64,000 nt of DNA, taken from assembly GCF_900116105.1 (NCBI RefSeq), contig NZ_FPAC01000001.1, forward strand, positions 1,788,862 through 1,852,861, read 5' to 3'. The notes below the pieces were generated by a model that saw only the letters and a list, made by a program, of their open reading frames with translations, did not search any database and was not told where the DNA came from. The translations under genes and the position numbers were made by a program. This stretch comes from Paenibacillus sp. 453mf. GTDB taxonomy: Bacteria > Bacillota > Bacilli > Paenibacillales > Paenibacillaceae. Below are positions 1 to 64,000 of this stretch, piece after piece. Every line of letters starts with the position of its first letter. Positions within the stretch are counted from its first letter, which is position 1.

Positions 1-276
1 GCTGTTTTAAGTCCAAAAGGAGATCTAACTTTCCAAACCACACTGAAGGAATTTATGTGGAATAAAATATTTGGAAACCCTTCAAATCCACTGATCAAAA
101 AGGAGAATTTACTTGTCCCAGCTCCCTATTTAGCTTCATATATAGCCTCTGCTCACATCGGAGTAATCCAGCAATGGCTAAATAGTGAAGGAGAAGAATC
201 GCCTGACCAAATGGCTCGAATCTTATCCACAATCACCATCAATGGGCCATTTTATGCAGCGGGGTTAAAAAAGTAA
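1..276 (+). CDS. TetR-family regulator, C-terminal part (cut by window edge)
   Basis: Open from base 1 in the frame of the first base, ending at TAA 274-276; the beginning lies outside the window. The visible ~91 residues resemble the C-terminal ligand/dimerisation domain seen in DhaS-like TetR regulators (TetR_C type): a hydrophobic helix around 'LASYIASAHIGVIQQWL', then a 'SPDQMA' segment and a final amphipathic helix. The HTH domain is not visible, so the family call rests on this C-terminal pattern only. No target can be inferred. Confidence 0.6.
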   Translation, partial: AVLSPKGDLTFQTTLKEFMWNKIFGNPSNPLIKKENLLVPAPYLASYIASAHIGVIQQWLNSEGEESPDQMARILSTITINGPFYAAGLKK

Positions 277-330
277 AGCTGTCGTTTTCAACATCAATGT
301 TTGGATAGGTCTGCAGACGAGTCTTCGAAT

Positions 331-369
331 AAAAAAAGGAAGGTACGCTATGAATATAGGTACTTTCCT
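331..369 (-). terminator. Rho-independent terminator of the DUF423 gene
   Basis: A 9-bp stem (338-346 with 360-368, one wobble pair on the minus strand) is followed on the minus strand by seven T residues. It sits 40 bp past the stop of the DUF423 gene. Confidence 0.65.
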
Positions 370-409
370 CATTGAAATATATGATACTGAAATATAACTT
401 ATTCACTCT

Positions 410-772
410 CTACATCACACCAATAGCAACAAGAATCCAGGCGATGATAAAGGAGATCCCGCCGAGCGGTGTAATCGGACCGAGAAATCGGATCTTTTTC
501 AGACTCAGTATGTATAAGCTTCCGGAGAACAATATAATTCCCACTGCCATGAACCACCCTGCAGTCACTAGCAGCCCTGCTTCCGGATATTGACCCGCGA
601 GAATACCTGCAACGATGATCGCTAACGCATGAATCAGATGATATTGGACAGCGGTTTCATATACCTTCTGTTTGCCCTCTTCGAATTTGCTCTTCAGTGC
701 ATGCGCACCAAATGCTCCCATGGCCACGGCGATGACCATTAGTATACTTCCAAGTACAATCAACATTTGCAC
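410..772 (-). CDS. DUF423 family small membrane protein (YwdK-like)
   Basis: This 120-residue protein has about four hydrophobic segments and the N-terminal 'GAFGAHALK' motif typical of DUF423 (B. subtilis YwdK family); the length fits the family. The function is unknown; it is a predicted integral membrane protein. A GTG start at 772 is preferred because a GGGGGAG ribosome binding site lies about 10 bases upstream; an ATG six bases further in would be too far from it. The gene is monocistronic, with a terminator at 331-369. Confidence 0.85.
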   Translation of the reverse strand: MQMLIVLGSILMVIAVAMGAFGAHALKSKFEEGKQKVYETAVQYHLIHALAIIVAGILAGQYPEAGLLVTAGWFMAVGIILFSGSLYILSLKKIRFLGPITPLGGISFIIAWILVAIGVM

Positions 773-871
773 TTTGATTCATCTCCCCCATTGATTTCAA
801 CGACAATGACCTGATTGTATCATATCCGGATAAGGAGTATGAAGTCTAACGCAGAATTAAGGAAGGATGTC

Positions 872-1384
872 TTAGCTATTTTTCAACCTGATGACCTTCT
901 CATCGTACAGCTGCAGCTTTTCCTCAAAATGATTCCTGTTCTGTTCAAAATCCGTCGTCCATTGATACATCTTTCTTAACATGGACAAATCGGGGTTATA
1001 GTGACAGCTTTCCAATCCAAGCTTTTGTTTAACAATTCGTGTCATAATCCGAATTTTCCGCTTCCATAGTGGGGGATCCAGGAAAATGATCTTGTCCGCC
1101 AGCTCATACAGACTTTGATAGGAATCCCGGTCCGTTCCTTCAAATATCCATGTTCCATTAGCGTCAATTTCCCGGATCACCTCCATTTGTTCTTCTGGCG
1201 TACGTTTAGATCTGCCTGCAGGAGTCAGGTGATGGACAATAGAGTCCAGTTCATACCAAGGTATATTCAGTTGCTGGGATAAGTTATTGGCTAAAGTAGT
1301 CTTACCACTCGCGACAATTCCGATGATAAGAATTTTACTTCCGCCGATTTCGGCTTTGGTAGGAATGGAATTCTTACTGTTCAT
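872..1384 (-). CDS. P-loop kinase, adenylate-kinase-like / 'topology modulation' type
   Basis: A 170-residue protein with Walker A 'GIVASGKTT' near residue 22 and an adenylate-kinase-like layout: an early 'WYELDSI' acceptor segment, 'WIFEGTDRD' and the hydrophobic strand 'KIIFLDPP'. It resembles the family annotated as DNA topology modulation protein or AAA/shikimate-kinase-like P-loop proteins, whose substrate is not established. The start is the ATG at 1384 after AGGGATG. It lies just downstream of the aldo/keto reductase gene (54-bp gap) on the same strand and may be cotranscribed. Confidence 0.65.
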   Translation of the reverse strand: MNSKNSIPTKAEIGGSKILIIGIVASGKTTLANNLSQQLNIPWYELDSIVHHLTPAGRSKRTPEEQMEVIREIDANGTWIFEGTDRDSYQSLYELADKIIFLDPPLWKRKIRIMTRIVKQKLGLESCHYNPDLSMLRKMYQWTTDFEQNRNHFEEKLQLYDEKVIRLKNS

Positions 1385-1437
1385 AGAATCATCCCTATAT
1401 ATCCTATCAATAGCATGCTGATGAGATACTTCATTGA

Positions 1438-2421
1438 TTAGTATGGGCCTCGAATGAAATCAATGACTTTCTCCTGGTAGAAGAGCTGTATCTTGTGTTG
1501 CTCCTCTTCTGTAAAAGACTTGGTATCCAGTGCCGTGAGATTATCCTTCACCTGCTGGACATTCTTAAATCCTGGGATAATGGAAGTGATCTCCTTGTGA
1601 TCTAGAATCCAGCGCAGTGCTGCACTAGCCATTGATGGCCGATCCTCTGCAATCCATTGTAACTGATCTGCAAGCTCCACTCCTTTCTTAAATCCCAGTC
1701 CGGCGAAGGTCTCCCCTACATTAAATGCATCTCCGTTCTCATTGAAACGGCGGTGATCATCTGCTTCAAACGTATAATCCGCAGTAAACTTACCTGTCAG
1801 CAGACCACTTGCCAGCGGCAGCCTTACGAGAAGTCCCACACCTTCCTCATAAGCTTTAGGAATGAGTTGATCCAACGGCTTCTGGCGGAACATGTTGAAT
1901 ATGATTTGCAGACTCTTAACATTCGGATGCTTTAGGCAGATGAGTCCCTCTTCTACCGATTCCACGCTGACGCCATAATGCCGGATTTTTCCTTGATCCT
2001 TGAGACGATCGAGCACTTCAAATACTGCCCCATCCTGCAAAATGTCCGTTGCCGGGCAATGAATTTGAAATAGATCGATAACTTCTCTATTCAGTCTGCG
2101 AAGACTATCCTCACAATAAGCAGATACTTGATCATAAGTATAATTATCTGGATCCGCAATATCTCCTTGGCGGCCGAATTTGGTTGCAATATAGATATGG
2201 TCTTCTTTGCCTTTGGTTGCCTTGGCTAATAGTTGCTCACTGTGACCATCTCCGTATACATCGGCTGTATCAAAGAAATTCACTCCTTGCTCCATTGCGT
2301 ATTCCAGAGATCTCAAGGCTTCTGCATCACTGGTCTTTCCCCAAGAACCGCCAATGGCCCATGTTCCAAAGCTCACTTCACTGATCTTCATCCCGGTATT
2401 TCCTAATTCCCGATATTTCAT
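1438..2421 (-). CDS. Aldo/keto reductase
   Basis: A 327-residue (alpha/beta)8 aldo/keto reductase that would reduce carbonyl compounds with NAD(P)H in the cytoplasm. The catalytic tetrad is visible: D51 and Y56 in 'FFDTADVYGDG', K81 in 'IATKFG', and the His of 'FQIHCPA' near residue 121; the C-terminal 'IIPGFKN' cofactor region is present. It is closest in look to the YccK/IolS/general-stress-type AKRs; the substrate cannot be read from sequence. The ATG at 2421 is chosen after AGAGGGG; a TTG nine bases upstream overlaps that site. A cre-like palindrome lies upstream at 2504-2517. Confidence 0.88.
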   Translation of the reverse strand: MKYRELGNTGMKISEVSFGTWAIGGSWGKTSDAEALRSLEYAMEQGVNFFDTADVYGDGHSEQLLAKATKGKEDHIYIATKFGRQGDIADPDNYTYDQVSAYCEDSLRRLNREVIDLFQIHCPATDILQDGAVFEVLDRLKDQGKIRHYGVSVESVEEGLICLKHPNVKSLQIIFNMFRQKPLDQLIPKAYEEGVGLLVRLPLASGLLTGKFTADYTFEADDHRRFNENGDAFNVGETFAGLGFKKGVELADQLQWIAEDRPSMASAALRWILDHKEITSIIPGFKNVQQVKDNLTALDTKSFTEEEQHKIQLFYQEKVIDFIRGPY

Positions 2422-2503
2422 AGCTGACAAACCCCTCTCAGAAAGAATTATAATTGGTGTATTCGAATCGGCACCGTTTCATAGAAGAAGTCTAAGCAGA
2501 ATG

Positions 2504-2517
2504 ATATAGCGCTTACA
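2504..2517 (-). promoter_or_regulatory. cre-like (CcpA) site, weak
   Basis: On the minus strand this reads TGTAAGCGCTATAT, 12 of 14 bases of the catabolite responsive element consensus, about 85 bp upstream of the aldo/keto reductase start. Pattern match only. Confidence 0.35.
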
Positions 2518-2688
2518 TTCATCAAAAAAGATGTCCTTACAACACCTTAATGTTTTAGAAGATGTCTGTCAATGAGGCACCTCCTTTTCAGCGGAAGATA
2601 CTCCCGAGAACTCATCCCATTTCTATGAAATTGTGCTCATTCCTTTCTACATTTGAATTGCATAACGGATCACAACTATTCTGTGTTA

Positions 2689-3138
2689 CTAGTTAAACAT
2701 GTCATCTGTCAGCAATTCAGTTAAACCATTAGGATACAATACCCTTTTTCCATGTTCAAATTCCGATACAGGTATCCACTTTGCTATGGTAATCTTATCT
2801 TGCTCGGTGACTTGAAACTGCTCCACCTCATAAAGATTCGGATCAACAAATTGAACGGCGTATACTTGTGTAATTTCATGACCGATATTCCCATCGATCG
2901 AGAATATATTTTCTACACATTTCAGATATTGCTTCACTTCGATCTCAACACCGATTTCTTCATAAAACTCTCTAACCAGTGTGTCTTGGGAATATTCCCC
3001 TAATTCAATTGTTCCACCGATAGGGCGGTAGTAAGTGCCTGTTCCTTTTGAATGACTTCCCGATTGCTCCTCAACAAGGATTTGCTTATTACGAATTACA
3101 ATACCAAGAGCATTGGCACGCGGATACAAGGCATTCAC
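2689..3138 (-). CDS. NUDIX hydrolase
   Basis: A 149-residue NUDIX-fold pyrophosphohydrolase. The full Nudix box G-x5-E-x7-REUxEExGU is present around residues 41-64 ('GTIELGE' followed by 'REFYEEIGV'), so it should be catalytically active with divalent metal. The substrate (nucleoside diphosphate derivative) is not predictable. The GTG start at 3138 overlaps the TGA of the upstream DUF3885 reading frame, suggesting translational coupling; a GAAGAG site lies very close to the start, so the exact start is uncertain. Confidence 0.85.
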   Translation of the reverse strand: MNALYPRANALGIVIRNKQILVEEQSGSHSKGTGTYYRPIGGTIELGEYSQDTLVREFYEEIGVEIEVKQYLKCVENIFSIDGNIGHEITQVYAVQFVDPNLYEVEQFQVTEQDKITIAKWIPVSEFEHGKRVLYPNGLTELLTDDMFN

Positions 3139-3783
3139 CTCTTCGATTTGATTGATTTCCTATGTACTTCATAGCTCCACCCGGTATAGATCCCAAATTT
3201 TTTGCCGTACAAGCTCATGAGATGTGTTTGATAATCAATATGGGCTAACGCTTCTATTTTACTAACCTCAAACGTGACCGTCTCATTACCAGCCGAAATT
3301 TCTCGAACCGTAAACCCCGTCAGCGAAATTTCTTCTGCAAACCTACTCCCATTATCAAAAGGTATTTCAAAATAATGAGATAATCGGCAGGTGTTATCTT
3401 TACTAAGATCTATTTTGGAATCTGCTACTTTCTTGTCATTCACATTCTGTCGAAGCTCTCTCTCTTCCTCTGTTTCCATAATACCTGCCAGTCCTTCATT
3501 AAAAAGCTGATCGATGTCGTATCGGTCATAATCCAAGATCCATTTGCGATGCAAGTGATAGAGCTGTAACAAGACATCTTGATTTAGACTACAAACATCA
3601 CATCCACGATCATCATACATATGAAACAAAATGCCGTTTCTCTTATTAAAGAGATAGATCTGACCATCAGAAGTCGGTTTACGGGCGAAATTCAGCACGA
3701 TATTCCTCATCCTTAAAATACGGCAATCCAAGTTCATATCGAATACTTGTACCCTGGGCGATCATTTCTTCTACATTCATCAT
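3135..3783 (-). pseudogene. DUF3885 family gene, frameshifted
   Basis: The longest frame (3737-3135, 200 residues) contains the DUF3885 hallmark 'YDDRGCDV' and 'WILDYDRYDID', but its first residues do not fit the family. The expected N-terminus is in another frame: from ATG 3783 (site AAGGTGA eight bases upstream) it encodes 'TSIRYELGLPYFKDEEYRAEF' in two parts (positions 3744-3685) and stops at TAA 3681-3679. The two frames join only with a one-base shift between about 3737 and 3682. The gene therefore carries a frameshift, or the assembly has a one-base error. DUF3885 has no known function. Confidence 0.75.
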
Positions 3784-3842
3784 TCTGTTTCTTCACCTTC
3801 ATTAAAGGAATAACATCGTTTTTTAGGTAAAACGAATACATT

Positions 3843-3893
3843 ATTGTAAAAAAGGTGGATCAGATACCAAATCGGTAGTCCGCTCCACCTTTT
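3843..3893 (-). terminator. Terminator of the EF-G-binding protein gene
   Basis: A 10-bp perfect stem (3850-3859 with 3884-3893) is followed on the minus strand by a T-rich run, 30 bp past the stop at 3923. Confidence 0.75.
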
Positions 3894-3922
3894 TATTAAA
3901 TTCTAGTTCCAGCTTCTCTTCT

Positions 3923-4567
3923 CTACTTCCCCGTAGAATGAATAAATCTTTCTAAGGAAGAACGATTTGTAATATTATGGTTGCAAGCTTCCCCATCCAT
4001 ACAAACGTACTGGCCTGTCGATGAGAAATTGTCTGGTGATCCGCCTTTTCTTGTCTTGACATTGAAGAATCCAAGCTCATGCTGCCTGTTACAGAACATA
4101 CAGTATCCCTTCTTGTTTATCGGTGTGATTGAACCCTCGAGACCGACTAGCTGTCCTTCATACGGATACACGATAAACAAGCGGTTCGTGGCAATGTCAA
4201 TCCATCTCAAGTAGGTTGTATGCTTGTAATCAATTGTTTTTAGATCCGGCACTTTGAGCTTCTTGACTTTCGGAAACAATTTCTGAATTTGCTTTAATGT
4301 TACGTTCGGAAAGGGCACGACATAGGCTTCCAGGCTGTCCAGATAATTTTGCAGCTCATGTGCCGCCTCGTACTTGGACAACTGCTCCAACAGATCACGC
4401 TCTTCAACCGTTAACTTGTCAAAAGCCTCGATCGCGTTGTTCACTGTCGTACTTCTGACCGTATCCAGCACCTTCCGATCCGCAATAGTACGCATCGTTT
4501 TCAATAGGAAGTTCGCTTGTTTCTTAATTTCATTGTATTGATGATTCTGAATAAATGGTGTTTGCAT
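3923..4567 (-). CDS. FusB/FusC-type elongation factor G-binding protein
   Basis: This 214-residue cytoplasmic protein has the two-domain layout of the FusB/FusC family: an N-terminal helical bundle beginning 'MQTPFIQNHQYNEIKKQ' and a C-terminal treble-clef zinc finger with the cysteine pairs 'CMFC' and 'CMDGEAC'. Staphylococcal FusB binds EF-G and releases it from fusidic-acid-stalled ribosomes; related chromosomal proteins in Bacillales are often called EF-G-binding protein, so resistance should not be assumed. The ATG at 4567 is chosen because AAGGGG lies nine bases upstream and the family starts there; a longer frame reaches 4627. It is monocistronic with its own terminator. Confidence 0.85.
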   Translation of the reverse strand: MQTPFIQNHQYNEIKKQANFLLKTMRTIADRKVLDTVRSTTVNNAIEAFDKLTVEERDLLEQLSKYEAAHELQNYLDSLEAYVVPFPNVTLKQIQKLFPKVKKLKVPDLKTIDYKHTTYLRWIDIATNRLFIVYPYEGQLVGLEGSITPINKKGYCMFCNRQHELGFFNVKTRKGGSPDNFSSTGQYVCMDGEACNHNITNRSSLERFIHSTGK

Positions 4568-4973
4568 CTCTTTCAGCCCCTTATATAGTAATGAAAATGT
4601 ATAAGGTGCAAAGCTGAACGCCGGCAAACGATATGTTAATAAGGGCGATCTAGCAAAGTTTCTGATCGCGCCCTACACAAAGCTCGCCCCATTCAGGCTT
4701 TGCGTAAGGCGTTCTAGCGAACGAGCAATCCAGCACTGCTGCCAACATTGCCACGGTATGACCCCCAATTCAAATAGTGTAAGGAAATTATAACTCCTAG
4801 GGTGCATGGAAGCAACGAATTTGGTCAAGACAAGAAGTATAGATTGAACTAAGAAACAATAATAAATAGTTGTACTGGACCTCGGCCCAGGCTCATTAAC
4901 CAGCTAAGGTCTATTCCACTAAAGCGAAGTATCCATTAGAATATAGTCATGACTTTTAGAGGAGCGATCACGA
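4568..4973. other. Intergenic region, no gene recognised
   Basis: About 400 bp between divergently placed genes. I see stacked imperfect hairpins (for example GGGCGATC at 4643-4650 against GATCGCGCCC, and ACAAAGC against GCTTTGC in 4676-4705) but no conserved riboswitch signature, and no coding region with a ribosome site apart from GAGGAG before 4974. Confidence 0.4.
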
Positions 4974-5744
4974 ATGAATTATGAGCTTAAACTTAAGAAG
5001 GAAGTGAAAGATTGGGAACAACAACTCTTTAAACCACCGGGATGGCTCGAAAAAACATCGAAAACGATCGGCACTCGAATTAATCACATCATTCCCCCGA
5101 AGGTGCACACCGTCATAACGACCACCATTAAATCCATTGTTCGTACGGCATTATTTGGCGCAGAGTATACACCGAGACGTTCGGTTCAGCATGGTTTGGA
5201 TCTAGAGACTGCGGATGAGGAGGCCAAGGAATTGTTTAACCTCTACCAAAAAATCGCGGTTGCTGAAGGCGCTGGAACCGGTGCTGGTGGTATTATGTTT
5301 AGTATGGTGGACTTCCCTGCACTAATCGGCATCAAGATGAAGTACTTGTTCGAAACAGCCCATGTGTACGGTTATGACACCAAGCAGTTCTCCGAAAGAA
5401 TATTTATTCTCAAGCTATTTCAGATGACCTATTCGGGTGCTGAGAACCGTGCCAGACTGCTCGATTCCATTAAGCATTGGCATATCGAGAAGGAGCAATG
5501 GATCTCTGATGCTGACTATTCTAAGAACATGGATTGGGACTCCTTTCAGAAGGAGTACCGAGATGCGATTGATTTTCGAAAAATGCTGCAAATGGTACCT
5601 GGGATCGGTGCTATCGCAGGGGCCTGGGCGAACTATACGATCCTTGAGGAGCTCCGTGAATTCGCTATGAATGCTTACCGACTGCGCAGATTACATGATG
5701 ATGCTAAGGATGGGATTATTCCAGACCATGGTCAACCAATATAA
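4974..5744 (+). CDS. EcsC family protein
   Basis: A 256-residue protein of the EcsC family (B. subtilis EcsC is encoded with the EcsAB ABC transporter). It shows the glycine/alanine-rich segment 'AEGAGTGAGGIMFSMVDFPAL' (split at residues ~95-115) and a second one, 'MVPGIGAIAGAWANY', near residue 215, both membrane-interacting in character. The molecular role of EcsC proteins is not known. No ecsAB genes are adjacent, so this is an orphan copy. ATG is preceded by GAGGAG; the gene ends in a shared bidirectional terminator. Confidence 0.82.
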   Translation: MNYELKLKKEVKDWEQQLFKPPGWLEKTSKTIGTRINHIIPPKVHTVITTTIKSIVRTALFGAEYTPRRSVQHGLDLETADEEAKELFNLYQKIAVAEGAGTGAGGIMFSMVDFPALIGIKMKYLFETAHVYGYDTKQFSERIFILKLFQMTYSGAENRARLLDSIKHWHIEKEQWISDADYSKNMDWDSFQKEYRDAIDFRKMLQMVPGIGAIAGAWANYTILEELREFAMNAYRLRRLHDDAKDGIIPDHGQPI

Positions 5745-5754
5745 GTAGAAACGA

Positions 5755-5813
5755 AAAACAGCTCGAATCTGTTAACCTACTCCAAGCAGTAGTTAGCAGG
5801 ATTGAGCTGTTTT
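5755..5813. terminator. Bidirectional terminator between EcsC and SUMF1 genes
   Basis: A 10-bp perfect stem, AAAACAGCTC (5755-5764) with GAGCTGTTTT (5804-5813), lies between convergent genes and has A/T runs on both sides. Confidence 0.7.
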
Positions 5814-5835
5814 GTGTAAAATCTTAGACTCCTGA

Positions 5836-6675
5836 TTATTCACTACGAACCACACGAAAGCCCTGATCAGGTCCGAATCCATTCGCATCGAATTTTCCTC
5901 GAAAGGTGATTTCATTATTACTAACGTCGCCGATCCAGCCTCCACCCTTGACCACTCGCAGCATTCCGCTCTTGAAATCCTGGCCTTCATACCAGTCCCA
6001 GCACCACTCTCTAACATTTCCTGACATATCATAAATCCCTAGTTCATTTGGCTTTTGTTTACCAATTGGTTTGGGTGTATTCTTATTGCTCTCTATAATA
6101 GGCCAGTTCCAGTCTCCGGATAAGTATTTGTCACCGGCATTTCTCCAGTACCATGCGACTTCGTCCGCATTGCTGCTTCCACTGTATGTGTACCCTTTAC
6201 TTGCCTCTCCTCCGCTTGCAGCATACTCCCATTCGGCTTCAGTTGGCAGCCGGTAACCATCAGCACCTTCATTCACCGTTACTGTCCATTTTACATTATC
6301 GTGATCATTTATATTGGCTGTATCTTTGTGTTCTTTATCAATGTCGTAATACGGCGTTAAGCCTTCTTTGATACTCCTCTGATTACAATATTCTACGGCA
6401 TCATACCAGCTCACCATCTGGACAGGTAACTGATCTCCCGTAAATGCAGACGGATTGCTTCCCATCACTTCCACCCATTCCTGCTGAGTTACCTCATATT
6501 TGCCAATGTAGAAGCTTGAAACCGATTCATCTTTATTCTTCAGACTCCCGCCTTCAACAAAAACAAGGTTATCGTTGTCTGACTTCTGCTCGGCGCTATT
6601 AGCGGTCTGATCCGGCGTACAACCACTGATCAAGATCATCGCTGCGCTTAAGAGAAATATGAATAGCTTAGTCAT
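5836..6675 (-). CDS. SUMF1/FGE-fold lipoprotein (probably non-catalytic)
   Basis: A 279-residue secreted lipoprotein: signal peptide with lipobox 'LISGC' (Cys19), then a formylglycine-generating-enzyme-like domain with 'YIGKYEVTQQEW', 'YRLPTEAEWEYA', 'GNVREWCWDW' and the closing 'GFRVVRSE'. In true FGE/EgtB-type enzymes a cysteine pair near the end binds copper; here the corresponding stretch 'GGGWIGDVSNNEITFRGKF' has no cysteine, so sulfatase activation is unlikely. It probably acts as a binding or adhesion module on the outer face of the membrane. It lies next to the xylanase gene on the same strand but about 190 bp apart with strong palindromes between, so cotranscription is uncertain. Confidence 0.85.
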   Translation of the reverse strand: MTKLFIFLLSAAMILISGCTPDQTANSAEQKSDNDNLVFVEGGSLKNKDESVSSFYIGKYEVTQQEWVEVMGSNPSAFTGDQLPVQMVSWYDAVEYCNQRSIKEGLTPYYDIDKEHKDTANINDHDNVKWTVTVNEGADGYRLPTEAEWEYAASGGEASKGYTYSGSSNADEVAWYWRNAGDKYLSGDWNWPIIESNKNTPKPIGKQKPNELGIYDMSGNVREWCWDWYEGQDFKSGMLRVVKGGGWIGDVSNNEITFRGKFDANGFGPDQGFRVVRSE

Positions 6676-6756
6676 GGATCAGATCTCCTTTGATTCGATC
6701 GAGAGAATGTGGTTGCGATAGAGAAAAAGATTGACAACAAGCATCTGTATCCAGGC

Positions 6757-6837
6757 ATGTTAGGCCGTTAAAACGAATGCGATTAACGGCCTAACATAGG
6801 CCGGGCCTATTCGAATGTTCATTGACATACTAGTATG
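6757..6837. repeat. Cluster of three palindromes
   Basis: Three inverted repeats lie within 81 bp: a perfect 15-bp stem ATGTTAGGCCGTTAA (6757-6771 with 6783-6797, 11-nt loop), a 7-bp palindrome ATAGGCC/GGCCTAT (6796-6810), and the 12-bp palindrome CATACTAGTATG (6826-6837). There is no T-run after the long stem, so it is not a typical terminator. It separates xynA from the SUMF1 gene. Confidence 0.7.
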
Positions 6838-6868
6838 AATTACAAGCTTAAGACTGGACCTCTATGGA

Positions 6869-7504
6869 TTACCACACCGTTACATTAGAACTACCGCTGC
6901 TCTGATATCCCTCTGTTGCTAATACTTGATACGACCAGCTGCTTCCCAGGTTCATTCCTTTGCTCGCCCATGCATTCACATGGTTGCTGAAAGTAATTGC
7001 GGAATTGACGCCAGTTGGTCTCTTCGACTGTCTAACACTCCAATATTGGGTAAACGTTTGTGTACCGTCAATTGAAGGTGCATTGTAGCGCATTGTTTGA
7101 TAAATGTCATATGTGCCCCCATCACTGGTCACCGTACCTTTATGAGTTCCTGTAGGCCGATAAGTACCCCAACTGTCAACCACATAATATTCAATGAGGG
7201 AATTTCTCGTCCAACCATACAGTGTTAAATAGCCGTTGCCCGATGGTGCCCATACGCCAGCATTGTAATTGACTGTTCGGTTAGGTGATCCCGTATTCCA
7301 GCCTTTACCTACAACAAAGTTGCCTGTGTTCTGCCATGTCACACTGTAATTTCCTCCTGAGCCATTCACAGCATTGACCGTACCTCCGCCATCCGTCCAA
7401 TTTTGCCAGTAGTCTGTAGCAGCGCTCGAGGTTGCTGCAAATAAACCAAAACTCATGGATGCGGCCAATACGGCCGTTAACAATTTCTTTCTCAGTTTAA
7501 ACAT
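6869..7504 (-). CDS. xynA: Endo-1,4-beta-xylanase, GH11, secreted
   Basis: A 211-residue precursor: basic N-terminus, hydrophobic core and 'ATSSA' cleavage site near residue 28, giving a mature enzyme of about 183 residues, very close in sequence to the well-studied 185-residue B. circulans xylanase. It hydrolyses internal beta-1,4 bonds of xylan outside the cell. The two GH11 catalytic glutamates are visible: nucleophile E105 in 'LIEYYVVD' and acid/base E198 in 'LATEGYQ'; the thumb 'PSIDGTQTF' is intact. No carbohydrate-binding module follows. The ATG at 7504 is chosen over an in-frame upstream start because AGGAGG lies six bases before it. It is monocistronic. Confidence 0.96.
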
Positions 7505-7580
7505 ACTCTTCCTCCTCATAATTTTCATTTTTTACACAAGATCTGTTGTCTTGCAGTAATGTTGTAGAATTATGCTGGTC

Positions 7581-7916
7581 CTAGGATGATAAATATCTGT
7601 AAACTTTTTCCATCCCTCCTTTCCTGAAGATTATAAAATGGAAGCGCATACATAACAACATGTCAAAGTATAGATTAAACTGTAATATGTTTAGTTCAAG
7701 AATCAATTTTAACTCATTAAAATCCAATTCCTGTTCCAGAAATGACTCAATTGTTCCGTATTTATTCTTAATATTTGCAAAAACAGCCTCCATGAATTTC
7801 TGACGAAGGTCAAGATTGGCAATGACCTCTACGACTTCTACGACTTCTTCTGGAGTTAGAATTAAGGTAAGCTGTTCTTACGTCATCAGATTTATATAGG
7901 ATTCATTATTAATCAC
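7581..7916 (-). pseudogene. Remnant of a tyrosine-protein phosphatase (Y_phosphatase3 type), C-terminal part
   Basis: The minus strand from 7877 to 7581 is open and reads 'LTPEEVVEVVEVI' then 'FMEAVFANIKNKYGTIESFL', the usual C-terminal helices of the DSP/Y_phosphatase3 family of tyrosine phosphatases. An in-frame TAA (7880-7878) interrupts it just upstream ('NNESYINLMT' before the stop), and the catalytic HCxxGxxR part is absent from the sequence upstream. It is a 5'-truncated, decayed gene; the last ~25 residues also drift from the family. Confidence 0.6.
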
Positions 7917-7981
7917 CATCTGTATATACATTCTGTGGCTATTGTAATAGTTAAAAAAACCACTTACCTAATTTAACGTAA

Positions 7982-8039
7982 AACGAGAAACAGCTCAGAC
8001 CCGTTCCTCTGCATTGAAGCAGACTTTGAGCTGAGCTGT
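7982..8039 (-). terminator. Terminator after the 8051-8515 gene
   Basis: Stem ACAGCTCAG (7990-7998) with CTGAGCTGT (8031-8039), followed on the minus strand by TTTCTCGTTTT. It lies 11 bp past the stop codon. Confidence 0.6.
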
Positions 8040-8050
8040 CCCAGTAATAT

Positions 8051-8515
8051 CTAATATTCTCCTTTTATCACAAAGAAAGATCCCCGAATGGTCCCTGCCA
8101 GTTTCGATTTTTGCCTCGCGAACTTAAATTTCCCTTCTAGCTCCTCCGGCACTTCGATCCCTTCAGACAGCTTAAATCCAACCGCACGCTTCTTGGGATC
8201 ATCTACTGTATACATGACGTTGACCGAAAGACCGTTTTCGTAAAAAACATAAGCAAACTTAATATTCTCCACTTGGAAACGCGAAGTTTCTAAAGGCTTC
8301 GCTGCAAACTTAATATCGCGTTCTTCTCTCAATATACGGTTCACATAATCCAGAGTCTCTTGACTCTCGCTAGCAGGGATTACCGTAAACACATGCTTAT
8401 ATTTGTTCATAAAATAACGAGCTTCATTGGCTCGTAAACCGGCGAGCGCTTCAGCTGCAGCTGAAGACTCCAAGCCATTTGCAGACACATTGATATAATC
8501 TACAATATAGGTCAT
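8051..8515 (-). CDS. Conserved hypothetical protein
   Basis: A 154-residue soluble protein of mixed alpha/beta character that I do not recognise. It has no signal peptide, membrane segment or cofactor motif; the centre contains alternating hydrophobic strands ('FKFAYVFYENGLSVNVMYTV'). ATG follows GGTGAGGTGG. It starts 18 bp after the stop of the effector-binding-domain gene on the same strand and shares its terminator, so the two probably form an operon. A small-molecule-sensing role would be guesswork from that neighbour. Confidence 0.7.
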   Translation of the reverse strand: MTYIVDYINVSANGLESSAAAEALAGLRANEARYFMNKYKHVFTVIPASESQETLDYVNRILREERDIKFAAKPLETSRFQVENIKFAYVFYENGLSVNVMYTVDDPKKRAVGFKLSEGIEVPEELEGKFKFARQKSKLAGTIRGSFFVIKGEY

Positions 8516-8533
8516 CTATTCCACCTCACCATT

Positions 8534-9013
8534 CTATTTTCTAACGACAGGAATCCACATCTCACCATAATAGACGCCCTCTCGCTCTCCCATCTCCACA
8601 GTGGCATTCGGTCCACCGACATAAGCAATATGATTCGCTTCCGGCAGTACTTGACCGAAGGCAATACCTGTGAGCATGTTGCTGAGTTCACCCGGCGTAT
8701 TTGCTTCTCCTCTGACAATCAAGTATTCTCCTTCAGGAAATTGGATCACTCTGGTTTGTTCTGGCAGCGTTGCCTCTGTCATGACACCTGCATAGTACAT
8801 CATCTTGTTATTTACTGCTTCGTTTACAGCGAATACATAGTCATTTTCAGCCACCGACTTTAAACGTTCAAATCTGCCATCTTGCTCAATGGTACGCCAG
8901 AAATCTGACTTTTCCTTATTAATACCAGCGTAGTCCGTGTAGTCGCTCGTTAGCTCTGTCCCTATCCCTAATACGATGAAGCTTTCTTTTTCCTCGATTA
9001 CATAATTACTCAT
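8534..9013 (-). CDS. GyrI-like / AraC effector-binding domain protein
   Basis: A 159-residue stand-alone effector-binding domain (GyrI-like, as at the C-terminus of Rob/BmrR-type regulators): N-terminal 'YVIEEKESFIVLGIGTEL', central 'MMYYAGVMTEA', then 'FPEGEYLIVRGEA' and a final acidic 'GEMWIPVVRK'. Such single-domain proteins usually bind hydrophobic cationic ligands and may cooperate with a separate regulator or act as scavengers. ATG 9013 is used because GAAGGG lies eight bases upstream; a GTG three codons earlier is possible. The WYL regulator is divergent 113 bp away and is a candidate regulator of this pair. Confidence 0.75.
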   Translation of the reverse strand: MSNYVIEEKESFIVLGIGTELTSDYTDYAGINKEKSDFWRTIEQDGRFERLKSVAENDYVFAVNEAVNNKMMYYAGVMTEATLPEQTRVIQFPEGEYLIVRGEANTPGELSNMLTGIAFGQVLPEANHIAYVGGPNATVEMGEREGVYYGEMWIPVVRK

Positions 9014-9126
9014 GATAAACACCCTTCCCTCTTCATTTCATTTTTCAGTATAATTTAAGTTTTCACTTGATGGGTTTATAATAACCTTAAATCATGTCAA
9101 AAAATGATACTGTTTAGAGGTGCCGG

Positions 9127-10089
9127 ATGAAAAAAGTGGAACGAATTAATCTCATCATGCGATATATCAACAACCGTGCCCAATTTACAATTTCTGAAAT
9201 CATGCGGGAATTTAATATCTCACGTTCAACAGCAATTCGAGACATTAGAGAGATTGAAGCCATGGGTATGCCGCTTGTGGCGGAAGTTGGAAGAGACGGG
9301 GGTTATTTTGTTATGAATAACTCTGTGCTTCCTACGATCCGCTTTACCGATAATGAGATCAAAGCTCTATTTATTGCGTTTATGGCAACAAGGAACCAAC
9401 AACTCCCTTATCTAAAGAGTCGCCACTCTTTAACTGAAAAATTACTGGCTCTCCTCTCCGAGAACCTGCAGGAGGATCTTGTTGTGCTGAATCAAATACT
9501 ACAATTTGAAGGTACGAATCCTCACAATCCTGACCTGCTTGATCTGTCCGATCTGCCGCATCCTATGTTAGAACAGCTGATTCAAATCCTGCTATTGGAT
9601 AGTTATTTACTGGTCACCGTTAAGGAAGGGAGGGGAATAAGATCATATCCTATATACCTCTTGCATTTGTATCGTGAAAAAAGCGTGTGGCATATTGAAG
9701 CCTTTAATATGGAGGAGGAACAGAGGCAGACTATCCCTGTCGACCAACTGCTCGACGTGATCACCTACCCTGTGAAGAAAAGAGAAAGTAAGAAAAAAAT
9801 CCTTCAGAGATTAAATAAGCAGGAAGAAGCCTTTAACCTTGTTCTCGAACTGGGTCCTAAGGCGATTGCTCAGTATAAAAAATATCATCCGTTCAAAGTC
9901 TCTCTATCCTATACGAATCCTTATCAAACAACGGCCTTGCTTAAGATGTTCGTAAATATAAATCGTGGGGAAGAGCTCACTGAAATAACGAATTGGCTGC
10001 TCTTCTTAGGCACGGATATTAAGCTGCGAGAAGTACCATGTGCAATTTCGAACGAGATAAAAGAGAGATTAGGACTATACCATGCATAG
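9127..10089 (+). CDS. YafY-type HTH/WYL transcriptional regulator
   Basis: A 320-residue cytoplasmic regulator: N-terminal HTH_11 winged helix at residues ~5-60 ('FTISEIMREFNISRSTAIRDI'; the recognition helix is the last part) followed by a WYL-type domain containing 'VWHIEAFNMEE' and a WCX C-terminal part. WYL regulators sense small ligands or nucleic acids and often act on neighbouring genes. It diverges from the effector-binding-domain gene, which is therefore a plausible target. ATG is preceded by AGAGGTG. No terminator was seen before the convergent AraC gene. Confidence 0.85.
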   Translation: MKKVERINLIMRYINNRAQFTISEIMREFNISRSTAIRDIREIEAMGMPLVAEVGRDGGYFVMNNSVLPTIRFTDNEIKALFIAFMATRNQQLPYLKSRHSLTEKLLALLSENLQEDLVVLNQILQFEGTNPHNPDLLDLSDLPHPMLEQLIQILLLDSYLLVTVKEGRGIRSYPIYLLHLYREKSVWHIEAFNMEEEQRQTIPVDQLLDVITYPVKKRESKKKILQRLNKQEEAFNLVLELGPKAIAQYKKYHPFKVSLSYTNPYQTTALLKMFVNINRGEELTEITNWLLFLGTDIKLREVPCAISNEIKERLGLYHA

Positions 10090-10133
10090 GCCATGTCATT
10101 AAATTCACTGCTCCAGATTTATACCCAGACTCA

Positions 10134-10913
10134 CTATCCATCCATATGAGTCATGTATTCAAATGCGGTTAGTCCGTATACACTTTTGAAATGTCTGTTC
10201 AGATGCGTAAGATCAACGAAGCCGCATGCAGCTACGGCGAGATAAATATCCTTATTGATTTCAATAATATGCTTGGCGCGCTCTACTTTACAGTTCAGAA
10301 AATATTGATACGGGGATATTCCCGTATGCGCTTTGAACATGCGAATAAGCTGAAATTTGGAACAACCCAGCTCTTTACAAATATCATCAAGCATAAGTAC
10401 TTGATCTAAATTCGCACGAATCATTTCTTTTGCTGTTGTGATGAGCTTGGTGTCTTTTTTGGCATTTGCAATTGAATCCACTTGAAATAGACGGTCGGTA
10501 AGCGATAGGAACAACTCATTGCTCTGCGCTTCATCCTTCTCGTTTAACACGTTATAAGATAGGTTCAATATTTGCTGTTTCAGCATGCGATCATACATGA
10601 TCGGTGTTGAAAATCGCACAATGTCTTTTCTTTGAGCAGCTTGTAAGAAAAGACTTGGCTCCACATACAGCATTACATATTCCAGCCCTGAATGATCATG
10701 TGCCATTCCGTCATGGGCTTGTTCTGGATTAAAGAACATTACTCCATTTGGATGCGATAATTGCAAGGTTCCGTCCAGGTGATAATGCTGGATTCCTCGT
10801 AAGGTTACGCCAATGGCATACTCCTCATGTGCATGTTTCTTATATTTAAACTCCGTCATATTCGCGGATAGTACGGTTAAACCTGCCGATTTTTTATAAA
10901 TAAATTGTTCCAC
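10134..10913 (-). CDS. AraC-family transcriptional regulator
   Basis: A 259-residue AraC regulator: N-terminal cupin-like ligand domain (residues ~10-150, with 'HAHEEYAIGVTLRGIQHY' and 'NPEQAHDG') and a C-terminal double HTH (residues ~165-255, 'LDDICKELGCSKFQLIRMFK' and 'HFKSVYGLTAFEYM'). It starts at GTG 10913 after GAGGAGG with an 8-base spacer. It lies 21 bp downstream of the LysE exporter gene on the same strand, the usual arrangement for an amino-acid exporter with its AraC activator. Confidence 0.9.
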   Translation of the reverse strand: MEQFIYKKSAGLTVLSANMTEFKYKKHAHEEYAIGVTLRGIQHYHLDGTLQLSHPNGVMFFNPEQAHDGMAHDHSGLEYVMLYVEPSLFLQAAQRKDIVRFSTPIMYDRMLKQQILNLSYNVLNEKDEAQSNELFLSLTDRLFQVDSIANAKKDTKLITTAKEMIRANLDQVLMLDDICKELGCSKFQLIRMFKAHTGISPYQYFLNCKVERAKHIIEINKDIYLAVAACGFVDLTHLNRHFKSVYGLTAFEYMTHMDG

Positions 10914-10934
10914 AGCCTATACCTCCTCACTATC

Positions 10935-11510
10935 TTATATCCATATCATTAATGCTGCATAGATAAGACCGATCCCCATGACTAGGTTAACGATCTTCTG
11001 ATGTTTCTGTAGAAATGTTTTGAATATCGCGCCGAAAATAAGCCATGTCATAAATGCCGCAAATCCAATGATCGTAATCACCATGATACTTAATGTCATG
11101 GCCGTTCCCGAGTTATAGTAAGGCATAATAAACGTAGGTATTACCGTTAGTGTAAACAGAACTACCTTTGGATTAAGAAATTGCATTATAAATCCAGACC
11201 AAAAGGTTGCCAGATGCTTGGAGTCGGACTCCGATGACTTCTTGATACAGATCAGATAGGTAAGATATAGCATATACAGGCTTCCAATGACTTGCATGAT
11301 AATCATTACTCTAGGAAGCACCGTAATCAGCACTGAATTTAATATAGCAGAAATGAACAGCAATAAGGCAAATCCAAATGTCGCTCCGTATGTATATTGG
11401 ATCGCTTTTTTAGTACCAAAATGATGTACCGTCGATAAGATGACAATATTCGTTGGCCCCGGAGTAAATGTCGCGATGATGCAATAGAGCAGAAAAGATG
11501 TCATATTCAT
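10935..11510 (-). CDS. LysE/RhtB family exporter
   Basis: A 191-residue membrane protein with about six transmembrane segments and the LysE signature 'TPGPTNIVILSTV' near residue 15, plus 'FLNPKVVLF' in the middle. The family exports amino acids or similar metabolites by proton antiport; the substrate cannot be told. ATG follows AGAGAGG. It forms a two-gene unit with the AraC regulator downstream. Confidence 0.9.
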   Translation of the reverse strand: MNMTSFLLYCIIATFTPGPTNIVILSTVHHFGTKKAIQYTYGATFGFALLLFISAILNSVLITVLPRVMIIMQVIGSLYMLYLTYLICIKKSSESDSKHLATFWSGFIMQFLNPKVVLFTLTVIPTFIMPYYNSGTAMTLSIMVITIIGFAAFMTWLIFGAIFKTFLQKHQKIVNLVMGIGLIYAALMIWI

Positions 11511-11810
11511 AAGAACCTCTCTTTTAATATGTGGTCCTCAAATCATACATCTCGAGTTACAGGGTCTATAGTACATTATTGCAGAATTTTATGTTGACAC
11601 ATAGTAAATGTTATGTAAACTTTCCGCATTTGCTAAAACAAATTTGCATTTTATGATGTCTTCGTGTAGTGCTTTTTTTCTATGAAAGGGTGTAGATTCG
11701 ATGTTAGGATGCTAAGGGAGAATGAGCTGAGTACATTAGGCTTTATTATTATGAATTTTTCATATATTGAAATTATAATATATTGATTCCGTTTCAAGCC
11801 CTTATATTAC
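11511..11810. other. Intergenic region, AT-rich, no gene recognised
   Basis: About 300 bp of AT-rich sequence upstream of the LysE gene and downstream of the truncated SMR remnant. I see no coding region with a ribosome site and no conserved RNA signature. Confidence 0.4.
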
Positions 11811-11838
11811 AAAAAGAAAGCGGCCATTATGGCCGCTT
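11811..11838 (-). terminator. Terminator of the guanidine operon / SMR remnant
   Basis: A 9-bp perfect stem AAGCGGCCA with TGGCCGCTT (11818-11826 and 11830-11838, 3-nt loop) is followed on the minus strand by TTCTTTTT. It lies 24 bp past the stop of the SMR remnant. Confidence 0.8.
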
Positions 11839-11861
11839 CAAGCTATTCATTTAATTTATTG

Positions 11862-12050
11862 TTAGCTGACCAGCTTCAAACCGACTGCAGATCCCAGCAC
11901 CATGGCAATGAACACCATTCTTAATATATTTCTCGGTTCACCGTAAAAGATCATACCTAGTATGGCACCACCCGATGCCCCTATTCCTGTCCACACGGCA
12001 TAGGCTGTCCCCATCGGCAGAGTTTTCATATCAAATAGCGTGATAATGCT
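11862..12050 (-). pseudogene. 5'-truncated SMR exporter gene (YkkD/Gdx-like)
   Basis: The minus strand encodes, in one frame directly after the stop of allophanate hydrolase and ending at TAA 11864-11862, '[20 protein letters not shown]' and then '[19 protein letters not shown]'. This is the C-terminal half (TM3-TM4) of a small multidrug resistance protein and reads like B. subtilis YkkD, whose operon gave its name to the ykkC guanidine riboswitch. The first ~45-50 residues, including the conserved TM1 glutamate, are missing, and the frame opens exactly at the upstream TAA (12053-12051). Because the operon is under a guanidine riboswitch, this is most likely the remains of a guanidinium exporter gene of the same operon. 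Confidence 0.8.
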
Positions 12051-13784
12051 TTAGGAATGAACGACAGCATGCCTCCAGCCGCCGGAAGACGTTATATTCA
12101 GCGCTTCTTGAACCGCAGCAGCTTCACAGACAAATCCGGACACCCATCTCCCATCCTCTAGCTCAATCTTACTAATGCCAAGAGGGGATGGAATGGAAGC
12201 GGTAAATGCTCCAAATGAAGCGACGGGCATTTTCCACAGCTCAAGCTGAATTGCCGCACCGTTATGATTTACTCGAACAAGCCCCGGTTTAGGCGGCATT
12301 GTATCAAGCTTAAACAGCTGATAATGGGAAGCGGTATGGATCTCTTCAACAAAAACGGCTCGCAGTGCGGTCATTTGCTTCTCAAACGGCATGCCTTTCA
12401 TATGAAGACCACACACTGCAACAGTTACATGCTCATCATTCTTCTGATACCATTTCGCCGCTTCTACCATCCTCGATTCTTCTTCAGGCAGTGAGAACAA
12501 TGTGATCCCAAACGGTAAGTTATCAGCCGCATTCCCTGCAGGTATAGCCACTGCACTTAAGTCGAGTAAGTTGCAGTGATTTGTATATAAGCCCATTTGA
12601 CTATTGGTATGAACAGGATCGACGCGAACCTGCTCACGTGTCCACGTGCCTCCGCATGTAGGAAGAACCAAGACCCCATTAGTCATCATTCCTCGAGTTG
12701 TTTCTTTGATTTCGGCTAACCTATGCTGTGCACGGAACAAAGCGGCTGCAGTATAATCTTCCCTGGCTCCAGATCTGAGAATCTGCTCTGTTACAGGGAA
12801 GGCAGAGCCTGGTTTTTCTTCAATAAATGACTCAAGATCAGACCATCTCTCTGCTACCAACGGTCCTTCGTAGAGCAGTGCTGCAGCTTCCTGAAATAAG
12901 GAAATATCTACTTCCTCTACGAGGAGGCCAGAAGAAGTTATGCTGTGTCTTACTTCTTCCCAAGCTTTCTTATATTCTGCAGCAAAGGGACCGTAGAAGC
13001 TAACCTCCCCTTGAGGAAGCAGCCATTTCTCAGGCATTACGGAATTTCCAAGTGGAATGTCTCTTGAATAGGCGTCACCTTGTTTTTTTCCGCGAACCAA
13101 TTGATCTATCATCCCGGCATCTTCCACGCTGTGCGCAAACACTGTAATGCAATCAATACTACGGCAAGCCGGAATCAAACCTGTTGACGGCCAAGCACCT
13201 ACAGCTGGCTTATAGCCTACTAATCCATTCAATGCTGCTGGAACTCTACCCGAGCCGGCCGTATCTGTACCGAGCGAAAAAGCACATTGCCCAAGAGCAA
13301 GCGCAACAGCCGATCCTGAGCTTGAGCCACCACTAATCAGTTCATCCCGCAGCGCATTATGTGTTTCACCATAGGGACTTCTAGTACCGACCAGGCCTGT
13401 CGCAAACTGATCCAGATTGCTCTTGCCGACTGGAATAGCTCCTGCTGCAATCAATCTCGTAACCACTTCACTGTGCTCAGCAGGAATATAGGAATAGTCC
13501 GGACACCCGGCCGTCACCGGCCAGCCGGCAACCTCTATATTGTCCTTTATTGCAAAGGGGATTCCCCATAATGGGTGGTCCGCCATATCCATATCCTGTA
13601 GATGCCGTATATATGATGATATGCGCTCAATGGATGGTGGCATTATCCAAATATTTTTGTCTTTATCCTCTTCGGCTCTCTGAATAATGGCTTCGATAAC
13701 ATCAAGAGGTGTAAACTGCTGTTTCAAATACCCTGTTCTCAAGGAATCCAATGTCATATTATACGGTACGGCATTGATCGTCAT
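12051..13784 (-). CDS. atzF: Allophanate hydrolase
   Basis: A 577-residue amidase-signature enzyme. The Ser-cisSer-Lys triad is visible: K80 ('FAIKDN'), the cis-Ser of 'GGSSSGSA' (~154-156) and nucleophile S178 ('GTDTAGSGR'). The C-terminal ~120 residues form the extra domain typical of full-length AtzF/DUR1-type allophanate hydrolases. It converts allophanate to ammonia and CO2, the last step of the pathway. ATG 13784 overlaps the TGA of the carboxylase gene (ATGA), indicating translational coupling. The stop codon abuts a truncated SMR exporter frame. Confidence 0.93.
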   Translation of the reverse strand: MTINAVPYNMTLDSLRTGYLKQQFTPLDVIEAIIQRAEEDKDKNIWIMPPSIERISSYIRHLQDMDMADHPLWGIPFAIKDNIEVAGWPVTAGCPDYSYIPAEHSEVVTRLIAAGAIPVGKSNLDQFATGLVGTRSPYGETHNALRDELISGGSSSGSAVALALGQCAFSLGTDTAGSGRVPAALNGLVGYKPAVGAWPSTGLIPACRSIDCITVFAHSVEDAGMIDQLVRGKKQGDAYSRDIPLGNSVMPEKWLLPQGEVSFYGPFAAEYKKAWEEVRHSITSSGLLVEEVDISLFQEAAALLYEGPLVAERWSDLESFIEEKPGSAFPVTEQILRSGAREDYTAAALFRAQHRLAEIKETTRGMMTNGVLVLPTCGGTWTREQVRVDPVHTNSQMGLYTNHCNLLDLSAVAIPAGNAADNLPFGITLFSLPEEESRMVEAAKWYQKNDEHVTVAVCGLHMKGMPFEKQMTALRAVFVEEIHTASHYQLFKLDTMPPKPGLVRVNHNGAAIQLELWKMPVASFGAFTASIPSPLGISKIELEDGRWVSGFVCEAAAVQEALNITSSGGWRHAVVHS

Positions 13785-16700
13785 GATGCTGTCGCCTCCT
13801 CTTCGATCGGTGTAATCGCAGCAATACAATCGCCGGAGCGTACCTGGTCACCGGAGGTAACATAAATAGATGCGATGATTCCGTCCAATGGAGCCGTCTG
13901 CGGAAACTCCATTTTCATACTTTCCTCTATTATAATAGTATCGCCTTTCTTAACCTGCTGCCCTTCTTCCACTAATACCTTCCATACACTGCCCGACATC
14001 GAGCTGTTAACTCCGAGACTTCCTTCTGGCAGATCCTCTTCTCCTAATGAGGCATTCACCTCAGGCTCAGCTACATACTCAGCAATACCAAGCTTTTTCC
14101 AATAAGCTCTTTCAGCCTGAAAGGCCGATTGCTGCTGATGACGGAATTTACTTGACTCGTTCTCAATGCTCTCCAGCCCGTGTAAATATTCCCCCAATTT
14201 AAAGGTTGTCTCCTCAACTTCTACTTTGAATTCGCCTCTCGGAAAATCCTCTCTCATTTGTAGCAGCTCTTCTTCGGATACAGGATAGAAGCGAAGCTGG
14301 TCAAAGAAGCGAAGCAACCATGGCTTGCCTTGTTCGAAATTGACTGTTTCCCGGAATTTATTCCACATTTGAACGGTTCGCCCGACAAATTGATATCCTC
14401 CAGGGCCTTCCATACCATATACACAGAGGTAAGCTCCCCCAATTCCGACCGCATTTTCCGGGGTCCAGGTTCTGGCCGGATTATATTTTGTTGTGACAAG
14501 CCGGTGTCTTGGATCAAGCGGTACGGCAACAGGTGCTCCTAAGTAAACATCGCCAAGTCCCATCACCAGATACGAAGCGTTAAATACAATCTCTGCAACC
14601 TCCTCCATGGAACCCAGCCCATTCATTCTGCGAATGAATTCCAGGTTGCTCGGACACCATGGCGCATCCGGTCTTACATTTTGCTGATAACGTTCAATCG
14701 CCAGCCTTATTGCTGGATCATCCCAGGATAACGGAAGCTTCACGATCCGGGAAGGTACTTCAATCGACTCTAATTCCGGGAGCTGCAGGTCAATATCCAT
14801 AATTAGAGCTGCTGCTTCTTTTACCGTCATTATTGAAGCATCCAGATGAACCTGCAAAGAACGAATGCCAGGTGTCATTTCAATATATGGAATATCGCCT
14901 CGTTCTTGCAGTGCTTGCATGAGCACATATACCTGGAAGCGGTAGAGAAGATTTAGCTCACGCTCACCATATTCAATCAAGATATTCTCATCTCCGGAGC
15001 AACGGACCGTAATCGGAAAGCGTCTATGATCCTCAGCAAATGCCAAAATGGGCATGTATTCTCCTGTGGATTGCTCAGATAGCAACGGCAATACGGGACC
15101 TGCCGATAGAGAATGGAGGTACATCTCCTGCTCACTTCTTAACTGCTCCGCTTCTTCTACGGTAATCAGCTGAAACCGCACCTTATCACCTGGACTTAAT
15201 TGACCGATCTTCCACAGCTCAGCTGATGCCGTTGTAACCGGGCAGACGAATCCACCGAGACTTGGGCCATCCGGTCCGAGTAATATAGGCATATCACCTG
15301 TTAGATCAAGCGCACCAACCGCATAAGCATTATCATGAATATTCGATGGATGCAGTCCTGCATCTCCTCCGTCTTCTCTCGCCCACATTGGAGCAGGGCC
15401 AATCAACCTTACGCCTGTTCTTGAACTGTTAAAATGAACCTCCCACTCCGTTCCTGTAAGCTGGTCCAAATAAGCAGGCAGCAGATATTCCGCAGTACAA
15501 TGCGGTCCTGGAATAACGCCAATGGTCCATTCTTTCATATAAATCGGTCTTGAGACTTCAGCAAGCGCCGGCAGCGTTATTCCATCTGTCTGTCTGACTA
15601 CACGAACCACGGCGCCGGATCTCAGAGCACTCCCCGTATGTCCTCCGAATCCACCGAGTGTAAAAGTAGATGCACTTCCTAGTGTGAGCGGCATATCAAG
15701 CCCACCTGCTACTAGCAGATAAGTTCGCATTCCCTTTTTAGCTTCACCAAATTTAAGGATGGCACCTGCAGGTGCTACCGTCGGTGAATACATTTCTACA
15801 GGCTTACCATTTAATTGAGCCTCCATATCCGCTCCAGTGATACAGAAGGTAATCTTATCTCTGAACAGATATTCTCCGCCTCGAAGAGTCAATTCGAGAC
15901 CTGGGGCCTCTTCCCCGTTACCTAAGAGCTTGTTGCCGATCCGAAATGCAAGACGATCCATCGGTCCTGATGGCGGTACACCGATATCCCAATATCCAGT
16001 TCTTCCCGGATAATCCTGTACCGTCGTCTGTACGCCGCCGTCCAGCACTTCGATCGCATGTTCTTCAGGCATAAATCCACCGAGCATGCGAGTGTATACT
16101 TCGCCTTTTTGGAAGAGCTCGGTTTGGAGGAACGCTTCAATATAAGATTGATTTGTAGTTATTCCATATATACGAAGACGATGTAAAGCCTCTGTCATCT
16201 TGGCAATAGCTTCGGATCTTGTATTCGCATGCACGATAATTTTGGCCAGCATCGGATCATATAGCGTTGTGATCTCCACACCTTTTTGAATCCAGGATTC
16301 TACACGTACACCTTCCGGCCAGCATATAGCGTCGATCCGACCGTCACTTGGACGAAAATCATGAACGCAATCCTCGGCATATAGACGCACCTGAAGGCTG
16401 TGACCCTCGGACTGCGGGAGATCAGTATTCAATAAATTGAACTCATTCGCAGCCTCTCTTAACATCCATTCCACCAGATCTATACCAAGCACTTCTTCTG
16501 TAACACCGTGCTCCACTTGAAGACGTGTGTTCACTTCGAGAAAATAAAATTGTTCATTCTCCGGATCGTATAAAAACTCAACCGTACCTGCATTCCGATA
16601 ACCTGCGGTCTTAGCAAGCCTTCGTGAACTGTCCAGCATCTCCGCTCTCACATGATCAGGCAGCTGTGGTGCCGGTGTTTCTTCGATGATTTTTTGATTT

Positions 16701-17398
16701 CGTCTCTGTACTGAGCAATCTCTTTCGCCAAGGGCAACGGCTTCGCCGCTTGAACTTCCGAAGATCTGTACCTCCACGTGTCGCGCTCTGGCAATATATT
16801 TTTCGAGAAAAACACCGCCGTCATTAAAATTACTTATCGCCAGCCGAGTTACCGAATCAAAGGCTGAACGGAGCACAGACTCGTCCTCGCAGATTCGCAT
16901 TCCTATGCCTCCACCACCTGCTGTCGATTTCAGCATGACAGGATAACCGATCGCTGCTGCCTCCTGAGCGGCAGCTTCGACTGTCTCAATAAGACCGGTT
17001 CCCGGGAGAAGCGGAACACCGGCTTCCTCTGCCATGGCACGGGCTGTATGCTTTAATCCAAAGAGCTCGATATGCTCTGCCGTTGGACCGATAAAGGTAA
17101 TTCCATGATCAGTGCAGGCTTGTGCAAAAAACGCATTCTCACTTAAGAAGCCATATCCAGGATGAATGGCATCCGCCCCAGCAGCCAATGCTGTATTTAA
17201 GATCATTTCGGCATTCACATAGCTTTCCTTAGCCGGTCCGTCCCCGATCAGAACCGCTTCATCCGCATGCTCTACATGAAGACTGTCTCGATCTGCTTTT
17301 GTATAAACAGCGACGGACGAAATCCCCATCTTTTTCAATGTGCGAATGATTCTTACCGCAATTGCACCACGATTGGCCACCAATACTTTATTAAACAT
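13781..17398 (-). CDS. Biotin-dependent guanidine (urea) carboxylase
   Basis: A 1205-residue multidomain enzyme of the urea-carboxylase family. Order: biotin carboxylase (residues 1-~445; ATP-grasp '[13 protein letters not shown]', '[18 protein letters not shown]'), carboxyltransferase halves of the KipA/KipI (AHS2/AHS1) type (~455-1060), and a C-terminal biotinyl domain with 'ESMKMEF', biotinylated lysine K1162. It would carboxylate guanidine or urea using bicarbonate and ATP. The upstream guanidine-I riboswitch and the two DUF1989 partners favour guanidine as the substrate, as shown for several bacterial members of this family; sequence alone does not prove it. It overlaps both neighbouring genes by 4-8 bases. 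Confidence 0.92.
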
Positions 17399-18062
17399 CG
17401 CGTTGTTCCCCTTTCGCTTCCCAGATCAGTACTTTTGCCGGGGTAGGATTGTAGCCGTTACAAGGATTGTTCAGCTGCGGGCAGTTGCTGATCAGCACAG
17501 TCACTGGGGCAAGAGCAACCAGCTCAACATATCGCCCTGGACCCGAGATTCCATCCGCAAAAGTCAGCTCACCTTCTGGTGTAACAGGTACGTTCATAAA
17601 GAAATTCACGTTAGGAGCTAAATCCTGCTTCGTGTACTCACTGCGCTCAGATAACATCAGCATAAAGGTGTCTCGGCAGTTATGCATGGGAAGCTTGTCG
17701 TGCGCGTAACGAACCGTATTACTCTGAGCTGAGCATGCTCCGCCGATCGTATCATGTCTGCCACAAGTATCAGCAATAATAAGGAGCAGCTCCTTACCGG
17801 ATTCAGCTAATAAGGTGGACCCTGTAGTCAGGTAAATATTGCTCTGATTCGATATGGTGCGTACAGCACTGTAATGATCACTTGGATCCTCGCTCGAATA
17901 AAAAAGAGTGTCCACTGCCTGATTGCCTTCCACATCAACAATTCGCAGTACCTGCCCCTGCTTGAGGTCGTATAGCCAGCCCTCACCTGCCGGAATGGTC
18001 TGTTCGTATGCTGCATCTTCTGGCTTGAGACTGCTCAGTACCGGATTCATTGTACTCATCAT
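17391..18062 (-). CDS. DUF1989 protein, carboxyguanidine deiminase subunit / urea-carboxylase-associated protein 2
   Basis: A 223-residue DUF1989 protein of the 'urea amidolyase-associated protein' type ('[20 protein letters not shown]', '[13 protein letters not shown]', '[11 protein letters not shown]'; cysteine and histidine residues likely bind metal). In guanidine-degrading bacteria two such proteins form carboxyguanidine deiminase, which turns carboxyguanidine into allophanate. The ATG at 18062 overlaps the TGA of the upstream paralogue (ATGA) and is preceded by GGAG; the gene overlaps the carboxylase gene by 8 bases. Which of the two subunits (CgdA or CgdB) it is I cannot assign with certainty. 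Confidence 0.88.
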
Positions 18063-18784
18063 CAGTTAGCTCCCTTCATCAATGCGTAAGCATTCCAAGT
18101 ATTTTCAAACGCTCGTCTATTCTCATCACAATGTGTAACACATAGATCGTTTTCATTGGCAGGTGCTGTATCAGCAACATCAATTTGAACACTTGCTTCA
18201 GGATAATCTGACGAAGGATCTAATGGATTAGGCGTATTCGACAATACCAGCAGCACATCCATTTCCGTTCGAATCGTCACCGCTTTACCTGCCGTGGGTT
18301 GAGGGACATATTTCATACTTCCGTCCAGCTCACAGATGACTTTCGAGAAGAAGTTGATGGGAGAGCTCATGTCTCGCGGGGATAAATTATGTCTGTACAT
18401 TTCCACAATCAAGTTCTCTTCCCCATTTCGCAGTCGCTGGTTACGATCCTCCTGATAACTTGTTACACCATATTTTTCATCCGTCATTTGCTTTGTTGTA
18501 TAACCAGATAGTGGATCATGCCAACCGACCGAGTCCTCAATAATGGAGGCAAGTACTCTGCCCTGGTCACTCATTAACACATGTCCCTGTGACAATAATG
18601 CAGTATGCTGAGCTTTCAGCGTATCTGGCATGTTGTATTTTTCAGATGGATAAGGTGCATGAAACAATAATGTGGACAGATTGGCCCTGTCACTTTGGGC
18701 CGTAAATGTAATGGCTTTACCTCTGCCCACATAAGCTGACCATTTGCCGCCTGGCTCTACTGTGATTGAGAATAATGCTGTCAT
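18062..18784 (-). CDS. DUF1989 protein, carboxyguanidine deiminase subunit / urea-carboxylase-associated protein 1
   Basis: A 240-residue paralogue of the next gene: '[16 protein letters not shown]', 'VGWHDPLSG', '[15 protein letters not shown]'. It is the first gene of the operon; ATG 18784 follows AGGAGG, and the gene begins about 30 bp after the riboswitch-controlled terminator. It is expected to form a heteromeric deiminase with the following gene and to supply allophanate to AtzF. The order of these two genes before the carboxylase is the common arrangement in guanidine/urea amidolyase operons. Confidence 0.88.
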
Positions 18785-18814
18785 GATTTCATTCCTCCTG
18801 TGTCCATATAAAAA

Positions 18815-18872
18815 TAAAAAAGCCCGGGAGAAACATCAAAGAACACTTTGATCGATTCTCCCGGGCTTTTTT
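18815..18872 (-). terminator. Riboswitch expression-platform terminator
   Basis: A long stem with AAAAAAGCCCGGGAGAA on one side and TTCTCCCGGGCTTTTTT on the other (minus strand), ending in a T-run that stops short of the first operon gene. The GCCCGGGAGA part also belongs to the conserved 3' part of guanidine-I riboswitches, so ligand binding and terminator formation compete here. Confidence 0.9.
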
Positions 18873-18958
18873 CCCGCCGTGTACATCAGAACAGAATATA
18901 CTGATGCGTTTTCTCTCGGACCAGCCAGCCGGTGTATACGACCCGGAACCCTAGAAAA
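18873..18958 (-). promoter_or_regulatory. Guanidine-I (ykkC) riboswitch aptamer
   Basis: On the minus strand the sequence contains the class hallmarks in order: CTAGGGTTCCG (18954-18944), CTGGTCCGAGAGAAA, then ACACGGCGGGA running into AAAAGCCCGGGAGA. This is the guanidine-I consensus as I know it. The switch should allow readthrough of the downstream terminator when guanidinium is bound, inducing the deiminase/carboxylase/allophanate hydrolase operon. Confidence 0.92.
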
Positions 18959-18986
18959 CTTTGGTATGTAATTGTTGATGTCATAA

Positions 18987-19015
18987 ATACTAACTCTATT
19001 TATCCGATAATGCAA
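18987..19015 (-). promoter_or_regulatory. Putative sigma-A promoter of the guanidine operon
   Basis: On the minus strand TTGCAT (19015-19010), a 17-bp spacer and TAGTAT (18992-18987) precede the riboswitch by about 30 bp, in the right position to start the leader RNA. Confidence 0.5.
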
Positions 19016-19218
19016 TAAAAAATACCAAAAAACTCAAAACATTCCGAATTCATTTGTATTAAACGACTTCAATCTGTGTATTTTCCACCAAAACAGAACA
19101 TTAGTTCCTATATAAAACAAAAAAAGTGCTTGATTTTTGAAAAAAGCCCTGCAACAATGTGAGAAGAAATAACATTGATGAAATCACAGAATGAATGAGT
19201 TATTAGAGGAGGGATTGT

Positions 19219-20550
19219 ATGTCACAAACCATAACATTAAAAAGAGACCTGTCACTCACTCATGTTGTGACCATGGGACTCGCCTGGATGTCCCCTATGA
19301 TTTTCTTTACTAGCTTCGGTGTGCTTCATGAAGGTTCAGGCGGAATGCTCCTGGCAGCCTATGTAATTGCATTTGCAGCTATTCTATTCACCGCAGCAAG
19401 CTATGGTCAGATGGCAAGAGCATTCCCTGTATCCGGTTCCGCGTATACCTATGTAAGCAAAGCAATGAATCCTTTCATAGGCTTTATTGTCGGCTGAGTC
19501 ATTTTACTGGATTACCTGTTCTCTTGCATTGTCGCCGTACTTATGTTTGGCATTAATCTTAATGCCCAGTTCACGAATGTACCCTCCTATGCATGGATCA
19601 TCCTGCTGACGCTTGTCGTTATGACGATCAATATTATCGGTATAAAAACCTCAGCTAACATAAACAAAATTTTTGTATTAATGCAAATTCTATTTATCGC
19701 AAGCTTCTGCGCACTTCTTGTTTACAAAGCGGTAAGCGAAGGGTTTACTGCTGGATTGAATCCACTGAACACCACGAAGGGTGTTTCTTTTTCCTCTATT
19801 TTGGCCGGTGCCTCTCTTGTCTGTTTTTCCTTCCTTGGATTCGATTCAATTACGACAATGGCGGAAGAAACCAAAGAGCCTAAGAAGACGATTCCTCGTG
19901 CCATTATGATCATCGTAATCGCCGCTGGTCTCATGTATTTTGTAACGGCATACTTAATACAGCAGCTATATCCATCCCTTACATTTAGTGATATCGACTC
20001 TGCCGGTTTTGAACTTATGCAGGTGATTGGCGGGGGTTTACTCGCATCCATTTTCACATTTGTTATTATCTTCTCCATACTTGCTCAAGGAATGGCCTCT
20101 ATGACTACGGTCTCTCGTCTTCTCTTAGTCATGGGCAGATCTTCCTTGCTTCCGGCCAAATTCAGCTCCATTCACCCTAAATATCGGACCCCTGTCTTTA
20201 ACATCGTATTAGTCAGCATCATTTCCTTGTTCGCCATATTTATCAGTCTAGAGACGGCTATTATGTTTGTCAGCTTCGGAGCACTGACCGCCTTCCTGTT
20301 CGTGAACTTATCCGTAATATTTCATTACATTATTCGTAATAAGCAGCGAGAACCTAAAGATATCCTGTTCCGACTTGCATTCCCAATTATTGGCGCTGGA
20401 TTCGTATTCTATCTGATTACGCTGCTTGAGATTTCTTCTCTGCTTCTCGGAATGGGATGGATCGTATTAGGACTCATTATGTATACAATAAACAGAGTGA
20501 AATCGGCGAAAGAAGGCGTAGTCTTAGGCGAGATTGAAGAAGCAGTATAG
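19219..20550 (+). pseudogene. APC-family permease with an in-frame TGA
   Basis: One continuous frame of 444 codons from ATG 19219 (site AGAGGAGG) encodes an APC-superfamily amino-acid/amine permease of about 12 transmembrane segments, including 'GLAWMSPMIFFTSFGVL' and 'EETKEPKKTIPRAI'. It is interrupted at codon 93 by TGA (19495-19497) in 'FIGFIVG*VILLDYLF', where relatives usually have Trp; a single G-to-A change from TGG explains it. The remainder stays intact to the natural stop at 20550. It diverges from the guanidine operon, and such permeases often accompany urea-carboxylase genes, so an uptake role for guanidine, urea or amine is likely. Probably inactivated recently unless TGA is read through. 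Confidence 0.85.
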
Positions 20551-20607
20551 CTCAATATTATTAAGATAGAGATTACACATAAATCCTGAAATATAAAAAA
20601 ACACACA

Positions 20608-20739
20608 AAAAAACATCTAAGTTCATGCCGTGAATATCGACATAAATTGAATCAATTTCATAAATCATTATTGATCTATATATACCCTTGATGTAAGCAG
20701 CTAAAGGTATTATGAAATTGATTCACTTAGATGTTTTTT
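20608..20739. repeat. Nested inverted-repeat element (~130 bp)
   Basis: Outer arms AAAAAACATCTAAGT (20608-20622) and its exact complement (20725-20739); inner arms GAATCAATTTCATAA (20649-20663) and its complement (20710-20724). The 26 bp at 20699-20724 recur exactly, inverted, at 54206-54231, and the 15-bp core recurs at 31491-31505. It may also terminate the permease transcript (TTTTTT at the right end). Confidence 0.7.
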
Positions 20740-20895
20740 CAAAACCATGTAATTTGAATCGGCAGACACCTATGAAGAGGCCTAGCACTTTCTATGGTAA
20801 GTGGCCATTTTTTAAGGTGAAATCATCTTTATTGAAGATAAAAACTTGCATATGAACTCCATCTCTAGTGATGCAACCCCGAACAACATCTGGTA

Positions 20896-23322
20896 TTACT
20901 GTTTCGTTACATACAAATCCTCATTTAGTGATGGGATGAACGGTGTCCATTCTCCTCCTGAATAGAGAAGCAGCCGATGCATCGCACGTGTACAGGCCGT
21001 ATAAAACAGCTTTCGCTCACTCTCCTGATGATACAGATCTGCAGATGCATCATAGATTAGGACAGCATCAAATTCCACACCTTTCGCCAAATAGACAGGG
21101 ATGACAGACACACCTGCTTCAAAGGTAAGGGTGCTCTTCGTTACAAGCTTCACACCTTGACAGCCACTCGCATTAAGCAGCTCATATGCTTCTTTACTCT
21201 CGGCTGCTGTCTTGGTAATGATACCGATCGAAGTTAGACCTTCTTCCCTAAGTTCAGCGAGGTGCTCGGCCATACGGATCATCCGGCGCTCGTTATTTTC
21301 TATCTTATATAGTTCAGGCTTCTTGCCACTTCGGTTAAAAGGTATGACCTCCTTCGCTTCTGGCAGCAATGCTTTGGTGAATGCTACAATTTCGCTCGTG
21401 GAACGATAACTGCGAACCAGATGAAATAAACTCGTGTCTGCTGCACCATATAACCGAATAAGCGGTGAGTCCACACCATAGAGCTCCGTTGCTTGCGTAT
21501 AGATCGCCTGGCTGAAATCTCCTAGAATGGTCATTCGGGCACGAGGAAACATTTTTTTGAGGTACTCATACTGAAACATTGAATAGTCCTGCCCCTCGTC
21601 CACAAATACATGACGTACATCGGTATTTATCCGCACACCTTCGATGAGCTCTTTTAAATACAAGTAAGGTGTAGCATCTTCATAAAATAGTTCAAGCTTC
21701 CCAAGCTTATCCTGCGTCTGCTGACAAATTTGCGGCCATAACGATGGAACCTCTGCTTCATCCGTCCTCTGCTTAAACACAGACTCTTCCTCAAATAGAC
21801 TCGAGTATATCTGGATTAGATCAATGAAGGACAGCCGCTTTACACTTTGTTTTACAGGTGTGAAATGCTTCCTCACAACCATCGCACGCAGCAGCTCTTC
21901 CTCGCGATCAGCGTAATCGAAATCCCCTTCATCGGCCCTGCGTCTGTTATTTATTCTCTCTCTGACTTCTTCATACTGCTCAGCAAAGTCAAAGACGGCT
22001 CTCTCGTTGTGCAACTCGCTATATACTTCGGCATATAGATCCTTATCAAGATAATCAAGCTCATCTCGTACCCAGGAAGCTGTATGCTCTTTTTTCTCAA
22101 CTATACGAAGTTCACTCAGCATCCACTCCTTCAACAGAGTAATCCGATTTGCTAGGCGAATAGAAGCATCATAGCTGTAGAATTTCGATTTTATTTGCTC
22201 AGCTGTGAATAAATCACGATCACGAAACCGGATCGACTTGAATTGCATACCTTCCTCCATAAGCCAATCAGCATAATTCTGTATAGCGCGCAGAAAGCCC
22301 TCGGAAGCTTTGTACTTTATGCCGCTCAACCTTGCCGAGTACTCTTCTTCATTTGATTGTTGTGCTGCCAATACATATTCCATCTGATCAAAAGGGTCCT
22401 CTAAACTAAAAGTGTCGCATAGCGAATATTCTAGGTATTCCTGGAAGGTCACTTGCTGCATGTTCTCTTCACCGAGCTCAGGCAGGACAGTTGATACATA
22501 GCTGTTAAACATCGGATTCGGTGAGAATAGAACGATTTGATCTGCGGTTAATCTCTCACGGTGCTTATAAAGCAGGTAGGCAGCCCGCTGAAGTGCAGCT
22601 GAAGTTTTCCCACTGCCTGCTGCACCTTGTACGATCAGCATTTTACTGTTATCATCTCGGATTATTGCATTTTGCTCCTTCTGTATCGTGGCTATAATAC
22701 TCCTCATCTGATGGTCCGCACCTTGACCCAGCACCTGCTGCAGCAATTCGTCTCCAATCGTAAGGCTCGTGTCGAACACGTTCTGCAGCTGCCCTCCCTG
22801 AATCTGATACTGCCGTTTTAGTGTCATTGCACCTGCAATGTGTCCAACAGGTGTATCATAGCCGGCCTCTCCCGGCTCATGATCGTAATACAAACTTGCT
22901 ATGGGAGTACGCCAGTCATAAACCAAGAAATTCATTCCCTCCGTATCCACTAAGGAAGAAACGCCGATATAGATCTTTTCCGTGAGGCTCATACCTTTTT
23001 CCTCAAAATCAATTCTGCCAAAATAGGGCGAACCCAGCAATCGCTTCATGTTTCTCAATTGCTGCAAACGCAGCTTGTGGCTTCTCTCCCGTTCAGACAA
23101 TAACACTTCTTGCTGCCTTATGCTGTAAAACGTCTCTTCAAAGTCCTCATGTGTATTTGTGTTGACCGTCACTTCCTCCCAGAAGCGTCTCCGGATACCT
23201 GTAACTTGGTCATGTAATCCCGTAACCTCCGGCTCCAATTCTATAATTCTCGCTTCTAGCTCATTTACAACCTTATTTAACCGTTCCTGCTCTTGAGTCC
23301 ATTCCTTAGCATCCTTCTTCAC
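20896..23322 (-). CDS. helD: HelD-like RNA polymerase recycling ATPase (UvrD/Rep family)
   Basis: An 808-residue superfamily 1 helicase-like protein, close to the 774 residues of B. subtilis HelD. N-terminal coiled-coil arm (~10-100), 'YIGVSSLVDTEGMNFLVYDW' region, Walker A 'VQGAAGSGKTSAALQR', motif II-like 'VFVDEGQDY', and C-terminal motifs 'KGVEFDAVLIYD' and 'YTACTRAMHRL'. HelD releases stalled RNA polymerase from nucleic acid using ATP. GTG 23322 preceded by AAGGAG (11-base spacer) is preferred; the frame continues about 75 codons further upstream, but that extension does not resemble the family. It stands alone. Confidence 0.85.
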   Translation of the reverse strand: MKKDAKEWTQEQERLNKVVNELEARIIELEPEVTGLHDQVTGIRRRFWEEVTVNTNTHEDFEETFYSIRQQEVLLSERERSHKLRLQQLRNMKRLLGSPYFGRIDFEEKGMSLTEKIYIGVSSLVDTEGMNFLVYDWRTPIASLYYDHEPGEAGYDTPVGHIAGAMTLKRQYQIQGGQLQNVFDTSLTIGDELLQQVLGQGADHQMRSIIATIQKEQNAIIRDDNSKMLIVQGAAGSGKTSAALQRAAYLLYKHRERLTADQIVLFSPNPMFNSYVSTVLPELGEENMQQVTFQEYLEYSLCDTFSLEDPFDQMEYVLAAQQSNEEEYSARLSGIKYKASEGFLRAIQNYADWLMEEGMQFKSIRFRDRDLFTAEQIKSKFYSYDASIRLANRITLLKEWMLSELRIVEKKEHTASWVRDELDYLDKDLYAEVYSELHNERAVFDFAEQYEEVRERINNRRRADEGDFDYADREEELLRAMVVRKHFTPVKQSVKRLSFIDLIQIYSSLFEEESVFKQRTDEAEVPSLWPQICQQTQDKLGKLELFYEDATPYLYLKELIEGVRINTDVRHVFVDEGQDYSMFQYEYLKKMFPRARMTILGDFSQAIYTQATELYGVDSPLIRLYGAADTSLFHLVRSYRSTSEIVAFTKALLPEAKEVIPFNRSGKKPELYKIENNERRMIRMAEHLAELREEGLTSIGIITKTAAESKEAYELLNASGCQGVKLVTKSTLTFEAGVSVIPVYLAKGVEFDAVLIYDASADLYHQESERKLFYTACTRAMHRLLLYSGGEWTPFIPSLNEDLYVTKQ

Positions 23323-23560
23323 TTGTAGATTCGCTCCTTCATTCGTAATTTGACAATCTACAAGGCATATGATAAGATTATAGTGTGAGATAAAAAATAG
23401 GTTCATTATGCCTTGTGACAAGATTTGAGACATTCGTTTCAATATCGTATCACAATGCTTTTTTGTGTGCAATTCTATTTTTTTATATATGGTCAGACTC
23501 GGTGAACCTGCCGGGTCTTTTATTATGTACACCAGCTCGTATAGCACAGTCCCTATAGAT

Positions 23561-23594
23561 AATTTGAAGCCACCCTATAAGGTGGCTTCAAATT
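23561..23594. terminator. Palindromic hairpin, probable terminator
   Basis: A perfect 14-bp stem AATTTGAAGCCACC (23561-23574) with GGTGGCTTCAAATT (23581-23594), 33 bp past the stop of the minus-strand gene at 23627. The T-run is weak on both strands. Confidence 0.55.
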
Positions 23595-23626
23595 TAAATA
23601 ATTCATCAGATTCAAGCGTAACATCC

Positions 23627-23935
23627 TCAGCCTTCCACGATATCTGCTCGAAGATCTGCTGCCACTTCCATCATCATAGGTACAACTTCTTCTTGAGAAA
23701 TGGCCACATACACATCACCCATATAGTGCCGAAATGGAACCCTCATCCCTCCAAGCTCCCACATGAAGAAATCTCCCTTGATAGACATCGTGCTCTCCGG
23801 ACCTTTGACAGTCAGTACGGCCTCATAAGTAAAATCAGGCTTCCCGGCGAAATATTCCTTGCACTCATCTAATGAAATCGCTTGAGCTTCAGCAGCATCT
23901 TGCATTGATCTAGTAATTCGAAATCGTTGATTCAT
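23627..23935 (-). CDS. Hypothetical protein
   Basis: A 102-residue soluble protein that I do not recognise. It contains methionine-rich stretches ('FMWELGGMRVPFRHYMGDV', 'EVVPMMMEVAA') and no cysteine, signal or membrane segment. It starts 22 bp after the stop of the flavoprotein gene on the same strand, so it is probably the last gene of that unit and may serve the same redox function, but nothing in the sequence proves it. Confidence 0.65.
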   Translation of the reverse strand: MNQRFRITRSMQDAAEAQAISLDECKEYFAGKPDFTYEAVLTVKGPESTMSIKGDFFMWELGGMRVPFRHYMGDVYVAISQEEVVPMMMEVAADLRADIVEG

Positions 23936-23957
23936 TTATATATCCTCCAGATGTCAT

Positions 23958-24668
23958 TTAATACCCAAAGAAAGCATCCTTCTTAATATTCTGCTTGGTG
24001 ATCGCATTTGATTGCAAGTAAGAAGACACAGAGTCTACCATCGACTTGGGTCCTGCCGCATAGTATTTGCCGTTATTGTTATACTCACTGATAAATCGGC
24101 TGATTTCTTGATCTAAGTGCTCTCTTGAATCCAGATAATTGATCTGGATCCAAGGGAGGTGGCTAGCCATCTCATCAAGCTCGTCTTTAAACAAATAGGA
24201 GCCTTGACTGTCCAAATAGAGCAACCGAACAGGTCTCTCCTCTCCATCTTCCACTGTTTCGAGTTGCTTCAGAATCGACCGGATCGGAGTTATCCCAATC
24301 CCCCCTGCAATAATTAAAGAAGGGCTCTCCTTATCAAGGTAAAATGCCCCTACAGGACCACTTACCTTGATCTTCATTCCTTGCCTCAGCTCTAACATTG
24401 CCTGCTTGTAGTCGCTGGGAGTATCTCCAATACGTGTCGTTATTTTGACAACCTTCTCGGATGGAATGGAGGCAATGCTGAAAGGCTTAGTCGCGTTCTT
24501 GACAGCTCTATGCGTAATACTGAACAACCCGTATTGCCCTGCTCTCCATGTTAAATCTTTATCTTTCTCAAATACGAAAGTATACACGCCGTCCGATTCT
24601 TTATAGCTCTCCAGAAATGAAAGCTCTCTTTTCTTGAAAATAGAGAACATATCTTTAAAAAAACTCAT
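23958..24668 (-). CDS. Ferredoxin-reductase-like FAD/NAD(P)-binding oxidoreductase
   Basis: A 236-residue flavoprotein of the ferredoxin-NADP reductase fold: FAD-binding barrel with 'RAGQYGLFSI' and the variant flavin motif 'KPFSIAS' (residues ~60-66), then the NAD-binding domain with 'IIAGGIGITPIRSIL' and 'YYAAGPKSMV'. No iron-sulfur or haem domain is fused, so it needs a separate electron acceptor. It lies between the UvrA-like gene (15 bp) and a hypothetical gene on the same strand. Confidence 0.85.
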   Translation of the reverse strand: MSFFKDMFSIFKKRELSFLESYKESDGVYTFVFEKDKDLTWRAGQYGLFSITHRAVKNATKPFSIASIPSEKVVKITTRIGDTPSDYKQAMLELRQGMKIKVSGPVGAFYLDKESPSLIIAGGIGITPIRSILKQLETVEDGEERPVRLLYLDSQGSYLFKDELDEMASHLPWIQINYLDSREHLDQEISRFISEYNNNGKYYAAGPKSMVDSVSSYLQSNAITKQNIKKDAFFGY

Positions 24669-24683
24669 GTCTCTACCTCCCCC

Positions 24684-26939
24684 TTACTTCAGGTATTTTC
24701 CGGTTATCGACGCTTCTGCATGAAGGATCTGTGCAGGTGTTCCCTCATACACGATTTGACCGCCCTTGCTGCCTCCATCAGGGCCCAGATCAATAATCCA
24801 ATCCGCTTGGCTGATCACCTCAAGGTTATGTTCAATGACAATTACCGTATTGCCAGCATCTACAAGTCGGTTCATAATCGCAAGCAAGTGTCCGATATCG
24901 GACATATGAAGACCCGTTGTCGGCTCGTCCATTACATAGATGCTGCCCTTCTTATGCAGCTCGCTTGCCAGCTTGATACGCTGACATTCCCCGCCAGACA
25001 ACGTGCTGAGCGGCTGACCCAGTGTTACGTAGTTTAGTCCTACATCGCTCATCGCCTGCAGCTTGCGGACGACTTCCTTAAGCTCAAAGAATTCCAGGGC
25101 CTGCTCTACGGTCATCGCCAGTACATCAGCAATCGATTGGCCGTTCAGCTTGTATTCCAGCACCTCTTCCTTGAAGCGCTTGCCTCCACACACATCACAC
25201 GGCAGCTTCACACTGTCGAGAAATGCAAGGTCTGTATACACCACGCCCAGCCCTTGGCAATTCTCACAGGCTCCTTTGGAGTTAAAACTGAACAAGCCTT
25301 GGTTTACTTTGTTTGCGGAAGCAAACGCTTTGCGGACATCATCCATAATACCTGTGTAGGTAGCGGGATTGGAACGTGTTGACACACCAACTGCCGATTG
25401 GTCAATGACAATCGCATCTGGATGCTCACTAAGAAATATGTCGTTTATCAGCGTGCTTTTGCCCGAACCCGCAACTCCCGTAACAACAGTCAGAATGCCT
25501 GCTGGAATATCTACATTGACGTTCTTCAGATTATGCAAGGATGCATCCTTGATCGAGAGCTGGCCTGATGGACGTCTAGTGTCCTGCTTCAATTGAAGCG
25601 GGAGCTTCATATGGTTGCCTGTCAGTGTATTCGATTCCAGCAGACCTTGGTAGCTGCCCTCATATACTATATTGCCGCCACGACTCCCGGCATAAGGACC
25701 TACATCCACAATATGGTCCGCGACCTTGATGACATCGGGATCATGTTCAACCACTATCACCGTATTGCCCTTGTCGCGCAGCTTCAACAGCAATTCGTTC
25801 AGCCTATGCACGTCACGTGGATGCAGACCCACACTGGGCTCATCGAAGATATAAGTAACATCAACCAAACTTCCACTTAAATGCTTGACCATCTTGACGC
25901 GCTGAGACTCGCCACCGGACAAAGTATCTGTCTCACGATCCAGTGTCAAATAGTCAAGTCCAATATCTACAAGATGCTGAAGCCGCTCTGTCAGCGATTT
26001 AACGATGGGCGCTGCAATCGGCTCTTCAATATTTTGAATGACCTTCAGGAGTTCGCCTGCTTCCATCGAAGACATCTCCGCAATGTTGAGCCCATTAATA
26101 CGGCAGCTTAATGTCGCTTGGCTTAGTCTCGCACCGTGACAGCTGGAGCAAGGGCCTTCGGAGATAAAAGGAGCAACTGCTTTTTGTGTTCGTTCGGATT
26201 TGGTCTTTACATCTTGCTTGATGTATTTGTTGGTAAACTTCTCAATGACGCCTTCCACTGTCACATTCGTTGCTTTTCCTGCAAAATCCATCTTTACTTT
26301 CCGTGCTTTGGAATAGAGCAGATGATCCAGTTCTTCTTCTGAGTAATCACTCAGCTTCTTGTCCGGATCATAGTCTCCTGATTGTATTAGCATATTCCAT
26401 TCCCAACCGTTTACCGAATAGTCAGGCAGCATAATCGCTCCTTCCGAGAGCGACTTGGACATGTCGATTGCCATCTTCATGTTAACACCCAGCTTCCGCC
26501 CCAAGCCGCTGCACTCCGGGCACATCCCTTGCGGATCGTTAAAAGAGAACATATGCGCTGCTCCAACATGTGGCTGTCCAACACGAGAGAACAGAAGGCG
26601 CAGGATCGGAGAAATATCGGTAATCGTACCCATCGTGGAATGGGACCCGCCGCCCAGTCGTTTCTGATCCACGATGACGGCCATGCTTAAATTCTCAATT
26701 GCGTCTGTATCAGGCTGCGGCACACGGGGGAGAAAATTACGCACGAACATACTGAAATTTTCATTTAGCAAACGTGTGGATTCTGCTGCAATCGTATCAA
26801 AGACGATGGATGACTTGCCCGAGCCCGACACGCCGGTGAAAATGGTGATCTTCCGCTTCGGAATACGCAAGGATACATCATTCAGATTATTTTCCCTTGC
26901 CCCGGAGAGTACAATGTACTCTTGATTCCATTCCTTCAT
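24684..26939 (-). CDS. Short UvrA paralogue (UvrA2/drug-resistance type ABC ATPase)
   Basis: A 751-residue tandem ABC ATPase of the UvrA family, about 200 residues shorter than housekeeping UvrA (~940-950). Walker A motifs 'GVSGSGKSSIV' (near residue 35) and 'GVAGSGKSTLI', signatures 'LSGGESQRVKM' and 'LSGGECQRIKLA', zinc-knuckle cysteines 'CPECSGLG' and 'CENCQGLG'. The N-terminal UvrB-binding/insertion part is shortened, as in UvrA2/DrrC-type proteins linked to tolerance of DNA-binding drugs. It follows the ArsR-SRPBCC pair on the same strand (35-bp gap) with AAAGGAG before ATG, so the ArsR-type repressor may control it. Confidence 0.88.
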   Translation of the reverse strand: MKEWNQEYIVLSGARENNLNDVSLRIPKRKITIFTGVSGSGKSSIVFDTIAAESTRLLNENFSMFVRNFLPRVPQPDTDAIENLSMAVIVDQKRLGGGSHSTMGTITDISPILRLLFSRVGQPHVGAAHMFSFNDPQGMCPECSGLGRKLGVNMKMAIDMSKSLSEGAIMLPDYSVNGWEWNMLIQSGDYDPDKKLSDYSEEELDHLLYSKARKVKMDFAGKATNVTVEGVIEKFTNKYIKQDVKTKSERTQKAVAPFISEGPCSSCHGARLSQATLSCRINGLNIAEMSSMEAGELLKVIQNIEEPIAAPIVKSLTERLQHLVDIGLDYLTLDRETDTLSGGESQRVKMVKHLSGSLVDVTYIFDEPSVGLHPRDVHRLNELLLKLRDKGNTVIVVEHDPDVIKVADHIVDVGPYAGSRGGNIVYEGSYQGLLESNTLTGNHMKLPLQLKQDTRRPSGQLSIKDASLHNLKNVNVDIPAGILTVVTGVAGSGKSTLINDIFLSEHPDAIVIDQSAVGVSTRSNPATYTGIMDDVRKAFASANKVNQGLFSFNSKGACENCQGLGVVYTDLAFLDSVKLPCDVCGGKRFKEEVLEYKLNGQSIADVLAMTVEQALEFFELKEVVRKLQAMSDVGLNYVTLGQPLSTLSGGECQRIKLASELHKKGSIYVMDEPTTGLHMSDIGHLLAIMNRLVDAGNTVIVIEHNLEVISQADWIIDLGPDGGSKGGQIVYEGTPAQILHAEASITGKYLK

Positions 26940-26974
26940 GCTTACACTCCTTTATTATCATTTGCCTTAGCAAA

Positions 26975-27373
26975 TTATTGTTCCAACATCTGCTCAAGCT
27001 TAACGACCCAAGCATTCCAGCCATGTCTTGCCCCTTCAAGTCCATGAATATTCGTGAATCCGGACTGCTCAAGATGTAGGTTTACTTCACCGTTCCCCAA
27101 GTCCTTCAGAGACAGAGTTACAATATGCTTCTCTTCTCCGGTAGCCCAAGAATAGGACAAACGGTTCGGTTCTTCTACGACGATGACTTCACCATCAACT
27201 ATGCCGTCCCACCATTCAGAAGGCTGATGACGGAATTGAAATCGGTGTCCTACGATCGGCTTGAAATCATTATCCGCAATCCATTTCGCAAGCTTATTTG
27301 AATCTGTAATTGCTGACCATAGCTTCTCAATCGTTGTTGTGAACAGATAATCCATAGACAGAATTGAACTCAT
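26975..27373 (-). CDS. SRPBCC / AHSA1-like domain protein
   Basis: A 132-residue START-like (SRPBCC) protein of the AHSA1 type: 'SMDYLFTTTIEKLWSAITD' at the start and 'GARHGWNAWVVKLEQML' at the end, a common layout. Such proteins bind hydrophobic ligands and are typically encoded directly after an ArsR-type repressor, as here; ATG 27373 overlaps the TGA of that gene (ATGA). The ligand is unknown. A longer frame reaches 27448 inside the upstream gene and is not used. Confidence 0.88.
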   Translation of the reverse strand: MSSILSMDYLFTTTIEKLWSAITDSNKLAKWIADNDFKPIVGHRFQFRHQPSEWWDGIVDGEVIVVEEPNRLSYSWATGEEKHIVTLSLKDLGNGEVNLHLEQSGFTNIHGLEGARHGWNAWVVKLEQMLEQ

Positions 27374-27699
27374 TCTTCTTCCTCCTCTAATAGGTCGCTT
27401 AGTCTCATCATGTTTGCACTCCAATACTTGCTGTAGAACGCCACCCAATCTTGTACTTCTTTTAATGGCGAGGGATTGAGTCTATACCTCGTTTCTCTGC
27501 CAACCTTGCGGTCATATACCAAGTCAGCCTCTTTCAGAATGGTTAAATGCTTGGACACGGCTGTCCTGCCCATTTCAAAATGCGAAGTCAATTCATGAAG
27601 CGGTACCTCTTCTGTATCTGCTAACAGATAAATCAGCTGACGTCTCGTCGGGTCTGCAATCGCGTTAAATACATCCCTTGACGTATCGTTCTCTCTCAC
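27370..27699 (-). CDS. ArsR-family HTH repressor
   Basis: A 109-residue winged-helix regulator: 'VFNAIADPTRRQLIYLLAD' start and recognition helix 'GRTAVSKHLTILKEADLV'. No cysteine-based metal site is visible; it belongs to the metal-independent ArsR group that usually regulates a following SRPBCC gene. GTG start at 27699 after GGAGAGGG. First gene of a probable operon: ArsR, SRPBCC, UvrA-like, flavoprotein, hypothetical. Confidence 0.88.
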   Translation of the reverse strand: MRENDTSRDVFNAIADPTRRQLIYLLADTEEVPLHELTSHFEMGRTAVSKHLTILKEADLVYDRKVGRETRYRLNPSPLKEVQDWVAFYSKYWSANMMRLSDLLEEEEE

Positions 27700-28158
27700 A
27701 ACACCCTCTCCTATGTATTATTACCAAGAAATAGGAAATCTTCGATAATATACGCAAACTTTCAAAAAGGACACCGTTTGGTGACGAAACGATTATAAGA
27801 CACCCCACAGTGTCGTGTCAATACAGCACACATCGCATCTATTCTTACGAAAAAAGCCGCCCAAAAGGCGACTTCAGATTAAAAACCAATGACTACACAA
27901 GCACAGCACAGGATCCTTCATAAGAACTTTTAGAGGCAAACGATCCTCTTGTGCGACATCATTGACGTTGCGATCTTACACGAATTAGGTAATACCCTCT
28001 TCGCTGCTCTATATTAGCCCGAACCGTTCATGTTTTAAATATAAGATGATTACCGAACCATATAAAATAAGGACCCCTTGGTTCCGTCATCAGCCAAAAG
28101 GAGCGTCTACACTAAGGGCTGCCGCTCCTTGCTATGCAAATGTTCTTAAACCTATCGA
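27700..28158. other. Intergenic region with two minus-strand hairpins
   Basis: About 460 bp. Contains a terminator-like hairpin at 27850-27874 (AAGCCGCC with GGCGACTT, minus strand followed by TTTTTT) and an 8-bp stem with 27-nt loop at 28098-28140 just past the sqdB stop (minus strand followed by TTTTGG). The stretch between them has no coding region that I can support, yet is flanked by hairpins, so a small RNA is possible but unproven. Confidence 0.45.
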
Positions 28159-29364
28159 TTAAAGTACACCCGGTTGATGCTGCTTCGTCCACGTACTCAT
28201 GGCAGGAATTTTGGAATAATCAACTCGATCGGCGTACTTCCTCGCGATCTCGGTGATTTCAGACAACAATCCTTCATTAAGTGTAATCGGCATCAGTCCC
28301 TTGGATAGAAAGAGACCATTCTCAACATGGAGATCATTCTCGGCCGCCTCTTGCCTTGGATTCGAGACGTAAGCAATCTCACTGCCCGTCAGCTGACTCA
28401 CCAGCTTAGCCAGATCATTGACTCGATGTGTCTCTGTCATTTGATTCATGATGAGTACTCGATCTCCTATTGCGGGAGGATGTTCTACAGCAAGCTGCAG
28501 ACATTGCACGGTATCTTGAATATGAATGAAAGCTCTCGTTTGGCCACCAGTTCCGTGTACGGTAATCGGATGTCCGATCGCAGCCTGCATAAGGAAACGA
28601 TTCAGAACGGTACCATAATCTCCGTCATAATCGAAACGATTAATCAGTCTTTCGTCTAATTGCGTCTCTTTGGTATGCGTTCCCCATACGATCCCCTGGT
28701 GAAGATCGGTAATCCGAAGCTTGTCATTTTTGTTATAAAAAGCAAACAACAGCTGATCCTGAGATTTGGTCATGTGATAGATGGATCCTGGATTCGTAGG
28801 GTACAAAATTTGCTGTTGCACACGTTCTCCCTCTTCAGTTACCACCTCTATATCCAAATACCCTTCAGGTATCGCAATCCCTGCCGTTCCATAACCATAG
28901 ACACCCATCGTTCCTAAATGAATCAGGTGGATATCTAAGCCGCTCTCTACGATCGCACTTAGAATATTATGCGTTGCATTAATATTGTTGTTAACCGTAT
29001 ACCGCTTCAAACGAGAGGATTTCATAGAATATGGCGCAGATCTCTGCTCTGCAAAATGGATCATTACATCCGGTTTTTCCTCCATGATGACATTTAACAG
29101 ATCATCATAATCCTCGGCGACATTGAGCAGGTAATGTTGGATGCGCTTGCCTGTTACTTCCTTCCAGGCTTCAAGGCGAACTTCCATTGACTGAATCGGA
29201 GTTAGTGAATTGGTCTGGGATTCCTCATCAATTCTTCTTCTGGAGAGGTTATCAATGATAATCACTTCATGTCCCAAGCTGGACAAGTGAAGGCTGGTCG
29301 GCCATCCACAGAATCCATCGCCGCCAAAAACGAATATTTTTTTATGTACATGCATACTTGTCAT
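28159..29364 (-). CDS. sqdB: UDP-sulfoquinovose synthase (SqdB/SQD1-like)
   Basis: A ~401-residue extended short-chain dehydrogenase: Rossmann start 'VFGGDGFCGWPTSLHLS', 'FAEQRSAPYSM', 'LGTMGVYGYG' and the Y-x3-K pair in 'YHMTKSQD', with substrate region 'DYGTVLNRFL' and 'RAFIHIQDTVQCL'. These motifs are specific to UDP-sulfoquinovose synthase, which makes UDP-sulfoquinovose from UDP-glucose and sulfite. ATG 29364 (after AAAGGATGGG) is preferred; the frame begins at 29385, overlapping the patatin gene. It is the last gene of a three-gene sulfolipid operon. Confidence 0.9.
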   Translation of the reverse strand: MTSMHVHKKIFVFGGDGFCGWPTSLHLSSLGHEVIIIDNLSRRRIDEESQTNSLTPIQSMEVRLEAWKEVTGKRIQHYLLNVAEDYDDLLNVIMEEKPDVMIHFAEQRSAPYSMKSSRLKRYTVNNNINATHNILSAIVESGLDIHLIHLGTMGVYGYGTAGIAIPEGYLDIEVVTEEGERVQQQILYPTNPGSIYHMTKSQDQLLFAFYNKNDKLRITDLHQGIVWGTHTKETQLDERLINRFDYDGDYGTVLNRFLMQAAIGHPITVHGTGGQTRAFIHIQDTVQCLQLAVEHPPAIGDRVLIMNQMTETHRVNDLAKLVSQLTGSEIAYVSNPRQEAAENDLHVENGLFLSKGLMPITLNEGLLSEITEIARKYADRVDYSKIPAMSTWTKQHQPGVL

Positions 29365-29377
29365 CTCAACCCATCCT

Positions 29378-30268
29378 TTACGCATTCAATCTGTTCTTAT
29401 TCTGTGATTTAAACAAAAATCGGAAGAGCGCATCCTTCTTTTGTTCTGTTTCTCGGTATCCCTGCCAATAAAGCTGCATAAGCACCTGTTTGTTGCGTTC
29501 AGTTCTCCCCGCGATTAAGGGTTGTTCAGGCTGGATGATGAAAACTTCGTTATCCCTTTCCATGCTTAACAGTCGCTTCGTCGTTTGATTGTAATCGTTA
29601 TGCCTCTTCTTCAGCTGTTGCTGGAGCTGCGGAAATTGTCTGAACAAACCATAGTACATCCAGCCGTATGGCTCAGGCTTTTTTATATAACCTTTATTTC
29701 GAGTTAGAACAACAAGATGACGTTTGTAGCCTCGGTCAATAGAAGGCTGGATCGGAATTGGATCTGCTACTCCACCGTCAATAAGCTGTCTGCCCTGGAA
29801 TAATACACTCGGGGAGAGCACAGGTAGACTGCTTGAAGCACGAATCAGGGTGAACAGATTTTCCGCTGAATCGTAATGATCATGATACAATGCAGAACCT
29901 GTTGCCATATCCGTCGTAGTAATGAGAAACAATGCACCGGACTCAGAAAAGGAGGGAAAATCAAAAGGCGCCAGTTGTGCCGGAAGAATGTTGAATATCA
30001 GATCCATATGAAAGAGCTCCTGATGGGTCAACATGCGCTTAATCGATACAAGACTTCGACCATCCAGCAGTTGATTAAAAACCTCGTAAATCTTCCCTCT
30101 CTGTTTAGAAATATAGTAACTTCCAATCAGAGCGCTGGATGAGGAAGAAACCACAATCGGAAAGTCGATGCCCCATGCCCTTAAGCAATCCAATACGCCT
30201 GCCGTGTATAATCCCCTCATTCCCCCGCCTTCCAGAATAAGTCCGATATCATTTTCTGCTGGATTCAA
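29378..30268 (-). CDS. Patatin-like phospholipase in the sulfolipid operon
   Basis: A 296-residue patatin-fold protein: oxyanion motif 'EGGGMRG' (residues 13-19) and catalytic-Asp motif 'IDGGVADP' are present. The nucleophile elbow, normally GxSxG, reads 'VVSSSSSALIG' (S41-S45): a serine is available but the flanking glycines are replaced, which is odd. It may hydrolyse or remodel acyl lipids at the membrane. TTG start at 30268 after GGGGAG with 8-base spacing; 16 bp after sqdX and overlapping the region before sqdB, so it is embedded in the operon and probably acts on the same lipid pathway. Confidence 0.82.
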   Translation of the reverse strand: MNPAENDIGLILEGGGMRGLYTAGVLDCLRAWGIDFPIVVSSSSSALIGSYYISKQRGKIYEVFNQLLDGRSLVSIKRMLTHQELFHMDLIFNILPAQLAPFDFPSFSESGALFLITTTDMATGSALYHDHYDSAENLFTLIRASSSLPVLSPSVLFQGRQLIDGGVADPIPIQPSIDRGYKRHLVVLTRNKGYIKKPEPYGWMYYGLFRQFPQLQQQLKKRHNDYNQTTKRLLSMERDNEVFIIQPEQPLIAGRTERNKQVLMQLYWQGYRETEQKKDALFRFLFKSQNKNRLNA

Positions 30269-30284
30269 GCCGTCATCTCCCCTT

Positions 30285-31433
30285 CTAATTCGAATTCAAG
30301 ATTTCCTCATTTGACTTAAGCTTCCTCTCTGAAATGGTCTGTTTATAGTACCCAAGCACCTGCTCCGCTGCTTCTGACCATCCCTTGCCTATACTCTCTT
30401 GATAAGCAGCTTCAGCCATCTTTTTTCTTACAGCTTCATCTTCGAACCGACAGACAGCGGAGATAAAATCCTGATGATCGTTAGGATCATATAATAATCC
30501 AGAGTGCTCATGTCTGATCTGTTCGCTTGTTGGTCCACTTCTTGCAGCAACAACAGGAAGACCGGATGCCATGGCTTCCAAGAGGACAAGTCCAAGCGTC
30601 TCTGTCGTGGATGGAAAAACAAAAACATCAGATGAAGCAAAGGCCTGCGCCAGCTCTTGACCATATAGGAAGCCTGTAAAGAGTGTAGGTGTGCCTTTAA
30701 AGTGGTCTTCCAGCGCCTTTCGATGCGGTCCATCCCCGATAATGGCGAGAACAAATTGATCAGAAGCGTCAAACAGATCTCTGAGCTTCTCTATTTCCTT
30801 CTCTACCGCCAGTCTGCCCACGTAGAGCAGTATTTTTTTACCCTCGTGTCCTTGAGACAACCTCACACGCATAACTGAATCGTAACGCTCGGGACTGAAC
30901 ATTTCGGTATCAACACCGCGTTTCCAGTGCATAACATTTCGAAAATGTCGTGAGGTTAGTTCATCCTTAACAGTAAGAGAAGTACACAAATTGACAGCTG
31001 CCCGGTTATGAAGTGATCGAATATAGGACCACAAGAGACCTTTTAGATAGGGGAGCTTGTAATAATCAAGGTACTGTGACAGGTTCGTATGATACGACGC
31101 CAATAATGGATAACCATACTTTCTCGAATAATATATTCCTGCAGCTCCAAGTAATGCCGGATTGACGACATGCACGACATCAGGATCATACTCTTTCAGT
31201 AGCTTTCCGACTTTAGGGCTCGGCATTGCAAACTTTTTCGTTCTGTATAACGGAAGTGGACGTGCTGGAATTCCATAGATTCTGGCTTCACCAAAACGGG
31301 TGATTCCCAAATCCGGAGCAATAATAATCACTTCATGACCTTCGTCAAGGAAATAACGAATTGAAGCCGTTAATCTGGTAACAATCCCGTCAGTCGAAGG
31401 CAGAAATGTTTCAGTTATGATTGCAATTTTCAT
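30285..31433 (-). CDS. sqdX: Sulfoquinovosyl-diacylglycerol synthase-like glycosyltransferase (GT4)
   Basis: A ~382-residue GT-B glycosyltransferase of family GT4. The N-terminal domain ('ITETFLPSTDGIVTRL', 'VVNPALLGAAGIYYS', 'RGVDTEMFSPERY') closely follows cyanobacterial SqdX, and the C-terminal domain has 'LYVGRLAVEKEIEKL' and 'PSTTETLGLVLLEAMASGLP' (nucleotide-sugar site). It would transfer sulfoquinovose from UDP-sulfoquinovose to diacylglycerol at the membrane. A related MgtA-like mannosyltransferase is the alternative, but sqdB two genes downstream supports SqdX. ATG 31433 after GGAGGAAG; the first gene of the operon. Confidence 0.85.
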   Translation of the reverse strand: MKIAIITETFLPSTDGIVTRLTASIRYFLDEGHEVIIIAPDLGITRFGEARIYGIPARPLPLYRTKKFAMPSPKVGKLLKEYDPDVVHVVNPALLGAAGIYYSRKYGYPLLASYHTNLSQYLDYYKLPYLKGLLWSYIRSLHNRAAVNLCTSLTVKDELTSRHFRNVMHWKRGVDTEMFSPERYDSVMRVRLSQGHEGKKILLYVGRLAVEKEIEKLRDLFDASDQFVLAIIGDGPHRKALEDHFKGTPTLFTGFLYGQELAQAFASSDVFVFPSTTETLGLVLLEAMASGLPVVAARSGPTSEQIRHEHSGLLYDPNDHQDFISAVCRFEDEAVRKKMAEAAYQESIGKGWSEAAEQVLGYYKQTISERKLKSNEEILNSN

Positions 31434-31490
31434 GGTACACTTCCTCCATAGTTGATCCAACTCTAATGATACCTAATTTTTGTTAAGGCT

Positions 31491-31505
31491 GAATCAATTT
31501 CATAA
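31491..31505 (+). repeat. Copy of the GAATCAATTTCATAA dispersed repeat
   Basis: The 15-bp core GAATCAATTTCATAA is identical to copies at 20649-20663, 20710-20724 (inverted) and 54206-54220. It lies just upstream of the sqdX operon. Confidence 0.6.
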
Positions 31506-31620
31506 ATCCTTGCATTTCTCAGGTATTGAAATAAATGAGGTGAATCATGGTAAAGATATATTTTGGTTCATTATGTATATTATCAAATCATCCCTACATA
31601 TGGTAAGATCTCTCTAGAAT

Positions 31621-31654
31621 AAATACAAAAAGAGCCGCGTAATACGCAGCTCTT
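31621..31654 (-). terminator. Terminator of the TerC gene
   Basis: Stem AAGAGCCGCGT with ACGCAGCTCTT (31630-31640 and 31644-31654, 3-nt loop, one wobble) and TTTTTGTATTT on the minus strand. Confidence 0.75.
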
Positions 31655-31711
31655 GGTTTGGCATGTCTTGTCAGCGACAATATATAGCTATCTGCTTACA
31701 ATGGCTTAATC

Positions 31712-32488
31712 CTATATAATATCTTCTGCTGCCTGCTTCTTGTTCGATGGAGCAAACCAGCCCCATAACGCGATTGCAACCAGCACTGCATAGAATACAA
31801 GTGTCCAGCCCGTGCTATGTGGAAAATGATGATCCAGCACTCCGATATCCTCGTGAGCGAGAGTAATTACAGCTAGCTTAACACCGACCCACGCAACGAT
31901 CGCATATGCTGTCGTTTCCAGTGCCGGGCGATCAACAAGCAGCTTAACAAACCATGTTGCAGCAAACTTAATGAGTACCAGTCCAGCAATTCCGCCGAGC
32001 ACGACAACGATGAACTGACCACCATCCATTCCCCCGAAATCACCAAGCGGCGAATCTGGAAGTCCGAGTGCGAGAGCAACTGCAGCCAGTATTGAGTCAA
32101 TCGCAAAGGCAATATCGGCGAGTGCAATTTTACCAACCGTAGCCCAGTAACTTTTTCCCGCAGCGTTTTTCTTGACATCCTCGCGAATTTTCTCGTTTTT
32201 CTTCCCGAATTTCGTTTTAATGACATGCTTCAATCCGAGGTATAGAAGATACGCTGCACCAATAGCCTGTATTTGCCAAACGTTTGCAATAAACGAAATC
32301 GCAAATAACGCGCCAAATCGAAAAACAAAAGCCAGAATAATTCCATAATTAATTGCTTTCTTCTTCTGTTCTTCCGGCAAGTGCTTTGCAATTACCGCCA
32401 GAACAAGGGCATTATCCGCTGATAATAATCCTTCCAGTCCAATAAGAATCAGCAGCGCCCATGCATACTCCAGCCATATTGACTCCAA
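31712..32488 (-). CDS. TerC family membrane protein (YceF/YkoY-like metal exporter)
   Basis: A 258-residue integral membrane protein with about seven transmembrane helices and the acidic TerC motifs 'GLEGLLSADNALVLAV' (residue ~18-33) and 'ALADIAFAIDSILA' (~122-135). B. subtilis members YceF and YkoY export manganese and supply metal to secreted enzymes. No yybP-ykoY manganese riboswitch signature is visible upstream, although that RNA often precedes such genes. A TTG start at 32488 is used (AAAGAGGG eight bases upstream). It stands alone with its own terminator. Confidence 0.88.
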   Translation of the reverse strand: MESIWLEYAWALLILIGLEGLLSADNALVLAVIAKHLPEEQKKKAINYGIILAFVFRFGALFAISFIANVWQIQAIGAAYLLYLGLKHVIKTKFGKKNEKIREDVKKNAAGKSYWATVGKIALADIAFAIDSILAAVALALGLPDSPLGDFGGMDGGQFIVVVLGGIAGLVLIKFAATWFVKLLVDRPALETTAYAIVAWVGVKLAVITLAHEDIGVLDHHFPHSTGWTLVFYAVLVAIALWGWFAPSNKKQAAEDII

Positions 32489-32774
32489 TCGTGTTACCCT
32501 CTTTCCATTTAGAATGAATACTTACATAGTTTACCTTATTTCCTTACGACATCAAGCTCCATCTCGTTTCGTTAGTGAAACAAATTTAACAAACATCGTC
32601 ATATTGAAGCTGTCTAACTTTAAATAAACTCTAAAGAAGTAACCGTACCAGCTCTGTATTTCCATAAGGATGCAAAGTTACAGAAAGATGATGGTGTGAG
32701 GAATGATATTCCCGACGCAATGGCACTATAGAGAAGTGGTATACATCTCATTTGCCTAAAGGAGGAATACTGTA
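32489..32774. other. Intergenic region, no gene recognised
   Basis: About 290 bp between the divergent terC gene and the 34-residue gene. AT-rich, with AAAGGAGG at its right end serving the small gene. No RNA signature recognised. Confidence 0.35.
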
Positions 32775-32879
32775 ATGGCCGACCAGAAGAGAAGGAAAGA
32801 AGCAGCCTGGAAGTCACGAAAGCAAGAACAGCACCCTCATGGTAAAGTAAAATCGCTCAAGGAATTATCAAGCGAGTAA
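32775..32879 (+). CDS. 34-residue basic small protein
   Basis: ATG 32775 is preceded by a near-perfect AAAGGAGG site with a 9-base spacer. The 34-residue product is highly basic ('DQKRRKEAAWKSRKQEQ', then 'HPHGKVKSLKEL'). The pattern basic-Trp-K/R-rich, HPHGKVKS, ending in a short acidic tail resembles the tiny DUF6254-type proteins of Bacillaceae, as far as I remember that family; the function is unknown. A strong terminator follows at 32907-32942, which supports a real transcription unit. Confidence 0.7.
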   Translation: MADQKRRKEAAWKSRKQEQHPHGKVKSLKELSSE

Positions 32880-32906
32880 GAGATGAGCTTACTACGATAA
32901 TTGAAG

Positions 32907-32942
32907 AAGACTGCTGGCGTATAAGGCCGGCAGTCTTTTTTT
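32907..32942 (+). terminator. Terminator of the small basic protein gene
   Basis: A 12-bp stem AAGACTGCTGGC with GCCGGCAGTCTT (one wobble), followed by a run of T to 32942. Confidence 0.85.
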
Positions 32943-33069
32943 CTCGGATATATGCTCTCTCATTCATGCACTGCTTAACTTTATTCAACAGCTCCAGATG
33001 CAAGGATTCGAAGGTTCACATGACGATATCGACCAGCGAGAGCTGTAATCATCTACCGTTTCGTCAAGC

Positions 33070-33097
33070 AAACCCTCCTAACGGAGGGTTTATTTTA
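33070..33097 (+). terminator. Terminator-like hairpin
   Basis: A 9-bp perfect stem AAACCCTCC with GGAGGGTTT (33070-33078 and 33083-33091) and TATTTTATAT after it. Upstream (32943-33048) is a short open frame ending 'GFEGSHDDIDQREL', without a ribosome site, perhaps a gene remnant. Confidence 0.6.
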
Positions 33098-33122
33098 TAT
33101 CTCTGGACCATTGAACAGACGG

Positions 33123-33686
33123 TTAACTTATAGGCGATTTTTTATAAATCATCGAGATTTGATTTGCTATATGTTCCGAGCTAAAGTGAATTCCTTCTCT
33201 GATCCACCACATTATGACCCCGATAATTGAAGATGTCAGAATCTCGATTGATACTAGATGATCTGGCAAACCCCTCGTGATTTGCGCTTTATTTCTTCTC
33301 GTTTCGATCAAATGTTTGAAGAGATTGAATAGTCTGGATTCATAGTTTTTGTGCTCAAACAATACAGCGAACAGCTTCCTATTCTCATATATATAGTCCA
33401 AAAATCGTGTTAGGTCCTCTTCGTTATCCAGTATTTCCGACTGTACAAGAGGCTCTAATTTTATCGACAGCTCGTCGAACATTTCATTCGTAACCTTCGT
33501 CATCAGATCGTTAATATCTACATAGTGAAGATAAAATGTTGCCCTATTTAGTTCAGCGCGATCAGCAACCTTCTGTACTGTGACCTGTGAGATCGATGGT
33601 TCCTCTACCAGAAGAGAAAGAGCGGCCTGTTTAAACATATTTTTGGAACGAATTGCTCGTGGATCTTCCTTTTTTCTTATAGACAT
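33123..33686 (-). CDS. TetR-family regulator
   Basis: A 187-residue TetR regulator: N-terminal HTH ('ISQVTVQKVADRAELNRATF', residues ~28-48) and a C-terminal domain of the TetR_C_8/DhaS-like type ending in 'IIGVIMWWIREGIHFSSEHI'. ATG follows AAAGGAG. It diverges from the MFS exporter gene 33855, which it very probably represses; the ligand is likely a drug-like compound exported by that pump. Confidence 0.9.
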   Translation of the reverse strand: MSIRKKEDPRAIRSKNMFKQAALSLLVEEPSISQVTVQKVADRAELNRATFYLHYVDINDLMTKVTNEMFDELSIKLEPLVQSEILDNEEDLTRFLDYIYENRKLFAVLFEHKNYESRLFNLFKHLIETRRNKAQITRGLPDHLVSIEILTSSIIGVIMWWIREGIHFSSEHIANQISMIYKKSPIS

Positions 33687-33854
33687 TTCTTTCTCCTTTG
33701 TCGATTAAATCCTTGTTTGTATGCAGTTTGCCTACTCCTTGTTGTATACACGACGCATTGAAACAAATTGCAAATTGGCAGTTTATTTTCATTATGATAC
33801 CATCTATTTTATTGATACGGTGTTGACAAAGCAATGCTTGGAAGGAGTACCTTA

Positions 33855-35333
33855 ATGGAACAAGAGAAGCCCAATGTAAAAAAAGGAATACTATTATTTA
33901 TTTTAATTTTAGGTTGTTTTTTATCAACCTTGAATCAAACCCTGCTCAATGTAGCACTTAATGATCTGATGAATGTGTTCAAAGTGTCGGCTTCAACCAT
34001 ACAATGGCTAGCAACTGGCTTTATGCTGGTCAACGGAGTATTAATTCCCGCCACAGCTTATCTCATGAAGCGTTTCACCACTAGACAATTATTTGTCAGC
34101 TCCATGCTGCTGTTGTTGATCGGCAGTGTAATTTGTGCATTATCACCTAATTTCAGTATTTTACTTACAGGAAGAATGATTCAAGCCGCAGGTACAGGGA
34201 TTATTACTCCCCTTATGATGAGCGTCATCCTTATCGTCTTCCCTATTGAAAAAAGAGGCAGCGTCATGGGCTTGATCGGCTTTGCTATTATATTTGCACC
34301 TGCAATCGCCCCTACTCTGGCTGGTTTCATTATTGAATATGTATCTTGGAGATGGCTCTTTATTGGGCTGGTGCCTTTTGCGGCAATTGTCATTTTGCTA
34401 TCATTAAAATACTTGGCTAACGTTTCTCAAACCGTCAAAGCCAAGCTTGATGTTGTGAGTGTTGTATTGTCTACAATCGGCTTCGGCTTTATATTATATG
34501 GATTTAGCACCGCTGGCAGCAAGGGCTGGGATTCCCTCAGTGTGATCCTGTCTTTGATCATCGGACTCTTAATTACATCTCTATTTTGTGCCCGGCAAAT
34601 TAAATCCAAAGATCCTCTATTGAACCTGGATGTATTTAAGAATAAGATGTTTACGTTCACTTCCGTCATAAACATTCTCATTACGATGCTTATTTATGCG
34701 GATTTGATCCTGCTGCCTATGTACCTCCAAAGCGGTAAGGGCTTTACCGCCTTTGAAGCTGGACTATTATTACTACCTGGTGCAGTGATTAATGCTCTTT
34801 TATCTCCAGTTACAGGCAAGCTGTATGACCGATTCGGAGCAAAACCTCTGTTTATAACAGGCCTGCTCTTCATCATCCCATCCATGTGGGCCGTGACTGA
34901 CTTATCCAGTGATACTTCTTATATGTATTTAATGATCCGTACGATTTGTCTGCGCATTGGCCTTAGCTTTATTACGATGCCGCTGAACACTGCTGGTTTG
35001 AATGCATTGCCAAGACATTTGGGCACGCATGGCTCCGCAGTTAACAATACGGTTCGGCAAATTGCAGGAGCGATCGGAACAGCTGTTGTAATCACGATCT
35101 ATACCGCTCAAGCAGCCCGTCATTCTATTGAAGTTCAAAGCCAAAATCCAACGGCTTCCTCCGAGTTCATCGCGACCCTTTCTTCCATATTAGGCTCAAG
35201 TGACGCATACTACTTTATGATGGTTATAGGGATAATTGCACTTGTGCTGACGCTATTCATGCCTGGCAAAAGGACGCAGAAACAGGCTGCTGAACAAGCC
35301 TTAGAGAAGAAAGAGTCCGTCCAATCCAAATAG
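33855..35333 (+). CDS. DHA2-family MFS drug exporter (EmrB/LmrB-like)
   Basis: A 492-residue proton-driven exporter with 14 predicted transmembrane helices. Typical DHA2 features: 'NVALNDLMNVFKVSASTIQW' after TM1 and the motif C-like 'GFAIIFAPAIAPTLAGFII' in TM5. ATG 33855 is chosen after AAGGAG. It lies divergent to a TetR regulator and is paralogous to the exporter at 37598-39079. It ends at a strong bidirectional terminator. Confidence 0.92.
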   Translation: MEQEKPNVKKGILLFILILGCFLSTLNQTLLNVALNDLMNVFKVSASTIQWLATGFMLVNGVLIPATAYLMKRFTTRQLFVSSMLLLLIGSVICALSPNFSILLTGRMIQAAGTGIITPLMMSVILIVFPIEKRGSVMGLIGFAIIFAPAIAPTLAGFIIEYVSWRWLFIGLVPFAAIVILLSLKYLANVSQTVKAKLDVVSVVLSTIGFGFILYGFSTAGSKGWDSLSVILSLIIGLLITSLFCARQIKSKDPLLNLDVFKNKMFTFTSVINILITMLIYADLILLPMYLQSGKGFTAFEAGLLLLPGAVINALLSPVTGKLYDRFGAKPLFITGLLFIIPSMWAVTDLSSDTSYMYLMIRTICLRIGLSFITMPLNTAGLNALPRHLGTHGSAVNNTVRQIAGAIGTAVVITIYTAQAARHSIEVQSQNPTASSEFIATLSSILGSSDAYYFMMVIGIIALVLTLFMPGKRTQKQAAEQALEKKESVQSK

Positions 35334-35359
35334 TGATTTCTTTCAGAGTTAAAATTAAA

Positions 35360-35399
35360 GAAGAAGACAGCCGAATCTTGATGCTCGGCTGTCTTCTTC
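35360..35399. terminator. Bidirectional terminator
   Basis: A perfect 15-bp stem GAAGAAGACAGCCGA (35360-35374) with TCGGCTGTCTTCTTC (35385-35399) between convergent genes. Confidence 0.85.
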
Positions 35400-35435
35400 A
35401 TTTATGAATACCTCAAGGCTTTGATAATTACTAGC

Positions 35436-37145
35436 CTATACATCTTTCCCTGTCCATAATTTAATACGCTCTTTCAGCCATTCTGTGTATTGCTGCTCCA
35501 TCTCAACCGCGCCTGCTTTATCAATCTCCGCCAGCATGCTGTCATAGATTTGATCAAATTGATCCGGGCTTGAAACGATTGCTTCTGGAATCCGTTTGCG
35601 AATAATGTCTTGGGTTTTCTGGAAAATAACGTTGTAATTCGTATCCGATGGAACCGGCATATTGTATGCAGCTCCCCACTCCTTAACAGGGAAATCCTCT
35701 TCAGTCGGGAATAAGCCTTTCCAAGTCTCTACGCCATAAGCTGCAAGTGTTTCCTTCTCGACCTCGTTATAGTTCTTGATAATTTCTTCTGGGAAGTTGG
35801 TAGTATAATAATTCCCCGTTGAATCTTTTACTCCATCACCATAACGCGCACTGAAGATGTTGTACAGACCGATTCCGGATTCCTTCGTAAAGTTTGCATT
35901 GTCATTGTTCTTCTTCTCCTGAACCTCTGCTGGGATCTTACGAACGCCGTCTTCTACAACATAGTGTTCACCTTCAATCCCCCATTGACGAAGTACCTGC
36001 CCTTCGTCAGAGGCAAGCCAGTCTAGGAATTTAATTGCACGAACAGGATCTTCACAGCTCGTTGTGATCCCGATCCCGTATGCATCCAGGCCGATGCTTT
36101 GGAAGTCGGCGCGTTTATATGTCTCATCCAGAGATACAGGATAGTGTCCGTAAGTCTGCTCATACTTTCCGGCAGATTTCAAAGCATTCTCTGCGTCGCT
36201 GTATCCCCAATCTTGGTCAAGCAAACCAAGTACACGTCCACTTGCTATCTTAGCCTTGTATTGATCATCCTTTTGAATGAAGCTCTCTTTATCGAGCAAG
36301 CCTTCATTGTATATTTTGTTCAGCCAGCGGAAAAACTCTTTCTCCTCTGGACGCTTGTAATGTAACATCGCTTCGTACGTTTCAGGATTAATGTAGTATT
36401 CGCCATCATCCGGAGCGCCTGTTACACCAAAAGCTGGATTTGTAACCGTTATCATAATTCTCCATCCATCAGCACTAAGTGAGATCGGAATGGTTGGCTG
36501 ACCATCGGCTGTTGTTGGATGCTTCTCATAGTACTCCCGAATTGCATTCTCAAAATCTTCTAGGGTTTTGATCTCTGGATAACCCAGCTCCTTAACCACT
36601 TGATGCTGTATTGAGAATCCGCCTCCTGCATCAAACAATGTCTGTCCAACACCCGTATTTGTTGGCAGCCAGTATATCGATTGATCTTCATTGCTGTATT
36701 TAAGACGATTCATCTGATCTCCATAAACCTTCTTCAAATTAGGTGCATGCTCTTCAATAAGATCCGTAAGATCAATCATCGCACCTGCATCAACCAATTT
36801 GGACAAATTCCCTTTCGGATAAATGAGATCAGGATAATCACCGCTTGCTGCCATCAGAGGGATCTTCTCATCTCCGCCCCCGCTGGATACATCATATTCG
36901 GCATTGATCGTTACACCGGTCTCTTCAATGATCTTCTGACCTATAGCATCCTGCATCTTATTCCAGTTCGGACTTGCATCCGCTCCGAAAAACGTAAATG
37001 TGATCGGTTCTGTTGAATTCGATTCCGATGAAGTCCCTTCATTTCCGGTACTTGCTCCATCATTCGTATTTCCACAGGCAGCAGTAAACAACATTGTGCT
37101 TGCAAGTAGAAGCATGGCAACCGTTTTTGGCGCTTTGTGTTTCAT
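35436..37145 (-). CDS. Extracellular solute-binding lipoprotein (sugar ABC type, orphan)
   Basis: A 569-residue lipoprotein: signal peptide with lipobox 'FTAAC' (Cys24), a Ser/Thr/Asn linker, then a family 1-like solute-binding fold ('ITFTFFGADASPNWNKM', 'PDLIYPKGNLSKLVDAGAMI', 'IKFLDWLASDEGQ'). It resembles the large LipO-type binding proteins of Paenibacillus oligosaccharide transporters. No permease or ATPase genes are adjacent, so it must use proteins encoded elsewhere or be a relic of a transporter. Two cre-like sites upstream suggest catabolite repression. Confidence 0.88.
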   Translation of the reverse strand: MKHKAPKTVAMLLLASTMLFTAACGNTNDGASTGNEGTSSESNSTEPITFTFFGADASPNWNKMQDAIGQKIIEETGVTINAEYDVSSGGGDEKIPLMAASGDYPDLIYPKGNLSKLVDAGAMIDLTDLIEEHAPNLKKVYGDQMNRLKYSNEDQSIYWLPTNTGVGQTLFDAGGGFSIQHQVVKELGYPEIKTLEDFENAIREYYEKHPTTADGQPTIPISLSADGWRIMITVTNPAFGVTGAPDDGEYYINPETYEAMLHYKRPEEKEFFRWLNKIYNEGLLDKESFIQKDDQYKAKIASGRVLGLLDQDWGYSDAENALKSAGKYEQTYGHYPVSLDETYKRADFQSIGLDAYGIGITTSCEDPVRAIKFLDWLASDEGQVLRQWGIEGEHYVVEDGVRKIPAEVQEKKNNDNANFTKESGIGLYNIFSARYGDGVKDSTGNYYTTNFPEEIIKNYNEVEKETLAAYGVETWKGLFPTEEDFPVKEWGAAYNMPVPSDTNYNVIFQKTQDIIRKRIPEAIVSSPDQFDQIYDSMLAEIDKAGAVEMEQQYTEWLKERIKLWTGKDV

Positions 37146-37349
37146 TTGCTGTAATCCCCCTTAGATAGCTTTTTATATGTATAACAGGTATCCCTGTATA
37201 TACCGAATTGAACAGCGAGGAAACAAATCATCATCAAAACCTTAATATAAAGCGCTTTAGGAACAGAATAAACTGGATGAATAGAGAATTAGTTGATCTG
37301 AAGTGCAGTTTACTTGAAATAATGAGGAAATGTATTGGGAAATAAATTG

Positions 37350-37386
37350 AGGTAACGTTTTCGAATATAAAATGTAAGTGCTTTCA
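37350..37386 (-). promoter_or_regulatory. Pair of cre-like sites upstream of the binding lipoprotein
   Basis: TGTAAGTGCTTTCA (37373-37386, plus-strand reading) differs from the cre consensus by one base at the central CG; CGAAAACGTTACCT (minus-strand reading of 37350-37363) differs at the first base. They lie ~205-240 bp upstream of the start codon. Confidence 0.45.
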
Positions 37387-37534
37387 TTGCATTCAGTGTA
37401 TGAAATATCATTGAATAAGTCAATCCTATTTTTTTATTTTTTGCATTGAAATTTACATATCCTGCATTACGAAGAGTCAGTTGATAGATGACTCCGTGAT
37501 CATCACAATTCCAGCTTATCAGACACTTTAGAGT

Positions 37535-37577
37535 GAATAAAAAAGGTATGCTTCCAGGATTCTGGCAGCATACCTTT
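37535..37577 (-). terminator. Terminator of the LmrB-like exporter gene
   Basis: A 10-bp perfect stem AAAGGTATGC with GCATACCTTT (37542-37551 and 37568-37577) with an inner CCAG/CTGG stem; the minus strand continues TTTTTTATT. Confidence 0.85.
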
Positions 37578-37597
37578 CTATAAACTACATTTATTAA

Positions 37598-39079
37598 TTA
37601 ATGCATAGGGCCTTGCTCACTCTGTTGTCCAGTTACCTGAACCCGTTTAATGAAGAAAGAAATGACTAGACCGATGACGGCCAGGATTAATGCGAATACA
37701 AAGGCATTTTGTACACCGGTTGTAAATCCAGCGAGTTGATTCTCCGGACTTTCCGGATTGGTCACTCCACTCAAGAAACGCGCCTGACCTGCACTGAGAA
37801 TACTTACCGCAACAGCTGTACCAATCGCACCAGACACTTGCTGCAGAGTATTCATAATTGCCGTTCCATGCGGATAATACTCCGGCGGAAGCTGGTTCAG
37901 ACCATTCGTCTGAGCAGGCATCATGACCATAGAAATACCGATCATCATGAATAAATGGAGTGTAATAATCAAGGCCAGTGGAGTCGCAGGTTCAATTCCA
38001 GTATACATAAACAGAACTGCAGCCACTACAACTAATCCAACACGAACGAGCCATTTAGGACCAAATTTATCAAACAGACGCCCCATTACTGGTGACAAGA
38101 ATCCATTCAGCAGGCTGCCCGGCAATAACACTAATCCGGCTGTCAGAGCTGTAACCGCAAGACCTTTCTGCAAATACATCGGCAATATTAGCATGGACGA
38201 TAACATCATCATCATACAGAAGAAGATAAGAATGAGCCCAATTGTAAACATTGGATACTTGAATGCGCGCAGATCCAGCATCGGCTGCTTCATTCTGAGC
38301 TGGCGGATGCTGAAGATGAGCAAAGACAATACGCCGACTAACAGCGTACTTATAACAATGGGGCTGCTCCAACCACTGCCTGTTTCTCCGTGTCCACCCG
38401 CACTACTAAACCCGTATACGATACCTCCAAAACCAAGTGTGGATAGGATGATAGATGGTACATCAATTTTCGGTTTCGTTAATTTCGAGATGTTCGGCAG
38501 GAACATTAAGCCGCACACAAGCGAAATGATAAAGAATGGCAATGATATCAAGAAGATCCAATGCCAGGTCAGGTTAGCCAGAATCAATCCTGAAATACTT
38601 GGACCGATCGCCGGCGCAAACATAATGACCAGCCCGATCAATCCCATCGCAGAACCCCGCTTCTCGATCGGGAAAATAATCAATATCGTGTTAAACATCA
38701 ACGGCAGCAATAGTGCTGTACCCGCAGCCTGAAGCACCCTTGCAATTAATAGCATTTCAAAGGTTGGTGCAAACGCAGCTACCAAAGTACCTGCAATCGA
38801 AAAAATCAGTGAAGTTGTAAACAATTGTCTTGTAGTAAACCATTGCAACAGCAATCCAGACACGGGTACTAGAATACCCAATACAAGCAAATAACCAGTA
38901 GTCAGCCACTGAATTGTTGTAGGCCCTACTTGTAGCAGATCCATCAATGGAGTCATTGCTACATTAAGTGCTGTCTCTCCAAATAGACCGATAAATCCAC
39001 TAAGCAGCATGGCGAACAAAATGGGCAGCACCTTATATTGTTTTTGTTCTTGCCCCTCTTGCACAGTATCAGCTTTCAT
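37598..39079 (-). CDS. DHA2-family MFS drug exporter (LmrB-like)
   Basis: A 493-residue 14-helix MFS exporter: 'NVAMTPLMDLLQVGPTTIQW', 'GLVIMFAPAIGPSISGLIL' and 'MMPAQTNGLNQLPPEYYPHG' are LmrB/EmrB-type signatures. LmrB exports lincomycin and puromycin in B. subtilis; the substrate here is not known. ATG 39079 is preferred (GGAGG five bases upstream); a GTG at 39091 is possible. It is 69 bp downstream of the LmrA-like repressor gene on the same strand, an lmrAB-type operon with an LmrA-box operator. Confidence 0.92.
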   Translation of the reverse strand: MKADTVQEGQEQKQYKVLPILFAMLLSGFIGLFGETALNVAMTPLMDLLQVGPTTIQWLTTGYLLVLGILVPVSGLLLQWFTTRQLFTTSLIFSIAGTLVAAFAPTFEMLLIARVLQAAGTALLLPLMFNTILIIFPIEKRGSAMGLIGLVIMFAPAIGPSISGLILANLTWHWIFLISLPFFIISLVCGLMFLPNISKLTKPKIDVPSIILSTLGFGGIVYGFSSAGGHGETGSGWSSPIVISTLLVGVLSLLIFSIRQLRMKQPMLDLRAFKYPMFTIGLILIFFCMMMMLSSMLILPMYLQKGLAVTALTAGLVLLPGSLLNGFLSPVMGRLFDKFGPKWLVRVGLVVVAAVLFMYTGIEPATPLALIITLHLFMMIGISMVMMPAQTNGLNQLPPEYYPHGTAIMNTLQQVSGAIGTAVAVSILSAGQARFLSGVTNPESPENQLAGFTTGVQNAFVFALILAVIGLVISFFIKRVQVTGQQSEQGPMH

Positions 39080-39148
39080 GGTAACCTCCACGGTTCCATC
39101 CTCCTCTTAATCCTTAATATATTTTCTCTCTCTACAAGCTAGGGAAGC

Positions 39149-39727
39149 CTACTTCGCATTCTTTGCGAGAACCGACAAATAATTTGCAGCCGTCAGCATC
39201 GGCTGTTTGTCCTGATTGGTCAGGCTGATAATCAATGCTCCCTCCAGCAAGGAAATGACCAATAACCCCGTTTCTCGTGCTTTCTCCTCACTTATGCCAT
39301 CCTTAATGAGATTCCTGGCAATCACTTGCTGCCAATCTGCAAATACTCCTTGACAAGCTTCTCTCAGCTGATGACTAATGCAAGAGGTCTCAACGGCTGC
39401 CCAGAAGCTGAATGGCAAAAAACCGGTGAATCCAGCTGCTTCAGTCTCATCAGCAAGCTTATGAACGAATAATTGTATGACATCCCCCGTATTGTCATTA
39501 GCCGCAAAGCACGCTTCGAATTTCTGCAATATATCCTCATTAGCTTTTTGAATACATTCGTGTGCAAGCTCTTCCTTACCATGCGGGAAATAATGATACA
39601 ACGAGCCTTTGGGTGTATTACTTTCCTTAATGATCTGATTTAGACCGGTCGCATGATATCCCTGTGAAAAAAACAGTCTGGCTGCTGTATTAACGATGCA
39701 TTCTTTAGCGTTAGACTTCTCACTCAA
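39149..39727 (-). CDS. LmrA/QdoR-like TetR repressor
   Basis: A 192-residue TetR regulator of the LmrA/YxaF type: HTH with 'GYHATGLNQIIKESNTPKGS' (residues ~24-43) followed by 'LYHYFPHGKEELA', and a C-terminal domain with 'AETEAAGFTGFLPFSFWAAV'-like composition. TTG start at 39727 after AAGGATG. It should repress itself and the downstream MFS exporter by binding the box at 39751-39767, and be released by drug-like or flavonoid ligands. Confidence 0.88.
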   Translation of the reverse strand: MSEKSNAKECIVNTAARLFFSQGYHATGLNQIIKESNTPKGSLYHYFPHGKEELAHECIQKANEDILQKFEACFAANDNTGDVIQLFVHKLADETEAAGFTGFLPFSFWAAVETSCISHQLREACQGVFADWQQVIARNLIKDGISEEKARETGLLVISLLEGALIISLTNQDKQPMLTAANYLSVLAKNAK

Positions 39728-39750
39728 GCAGAGTCACATCCTTATGCATT

Positions 39751-39767
39751 ATAACGATTGGTCTATA
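39751..39767 (-). promoter_or_regulatory. LmrA-box operator
   Basis: The minus strand reads ATAGACCAATCGTTATA, matching the B. subtilis LmrA/QdoR operator ATAGACCAGTCACTATA in all but three bases. It lies 24 bp upstream of the repressor start. Confidence 0.75.
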
Positions 39768-39975
39768 TAATTAAAACCATATCGCTGCATACTGTCAAGC
39801 ATTATTTTGAGAAATCAGCTTCACATCGTCACAGTCAGAAAAAAATGAATTATTTAATCGCCATGCACCATCATACAAAGCCTATATGTACCTAATACAT
39901 GATCATAATTAAATCCGTGTTAAATCTATAGTTCAATATAAAATTTTGAGAATTTCGTAGCCTGCTAATGCTTGA

Positions 39976-40004
39976 TTGACCTCCTATTGCGCTTACTGTA
40001 ATAT
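39976..40004 (+). promoter_or_regulatory. Sigma-A promoter of the receptor/pro-peptide cassette
   Basis: TTGACC (39976-39981), a 17-bp spacer and TAATAT (39999-40004), 40 bp before the ATG of the receptor gene. This is a near-consensus promoter. Confidence 0.75.
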
Positions 40005-40044
40005 ATAGTAAATATTATGAAAATTATGGCGAGGAGAGGAATAA

Positions 40045-40920
40045 ATGAGTGTACATTTTCCTTACGATGAGCCTCTGGATCTGGACTCTATAGTCAATTT
40101 GATTCAATCAAACTATACAATTGAGAACTGGGAAGAGGTTCTATCCTTATCTGATCAGCTTATGCAGCTAGCCAAAGAAGTTCATCAAGAGCTTATCGAG
40201 ACAGACTCCACGTCACATGTTTATAAAGACCATATCATTTATTACTTTGGATACAGTCATCTTATGAATGGTCTCTCCTATCAGAAGCTGGGTGATTTCA
40301 CCAAATCAAGAGAGTACATCTCCTTCTATGCCAACCTGGATTGGCTTGATGATTCCACAGAAACGGGCAAATATCTGATCGAACACTTCAAATTCTTCTC
40401 TACTGCTAATGAATTACAGCTCGATATTCTGGATGGCAAGCAGGACAGGCTGCCTGAATATGTACAATTCTTAGACGCTAACCCCGATCAAGTACTTCAA
40501 GGCTTAATCAATATCCTTCGTTCTGCTAATCAATTTAACTATGACGTCGATTCCATCATTACTCACCTATCAAATTTCGTAGAAGGCTACACGCATTACA
40601 ACGATAAAGTAAGAGCAGCACATTACTTGTCCTACCAATATCAGCTCGCCCTATACCGTAATATGAAACAGGAACAATCAACCGCAATCGATATTACCCT
40701 TCATATTCTGGATGCAGCTGATGAAATGAGGAATGACAAGTATTTCAAAAAAGCAATCTCCTTGTTTGAAATTCTTAGAAAATTTGGTACTGTTTCTCAA
40801 CTCAAAACGTGTTATGATATACTCAATAAAATTCTTATGAGAGGAGATCTCCCAAATGAAAAAAGGTATTCTAGCCGCTCTGACAGTGTTGGGTCTGTTC
40901 ATCTTCGTAACTTATCCTGA
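40045..40920 (+). CDS. RRNPP-type peptide receptor (TPR only, Alo/Rap-like)
   Basis: A 291-residue all-helical cytoplasmic protein made of tetratricopeptide-like repeats: 'YYFGYSHLMNGLSYQKLGDF' then 'TKSREYISFYANLDWL', and further repeats to residue ~265. This is the peptide-binding half of RRNPP regulators (Rap/AimR/Alo group), but without the N-terminal HTH found in DNA-binding members; the start is well supported (GAGGAGAGG and the promoter), so the missing HTH is real. Such proteins bind an imported short peptide and control a partner protein. Its 3' end overlaps the gene for a small secreted pro-peptide by 65 bp, and the final ~20 residues are translated from that overlap. Confidence 0.75.
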   Translation: MSVHFPYDEPLDLDSIVNLIQSNYTIENWEEVLSLSDQLMQLAKEVHQELIETDSTSHVYKDHIIYYFGYSHLMNGLSYQKLGDFTKSREYISFYANLDWLDDSTETGKYLIEHFKFFSTANELQLDILDGKQDRLPEYVQFLDANPDQVLQGLINILRSANQFNYDVDSIITHLSNFVEGYTHYNDKVRAAHYLSYQYQLALYRNMKQEQSTAIDITLHILDAADEMRNDKYFKKAISLFEILRKFGTVSQLKTCYDILNKILMRGDLPNEKRYSSRSDSVGSVHLRNLS

Positions 40921-40978
40921 TTTTGTACCCAATTCAATGCAGCTTCTTGACCACGGTTCTGAATTTAGACCTAAATAA
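40856..40978 (+). CDS. Candidate secreted signalling pro-peptide (Phr/AloP-like)
   Basis: A 40-residue product. ATG 40856 follows GAGGAGATC with a suitable spacer, in a different frame from the receptor. It begins 'MKKGILAALTVLGLFIFV' (Lys-Lys then a hydrophobic core, a Sec signal) and ends in a short polar tail 'MQLLDHGSEFRPK', from which a penta- to octapeptide could be cut. In Paenibacillus AloP precursors the mature signal often contains an SHG-like core near the C-terminus, and 'DHGSEF' fits that layout. The gene ends 40 bp before a perfect 18-bp-stem terminator. The mature peptide is an inference. Confidence 0.72.
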   Translation: MKKGILAALTVLGLFIFVTYPDFVPNSMQLLDHGSEFRPK

Positions 40979-41017
40979 TCAACAATTCCCTTGCTAACTA
41001 TGACCTACATATGAATT

Positions 41018-41062
41018 GGCTATTCACAACACATGGTTCATGTGTTGTGAATAGCCTTTTTT
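41018..41062 (+). terminator. Strong terminator of the receptor/pro-peptide cassette
   Basis: A perfect 18-bp stem (41018-41035 with 41039-41056), 3-nt loop, followed by six T. Confidence 0.95.
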
Positions 41063-41109
41063 CATTAACATATCAAGATTTAATGTTATTCTCTTCTCTT
41101 GCTATAAAT

Positions 41110-41152
41110 AAAAAAGATCACTTGGGATTATTTTCTCACTTCCCAAGTGATC
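41110..41152 (-). terminator. Terminator of the alkaline phosphatase gene
   Basis: A 12-bp perfect stem GATCACTTGGGA (41116-41127) with its complement at 41141-41152; the minus strand continues TTTTTTATTTATA. Confidence 0.85.
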
Positions 41153-41183
41153 ACGTTATTCTAGGGTCTCAGCAAAATTCCGC

Positions 41184-42497
41184 TTATTTTCCTGGAGTAA
41201 ATTTAATCTTTAGCGCTTCTGCCATTAACACAGGCAAATCGGTATTCTCATGAAGTCCGGTAAATAGATCCGCACCCGGGCCATATGCATACAACGGTAT
41301 GTCTACACCCGTATGGTTCAGACTTGACCAGCCAACATTTGCTCGTGCAGAGACAATTTCATTAATCGTAATTGACGGCTGTTCGGAAGACTTAATTAAC
41401 TGAGCCTCATCATCTGTAAGATCAATTGCAGTGTATTCCTTCACAACCTCTTTTATATTACTGCGAGTGGAATCAAGCTTGGTTACCATATAATCACCGG
41501 TAGCCGTTACATTTCGAATCACCTCTAGATCTACATCTCCTTGACCGCTTCCGCCAACGGACATACCTCCTGTGTCATGATCCCCTGCTACAACGACCAA
41601 CGTATTCTTGTCCTTCTTAGCAAATTCCAGTACAGATTCCAGAGCCTTCTCAAATGCTTCCGAATCCTTCATTGCCCAGGCTGCATCATGATCGTGACCT
41701 GCCCAGTCAATTTGGCTTCCTTCGACCATAAGGAAGAACCCATCTTTATCCTTGTTGAGTACCTTCAATGCCGTTTCTGTCATTTCTTTCAGGCTAGGCT
41801 GATTCGTCGTTTCACGGTCCAGTTCAGGCGCCAGTCCATCTTCCGCAAATAATCCAATCAGCTTGTTCGATCTTTCAGCACGCTTCAAGTCAGCTTTGCT
41901 CGAGATGTACTGATAACCATCCTCTTTTGCTTCATTGATAAGAGAGTCGGGGAAATATTTTTTCCCACCACCCATAATGACATCTACATCATTATCGATA
42001 AGCTGTGGAGCAATAGCCGCTTCATCCGCACGGCTGGCTACATGAGAGGCGAATACAGCCGGTGTTGCATGCGTAATGGTAGAAGTTGCAACTAAACCTG
42101 AGGACTTGCCTTTTTCCTCCATCGCTTCAAGAATGGTTTTGAGCTCTTTGCCATCAGGTGAAGTGCTGATCATACCGTTGTTTGTTTTAACACCAGTTGC
42201 AAAAGCGGTGCCCGCTGCAGCTGAATCCGTAATCTCTGAATTTGCAGAGTATGTACGATGCATCCCAACTAATATAGAATCCAGTGCTGTTTCTTCTCCT
42301 TTATACCAACGGTAATTCGTGACATATGAAGCGGAGAAGCCATCTGGAACCATAAAGATGACATTTTCGACTTGTCTATTATTATTTTGATTCCCCTTTG
42401 CATCTAAGATGGGCAAGTGACTTCCAGCGGTTATTGTTCCAAGAGCGATTGCAGAAACAGCTGTAATCGTTATAGCCTTTTTTCTAAATGTGTTCAT
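41184..42497 (-). CDS. Secreted alkaline phosphatase (PhoA/PhoB type)
   Basis: A 437-residue precursor with an N-terminal signal peptide ('KKAITITAVSAIALGTITAG'; no lipobox). The PhoA-family catalytic core is intact: metal ligand D52 ('MVPDGFSA'), nucleophile S92 ('ITDSAAAGTAFATG'), 'EGSQIDWAGHDHDA' and 'VAGDHDTGG' for the metals, and a late 'WSSLNHTGVDIPLYAYG' His. It releases phosphate from monoesters outside the cell. ATG 42497 is preceded by AAGGAGG. Expression under phosphate limitation is usual, but I cannot make out a clear Pho box upstream. Confidence 0.93.
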   Translation of the reverse strand: MNTFRKKAITITAVSAIALGTITAGSHLPILDAKGNQNNNRQVENVIFMVPDGFSASYVTNYRWYKGEETALDSILVGMHRTYSANSEITDSAAAGTAFATGVKTNNGMISTSPDGKELKTILEAMEEKGKSSGLVATSTITHATPAVFASHVASRADEAAIAPQLIDNDVDVIMGGGKKYFPDSLINEAKEDGYQYISSKADLKRAERSNKLIGLFAEDGLAPELDRETTNQPSLKEMTETALKVLNKDKDGFFLMVEGSQIDWAGHDHDAAWAMKDSEAFEKALESVLEFAKKDKNTLVVVAGDHDTGGMSVGGSGQGDVDLEVIRNVTATGDYMVTKLDSTRSNIKEVVKEYTAIDLTDDEAQLIKSSEQPSITINEIVSARANVGWSSLNHTGVDIPLYAYGPGADLFTGLHENTDLPVLMAEALKIKFTPGK

Positions 42498-42684
42498 TAT
42501 TATTCCTCCTTTAATTTTCAATTCTAATAGAGTATAAAACACAAATATTAACCGTATATTTTTTTATCGTTTACTCAATGTAATATTATGATTTCGATAC
42601 GGAAATCATAGTTATCCAAGTCAGAATGCAGAATATGAAATGGGCAGGCGACGTTCCTGCTGAACTCCATGTCAGACTAAACTT

Positions 42685-43068
42685 CATTTCTTGCAATTTA
42701 CAGGTACGGTGAAGAGTCTCCAGCATATACTCGGACATAGTGTGAACACTTATGTCTGGAAGAATACACAAGGTGTACGCACTTACGTTAAATCCAGCTG
42801 GATTCCTATAACAGGGGTACAATATATAGATCGTTATGAAGCTGCATAGCTCGCATCTGAAAACCCTGATTATGCAGGAAAAAATCTCTATGATACGTTA
42901 GCCGCTGGCAAAACGGAAGAGTATGGTTTGTATGTGCAGCTGATGAATCCTGCTGACAAAGCGGTGCTGCCTTTTGACCCCCTTGACGACACGAAGGTAG
43001 GGAATGAACGGCAGTATCCTGTGATACCTGTCAGCAGGATGGTATTAATCCGGAATCCAGATAATTAA
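42685..43068 (+). pseudogene. Catalase remnant (C-terminal third, interrupted)
   Basis: The plus strand has one frame from about 42685 to TAA 43066-43068 that reads like the second half of a monofunctional haem catalase: 'LQHILGHSVNTYVWKN', 'NLYDTLAAGKTEEYGLYVQ', 'PFDPLDDTKVGNERQYP' and 'VSRMVLIRNPDN'. An in-frame TAG interrupts it at 42847-42849, 'DDTKVG' has Gly where catalases have Trp (TGG to GGG), and the haem and active-site regions are missing upstream. It is clearly dead. Confidence 0.85.
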
Positions 43069-43091
43069 ATTGGATAAACTTTATTCTCCTA

Positions 43092-44498
43092 TCAGGTGGT
43101 TCTATTCTTCGTGTTTTTCGAAGATTTCGGCAAAGATATGCCTGTAAATCCATAGAATACAGTGATTAAGGGACACAGCAAGCAGAACAGAGCAAATGGC
43201 GCATATTCAACTACGGAAACACCCAGCACAGAAGTAATAAATACACCACACACACTCCATGGAACAAGGGGATTTACTACCGTTCCCGCATCCTCTAGCA
43301 CACGTGATAGATGCTTTGGTTCAAGTCCTGCCTTTCTGTAGTAATCTTTAAATGCATTGCCGGTTAATAAGACCGACAAGTACTGCTCTCCAATAATAAA
43401 ATTGACAGCTATGGCCATTCCAGCGGTAGAGCAAATAAGAATGGAAACACGGTTTAAGAAGCGTTGGACCATAGACAGCAAGGCAGGGATGATTCCAAGT
43501 CTAAACAGCAAGCCTCCCATACTTAACGCAAGCAGTATAACAGATACACTGAACATCATGCTCTCTATTCCGCCTCTGGACAGCATTGTATCTACATCCT
43601 CCACTCCACTAGCCGATTGGTAACCCGAATATAGCAGATCCAGCATACTCTTAATATCAATCCCATTCCCAGTCCATATAGAGATGACCAGCGCCGATAG
43701 CGTACCTGCAAACAAGGCAGCGATAACTGGCACCTTCATAAAGGCAAGAACTGCTAGGATCACAAACGGCAAGAATGAGTATCCATTAACAAGATTCAAT
43801 TGCATCAGCGTATCTTTTACCAATTCAATTTGGTCTATACTGGTACTCGTATGTTGTGGAGAGAGCACTAAGAATACGATGAATGATATCGTAAATGCAG
43901 GAATTGTGGTCCAGGCCATATTTTTAATATGATCAAATAAATCTGCACCCGCTACTGTAGCAGCAAGGTTAGTCGTATCGGACAGTGGCGACATCTTATC
44001 TCCAAAGAATGCACCTGAGACAATGGCTCCTGCGGTAATTACCGGTGACATATCCAGTGCAGTACTCGCACCTATGAATCCAACGCCTAGAGTGGCTGCT
44101 GTCGTTAGAGAACTGCCAAGACTAATACCAATGATGGCGGTCACAAGGAACACGATTGCATAGAAGAACTTTCCCGATACCAGCTCGACAGATAAATAAA
44201 CAAAAGTTGGAATGGTCCCGCTCGCCATCCAGCTGCTGATCAGCATGCCAATGAAGAAGAAGATCATCACTGCACCGATTCCCGATTTAGCTCCCTCTGC
44301 CATCGCTCCTTCCAGCTCTTTGAAGCTAACCTTCTTTATAGCACCATATATTAGCAGAAGTGCTATTCCGGACATAACTGCGATATGCGGAACCACCTCA
44401 ACTCCAATAATCAGGTATCCCAGCAATCCCATTAACAGAGCAGTGATGACCATTGCTTCTGCTGAATGAATCTTTAATACCTTATTTTCCTGATCCAT
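43092..44498 (-). CDS. nhaC: NhaC-family Na+/H+ antiporter
   Basis: A 468-residue membrane protein with about 12 helices and the NhaC layout: 'IGISLGSSLTTAATLGVGFI', 'GAFFGDKMSPLSDTTNLA' (the family's most conserved stretch) and 'EDAGTVVNPLVPWSVCGVFI'. It exchanges Na+ for H+, though some NhaC relatives carry organic substrates such as lysine. ATG 44498 after GGAGG. A structured leader with an intrinsic terminator (44571-44700) precedes the gene, suggesting attenuation by an RNA element. Confidence 0.92.
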   Translation of the reverse strand: MDQENKVLKIHSAEAMVITALLMGLLGYLIIGVEVVPHIAVMSGIALLLIYGAIKKVSFKELEGAMAEGAKSGIGAVMIFFFIGMLISSWMASGTIPTFVYLSVELVSGKFFYAIVFLVTAIIGISLGSSLTTAATLGVGFIGASTALDMSPVITAGAIVSGAFFGDKMSPLSDTTNLAATVAGADLFDHIKNMAWTTIPAFTISFIVFLVLSPQHTSTSIDQIELVKDTLMQLNLVNGYSFLPFVILAVLAFMKVPVIAALFAGTLSALVISIWTGNGIDIKSMLDLLYSGYQSASGVEDVDTMLSRGGIESMMFSVSVILLALSMGGLLFRLGIIPALLSMVQRFLNRVSILICSTAGMAIAVNFIIGEQYLSVLLTGNAFKDYYRKAGLEPKHLSRVLEDAGTVVNPLVPWSVCGVFITSVLGVSVVEYAPFALFCLLCPLITVFYGFTGISLPKSSKNTKNRTT

Positions 44499-44570
44499 AT
44501 TTACCTCCATATCATAGTCGTCATTTCGATTTGAACTATTTCAATCATTCCCTGTAAGACATCAACAAAA

Positions 44571-44700
44571 AAAGTCCCTTCGCTTTAGTAACGAAAGGAC
44601 TCATCAGGCTCCGCTTTTATGGTGCGGGATAATTTAAGATTCCTACTCTCTGTAAGCTCTGCTGTTACCGTCTGGGTGCGAAATATTTCTATTTATTTAC
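44571..44700 (-). promoter_or_regulatory. Structured leader with intrinsic terminator upstream of nhaC
   Basis: On the minus strand the leader contains GCACCCAGACGGTAACAGCA, AGAGAGTAGGA and GCGGAGCCTGATGAGTCC, and ends in a 10-bp stem (44573-44582 with 44592-44601, one wobble) followed by TTTTTTT. The coding start is a further 70 bases downstream. The arrangement is that of a riboswitch or attenuator, but the sequence does not match the lysine, SAM, T-box, c-di-GMP or ykkC consensus that I know. A cation-sensing RNA is possible. Confidence 0.55.
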
Positions 44701-44860
44701 GACAATTTTTATTATCAACTTTTCTACTAAAATGCTAAAATGCTTTTAAGCGTTAAATCATGTATGCAGACATCACTTTACACTACTTCGTTCTTTCTGT
44801 CAAAGAATACGAGACCATTAAATTAATATCATACAAGTCATACATATATCTGGGGGTTCT

Positions 44861-45621
44861 ATGAGAGAAATAAAGGTTTATCATTACGATGCATTCAGCA
44901 ATATTCCTGGTATGGGAAATCCAGCCGGGGTGGTACTGGACAGCGATGAGCTAACAGAGGAACAAATGAGGCAGGTGGCTGAGAAGGTAGGCTTTAATGA
45001 AACTGCGTTTCCGATGAAATCGGACTTAGCTGATTTGAGGATTCGTTATTTTACACCTGGACATGAAATCAATCTATGTGGTCATGCAACAATGGCAACC
45101 ATCTATGCGCTTCATTCAAAAGGTCTGCTATTGGCTCTATTCAAGAGCTGGCGAATTCAATTGGAATTGACATTAGTGATATCGATACTGAAACACCTAT
45201 AGTATATGGCAGCACGGGGACATGGACTTTATTAGTTCCGGTAAGAAACCTTGATGCTTTCAGACGGATGAAGCCTGAGAACACTCTTTTTCCTAACATA
45301 TTAAAGGAGATGCCTCGTGCTTCTATCCATCCTTTTTGCTTACAGACTTATGATGAAGCTGCACATATCCACGCCAGGCATTTCTCCTCACCGTATTCAG
45401 GTACGATCGAGGATCCGGTAACGGGTACGGCTTCTGGCGTGTTGGGAGCTTACTATGCAAAATATATAAATAAAGAATTGACTTCAACGTTCGAGCTTCT
45501 CATAGAACAGGGGCAGGAAATCGGAAAGGATGGCCGAGTACAGGTAAAAGTGATCGCAGGTGACACGATCGAAATCACGGGAAATGCTGTTTACGTCAAT
45601 AAATTCCATGTGTTAATCTAA
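44861..45621 (+). pseudogene. PhzF-family isomerase gene with internal deletion and frameshift
   Basis: The first frame (ATG 44861, site TGGGGG weak) encodes the start of a PhzF protein: '[20 protein letters not shown]', 'GFNETAFPM', '[16 protein letters not shown]'. After 'HSKGLL' (45126) it runs into unrelated residues and stops at 45202. The rest is in another frame from about 45135: '[17 protein letters not shown]', '[13 protein letters not shown]', '[20 protein letters not shown]'. Compared with ~300-residue relatives about 45-50 residues in between are missing, so an out-of-frame deletion of ~140 bp is the simplest explanation. The gene is dead. Confidence 0.88.
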
Positions 45622-46774
45622 GCCAGCGGCTGATTCTATCCAGCGCTACCTCCAGCTGTACGAACGAAGATGCATACGAGCACCGAATGAAGCCCTCTCC
45701 ACCATTACCAAACACATGACCAGGCACTACGGCTACCTTCCCCTCGCGGAGGAGCCTTCCTGCAAACTCCTGAGAACTCATTTCTGTCACCGTAATGTCT
45801 GGAAAGGCATAAAATGCACCCTTCGGTTGTCGGCATGACAGACCCAGTTCACTTAAACTCTGAATGAACATTTTTCGTCGCTCATTGTAAGCCTGCTTCA
45901 TCTCTTCCTTTTCTTCATGTCCGTTCTTAAGACATTCAATTGCCGCAATTTGCCCCATGATAGGTGCACACAGGATGGTATATTGGTGAATCTTGACCAT
46001 TTCCTGCAAGAGCTGCTTAGGTCCACATAAATAACCTATTCTCCATCCCGTCATAGCGAATGCTTTGGAGAAGCCGCTGACCACAAGCGTCCGATCTCGC
46101 ATGCCAGGAAGCGATGCAATACTGTCATGCTGACCATCATAAGTGAGCTCCGCATACATTTCGTCCGTAATAACGATGAGATTATGCTGTATTGCCAGAC
46201 GGACTATCGGCAGCCAGTCTTCTTTTTTCATCACTGCACCTGTCGGATTACTAGGATAATTGACGATCACGGCTTTAGTTCTTGAAGTAATGGCCTGCTG
46301 TAGTAATTCTTCGGTCAGCTTAAAGTCGTGCTCGTCGGACAGCTCCAGCTCAATCGGAACTCCGCCGTTTAACCGTACAAGCGGAGAGTATGCTACGTAA
46401 CCTGGCACAGGTATGACGACCTCATCACCTGGTGTTAAGAGTGCACGAAGAGCCAAATCTATTGCTTCACTACCACCGACGGTTACGAGTATCTCACCAA
46501 CAGGGTCGTAGCTCATCTTAAAATATTTATTCAAATATCCAGCAATTTCTTCCCGCAGCTCCATGAGTCCTTCATTAGGTGTATACATGGTTCGCCCATC
46601 GTTCAGCGCCTTTACACATGCTTCTATTGCTCGCTTAGGTGTAACGAAATCGGGTTCTCCTACGCCTAGAGAGATCACCTCCGGATCAGCTTCGGCTGCG
46701 TTAAAAAATTGGCGAATTCCGGACGGCGGCATTGTCTGTACTACAGGTGACAGGAAGCTGTTCTTAAGATACAT
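45596..46774 (-). CDS. PLP-dependent aminotransferase, class I/II
   Basis: A 392-residue fold-type I aminotransferase: '[20 protein letters not shown]', '[10 protein letters not shown]', the PLP lysine in '[17 protein letters not shown]' (Lys near residue 236) and the carboxylate-binding '[10 protein letters not shown]'. It looks like the PatA/AraT group. It overlaps the ddl gene by 11 bases and is the last gene of the ddlR-ddl unit, so a role in D-/L-alanine or related cell-wall amino-acid supply is likely but not provable from sequence. Its 3' end overlaps the broken phzF convergently. Confidence 0.88.
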
Positions 46775-47708
46775 AACGATTCTTCTCCCTATTGCACAGA
46801 TTCTCTTTGCTTCTTTCCTCTAAGGAGGCTGTAATTATTCTATCCAGCAGTCCTTCGTACTCTATCCCATCTGCTCTGGCGCTCTGCGGAAACAGACTCG
46901 TTTGAGTCATTCCCGGAAGCGTATTTACTTCTAATACATAGACCACACCGTCCTTGAGCATCAGGTCTATCCTTGCATACACACTGCACTTCAGGGACGA
47001 ATAGCACTTTAAGGCAGCTTCATTCACCTGGTTTTGGAGCTCATCCGTCAGTTGAACGACCTGCTCTTCCGCTTCCCCTGCCTCATATTTGGACACATAG
47101 TCAAAAAACTCAGCTTTGGGTTTAATGGATAGGATTGGCAGAAGCTTACCGTCTAATATAGAGCAAGTTAGCTCCTCTCCCTCTATATAACGTTCAATCA
47201 TAACTTGACGGTCCCATTTCAGTGCTCTACATACCCCTTGCTCAAGAAACTCTGCAGACCGAACAAGTTGAGTTCCTATGCTGGAGCCGCCGCTGTTCGG
47301 CTTGACGATGACTGGAAATTCGATCGCTTCGGTGTCTACAGTCGACAGCTCTTCCAAGCTGCTAACGTTGATCCAGTCTGGTGTGTAGACACCTGCTTGC
47401 CGAAGCAGCCTCTTGCTCATGTCTTTATCCATACAAATGCTGCTGGATAGCACACCACTTCCTATATATGGAATACCCAAAGTTTCCAGCGTGGCCTGTA
47501 CGGTTCCATCCTCACCGAAGGTTCCATGAAGAGCGAGCAGAGCGAAGTCGATCCCATTTGTCTTAGTAATCAGATCACGCTTATCCTTAATATCAATGGG
47601 AATTGGACTGTATTTGGATTTATTGAGATGAACCATCATTTGCTTGCCTGTTTGTAATGAGACTTCTCTCTCGGAGGATACTCCGCCCATAATGATGCCA
47701 ACTTTCAC
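46764..47708 (-). CDS. ddl: D-alanine-D-alanine ligase
   Basis: A 314-residue ATP-grasp ligase: N-terminal 'GGVSSEREVSLQTGKQM', 'ALHGTFGEDGTVQATLE', ATP-binding 'FPVIVKPNSGGSSIGT', and C-terminal 'VLEVNTLPGMTQTSLFPQSA'. It joins two D-alanines for peptidoglycan. The Tyr/Ser/Lys active-site loop region ('DYVSKYEAGEAEEQV') fits a D-Ala-D-Ala rather than a D-Ala-D-lactate enzyme, as far as I can judge. GTG start 47708 after AAGGAGG, 34 bp after the DdlR-like regulator. It may be a second, regulated copy. Confidence 0.92.
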   Translation of the reverse strand: MKVGIIMGGVSSEREVSLQTGKQMMVHLNKSKYSPIPIDIKDKRDLITKTNGIDFALLALHGTFGEDGTVQATLETLGIPYIGSGVLSSSICMDKDMSKRLLRQAGVYTPDWINVSSLEELSTVDTEAIEFPVIVKPNSGGSSIGTQLVRSAEFLEQGVCRALKWDRQVMIERYIEGEELTCSILDGKLLPILSIKPKAEFFDYVSKYEAGEAEEQVVQLTDELQNQVNEAALKCYSSLKCSVYARIDLMLKDGVVYVLEVNTLPGMTQTSLFPQSARADGIEYEGLLDRIITASLEERSKENLCNREKNRYVS

Positions 47709-47742
47709 AACACTACCTCCTTAAAATAATGCTGCGCTCTGA

Positions 47743-49203
47743 TCAGAGCAGCTTCTCCGCACAATGACCAATCATTTGAATTCCCTTCCGAATATCCGCT
47801 TCTGATACTCGTGAGAAACCAAGCCGAAGCGTATTCCGACCACGGCCGTCCGTGTAAAAAATATCACCCGGTGTAAACAAAACCCCCTGTTCTGAACACA
47901 ACTTCAGCAGCTTCCTTGTATCCAAGCCGGATGCAAATTCAATAAATACATGAAGGCCTCCATCACTTGACAACTGATGCGCAGGGAGCCAATCTTTACA
48001 ACCTTTGACGACCAGCTCATATTTTCGTTTGTATTCCGACTTCGCCCGCTTTAGATATTTCTCAAAATTGCCATTATAAAGATATTGATATAGCAAGGAT
48101 TGATCGAGTGTAGACGTATGAATGCTTCGTGCACGCTTTACGCTCTCCAGATAATGAATCAATGCTTTATCGGCCAGCACCCAGCCGACACGCAAGCCGG
48201 GAAATAATATCTTAGAGAAGCTCCCTATATAGATCACATTGTTATTTCCACTTCCCGCACTCACGACAAGCGGTGCTATATGCGATCCCGAATAACGCAA
48301 TTCTTCATTAAATCCGTCCTCGATGATGGGAACCTGATACTCATTAAACAGACGTAAAGCTTCTCTTCTTTTTTGATGGGACATCACTATTCCAGTGGGA
48401 TTATGATAAGAGGGTATGAGATAAGCCAAATCATAAGCATGAGATGCGAGCTCATGGGAAAGGTCCTTCAGACGGATACCATCCCTCTCCATAGGAACTC
48501 CTGTAATCTTGTAACCATGCATTTTAAATGCTTTGATGGCCGTATGATGAGTCGGATTCTCGCACAAAATCCGGCCGCTCCCTTGCTTGAAGCTAGACAG
48601 TACCAGGCTGAGCCCCTCCGTAAAGCCACTCGTCACGAGCAGGTCCTTACCGGTTAGGTCTACGCCTTTATTCTCCATATAACTCAGCAGATATTCGATC
48701 AGCGGTTGATAGCCTTTGGCGTATCCATAATTTAGAAGCACCTCTCCCTCTAATGACATTCGGTCCATAAAAGCCCTCTTTACATTTTGCAGATCAAACA
48801 ACTCTTCATCTGGAGCAATACTGGTAAAAGAAATGGCTTGTTTCTGTCCACGAATGCCATGCTTCATTAAATCATGTTCTTCGGCAAGCCTAGCATAGTC
48901 ATTTAATTTCGTACTCCAATCAATCATAACGCCGTGTGACTGAAATACAGAATCCGAAGGTGCGGCAGAATCAATAACGAAATGACCCTGACCTTTAACG
49001 GTATAAATATATCCATCCGCTTCAAGCTCTGAGTAAGCGTTTATTACGGTATTACGGCTAACGTGGAGAAGTACGCATAGTTCACGGGTTGAAGGCAGCT
49101 TTTGATCTCCTTGAAGTGCTCCTGTCGTTATAAGCCGTCTCATATAATCTTTGACCTGTATATAGGCCGGTCGGTCATTCGCTAGTATAAAATCCGAATA
49201 CAT
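47743..49203 (-). CDS. ddlR: MocR/GabR-type regulator, DdlR-like
   Basis: A 486-residue chimeric regulator: N-terminal GntR winged helix ('LPSTRELCVLLHVSRNTVIN', residues ~40-60) fused to a fold-type I aminotransferase-like domain with 'IPSYHNPTGIVMS' and the PLP lysine in 'IYIGSFSKILFPGLRVGW'. In Brevibacillus brevis DdlR, a protein of this type, activates the ddl gene in response to D-alanine metabolism; the same gene order here (regulator followed by ddl) supports that assignment. ATG 49203 is chosen after AGGGGG. The 14-bp palindrome GCTCTGATCAGAGC lies at its 3' end, just upstream of ddl. Confidence 0.82.
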   Translation of the reverse strand: MYSDFILANDRPAYIQVKDYMRRLITTGALQGDQKLPSTRELCVLLHVSRNTVINAYSELEADGYIYTVKGQGHFVIDSAAPSDSVFQSHGVMIDWSTKLNDYARLAEEHDLMKHGIRGQKQAISFTSIAPDEELFDLQNVKRAFMDRMSLEGEVLLNYGYAKGYQPLIEYLLSYMENKGVDLTGKDLLVTSGFTEGLSLVLSSFKQGSGRILCENPTHHTAIKAFKMHGYKITGVPMERDGIRLKDLSHELASHAYDLAYLIPSYHNPTGIVMSHQKRREALRLFNEYQVPIIEDGFNEELRYSGSHIAPLVVSAGSGNNNVIYIGSFSKILFPGLRVGWVLADKALIHYLESVKRARSIHTSTLDQSLLYQYLYNGNFEKYLKRAKSEYKRKYELVVKGCKDWLPAHQLSSDGGLHVFIEFASGLDTRKLLKLCSEQGVLFTPGDIFYTDGRGRNTLRLGFSRVSEADIRKGIQMIGHCAEKLL

Positions 49204-49493
49204 TCTCAGCAGCCCCCTCGCCATCATCATCGCATATAATCATTTAGACCACTAGATCCACGAAGTCACGCTTTCAAGGCAGAAGTGGTTCCCCAGATCA
49301 GGTTAACAAAAAAATACCTTCCATCGATTTCGTTCCGTCCTCAGGAGTTACCTAACATACGTATTTACTACTCCAGCACATAGTGCTAGCTTTGATATCA
49401 GAAGCATAGTTGGAATAGAGGTGAGTTATGCATTTAAATGAGTTAATTCGCAGCAATATATAGAAACCAAATTCAGTAATTATTCGCTGAATA

Positions 49494-49519
49494 AAAAAAG
49501 CCAAGGCAAATGCCTTGAC
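49494..49519 (-). terminator. Terminator of the CycA-like permease gene
   Basis: Stem around CAAGGCA/TGCCTTG (49502-49508 and 49511-49517) with TTTTTTT on the minus strand. Confidence 0.75.
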
Positions 49520-49534
49520 TCTTGTAGTGAACAG

Positions 49535-50887
49535 TTAAGCAGCTTTCTTCCTAAGAATGTAATAGATTGCGATGACGATGATAAACCATACCGGAGTTAC
49601 AAACAGAGCGACTCTCGTGTCTTCAGCCAGCCCCAAGATGACAAGTACAAAAGCAAGAAAGGCCAAAATCAAGTAGTTAGAGAATGGATAAAGCGGCAGC
49701 TTGAACTTATTGCTACGTGCCAATTCCGGTTTCATTTTACGGTATCTCAAATGACTGATGACGATCATCGCCCAGATGAAGAGAAAACACACTGTCGAAA
49801 TGCTCGTAATAAGTGTAAATACACCCTCCGGCATCACGTAATTCAGTATAACTGCGATTAATATAACCGCACAAGAGAAATACAGCGCATTAGAAGGCAC
49901 TCTTCTTCTGTTCAACTTGCTTAGACGTTCAGGCGCATTCTCGTCTTTGGCCAGGGAATACAGCATACGGCTTGTACTAAAAATGGCACTGTTGCAGGCC
50001 GAGGCCGCAGATGTCAGCACGACAAAATTAACGACCGCTGCCGCCGCGGTAATACCTACAGCCAGGAACACCTGAACGAAGGGACTCTCATTCGGAATAA
50101 TCGCATTCCATGGATAGATGCTCATAATTACGAGCAGTGCGCCCACATAGAAGATCAAAGTTCTGATGGGAATATTATTGATGGCTTGCGGAATAACTTT
50201 TTCCGGATTCTCCGTCTCACCCGCTGTCAGACCAACAAGCTCAATACCTACAAAAGCAAATACCACCATTTGAAAGGATAATAAAAAGCCGTTCACGCCA
50301 TTTGGAAACATGCCTCCATGCTCCCACAAATTTGTGAAGCTCGAAGGACCTTGATCCGTGGAGAACCCTCTTACAATCATTACGATCCCGATGACGATCA
50401 GAGCAAGAATCGCGATAATCTTAATTAAGGCGAACCAAAATTCCATCTCCCCAAACAGCTTCACGGTTGCCAGATTCATTATTAGCAATATTACAAGTGC
50501 TATAAGACCAGGCATCCATTGGGGTATCTCCGGAAACCAGAACTCTGTATATAGTCCGACGGCTGTCAAATCTGCCATTGCGATCGAAATCCAGCAGAAC
50601 CAATAGGTCCAACCCGTGACAAAAGCGGCCCCATTCCCCATGTATTCTTTAACAAATTCAACGAACGAATGGTAGTTAAGATTACTTAATAACAATTCTC
50701 CCAGAGCCCGCATAATGAAAAATAAAATGATACCCGTTAGTATGTATGCCAATAGTATCGAGGGACCTGCTAAATGAATGGATTTGCCGGCGCCCAGAAA
50801 CAAACCGGTACCGATCGCTCCACCTATGGCGATAAGCTGCACGTGTCTGTTTTTTAACCCTCTTGTCAAATTATCATCCTGTACCAT
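49535..50887 (-). CDS. cycA: D-serine/D-alanine/glycine permease (CycA-like)
   Basis: A 450-residue amino-acid permease with 12 transmembrane helices. Many stretches follow E. coli CycA almost residue for residue, for example 'FAFVGIELVG', 'INNIPIRTLIFYVGALLVIM', 'VVNFVVLTSAASACNSAIFS' and 'DDTRVALFVTPVWF'-like 'EDTRVALFVTPVWF'. It should import D-alanine, D-serine and glycine by proton symport. No strong ribosome site is visible before ATG 50887. It is transcribed towards the ddlR-ddl-aminotransferase unit, and together they form a D-alanine module. Confidence 0.88.
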   Translation of the reverse strand: MVQDDNLTRGLKNRHVQLIAIGGAIGTGLFLGAGKSIHLAGPSILLAYILTGIILFFIMRALGELLLSNLNYHSFVEFVKEYMGNGAAFVTGWTYWFCWISIAMADLTAVGLYTEFWFPEIPQWMPGLIALVILLIMNLATVKLFGEMEFWFALIKIIAILALIVIGIVMIVRGFSTDQGPSSFTNLWEHGGMFPNGVNGFLLSFQMVVFAFVGIELVGLTAGETENPEKVIPQAINNIPIRTLIFYVGALLVIMSIYPWNAIIPNESPFVQVFLAVGITAAAAVVNFVVLTSAASACNSAIFSTSRMLYSLAKDENAPERLSKLNRRRVPSNALYFSCAVILIAVILNYVMPEGVFTLITSISTVCFLFIWAMIVISHLRYRKMKPELARSNKFKLPLYPFSNYLILAFLAFVLVILGLAEDTRVALFVTPVWFIIVIAIYYILRKKAA

Positions 50888-51192
50888 GGGTTAGTTTCAT
50901 TCACTCTCTTTCTCTGATGTCAATTCGGTTAGACAGCTCCATCTCCCGTTTTTATATCATACTTGCTTCTGCCTTCGATTACATAGGTAAATAGAACGAA
51001 TATGCTGCTTATATGGTCTTAACTCCCATACCCTGCTTATTATTGCACAATACGTTTAAGCTCATCCTTTCACTCGTTCATGAGAAAATGTAGGCTTGAA
51101 TGCATAAGCAGCCCTGTGTTATGGAAAACTTCCTAGGTGAGGATTAAGCATAAATCCCAATACAACAGCATTATTTAAAGGAGGTATTAGGT
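50888..51192. other. Intergenic region between divergent cycA and tlp
   Basis: About 300 bp. Holds AAAGGAGG before tlp. A GCATA/CATTATT pair (51150-51174) looks like a sigma-G promoter but is too close to the ribosome site to be convincing. No other feature recognised. Confidence 0.35.
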
Positions 51193-51420
51193 ATGGCTAA
51201 GCCAGATAATCGCAAGGATAATGTTCAACGTTTGCAAAATGCGGTACAAAACACTATTGAAAATTACCGTGAGGCTGAGGGCTATCTCGAAGAGTTCGGA
51301 GATGAAATACCTGCTCAGGAAAAAGCTCAAATTCAAGAGAAAAATGAACGCCGCAAGCATAGTATTTCCGGATTCCGTGAGGAAATTAAGGATGAATCCG
51401 ATCATCAGTCACAATCCTAA
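51193..51420 (+). CDS. tlp: Small acid-soluble spore protein Tlp
   Basis: A 75-residue hydrophilic helical protein matching the thioredoxin-like SASP Tlp: 'MAKPDNRKDNVQRLQNAVQN', 'TIENYREAE' and 'EKNERRKHSISGFREEIKDE'. It accumulates in the forespore of Bacillales and marks the host as a spore former. ATG follows AAAGGAGG. The next small gene starts 39 bp downstream and may be cotranscribed. Confidence 0.93.
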   Translation: MAKPDNRKDNVQRLQNAVQNTIENYREAEGYLEEFGDEIPAQEKAQIQEKNERRKHSISGFREEIKDESDHQSQS

Positions 51421-51459
51421 TGTGATTTGCACTTTGATCGAGGAGGAGGTTTGCTTCAA

Positions 51460-51648
51460 ATGACAAAACAGGATCCACAAGAACTCCTACAGCAAAAACA
51501 CAGTCAGGATGAGCAAAAAGAACAGTTCACCAAATTTGCACGCAGCGCATCAGGTCATGCTGAATTAGAAGCAGGGCAGGAATTCAGTCATGACAGAAAG
51601 TCGGATGACCAGAACCGCATGAAATCTGTCGAAAATAAAAGAGCCTGA
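51460..51648 (+). CDS. 62-residue hydrophilic protein, unknown
   Basis: ATG 51460 preceded by GAGGAGG (10-base spacer). The product is very polar and glutamine/glutamate/lysine rich ('PQELLQQKHSQDEQKEQF', 'RSASGHAELEAGQEFSHD'), without hydrophobic segments; it is probably disordered or a single helix. It follows tlp and ends before a clear terminator, so a sporulation role is plausible. I do not recognise the family. Confidence 0.65.
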   Translation: MTKQDPQELLQQKHSQDEQKEQFTKFARSASGHAELEAGQEFSHDRKSDDQNRMKSVENKRA

Positions 51649-51670
51649 TCATTTCAATATCCGATTAACC

Positions 51671-51702
51671 AAGCCGATCCCATCATGGATCGGCTTATTT
51701 AT
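51671..51702 (+). terminator. Terminator of the tlp unit
   Basis: A 10-bp perfect stem AAGCCGATCC with GGATCGGCTT (51671-51680 and 51687-51696) followed by ATTTATA. Confidence 0.75.
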
Positions 51703-51813
51703 ACATCACGCAAGTCTTAGATTAACCAAGGGTTACATTCTCCGTTATATCCCCAACATAACTCATGACTTGAAATTAAATGTTGCAAATTATTCAGCAA
51801 TATCATATATTAA

Positions 51814-51855
51814 TTGACATATCAATTATTGACTTATCAAATATTGACTAATCAA
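51814..51855 (+). promoter_or_regulatory. Three-copy operator array (TTGAnnnnTCAA, 15-bp period)
   Basis: TTGACATATCAA (51814-51825), TTGACTTATCAA (51829-51840) and TTGACTAATCAA (51844-51855) are near-palindromic dodecamers at an exact 15-bp spacing directly upstream of the nitroreductase ribosome site. A fourth copy, TTGATAGCTCAA, is at 52595-52606 before the marR gene. Confidence 0.75.
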
Positions 51856-51880
51856 TTAAATAGATAAAAGGAGGGTCGTA

Positions 51881-52525
51881 ATGACTATGCGCAAATATCA
51901 ACAAACCAATGATTTCAACGAGATCGTTTACGGTCGTCGTTCCATCAAAGTGTATGATCCTGCCGTTAAGATCAGCAAAGAAGAAATGACTGAGATTTTG
52001 GAAGAAGCGGTTACAGCTCCCTCCTCAATTAATATGCAGCCTTGGCGTTTTGTGGTCATTGAAAGCGATGAGGCCAAAGCTACACTCGCTCCGCTAGCAA
52101 GATTCAATAAGGATAAAGTACTCTCCGCCTCAGCTGTTATTGCAGTGTTTGGGGACATGAATAACTTTGATTATGCGGAAGAAATTTATGGAACTGCTGT
52201 AGAGCTTGGTTATATGCCTCACGAGGTTAAAGACATGCAGCTTGGTGCTTTTAAACCTATTTATGAAAATATGTCGGATGAAGTTTTGCGTGATGTCATC
52301 TTGCTGGATTCTGGTCTTGTATCTATGCAGCTTATGCTTGTGGCACGAGCCCATGGCTATGATACTAATCCAATCGGTGGATTTGAGAAGGATCAGATTG
52401 CAGAAGCTTTTGGTTTGGATAAAAACCGCTATGTACCGGTTATGCTAATTACGATAGGCAAAGCAGCAAGTAAAGGATTCACCTCTTATCGTCTACCTGT
52501 AGATACCGTTGCCATGTGGAAATAA
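51881..52525 (+). CDS. Nitroreductase family FMN-dependent oxidoreductase
   Basis: A 214-residue nitroreductase-fold protein: 'NEIVYGRRSIKVYDPAVKIS' at the start, 'APSSINMQPWRFVVIE' (FMN phosphate region) and 'GGFEKDQIAEAFGLD' near the end. It would reduce quinones or nitro compounds with NAD(P)H, like B. subtilis MhqN/YdgI. ATG follows AAAGGAGG. Its promoter carries three tandem operator copies, and a marR gene follows with a fourth copy, so it is very likely repressed by that MarR protein and induced by electrophiles. Confidence 0.9.
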   Translation: MTMRKYQQTNDFNEIVYGRRSIKVYDPAVKISKEEMTEILEEAVTAPSSINMQPWRFVVIESDEAKATLAPLARFNKDKVLSASAVIAVFGDMNNFDYAEEIYGTAVELGYMPHEVKDMQLGAFKPIYENMSDEVLRDVILLDSGLVSMQLMLVARAHGYDTNPIGGFEKDQIAEAFGLDKNRYVPVMLITIGKAASKGFTSYRLPVDTVAMWK

Positions 52526-52594
52526 TTGGTTTCCATGATTTAGAGCATGTAGTTAGTGCTGTCTTGTACTTTATGGGAATTTGCATTATATTAA

Positions 52595-52606
52595 TTGATA
52601 GCTCAA
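52595..52606 (+). promoter_or_regulatory. Fourth operator copy, before marR
   Basis: TTGATAGCTCAA has the same TTGAnnnnTCAA pattern as the array at 51814-51855 and lies 74 bp upstream of the marR start, indicating autoregulation. Confidence 0.6.
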
Positions 52607-52679
52607 ATAATGAGTGTGTCATGATTTGGACATGACCATAGAGCGATTGTCCACCTGACAGCACTCGGGAGGTCAATTT

Positions 52680-53108
52680 ATGAAATGTTCATTCTCAGAA
52701 CAGGAGCAAATTCTGCATCTGCTTAAGAATCTGAATAATCAGATCAGCCCCAAGTTTGAAAGATGTACAGGAATCAGCTCTTCCCGATATGACTTATTAT
52801 ATCAGCTCTATCTTGCAGACGAGGTCAACCAAACTCATCTGCAAAGGGCGATCAATATTGATAGTGCGGCCATTACTCGTCATCTTAAACAACTGGAAGC
52901 AGACGGAATGGTAGCAAGAAGGCGAAACCCTTCAGATCACAGAGTAACCTTTGTTCGTCTGACCGAAGACGGTCGGAAACATATCGTTAACTACAAGAAA
53001 GAAAAGATGAATTTCGTGAGTCAAATGCTGAGGGATTTCCGTAAGGAAGAAGTCGAGATTCTTAATGATATGCTGCTTCGATTGCAGAACAATATAAGCC
53101 AATACTAA
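52680..53108 (+). CDS. MarR-family regulator
   Basis: A 142-residue MarR winged helix: 'LTGISSSRYDLLYQLY'-like N-terminus ('CTGISSSRYDLLYQLYLAD'), recognition helix 'DSAAITRHLKQLEADGMVAR' and wing 'RRNPSDHRVTFVRLTEDG'. One or two cysteines near the N-terminus (C3, C29) could sense thiol-reactive compounds. ATG follows GGGAGG. It is placed between the nitroreductase and monooxygenase genes and is the expected repressor of both and of itself. Confidence 0.9.
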   Translation: MKCSFSEQEQILHLLKNLNNQISPKFERCTGISSSRYDLLYQLYLADEVNQTHLQRAINIDSAAITRHLKQLEADGMVARRRNPSDHRVTFVRLTEDGRKHIVNYKKEKMNFVSQMLRDFRKEEVEILNDMLLRLQNNISQY

Positions 53109-53138
53109 CTTACATTTAGGAAAAGGAAGGTCATCATC

Positions 53139-53435
53139 ATAATTATCATTCATGCAAACTTATTGATTAAACCGGAGCAGGAAGCTGTATTTCTTGAAGA
53201 AGTCAAAGCACTTCTTGCAGCGACGAGAGCTGAAGAAGGAAACATCAGCTATGATCTCATGAAATCAACCGAGCAAGAGCATAAGTACACTATGGTTGAG
53301 CTGTGGAAGGATATGGAGGCTGCGGGAATTCACAATACAAGTGCTCACTTCACTTCCTTCACTCAGAAAGCGAAAGAGCTTCTGGCCGCACCGATGGAAC
53401 TCAAAATATTCAGTGGTGAACCTCTGAAAGCTTAA
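53139..53435 (+). CDS. Antibiotic biosynthesis monooxygenase (ABM) domain protein, start codon odd
   Basis: An ~98-residue ferredoxin-like-fold ABM protein (YgiN-like) that probably handles quinones: 'IHANLLIKPEQEAVFLEEVK', 'AEEGNISYDLMKS', 'YTMVELWKDMEAAGIHNTSA'. The conserved N-terminus 'IIIHANLLIK' is in frame from 53142, but there is no ATG/GTG/TTG there: the codon at the right distance (8 bases) from AAGGAAGG is ATA (53139-53141), where ATG would be expected. The first ordinary start is TTG at 53163, which cuts off the first beta strand. It may use ATA/ATC, start at TTG, or have lost its start. Confidence 0.78.
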   Translation: MIIIHANLLIKPEQEAVFLEEVKALLAATRAEEGNISYDLMKSTEQEHKYTMVELWKDMEAAGIHNTSAHFTSFTQKAKELLAAPMELKIFSGEPLKA

Positions 53436-53507
53436 TTTAAATTACAAGACAACCTTGGGATTGTGAAGTATATCCCAGGGTCTTCTCTTATTGATCACTT
53501 TGATATT

Positions 53508-54188
53508 TTAAATGATCCCAAACAGAATGAAACCAATCGTATTGATTGCGAGATTAGCACACATATGTACCATCCAAGAGGCATAGATATTTCCGTTTCT
53601 CTCATTGAGCCAGTTGAATAAGACGCCTGCGACAAAGAGGCTGACAATCAGCAATACAAATAATGAAATCGTAAACCAGCTCGTCATCATCGCGATGTGG
53701 TAGACTGCAAATGCTCCTGAGCTGAACAAATAGGCAAATCGGCGGCTGGCAAGTTTCTTCAATGTGAGAAATGCAAATCCCCTGAAGAAAAATTCTTCAA
53801 GCAATGAATTTACTATGGAAATGTAAATGGCTACTAATACAAAATTGCCCGCGTGAACCCCCATATTATCCTGCAACGCTCCAGTGACTTGGGTAAAATC
53901 AAAGTAAGGTCCAATGAGGAAGTAACTACCCAAGATAAATATGAAGACACCTATACCCAGTAATATGGCAAATCGGATACTTTTCTTATCAAATTTGAAT
54001 AAGGCCCGGAAAGAAACTCCCTTGCTGTAATAGGCATACAATGCCGGTAAGGTGAGAAAAAGTATGATTTTGATAATGGATTTTACGGCGTAATCAGGTT
54101 TAAGTACGGCATCGACATAGCCCATGACAGCGCAGCTAAATACAACAATGAGTATGATGCTGATCCAATTTTTTCTTGTGTTTACCAT
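53508..54188 (-). CDS. CPBP-family intramembrane protease (CAAX-like)
   Basis: A 226-residue membrane protein with 6-7 hydrophobic segments. Motif 1 'LLEEFFFRGF' (EExxxR) near residue 130 and motif 2 'FAVYHIAMM' are present, with a third 'NGNIYASWMVHMCAN'. These are the metal-binding residues of ABI/Rce1-type proteases. In Firmicutes such proteins often serve peptide maturation or bacteriocin immunity, but no peptide gene is adjacent. A dispersed-repeat copy lies immediately upstream (54206). Confidence 0.9.
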   Translation of the reverse strand: MVNTRKNWISIILIVVFSCAVMGYVDAVLKPDYAVKSIIKIILFLTLPALYAYYSKGVSFRALFKFDKKSIRFAILLGIGVFIFILGSYFLIGPYFDFTQVTGALQDNMGVHAGNFVLVAIYISIVNSLLEEFFFRGFAFLTLKKLASRRFAYLFSSGAFAVYHIAMMTSWFTISLFVLLIVSLFVAGVLFNWLNERNGNIYASWMVHMCANLAINTIGFILFGII

Positions 54189-54205
54189 TTAATGTTCTCC
54201 CAATA

Positions 54206-54231
54206 GAATCAATTTCATAATACCTTTAGCT
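54206..54231 (+). repeat. 26-bp copy of the dispersed repeat
   Basis: GAATCAATTTCATAATACCT plus TTAGCT is exactly the reverse complement of 20699-20724. A partial copy, TATCAATTTCAT, follows at about 54357-54368. Confidence 0.7.
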
Positions 54232-54473
54232 TAGCAGGCATTTCGACAATATTCTCCATGCACGTTGCTAATATAAAAGGAATACAGCGCCATTTTGATA
54301 GCATCGAACTATTAATCTATTATGATCCATCCTATATAATTAATGCTTTGAAATAGTATCAATTTCATCAATAGACCATAGTACATACCATCATAACTCG
54401 TATCAAGCAATACTAACAACTCTAATCTAGATCGATAAGCGAGGAATCGAAATGAAATTATATCCAGAAATTG
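54232..54473. other. Intergenic region, no gene recognised
   Basis: AT-rich stretch between the CPBP protease promoter side and a gene remnant. Apart from the partial repeat at 54357-54368 nothing is recognised. ATG 54452 after GAGGAATCG opens only nine codons. Confidence 0.35.
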
Positions 54474-54614
54474 ATGCTTGAGGAGATGAACTCTGTCTTT
54501 ACAAAAACGTATGAGGGGATCAAACTGAAACCAGAGGATCGAATAGAAATAGACAGGTCCTATACCTCACTGCCGATACAAACCTATCGTTTTAGTTATC
54601 ATACGCAACCGTAA
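54474..54614 (+). pseudogene. Short frame, probable remnant of a gene 3' end
   Basis: A 46-codon frame (ATG 54474, internal ATG 54486 touching a GAGGAG) reads 'LEEMNSVFTKTYEGIKLKPE' and 'RSYTSLPIQTYRFSYHTQP', protein-like in composition, and is followed five bases later by a good terminator. There is no convincing ribosome site. It is more likely the C-terminal remnant of a longer gene than a functional small protein. Family not recognised. Confidence 0.3.
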
Positions 54615-54618
54615 TAAA

Positions 54619-54650
54619 GAAAAACGCAGTCCAATCCGGCTGCGTTTTTC
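54619..54650 (+). terminator. Terminator after the 54474-54614 frame
   Basis: A 10-bp perfect stem AAAAACGCAG (54620-54629) with CTGCGTTTTT (54640-54649), usable on both strands. Confidence 0.75.
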
Positions 54651-55008
54651 CTATTTATAGCTCACCATTTACGTCGTAGTCCTGTGTTTGTATCTGTCTT
54701 CCTTCATATCTTCTGGTACAGGGTCCTGTTGAAAATGGACGATAACGATAGAGGTTAATGATAGTGGAATCCCCTTTATATGGAGTAACTCAAGCCATTG
54801 AGCAACCCCTTTGTGATAAAAATCTATAATAGTGAAAACCACAAACTATTAAACCTTTTCACCAGCAAAATTTCCTTAATATCCTATTTTTTCTTAATGG
54901 AATTGATCAAATCAAAATTCATAGGTAAATTTATCTAGAAGTTATTTCGTATCCGCCGCGGGTCAGGTATAATTTGTCTATTAAATATTGCAAGAAGGTG
55001 AACGAAGC

Positions 55009-55767
55009 ATGTCCCATGAATCCATTCTCGTACTGGACGACGAGCTTGAGATCAGTGAACTCATCCGATTATATCTGGAGAGAGAACAGTATAACGTAAC
55101 TACCGTAAGTACCGGGCAGGCAGCCATTCAAGCCGTTTACGAGCTGCGGCCTGATTTGATTATTCTTGATATTCTGCTTCCCGATATGGACGGTTTGGAA
55201 ATTTGTCGACAGATTAGAGATCATACTCCTGCGCCCATTCTCTTCTTAAGCTGCAAAGGTGAAGACTGGGATAAGATCAGCGGATTGAGCGTAGGAGCTG
55301 ATGATTACATGACCAAGCCGTTTAGTCCTGGAGAACTGGTTGCCAGGGTCAAGGCACATCTCCGTCGGGTTCATCGACAGCCTCAGCCTGTACTCACCAG
55401 CAATGAAGTCATAAATGATACTCATATTCTGAACTTCGGTGATTTGATAATTAATGAATCGACGCATGAAGTACATATTCGCGGAACAGCCGTGCAGCTG
55501 TCTGCTACCGAATTCAATATCCTCCATAAACTAGCTTGCCAGCCGGGACGTGTATTCCCTACTGAACAGCTGTTTGACTTTATATGGGGAGCAGATCACT
55601 ATGGCGACACCAGAACAGTAATGGTACACATCAGCAATTTACGCAAAAAAATCGAAGCAAATCCATCAATGCCGCAATATATCCAGACCGTGCGCGGAGT
55701 GGGTTATAAATTCCTCGCACAGCCGGCTGCTCCTAGTTCTCAAGTAATAAAGGGAAGTTTTACATAG
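55009..55767 (+). CDS. OmpR/PhoB-family response regulator
   Basis: A 252-residue two-domain regulator: receiver (residues 1-~120; acidic pocket D10-D11, phosphoacceptor D54 in 'LIILDILLPDMDG', K103 in 'MTKPF') and C-terminal winged helix (~150-245; 'LSATEFNILHKLACQPGRVF', 'VMVHISNLRKKIEANP', 'TVRGVGYKF'). ATG 55009 is chosen after AAGGTGAA. Its 3' end overlaps the convergent histidine kinase gene by 28 bp, so the two are neighbours but not an operon. The kinase is the obvious phosphodonor; targets may carry 11-bp-spaced direct repeats as at 63377-63450. Confidence 0.92.
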   Translation: MSHESILVLDDELEISELIRLYLEREQYNVTTVSTGQAAIQAVYELRPDLIILDILLPDMDGLEICRQIRDHTPAPILFLSCKGEDWDKISGLSVGADDYMTKPFSPGELVARVKAHLRRVHRQPQPVLTSNEVINDTHILNFGDLIINESTHEVHIRGTAVQLSATEFNILHKLACQPGRVFPTEQLFDFIWGADHYGDTRTVMVHISNLRKKIEANPSMPQYIQTVRGVGYKFLAQPAAPSSQVIKGSFT

Positions 55768-58700
55768 AAAGTACTGCCTTGACCCAGTGAACTCTCTACC
55801 CAAATCTCACCGTCATGCAATTGAACAATTTCTTTGGCTATAGCAAGTCCAAGTCCACTTCCTCCATACTTTGAATTTCGGGATTTCGAAGCTCGATAGA
55901 ACCTTTCAAATACATAAGGTATATCTGCTTCCGAGATCCCTACCCCTGTATCCTTCACCTGTACAATTAAATGATGCCCCTCCTCACTCATGACTGCCGA
56001 CAAAGTAATCGAACCCTCTTGAGACGTATGATTGATGGCGTTACTGATCAAATTCGTAAACACCTGTCCCATTCGCTCCCGATCCACCAAAATTTGCATG
56101 TCTTCCCTATTTGATATATCCATCACAGTAGGATCAAGACTTATAATATATTGGATTCCAGACTGCTCAATATCAAGCTCATACTTCTGTGATAACCACT
56201 GTACGAACACCCCTGTATGCATTGGGGTCTTCGTCATGGTTAATTGCTTGGCTTCCATTCGGCTCAGCTGCACCAAATCTTTAAATAATCGTTGTATGCT
56301 TAGAACTCTGGAATGAATAACCTTTAAATACTTGCGCTGCTGTTCTTCTTCCGTTACGACACGGTCCAGAATAGCTTCAACATAGCCTTGAATTGAGGTC
56401 AGCGGTGTTCCAAGATCATGCGATATGTTAGCGAGCAGCTTCCGCCGGTCATTCTCCATCTGCATCAATTCTTCTGTTCGTTCTTTAACCTTATGCTCCA
56501 GTGTCGATATCAATTTTGCATGCTCGATGGATATCGCAGCCTGACCTGCCAGCATATGTACAACCATTCTCCGTTCATCGTTAAATACATGAGAAGTAAA
56601 CCGATTCTCCAAGTACACAATCGCATTTAAAGTACCCTGATGCAGTATCGGAATGCACAAGATGGAACGTACTTCATTGTTTTGTATATACGGATCTTTG
56701 ACAAACAATCCTTGCCTTGAAGCATCATCAAGCACTACGTCCTCACTTGTCCTCGCTGTATATTGCACTATGGACAATGGAATTTCCTTGTAGATATGGA
56801 TCTCCTCGGCCGCTGTATGTCTGGCTGTACCATCTCCAACTCTGCCCCCACCTTCCCCTTCAGCTTCTACATAGAGACCCTCAGCTTGTTTAACAACGAG
56901 TACGCCTCTCGTTGCTCCTGATATCTGAATTAGGATCGTCATAATTTTTTCAAGCAGCGTCTGAAGCACGATTTCTTGAGATAGAGCTTGAGATACCCCC
57001 ATTATGGCTTCCAGATCCAGAAAATCTGTCGATATTGTGGTGGTCGTGTTATACGAGCCTGATTTAAATTCTGGATAAGCATCTCCGATTCTTCTCACTT
57101 TGTTCACGACACCCCACTGCTCATATAAATGATAAGCCTCCGCCATGGACATTCTGCCAGCCGTCATCCGGCCTTCAGCTACATAGAAGCTTGCCAGGCG
57201 TTCAGCGGCGATTGCGTTAAAATGATGAAACCCGTTAACTCGGGCCCCCTCCACCGCCAATTCAAAATTTCTCTCGGCCTGCTTTAACTTTTTCTCAACA
57301 CGATACCTTTCCGCTTTGACGAGCAGATAGAGGTGCTGATAGTTCTCAGGTGCTTCTAGCGCCCAGCGATATAATTTGCGTTCACACTGACGCGCTTCCT
57401 GAAGCAGCACTTTCCTTCTATCATTGGTTCCATGCTCAATCAGGGAGTATAGGGTTAATGCTGTGTATATTTCATGCTCTACTCTGTGAAACAAACCGAA
57501 CGAAGCAGCAAGCGCTCCCTTTGATCTTCGTGACATCTCATACGCGGTTTCATAGTCCCCTGATAGGTAGGACAACATCATTTTTTTCATATAAAAGACC
57601 TGGATCACGACCTGGTTCTGAATCCCCTCAAGTTCTTTGATCCATGTTTCTTCCTCTATTTCACATTCAGAGAGCATAACGTTCGGTCCGTAGCTGTCTA
57701 TGAGGCGAATATGTGTCTTCCGGACCAATTCAATCATATGTACCGTCTCTGGATTTCCCGTTTGTCTCAAGAAAGGCAGATGCCTGTCCGCTTCTTCAAT
57801 CCAACGCTCAGAAGGGAGGCCGAGAAAATCATGAGCAAGTAGTATATAAGTTATTGCATAACCCGCAAAGACCAGATCCCCTGCTTCCATTCCGGCATGA
57901 TAAGATGTCCATAAGTCGTCAACAGAGTTGCGCAAGTGACGTTTCCAAGGAGAAATAAATACGGCAAAGGTAAAATGTGTCTTGCAACGAAGTCCTGGAT
58001 GCTTAAACTGGTTGCTAAGCTCTACACCATAACAACCAAGCTCATAGCCACGGCTATATTGTCCGTATCCCGATCCTAACAACAGACCCAATGCGTTATA
58101 AGCATTAGACGATTCTGTAAAATTGCCGTGATGGATCGAATACTTGACGATCGTTAGCATCATGTTCAAATATAAAGTCGGATTGACGAAATAAGCAGAT
58201 GTCGCTGTGTCCATCAGCAGTTTCATCTGACTTCTGTTTTCATCCTGAATCAAGGAAGCGCGTGAGCTTCTCTTTTCTCTGCTTCCTTTCCTAACTCGTT
58301 GGAATATAATATCCAAGAGTGACAGATGCAGTGAGCCTTGACCTGGAGCAGAATTTAACTGAAGTCCAAATATATGGTTCAGCCCTTCCATACCCATAGA
58401 TATCGTTCTTTCGTGTTGTCCGCTCTGCGTATATTGATTAATCATGACGGTGTAGACGTCTGCACGGTTGATTGGATTCTTCGCCAGCTTGAGCATATCT
58501 GCAAAGCCTTGTTCCGTTTCTTCAAATCTTCCTTGCAGGGAGTTTGATTCCCATCTTCCGAGAAATAAACTGAATGCCAATTCGTAAGAATGCTTCCAAT
58601 CATGCTCTTCTAGAAGCTCGATACCGCATGAATACCATTCTGCTGCCGAATCGTATGCACCAGAAGCTTTGGCTTGCTCCGCAGCTAGCTGGAAGATCTG

Positions 58701-60896
58701 TGCAATGTGCAGCTTCTCCCGCTCGTCCATCAGTAATGGCAAGCCCAGCCGATAATGATGTGCCGATAGAAATAGTCGCTCCTCACCTTCTCCTGTTGTA
58801 CTGCGCTCAATGAGTCTCGCAGTCTGAAGATGAATTTGCTGCTTCTCCTCCATATGCAAGAGATGATAGAAGAAATTCCGAATTCGATCATGAAGGAAAG
58901 TATATTCGTGTGGTCCAGACGGAGCAATTAATCTTAAGTCAACTAACGGATTCAATTGAAGTTGAAGCTGTGCCTTCTCAATTTGCAATAGATTGGCCAG
59001 GAGCTCCGAATCAAATCTGTCAGCGATACATGAAGCATATTTCAACGTTTCCTTCTCGCATTCTGCCAATTGATCAATTCGCTGCAAGAGGAAGCCTGAC
59101 ATCTGGTCAGATACTTTCGTCGTTAACAGCTGTTCTTCATTCCACATCCAGGTTCTTGAATCCTCATCCAAGCTCATCAAATTCTGCTCGATAAGACCAT
59201 ATATAAATTGTTTCACATCAAATGGGATACCTCCGGTATATTCCATCACGATCTTCTGGAAGCGATTCGATTGCTGTATTCCTGACCCAAATGTATCTAG
59301 CAGCAGTGCTTTCAATATGTCTTCATCCATAGGAGCCAGTGTAATAAGCTCGGTTCTCTCTATAGTTGAACTAAGCTCTCCCACAAACCATCTAAGTAAA
59401 TGCTCCTTCTCCCAATCCTCCACACGATACGCACCGATCAGCATCAGTGAAGGAGCGTTTGACGCCGTCATCAAAAAGTGCAAGAGCTGCAGCGAGCCAG
59501 GGTCCGCCCACTGAAGATCATCCACGAACCATACAATCGGCCTGTGCTCTGTCAAGCATTCCAGCAGTTGAAATACCGCAAAATGCAGACGATTCTTCGC
59601 TTCTGCAGCTGATAGTGCCGTAAGGGATTCCGCTGCATCTTGAGGACCAATAATCCACTCTAATTCAGGCAGCATATGAACAAGCACACGAGTGCTCTCC
59701 TTAAGCTTCTGGGTAATTCGATCCCTCCATACAGCAAGCTCATCTTCTGTTTCGGACGATAGGGAGCGTAATATTTCACGCAAGCCTTGAAGTACACCAC
59801 TGTAAGGAACCTGACGCTTTAAGACATCAAATTTACCGGATACAAACAGTCCTCCGCCAAGGGTAACATCCAGCATCAGTTCTTGGACCAAGCTGGACTT
59901 GCCTGAACCAGCAAGCCCGCTTACCATCGCACATTCACTACTTCCAAACTGAAGGCGTTCGTATAGTTTTCTAAGTCTGGCTGCCTCGGTATCTCGACCA
60001 TACAGGCCGCTTGGTATGTAGAAGACGTCTTTCTTATCCTGATCACCAATGACAAATTCAGTTACGTATCCATGCTCCTCCAGTTGTTTGAGGCAGCAGA
60101 ATAGATCATGCTCCAAGCCTTGTGCACTTTGATATCTGTCCTCTGGGTTCTTGGACAAGCATTTCATAATGATGTCGGACAAGACTGCAGGGATTCGAGC
60201 ATCCAGATGAGAAGGCGGTATCGGTGTCCGCGCCAAATGACAATACACCCATTCCATCGGCGATTCTGCCTGGAACAGTGGAACACCTGTGAGCATTTCG
60301 TAAAAGGTCGCCCCAAGTGAATATAGGTCGGTTCTATAATCCACCATACGGTTCATCCGGCCGGTCTGCTCTGGAGACATATAGGACAGGGTTCCTTCTA
60401 ATTGTCCATATGCAGTCGATCTTACATACTCGGATCGAAACCGGCTCGCAATACCCAGATCTGTAATCCACACACTGTAGCTCTCCGGCTCCACAATAAT
60501 GTTTCTTGGTTTAATATCCTTATGAATAATTCGATGTCTATGCAATTGTCCAACGATGGATGCAATGGAGATTGCAATCTCAAGAGTAGCTTCCAGCGTT
60601 AGAGAATTTTCTTTTATTAATTGCTGAAGGGATATGCCCCCATTATCCTCAAGTACGAGTGCATATCCACTATAGTAGGGAATCAATTCAATAGATTTGA
60701 CGATCCCTTTTATAGGAAGACTGCTGATCATGTCGTATTCTTGCTTCAATCTTTGCCATTCTTCTGCAATAGGAGGTTCTGTTCTTGGTACTTTAAGTAT
60801 GTATTTCTGATCATTCTTGCTGGACCGCGCTCGAAAAACGCTTGCATACTTCCCGTCATTCAATCGTTCGTAACTGGAATATTCGCCAATTCTCAT
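55740..60896 (-). CDS. Ser/Thr kinase - ATPase - GAF - histidine kinase fusion (HstK-like)
   Basis: A 1718-residue cytoplasmic fusion. Order: Ser/Thr kinase domain (~1-265; ATP lysine K35 in 'YILKVP', catalytic D127 in 'HKDIKPRN', metal motif DLG at 146-148 instead of DFG, 'GTLSYMSPEQTGR'); AAA/STAND ATPase (~300-600; Walker A 'GLAGSGKSS' 327-335, Walker B 'PIVWFVDDLQWAD'); helical TPR-like region (~700-1230); GAF domain (~1285-1440); coiled coil and histidine kinase core (H1493 in 'NISHDLGTPLTSI', N-box 'NLISNAINH', 'DTGVGI', 'GGSGLGLAI'). Both kinase types look active. This architecture is best known from cyanobacteria (HstK). ATG 60896 follows AAGGTG. No transmembrane segment, so the signal is intracellular, probably sensed by GAF or TPR. 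Confidence 0.92.
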   Translation of the reverse strand: MRIGEYSSYERLNDGKYASVFRARSSKNDQKYILKVPRTEPPIAEEWQRLKQEYDMISSLPIKGIVKSIELIPYYSGYALVLEDNGGISLQQLIKENSLTLEATLEIAISIASIVGQLHRHRIIHKDIKPRNIIVEPESYSVWITDLGIASRFRSEYVRSTAYGQLEGTLSYMSPEQTGRMNRMVDYRTDLYSLGATFYEMLTGVPLFQAESPMEWVYCHLARTPIPPSHLDARIPAVLSDIIMKCLSKNPEDRYQSAQGLEHDLFCCLKQLEEHGYVTEFVIGDQDKKDVFYIPSGLYGRDTEAARLRKLYERLQFGSSECAMVSGLAGSGKSSLVQELMLDVTLGGGLFVSGKFDVLKRQVPYSGVLQGLREILRSLSSETEDELAVWRDRITQKLKESTRVLVHMLPELEWIIGPQDAAESLTALSAAEAKNRLHFAVFQLLECLTEHRPIVWFVDDLQWADPGSLQLLHFLMTASNAPSLMLIGAYRVEDWEKEHLLRWFVGELSSTIERTELITLAPMDEDILKALLLDTFGSGIQQSNRFQKIVMEYTGGIPFDVKQFIYGLIEQNLMSLDEDSRTWMWNEEQLLTTKVSDQMSGFLLQRIDQLAECEKETLKYASCIADRFDSELLANLLQIEKAQLQLQLNPLVDLRLIAPSGPHEYTFLHDRIRNFFYHLLHMEEKQQIHLQTARLIERSTTGEGEERLFLSAHHYRLGLPLLMDEREKLHIAQIFQLAAEQAKASGAYDSAAEWYSCGIELLEEHDWKHSYELAFSLFLGRWESNSLQGRFEETEQGFADMLKLAKNPINRADVYTVMINQYTQSGQHERTISMGMEGLNHIFGLQLNSAPGQGSLHLSLLDIIFQRVRKGSREKRSSRASLIQDENRSQMKLLMDTATSAYFVNPTLYLNMMLTIVKYSIHHGNFTESSNAYNALGLLLGSGYGQYSRGYELGCYGVELSNQFKHPGLRCKTHFTFAVFISPWKRHLRNSVDDLWTSYHAGMEAGDLVFAGYAITYILLAHDFLGLPSERWIEEADRHLPFLRQTGNPETVHMIELVRKTHIRLIDSYGPNVMLSECEIEEETWIKELEGIQNQVVIQVFYMKKMMLSYLSGDYETAYEMSRRSKGALAASFGLFHRVEHEIYTALTLYSLIEHGTNDRRKVLLQEARQCERKLYRWALEAPENYQHLYLLVKAERYRVEKKLKQAERNFELAVEGARVNGFHHFNAIAAERLASFYVAEGRMTAGRMSMAEAYHLYEQWGVVNKVRRIGDAYPEFKSGSYNTTTTISTDFLDLEAIMGVSQALSQEIVLQTLLEKIMTILIQISGATRGVLVVKQAEGLYVEAEGEGGGRVGDGTARHTAAEEIHIYKEIPLSIVQYTARTSEDVVLDDASRQGLFVKDPYIQNNEVRSILCIPILHQGTLNAIVYLENRFTSHVFNDERRMVVHMLAGQAAISIEHAKLISTLEHKVKERTEELMQMENDRRKLLANISHDLGTPLTSIQGYVEAILDRVVTEEEQQRKYLKVIHSRVLSIQRLFKDLVQLSRMEAKQLTMTKTPMHTGVFVQWLSQKYELDIEQSGIQYIISLDPTVMDISNREDMQILVDRERMGQVFTNLISNAINHTSQEGSITLSAVMSEEGHHLIVQVKDTGVGISEADIPYVFERFYRASKSRNSKYGGSGLGLAIAKEIVQLHDGEIWVESSLGQGSTFYVKLPFIT

Positions 60897-61005
60897 CTTC
60901 TTCACCTTTTCACTTATACTTATGGCAGTGGCTTTGAGATCATTATACGTAAAAGCGTTGTCAGTGAGAAGAAGATTACTTCCATTATTCTACAAAAAAA
61001 TCTGT

Positions 61006-62184
61006 TTACATTACCCCGAGTTCGGACCACGACATCGAAAAATAATGATTGGACTCTCCCCTGAAAATCATGGCTTGGTTCGTTGGATTCGCCATGATAT
61101 CGACAATATATCTCGCTCCGAACTTATCCCAACGTTTAATCAGGTTCCCATCGGAATCATACACGACAATGGCCATCCCCATTCGATGATCTGCGTAGCT
61201 AAGCGGCCAATAGGTATAGCTATTGGATCTCAATACAGGATAGATATCCTTGAGTTCATAGGTGTCCGGTGAAGACAAACTCAGTGCCTTCAGATCAGCC
61301 GGAATTGATGGCAAGGATTGTATTGGCACTTGTTCTATATGAAATGCCCGCTGAGGCTCAGGAGAAGCAGTTGGGATAATATCGTCCTCCGTCCATGAAG
61401 CACGAGATTGATCTGCTTGATTCAATTGATGCACAGCATCAGACAGCTGAATCGAGTTTGCCTTAAGGACTGCCGGCTCTGCGAAGTTCCGAATCATGTG
61501 CTGCACCGCGGTCTCAGTAACGGCATCACCTCGGTCCTGCATTTGATCTAATTCATACTTAATGTAGGTCATAGAGCGGATGATGATATCTAGTCGATTC
61601 AAGGCCAGTAGCTTCATTGCTCGAACCTGATTCAGATGATGAATGCTTCTGCGCAGTTTATTTCCCAGAACCATCTGCTCAACCCCTTTGAGTGCAGTAC
61701 GAATTCCAGCGGCCGCAAGAGATACGACAGCACTTGCAATTAAAGTGCCTGCAGCCAGACCTACGCTAATCTCCCCACCGAAGACTGAGACCGCAGTCAT
61801 ATCAGCCATTTCAGAATCCAGTATCTCGGATCTGATGAGGAGAGCTGTAACTTCTGGAGCAAGGAATTGGATTGAGGCCATAACTGCAGCAGCGCTCACC
61901 AATAGGTTGGATATTCTTAATGTCTCGCAGCTCATCGCTGAATCATGTTTCAGTTCAGGCACCTTGCATATTTCATGAGCCTTAGTCTCAGGATAGATGT
62001 CATGATCTGTATATACCAGGGTTAGTTTATCATGGATCTCATGGCTTAATCCTTTGAAAAGCTCATGCTTCTCCTTCATTTGGTGAAGCAAGGATTCAAT
62101 ATCTGTATACAGCTCGATCCATCTAGCTTTGCGTTTGTGGTTGTTAGAGAATAAATTCGGCATATCATCATCCAACTCTTTCAT
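61006..62184 (-). CDS. Unknown protein with hydrophobic helical hairpin, pore-former-like layout
   Basis: About 392 residues (from ATG 62184; the frame is open to an ATG at 62268). An alpha-helical N-terminus (~1-90) precedes two hydrophobic segments (~94-118 'LLVSAAAVMASIQFLAPEV' and ~130-162 'VGLAAGTLIASAVVSLAAAG'), then long amphipathic helices ('LRRSIHHLNQVRAMKLLALN') and a C-terminal probable beta domain (~305-392, 'MGMAIVVYDSDGNLIKRWDK', 'GARYIVDI', 'SMSWSEL'). Helices flanking a hydrophobic hairpin recall ClyA/HBL-type alpha pore-forming proteins, but I recognise no family and see no signal peptide. Overlaps the lipase gene by ~17 bp, so the two are translationally coupled. Confidence 0.65.
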   Translation of the reverse strand: MKELDDDMPNLFSNNHKRKARWIELYTDIESLLHQMKEKHELFKGLSHEIHDKLTLVYTDHDIYPETKAHEICKVPELKHDSAMSCETLRISNLLVSAAAVMASIQFLAPEVTALLIRSEILDSEMADMTAVSVFGGEISVGLAAGTLIASAVVSLAAAGIRTALKGVEQMVLGNKLRRSIHHLNQVRAMKLLALNRLDIIIRSMTYIKYELDQMQDRGDAVTETAVQHMIRNFAEPAVLKANSIQLSDAVHQLNQADQSRASWTEDDIIPTASPEPQRAFHIEQVPIQSLPSIPADLKALSLSSPDTYELKDIYPVLRSNSYTYWPLSYADHRMGMAIVVYDSDGNLIKRWDKFGARYIVDIMANPTNQAMIFRGESNHYFSMSWSELGVM

Positions 62185-62989
62185 TATTCTGATCGTGCTC
62201 CAACTTGGATTGAGCGATACATGATAGATACGTTTCAAGCTTGTGATATTGGGTGATTCCTCGTCCAATTGCGGGATTGTTCAAGGAATTCACTGGATAT
62301 CCCGATTCAGGATGAACGTATCCCAGCTCGTAACTCGGCAGCTTCGGAACGATATCGGGCACATTATAAATACGAAACGTACGAGGGACTGCCTGTTCAT
62401 AGGTCTCTGTGAACACCCGATCGCCCACCATAGGTGAACCAAAAGTGTAAACTTCTGTATCTATATCGTAAAAAGCGGCTGCAAAAGCAGTAAGCATGGC
62501 TAATGCACCACCAAGACTATGGCCTGCAACAGTCAATTGAGAAGCATTCATTTCCTCAACATATGTAGTGAGCATCTGCTCCTTATTTGTAGCGGTACAG
62601 CATACCTTCAAGGAACGATACATCCTTGCGAATCCTTCCTCCACCTTGCCAATTCCTCCCGGTTCAGTATAGGACAGCAGGAAGAAATCGAAAACATCAG
62701 CCCATTCCAGCGCCTTGGCTGTCCCGCGAAATACGATCGCTTGTATTGAAGGATCGGTGATCGACTGAGCGATACAACCGATACAACCGATACAACCGAT
62801 ACATTGTTCCGAATGCCATTGAAATTTGGAAGGCTCAAGCGTAATATTCGCAATGATGCGCCAGTTGGATGGAGTAGAAATTTTAGGAAAAGCACTCGCA
62901 TTTGACGAACCGGCATCTCCTGTATATAAAGCCTTAATCATGTTCCCCCACCGCATTGCCTCATCTCGATTAAGCAAGGGCTTAACCAT
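62168..62989 (-). CDS. Class 3 (fungal-type) lipase
   Basis: A 273-residue alpha/beta hydrolase of the Lipase_3 family. The catalytic triad is visible: S158 in 'VAGHSLGGALA', D212 in 'NVPDIVPKLP' and H249 in 'TQYHKLETY'; 'IVFRGT' (residues 85-90) is the typical preceding strand. No signal peptide, so it is intracellular or exported by another route. A run of C-I-G repeats at residues 63-73 comes from a 9-bp tandem repeat in the DNA. The ATG at 62989 overlaps the upstream gene by 8 bases (site GGAG). Confidence 0.9.
   Translation of the reverse strand: MVKPLLNRDEAMRWGNMIKALYTGDAGSSNASAFPKISTPSNWRIIANITLEPSKFQWHSEQCIGCIGCIGCIAQSITDPSIQAIVFRGTAKALEWADVFDFFLLSYTEPGGIGKVEEGFARMYRSLKVCCTATNKEQMLTTYVEEMNASQLTVAGHSLGGALAMLTAFAAAFYDIDTEVYTFGSPMVGDRVFTETYEQAVPRTFRIYNVPDIVPKLPSYELGYVHPESGYPVNSLNNPAIGRGITQYHKLETYLSCIAQSKLEHDQNNERVG
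62770..62803 (+). repeat. 9-bp tandem repeat inside the lipase gene
   Basis: CGATACAAC is repeated three times without change plus seven further bases (62770-62796, then CGATACA). It encodes Cys-Ile-Gly units in the lipase. Confidence 0.9.
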
Positions 62990-63317
62990 AATTTACAGCT
63001 CCAATATGAGCTTCAATGACTCGTATCGTTTCGCCCATCGTTGAAGAGATCAGCTCTATACGCTCGATCCACTCCCCGGTCATCTCCTGTTCAAGCCTCA
63101 GTGCAAATACATGCAGAACGAAAGGTGCTAATAATGCATTTTCTTTAACGGGAATAGGGATATATACCTCACTTGTTACCGTTATCGGAGAACCCGGCTC
63201 AACTCTCCAGTCGTATCCGGTTGAACCCGAATCGTCTCTGACAGCAACAAACGTTTCCTCCCCTTTCGCCAATCTGACGATGACTTTTGTCACAGGAATT
63301 GATGGGGTATGCATCAT
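62982..63317 (-). CDS. Small beta-rich protein, first gene of the lipase operon
   Basis: A 111-residue protein (ATG 63317 after AAAGGAAG). It contains 'SGSTGYDWRVEPGSPITV', a loop reminiscent of the TTGY motif of chagasin/I42-type protease inhibitors, followed by alternating hydrophobic strands ('APFVLHVFALRLEQEMTGEW'). The other two inhibitor loops are not evident, so this likeness may be superficial. No signal peptide. It overlaps the lipase start by 8 bases, so the three genes form one operon behind the repeat array at 63377-63450. Confidence 0.65.
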   Translation of the reverse strand: MMHTPSIPVTKVIVRLAKGEETFVAVRDDSGSTGYDWRVEPGSPITVTSEVYIPIPVKENALLAPFVLHVFALRLEQEMTGEWIERIELISSTMGETIRVIEAHIGAVNYG

Positions 63318-63376
63318 AATCTTCCTTTCTATAATGGGGATCATCACTTAGTACTTATGATCTTACAAGAATCGGT

Positions 63377-63450
63377 TAAAGCTACGTTCAAGCCAATCTA
63401 AAGATTAGTTAAAGATCGTTCTTAAACGCTCTTTAACATAAGTTAAACCA
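63377..63450. promoter_or_regulatory. Array of hexamers at 11-bp period (PhoP/OmpR-type box)
   Basis: TTAAAG (63378), TTCAAG (63389), CTAAAG (63400) and TTAAAG (63411) start at exact 11-bp steps on the plus strand; TTAAAC follows at 63424 and 63445, slightly out of step. Four direct TTnAnA-like hexamers with 5-bp gaps are the form of a B. subtilis Pho box, bound by phosphorylated PhoP. The array is 60-130 bp upstream of the lipase operon. Confidence 0.6.
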
Positions 63451-63505
63451 TCACTTTAAAATGATGTGCATACTTTATCACGTAAAACGGCTAATTCTGA
63501 GTATA

Positions 63506-63533
63506 AAAAAACACCGTCTTTTACAAGACGATG
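63506..63533 (-). terminator. Terminator of the FAD-dependent oxidoreductase gene
   Basis: Stem CACCGTCTT with AAGACGATG (63512-63520 and 63525-63533, one wobble), followed by TTTTTTT on the minus strand. Confidence 0.75.
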
Positions 63534-63550
63534 CTTCGAGAATTAAGCAA

Positions 63551-64000
63551 TTATAATTTTCCGTCCCATGGAAGTCCCTTGTGATATCGGTGACGGTCAT
63601 GTGCATGCCATGGTGCCAAATAATCAACACCAAGAAGATCAAATTCATACATCTCCCATATCTTGCATTGCTTCTGGCTAGAGCCGGCTGCATGAAGAAC
63701 GGCATTCACCGCTCTTCTCCCTGCCTCATTAGCACCTTCCATCGTAGCGAGATCTGTATTGGTCTTAACATAGTCGGATGCGAGGAATAGATTTGGAATG
63801 GAGGTATATGCATTCGGGCGAAGCTCCCAAGTCCCTACTTCATTTATTAAGAGTGGCTCCAGATTAACCGTATGATGTGGATTCTCAAAATGGATATCTG
63901 TATCCAAGAACCATGAATGAAGCACTTCATCATGCAAAATGATGCTGTCCACATTTAATCCTCTTTTTAACTGCTCCCATACTTCTTCTTTGATCTCCTC
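63551..64000 (-). CDS. FAD-dependent oxidoreductase (amine oxidase/squalene-type), C-terminal part
   Basis: Open to the right edge of the window, so only the last ~149 residues are seen. The 'IPNLFLASDYVKTNTDLATM' stretch followed by 'EGANEAGRRAVNAVL' is the conserved C-terminal FAD-contacting region of the amine-oxidase/phytoene-desaturase/hydroxysqualene-dehydroxylase superfamily. The last ~35 residues ('MYEFDLLGVDYLAPWHAHDR') form an extra tail. Substrate unknown; the Rossmann motif lies outside the window. Confidence 0.82.
   Translation of the reverse strand, partial: EEIKEEVWEQLKRGLNVDSIILHDEVLHSWFLDTDIHFENPHHTVNLEPLLINEVGTWELRPNAYTSIPNLFLASDYVKTNTDLATMEGANEAGRRAVNAVLHAAGSSQKQCKIWEMYEFDLLGVDYLAPWHAHDRHRYHKGLPWDGKL

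Follow-up and report, generated by a model that had tools for sequence, protein, structure and literature searches.

An AloR–AloP-like peptide-pheromone cassette of Paenibacillus with a predicted receptor that lacks the HTH

Introduction

The AloR–AloP (Alo) systems of the Paenibacillaceae are the closest described relatives of the cassette reported here. In the sections of Voichek et al. (2020; PMC7425212) on which we draw, all Alo receptors are stated to carry an N-terminal HTH, the hexamer tested for AloP13 is SHGRGG and AloR13 is reported to control a Spo0E-like gene. The portions of PMC12700828 used here give AloR as HTH-9TPR and place it in one structural clan with AimR, the receptor of the AimR–AimP (arbitrium) systems of Bacillus phages, which has an HTH according to the part of PMC9765709 cited. 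Rap receptors of the Bacillus Rap–Phr systems act on proteins and are without an HTH (excerpts of PMC9765709 and PMC7425212). The relevant passage of PMC9765709 names them as the only HTH-less members of RRNPPA, to which PMC12700828 adds subfamily 17; where that source, in the same portions, names a loss (Rap, subfamily 17), the HTH is treated as ancestral. Our literature search found no description of an HTH-less Alo branch; supplementary lists, which lay outside this search, may hold members that have passed without remark.

We examined a stretch of 64,000 nucleotides from Paenibacillus sp. 453mf (hereafter the window), for which a first-pass annotation made from the letters alone had proposed a self-contained receptor and propeptide cassette of RRNPP design, citing Rap–Phr, AimR–AimP and Alo as models. 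Our reading is that this is probably a functioning peptide-pheromone cassette whose receptor belongs to an HTH-less branch of AloR–AloP and would control a separately encoded protein.

Results

Layout of the locus

The features of the cassette are collected in Table 1. The receptor and propeptide genes overlap by 65 bp in different frames, which bears out the 40-residue out-of-frame ORF of the first-pass annotation. The perfect-stem terminator described there was likewise recovered, with a fold of -33.1 kcal/mol (z -6.84).

Table 1. Coordinates (window positions) of the receptor/propeptide cassette and its expression signals
Feature	Position	Strand	Description
Receptor gene	40045-40920	+	291-aa ORF; predicted HTH-less AloR-like peptide receptor, TPR-like sensor domain only
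AloP-like propeptide gene	40856-40978	+	40 aa; MKK, hydrophobic stretch, C-terminal signal region (predicted)
Promoter	39976-40004	+	-35 TTGACC 39976-39981, 17-nt spacer, -10 TAATAT 39999-40004
Receptor ribosome-binding site GAGGAGAGG	40031-40039	+	read by eye; close relatives have similar sites
Propeptide ribosome-binding site GAGGAG	40841-40846	+	within receptor gene; read directly; similar in relatives
Codons of predicted signal hexamer DHGSEF	40949-40966	+	aligned with tandem hexamers of related precursors
Trailer codons RPK (three)	40967-40975	+	directly 3' of DHGSEF codons
Intrinsic terminator	41018-41062	+	perfect 18-bp stem 41018-41035/41039-41056, 3-nt loop, six T

The promoter, which had been called near-consensus, is present as a site but is not by itself above chance, since 39700-41250 contains four promoter-like sites against 6.1 expected. 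Relatives of the receptor at 107 loci (numbered with the prefix L) yielded 95 distinct sequences when identical ones were counted once. The form TTGACC-N16..18-TANNNT stands upstream of 35/66 distinct short and 11/29 long relatives, as against 6/126 other ORFs; of these six, one is itself another receptor and three are a single gene in three close species. A looser pattern, TTGACN...TANNAT, was found for 30/66 short and 7/29 long relatives and for 6/126 other ORFs. Unremarkable when taken alone, the promoter of the window has a form shared by many relatives and may be described as of conserved form. At three other loci (L042 ~4932, L049 ~4930 and L056 ~4900) GTCAA stands five bases after the -35 TTGAC of the receptor promoter; this inverted repeat, absent from the window, is a possible candidate operator.

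The cassette lies between a divergent TetR-type gene upstream and a convergent alkaline-phosphatase-type gene downstream (both named by eye). In a comparison of 22 loci with their 10-kb surroundings, neighbour families recurred only within groups that share one genomic neighbourhood; those present in at least 3 of the 22 were confined to the groups L043/L046/L047 (with L050 or L055) and L060-L062, and shared neighbours were accordingly dropped as a pointer to what the receptor acts on. A 12-nt inverted repeat that reaches from the region of the propeptide start to that of the terminator tail was ascribed, by eye, to A/T richness; the 3' ends of relatives that were compared did not show it.

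The receptor matches the sensor half of AloR

Comparison of 10 close relatives of the window receptor with 29 long relatives by hhalign gave a probability of 100 and an E-value of 1.2e-45, with residues 8-284 of the window family, nearly the whole protein, paired with AloR13-type residues 208-485. The long set is headed by a 487-aa receptor that we take, from the adjacent homologue of AloP13 (96% over 23 aa), for the probable AloR13 orthologue. Relative to this type, the window receptor is without the HTH and some 200 N-terminal residues. As the first-pass annotation had claimed, no Pfam HTH model matched the window protein, and none was among the matches listed (25 of 34 families) for 44 short relatives. 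The 29 long relatives matched HTH_26 in 15 cases and HTH_3 in 10 at E<=0.1, and the N-terminus of the long-type profile, when compared with solved structures, matched mainly HTH proteins (R-M controller proteins, SinR). Given that the published Alo receptors are all stated to carry an HTH, the window cassette belongs to an HTH-less branch and does not follow the ordinary Alo design.

The protein had also been described as a 291-residue TPR-only protein. Its size and its alignment with the sensor half stand, but the window protein itself matched no Pfam TPR model at E<=1; TPR_2 matched 24/44 short relatives at E<=0.1. By homology, the window receptor would have a TPR fold with a peptide groove. 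A PTS_IIA match (E 0.0022, below its cut-off) was taken as a helical look-alike, a sequence search of solved structures with the window receptor returned nothing usable, and searches of Pfam, NCBIfam and PHROGs with both window proteins gave no useful family.

In an unrooted tree of the sensor domain (94 rows), 63 short receptors lie on one side of a branch with support of 100/99. The 29 long receptors lie on the other, together with two short ORFs (189 and 273 aa) that we took for truncated copies. L065 was left out of the tree because it had 146 aligned residues as against the 180 required.

Of the models cited in the first-pass annotation, Alo is the one that a sequence relation convincingly supports: the profile comparison reached the sensor half of AloR, but models of Rap and AimR did not match. 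The cassette shares with Rap–Phr a two-gene arrangement of receptor and propeptide and a receptor without an HTH. It differs in its peptide and in lacking a match to RapH_N (the control, Rap of phage phi3T, scored 4.5e-25), and hhalign against the same phage Rap was unconvincing (probability 0.7%, E 0.082). With AimR–AimP it has in common a receptor gene followed by that of a propeptide, secreted in AimR–AimP and predicted to be so here, but AimR possesses the HTH that the window receptor lacks. The AimR model PF22871 did not match the window receptor (control AimR 1.4e-116) and profile similarity to AimR was unconvincing (probability 6.6%, E 0.0055, 39 columns; 0.8% in a second comparison). 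Likeness to AloR13–AloP13 extends from the homologous sensor domain to a short ORF with a hydrophobic N-terminus at the receptor 3' end, a propeptide start that overlaps or touches that end, an xHGxxx hexamer at or near the C-terminus and, in part of the family, the TTGACC promoter form; the difference lies in the missing N-terminal HTH and the separate branch. Judged by sequence, the cassette is of RRNPP type and is an HTH-less variant of the AloR–AloP family, or stands beside it, from a common stock.

Conservation of the receptor/propeptide pair

Relatives at E<=1e-45 occur in 8/75 genomes of the genus (16 places altogether), and a family-level search gave a match at E<=1e-40 in 20/245 genomes. 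The closest named receptor relatives are those of Paenibacillus sp. TCA20 (97% identity) and FSL H7-0326 (96%); named genomes account for 25 loci, of which 21 have a propeptide with the HG motif. Thirty plasmid records contain relatives, every one below 60% identity. Among phage records, relatives were present in 1/50,697, and viral contigs yielded none with the two patterns searched.

The first-pass annotation had made its proposal depend on conservation of the short frame beside related receptors. An overlapping propeptide is kept next to 12/12 distinct receptors at 52-100% identity (that of the window counted in), starting 58 or 64 nt before the last receptor base. Four receptors at 42-44% identity (L003, L039-L041) have no such short frame at the 3' end. 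In the wider set, a hydrophobic short ORF bearing HG was found at the 3' end of 36/66 distinct short and 15/29 long relatives compared with 3/130 other ORFs, by a criterion chosen post hoc, after the sequences had been seen; the control ORFs came from the same loci, and one of the three is a true second cassette in L054. Without HG the rule hardly discriminates (46/66 short, 23/29 long, 57/130 controls).

Among the 30/66 short receptors that fail the HG rule, 17 belong to a clade described below, four to the L003 group and eight are others, several of them truncated (L030, L064, L065, L073, L086, L095, L096, L106). The remaining one is L057, which has a 103-aa precursor and hence was scored as peptide-less by a filter set at 70 aa. 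For the short receptors L008, L026 and L087, the peptide starts within 3 nt of the receptor end and not well inside it. A receptor-tail motif, G..[ND]E, is present in 30/36 short receptors with a peptide as against 1/30 without, which suggests overprinting by the ribosome site and start of the propeptide; this explanation fails for long receptors, where the motif occurs in 2/15 with a peptide and 3/14 without.

A conserved hexamer in the propeptide

The 12 close propeptides have in common the sequence [DN]HG[SA][ED][YF] near the C-terminus, followed by two to six residues, and a signal-like N-terminus together with the hexamer is conserved next to receptors down to ~30% identity. SHGRGG of AloP13 has the same xHGxxx frame as DHGSEF. 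Several related precursors contain the hexamer in tandem. Those of P. cellulositrophicus, P. rhizosphaerae and Paenibacillus sp. XY044 (L060-L062) end in NHGANY-DTA-NHGANY-SIQ-NHGANY. The L057 precursor (L057:1328-1639, Paenibacillus metagenome bin Fux382_bin13), which adjoins a receptor 40% identical to that of the window, repeats NHGAEY eight times with SAL or SPL between the copies, the final one forming the extreme C-terminus. Two near-identical hexamers (NHGANS and NHGANY) occur in L134, and the long-type L101 has two copies of SHGDGY.

These arrays indicate that the signal unit would be a hexamer, with three-residue spacers in the longest arrays, and DHGSEF followed by its RPK trailer fits such a unit. 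Pairwise comparison of 10 window-clade sequences (45 pooled pairs, not independent of one another) gave a pN/pS of 0.15 for the hexamer codons (126 synonymous differences over 150 sites, 85 non-synonymous over 660); over 36 short-type sequences, again with non-independent pairs, the value was 0.31. By this measure, the six codons are under purifying selection. The earlier proposal that the DHGSEF region provides the signal is thereby sharpened, and the tandem hexamers of related precursors make DHGSEF very probably the signal core. The signal-like N-terminus and the tandem hexamers also suggest secretion of the propeptide and trimming to a C-terminal peptide, in which the RPK trailer would call for an additional trimming step.

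Receptors in the genome of the window

The window genome encodes three receptors of the short HTH-less type. A second (L002) is 66% identical to that of the window and has a propeptide containing SDHGADYEGR with the same overlap. The third (L003) is 43% identical, its tail is missing and no propeptide was seen. L003 and L039-L041 represent an orphan further receptor of the window's species group, without the C-terminal tail that overlaps the propeptide elsewhere; this group is possibly a listener to the other peptides.

The long-type profile recovered from this genome the three short receptors only, matching from profile position 191 onward. A profile of the HTH half gave no match there, and an HTH-bearing AloR was not found. 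Among eight genomes with window-type receptors, the HTH-half profile had no match in six and a single weak generic match in two (E 5.9e-6 and 1.8e-5, ~70 positions); it had 4 to 26 matches in four other genomes of the genus.

A clade of short receptors paired with XRE genes

In one clade of short receptors no propeptide could be recognised. At 33/33 of the clade's loci (17/17 members in the first set and 16/16 in a second, these being orthologous loci and not independent cases) a stand-alone, divergent XRE gene lies ~170-280 nt upstream of the receptor (L009, L011, L012, L014, L015, L017-L023, L025, L027-L029, L068, L115-L128, L132, L133). The second set comprised 20 places picked by receptor match and length, of which 16 fell in the clade. 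The XRE protein matches Pfam HTH_3 at 2.1e-18. Other short receptors of both sets gave no match to it. Among long receptors, for which the comparison covered little upstream DNA, a match of 48-50% lies at the far downstream edge of L072, L082 and L092, and one of 28 aa at the upstream edge of L080. The plasmid of P. polymyxa M1, with a two-hexamer propeptide and a divergent HTH gene ~450 nt upstream of the receptor, is an exception to the rule that XRE accompanies only receptors without a peptide.

Several types of XRE gene occur (48-100% identity to the query), two such genes are present at five loci, and the remaining flanks were unlike one another among five loci read. Together, the varied types and differing flanks indicate that a slot is conserved, not one gene. 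XRE type and intergenic repeats vary even among close relatives. At 12/17 loci with the first XRE type (at least 84% identical), a palindrome, GTACTTATAAGTAC, occurs between the XRE and receptor genes, and might be a putative XRE operator.

The pairing suggests that in this clade the sensor and the DNA binder reside on separate chains, as in a split Alo receptor; by extension, the window receptor probably acts on a separate protein. Beside receptors of the window's clade there is no XRE gene, and in the window genome we found no close homologue of the clade XRE, the best match being a generic 44% over 68 aa.

Discussion

As the sensor half of AloR without its DNA-binding half, the window receptor would relay its signal by protein contact. 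In the reading that we favour, one promoter would give rise to a two-gene message, and the N-terminal signal of the propeptide would direct its export, with trimming to yield the hexapeptide [DN]HG[SA][ED][YF], here DHGSEF after loss of RPK. The peptide would then be re-imported and bind the TPR-like groove of the receptor, whose state, bound or unbound, would be relayed through contact with a protein encoded by a separate gene and not by direct DNA binding. This partner would most likely be a transcription regulator, as in the related clade where it may be of XRE type. Export, trimming, import, binding and the partner contact with its direction are all steps we infer, and the peptide-less clade paired with XRE may work differently from that of the window. 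The first-pass annotation had held that the receptor must act on another protein; we would lower this from a necessity to an inference, which the XRE-paired clade and the failure to find an HTH-bearing AloR in the genome make likelier.

A protein target might alternatively be reached in the manner of Rap, with the receptor inhibiting a response regulator (Spo0F, for example) or dephosphorylating it, and the peptide relieving this effect. Rap receptors likewise act on proteins without an HTH (PMC9765709 and PMC7425212, as excerpted above), and control of a Spo0E-like gene by AloR13 touches the same pathway (PMC7425212, same excerpt). We nevertheless regard such an action as unlikely given that RapH_N, which readily recognises phage Rap, is missing, the profile similarity to Rap is unconvincing and the window protein opens directly with its AloR-sensor-like part. 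Alternatively, the receptor could be a decoy or buffer that has no partner downstream and, by binding hexapeptides after their import, leaves less free peptide for other receptors. This would fit a receptor without a detected HTH or a conserved neighbour, in a genome with three related receptors, similar hexamers (DHGSEF and DHGADY) and one receptor that is peptide-less. However, no HTH-bearing AloR was found there to be buffered, and a conserved peptide of its own would be needless for a pure decoy, so that we give this possibility little credence.

It could also be argued that the overlap arose by chance, the short frame being no gene and the TPR-like protein having another task. Short frames are common, the promoter alone is not above chance, and a hydrophobic short ORF in itself follows 57/130 control ORFs. 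This view is largely contradicted by the conservation of the signal-like N-terminus and hexamer to ~30% receptor identity, by frequencies clearly above those of controls when the HG motif is required and by codons apparently under purifying selection, and we consider it highly improbable.

More broadly, and with slightly less than even confidence, we propose that a branch of Alo gave up DNA binding and forms a further HTH-less line of RRNPPA beside Rap and subfamily 17. Sensor and DNA binder would be separate in this branch, with an exchangeable divergent XRE in the peptide-less clade and a trans-encoded partner in the window clade, and the Alo signalling of a whole genome would run through HTH-less receptors only. 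A broad HTH-less Alo branch, if real, would be a further peptide sensor shifted from DNA to protein control. A ready model is at hand in the XRE-adjoined clade, natural precursors with up to eight hexamers and a genome with three HTH-less receptors in which no HTH-bearing one was found; with these, signal and partner become directly testable.

Two further arrangements were observed. On the P. polymyxa SC2 (L136:1495-2364) and M1 (L137:1468-2349) plasmids, ORFs recorded as hypothetical proteins are short Alo-type receptors; their propeptide frames, missing from the feature table of the record, end in DHGAEY and NNHGANS. L054 contains tandem cassettes, in which another receptor (L054:6171-7082), accompanied by a propeptide that ends in FNHGVDYDG, lies just downstream of the first.
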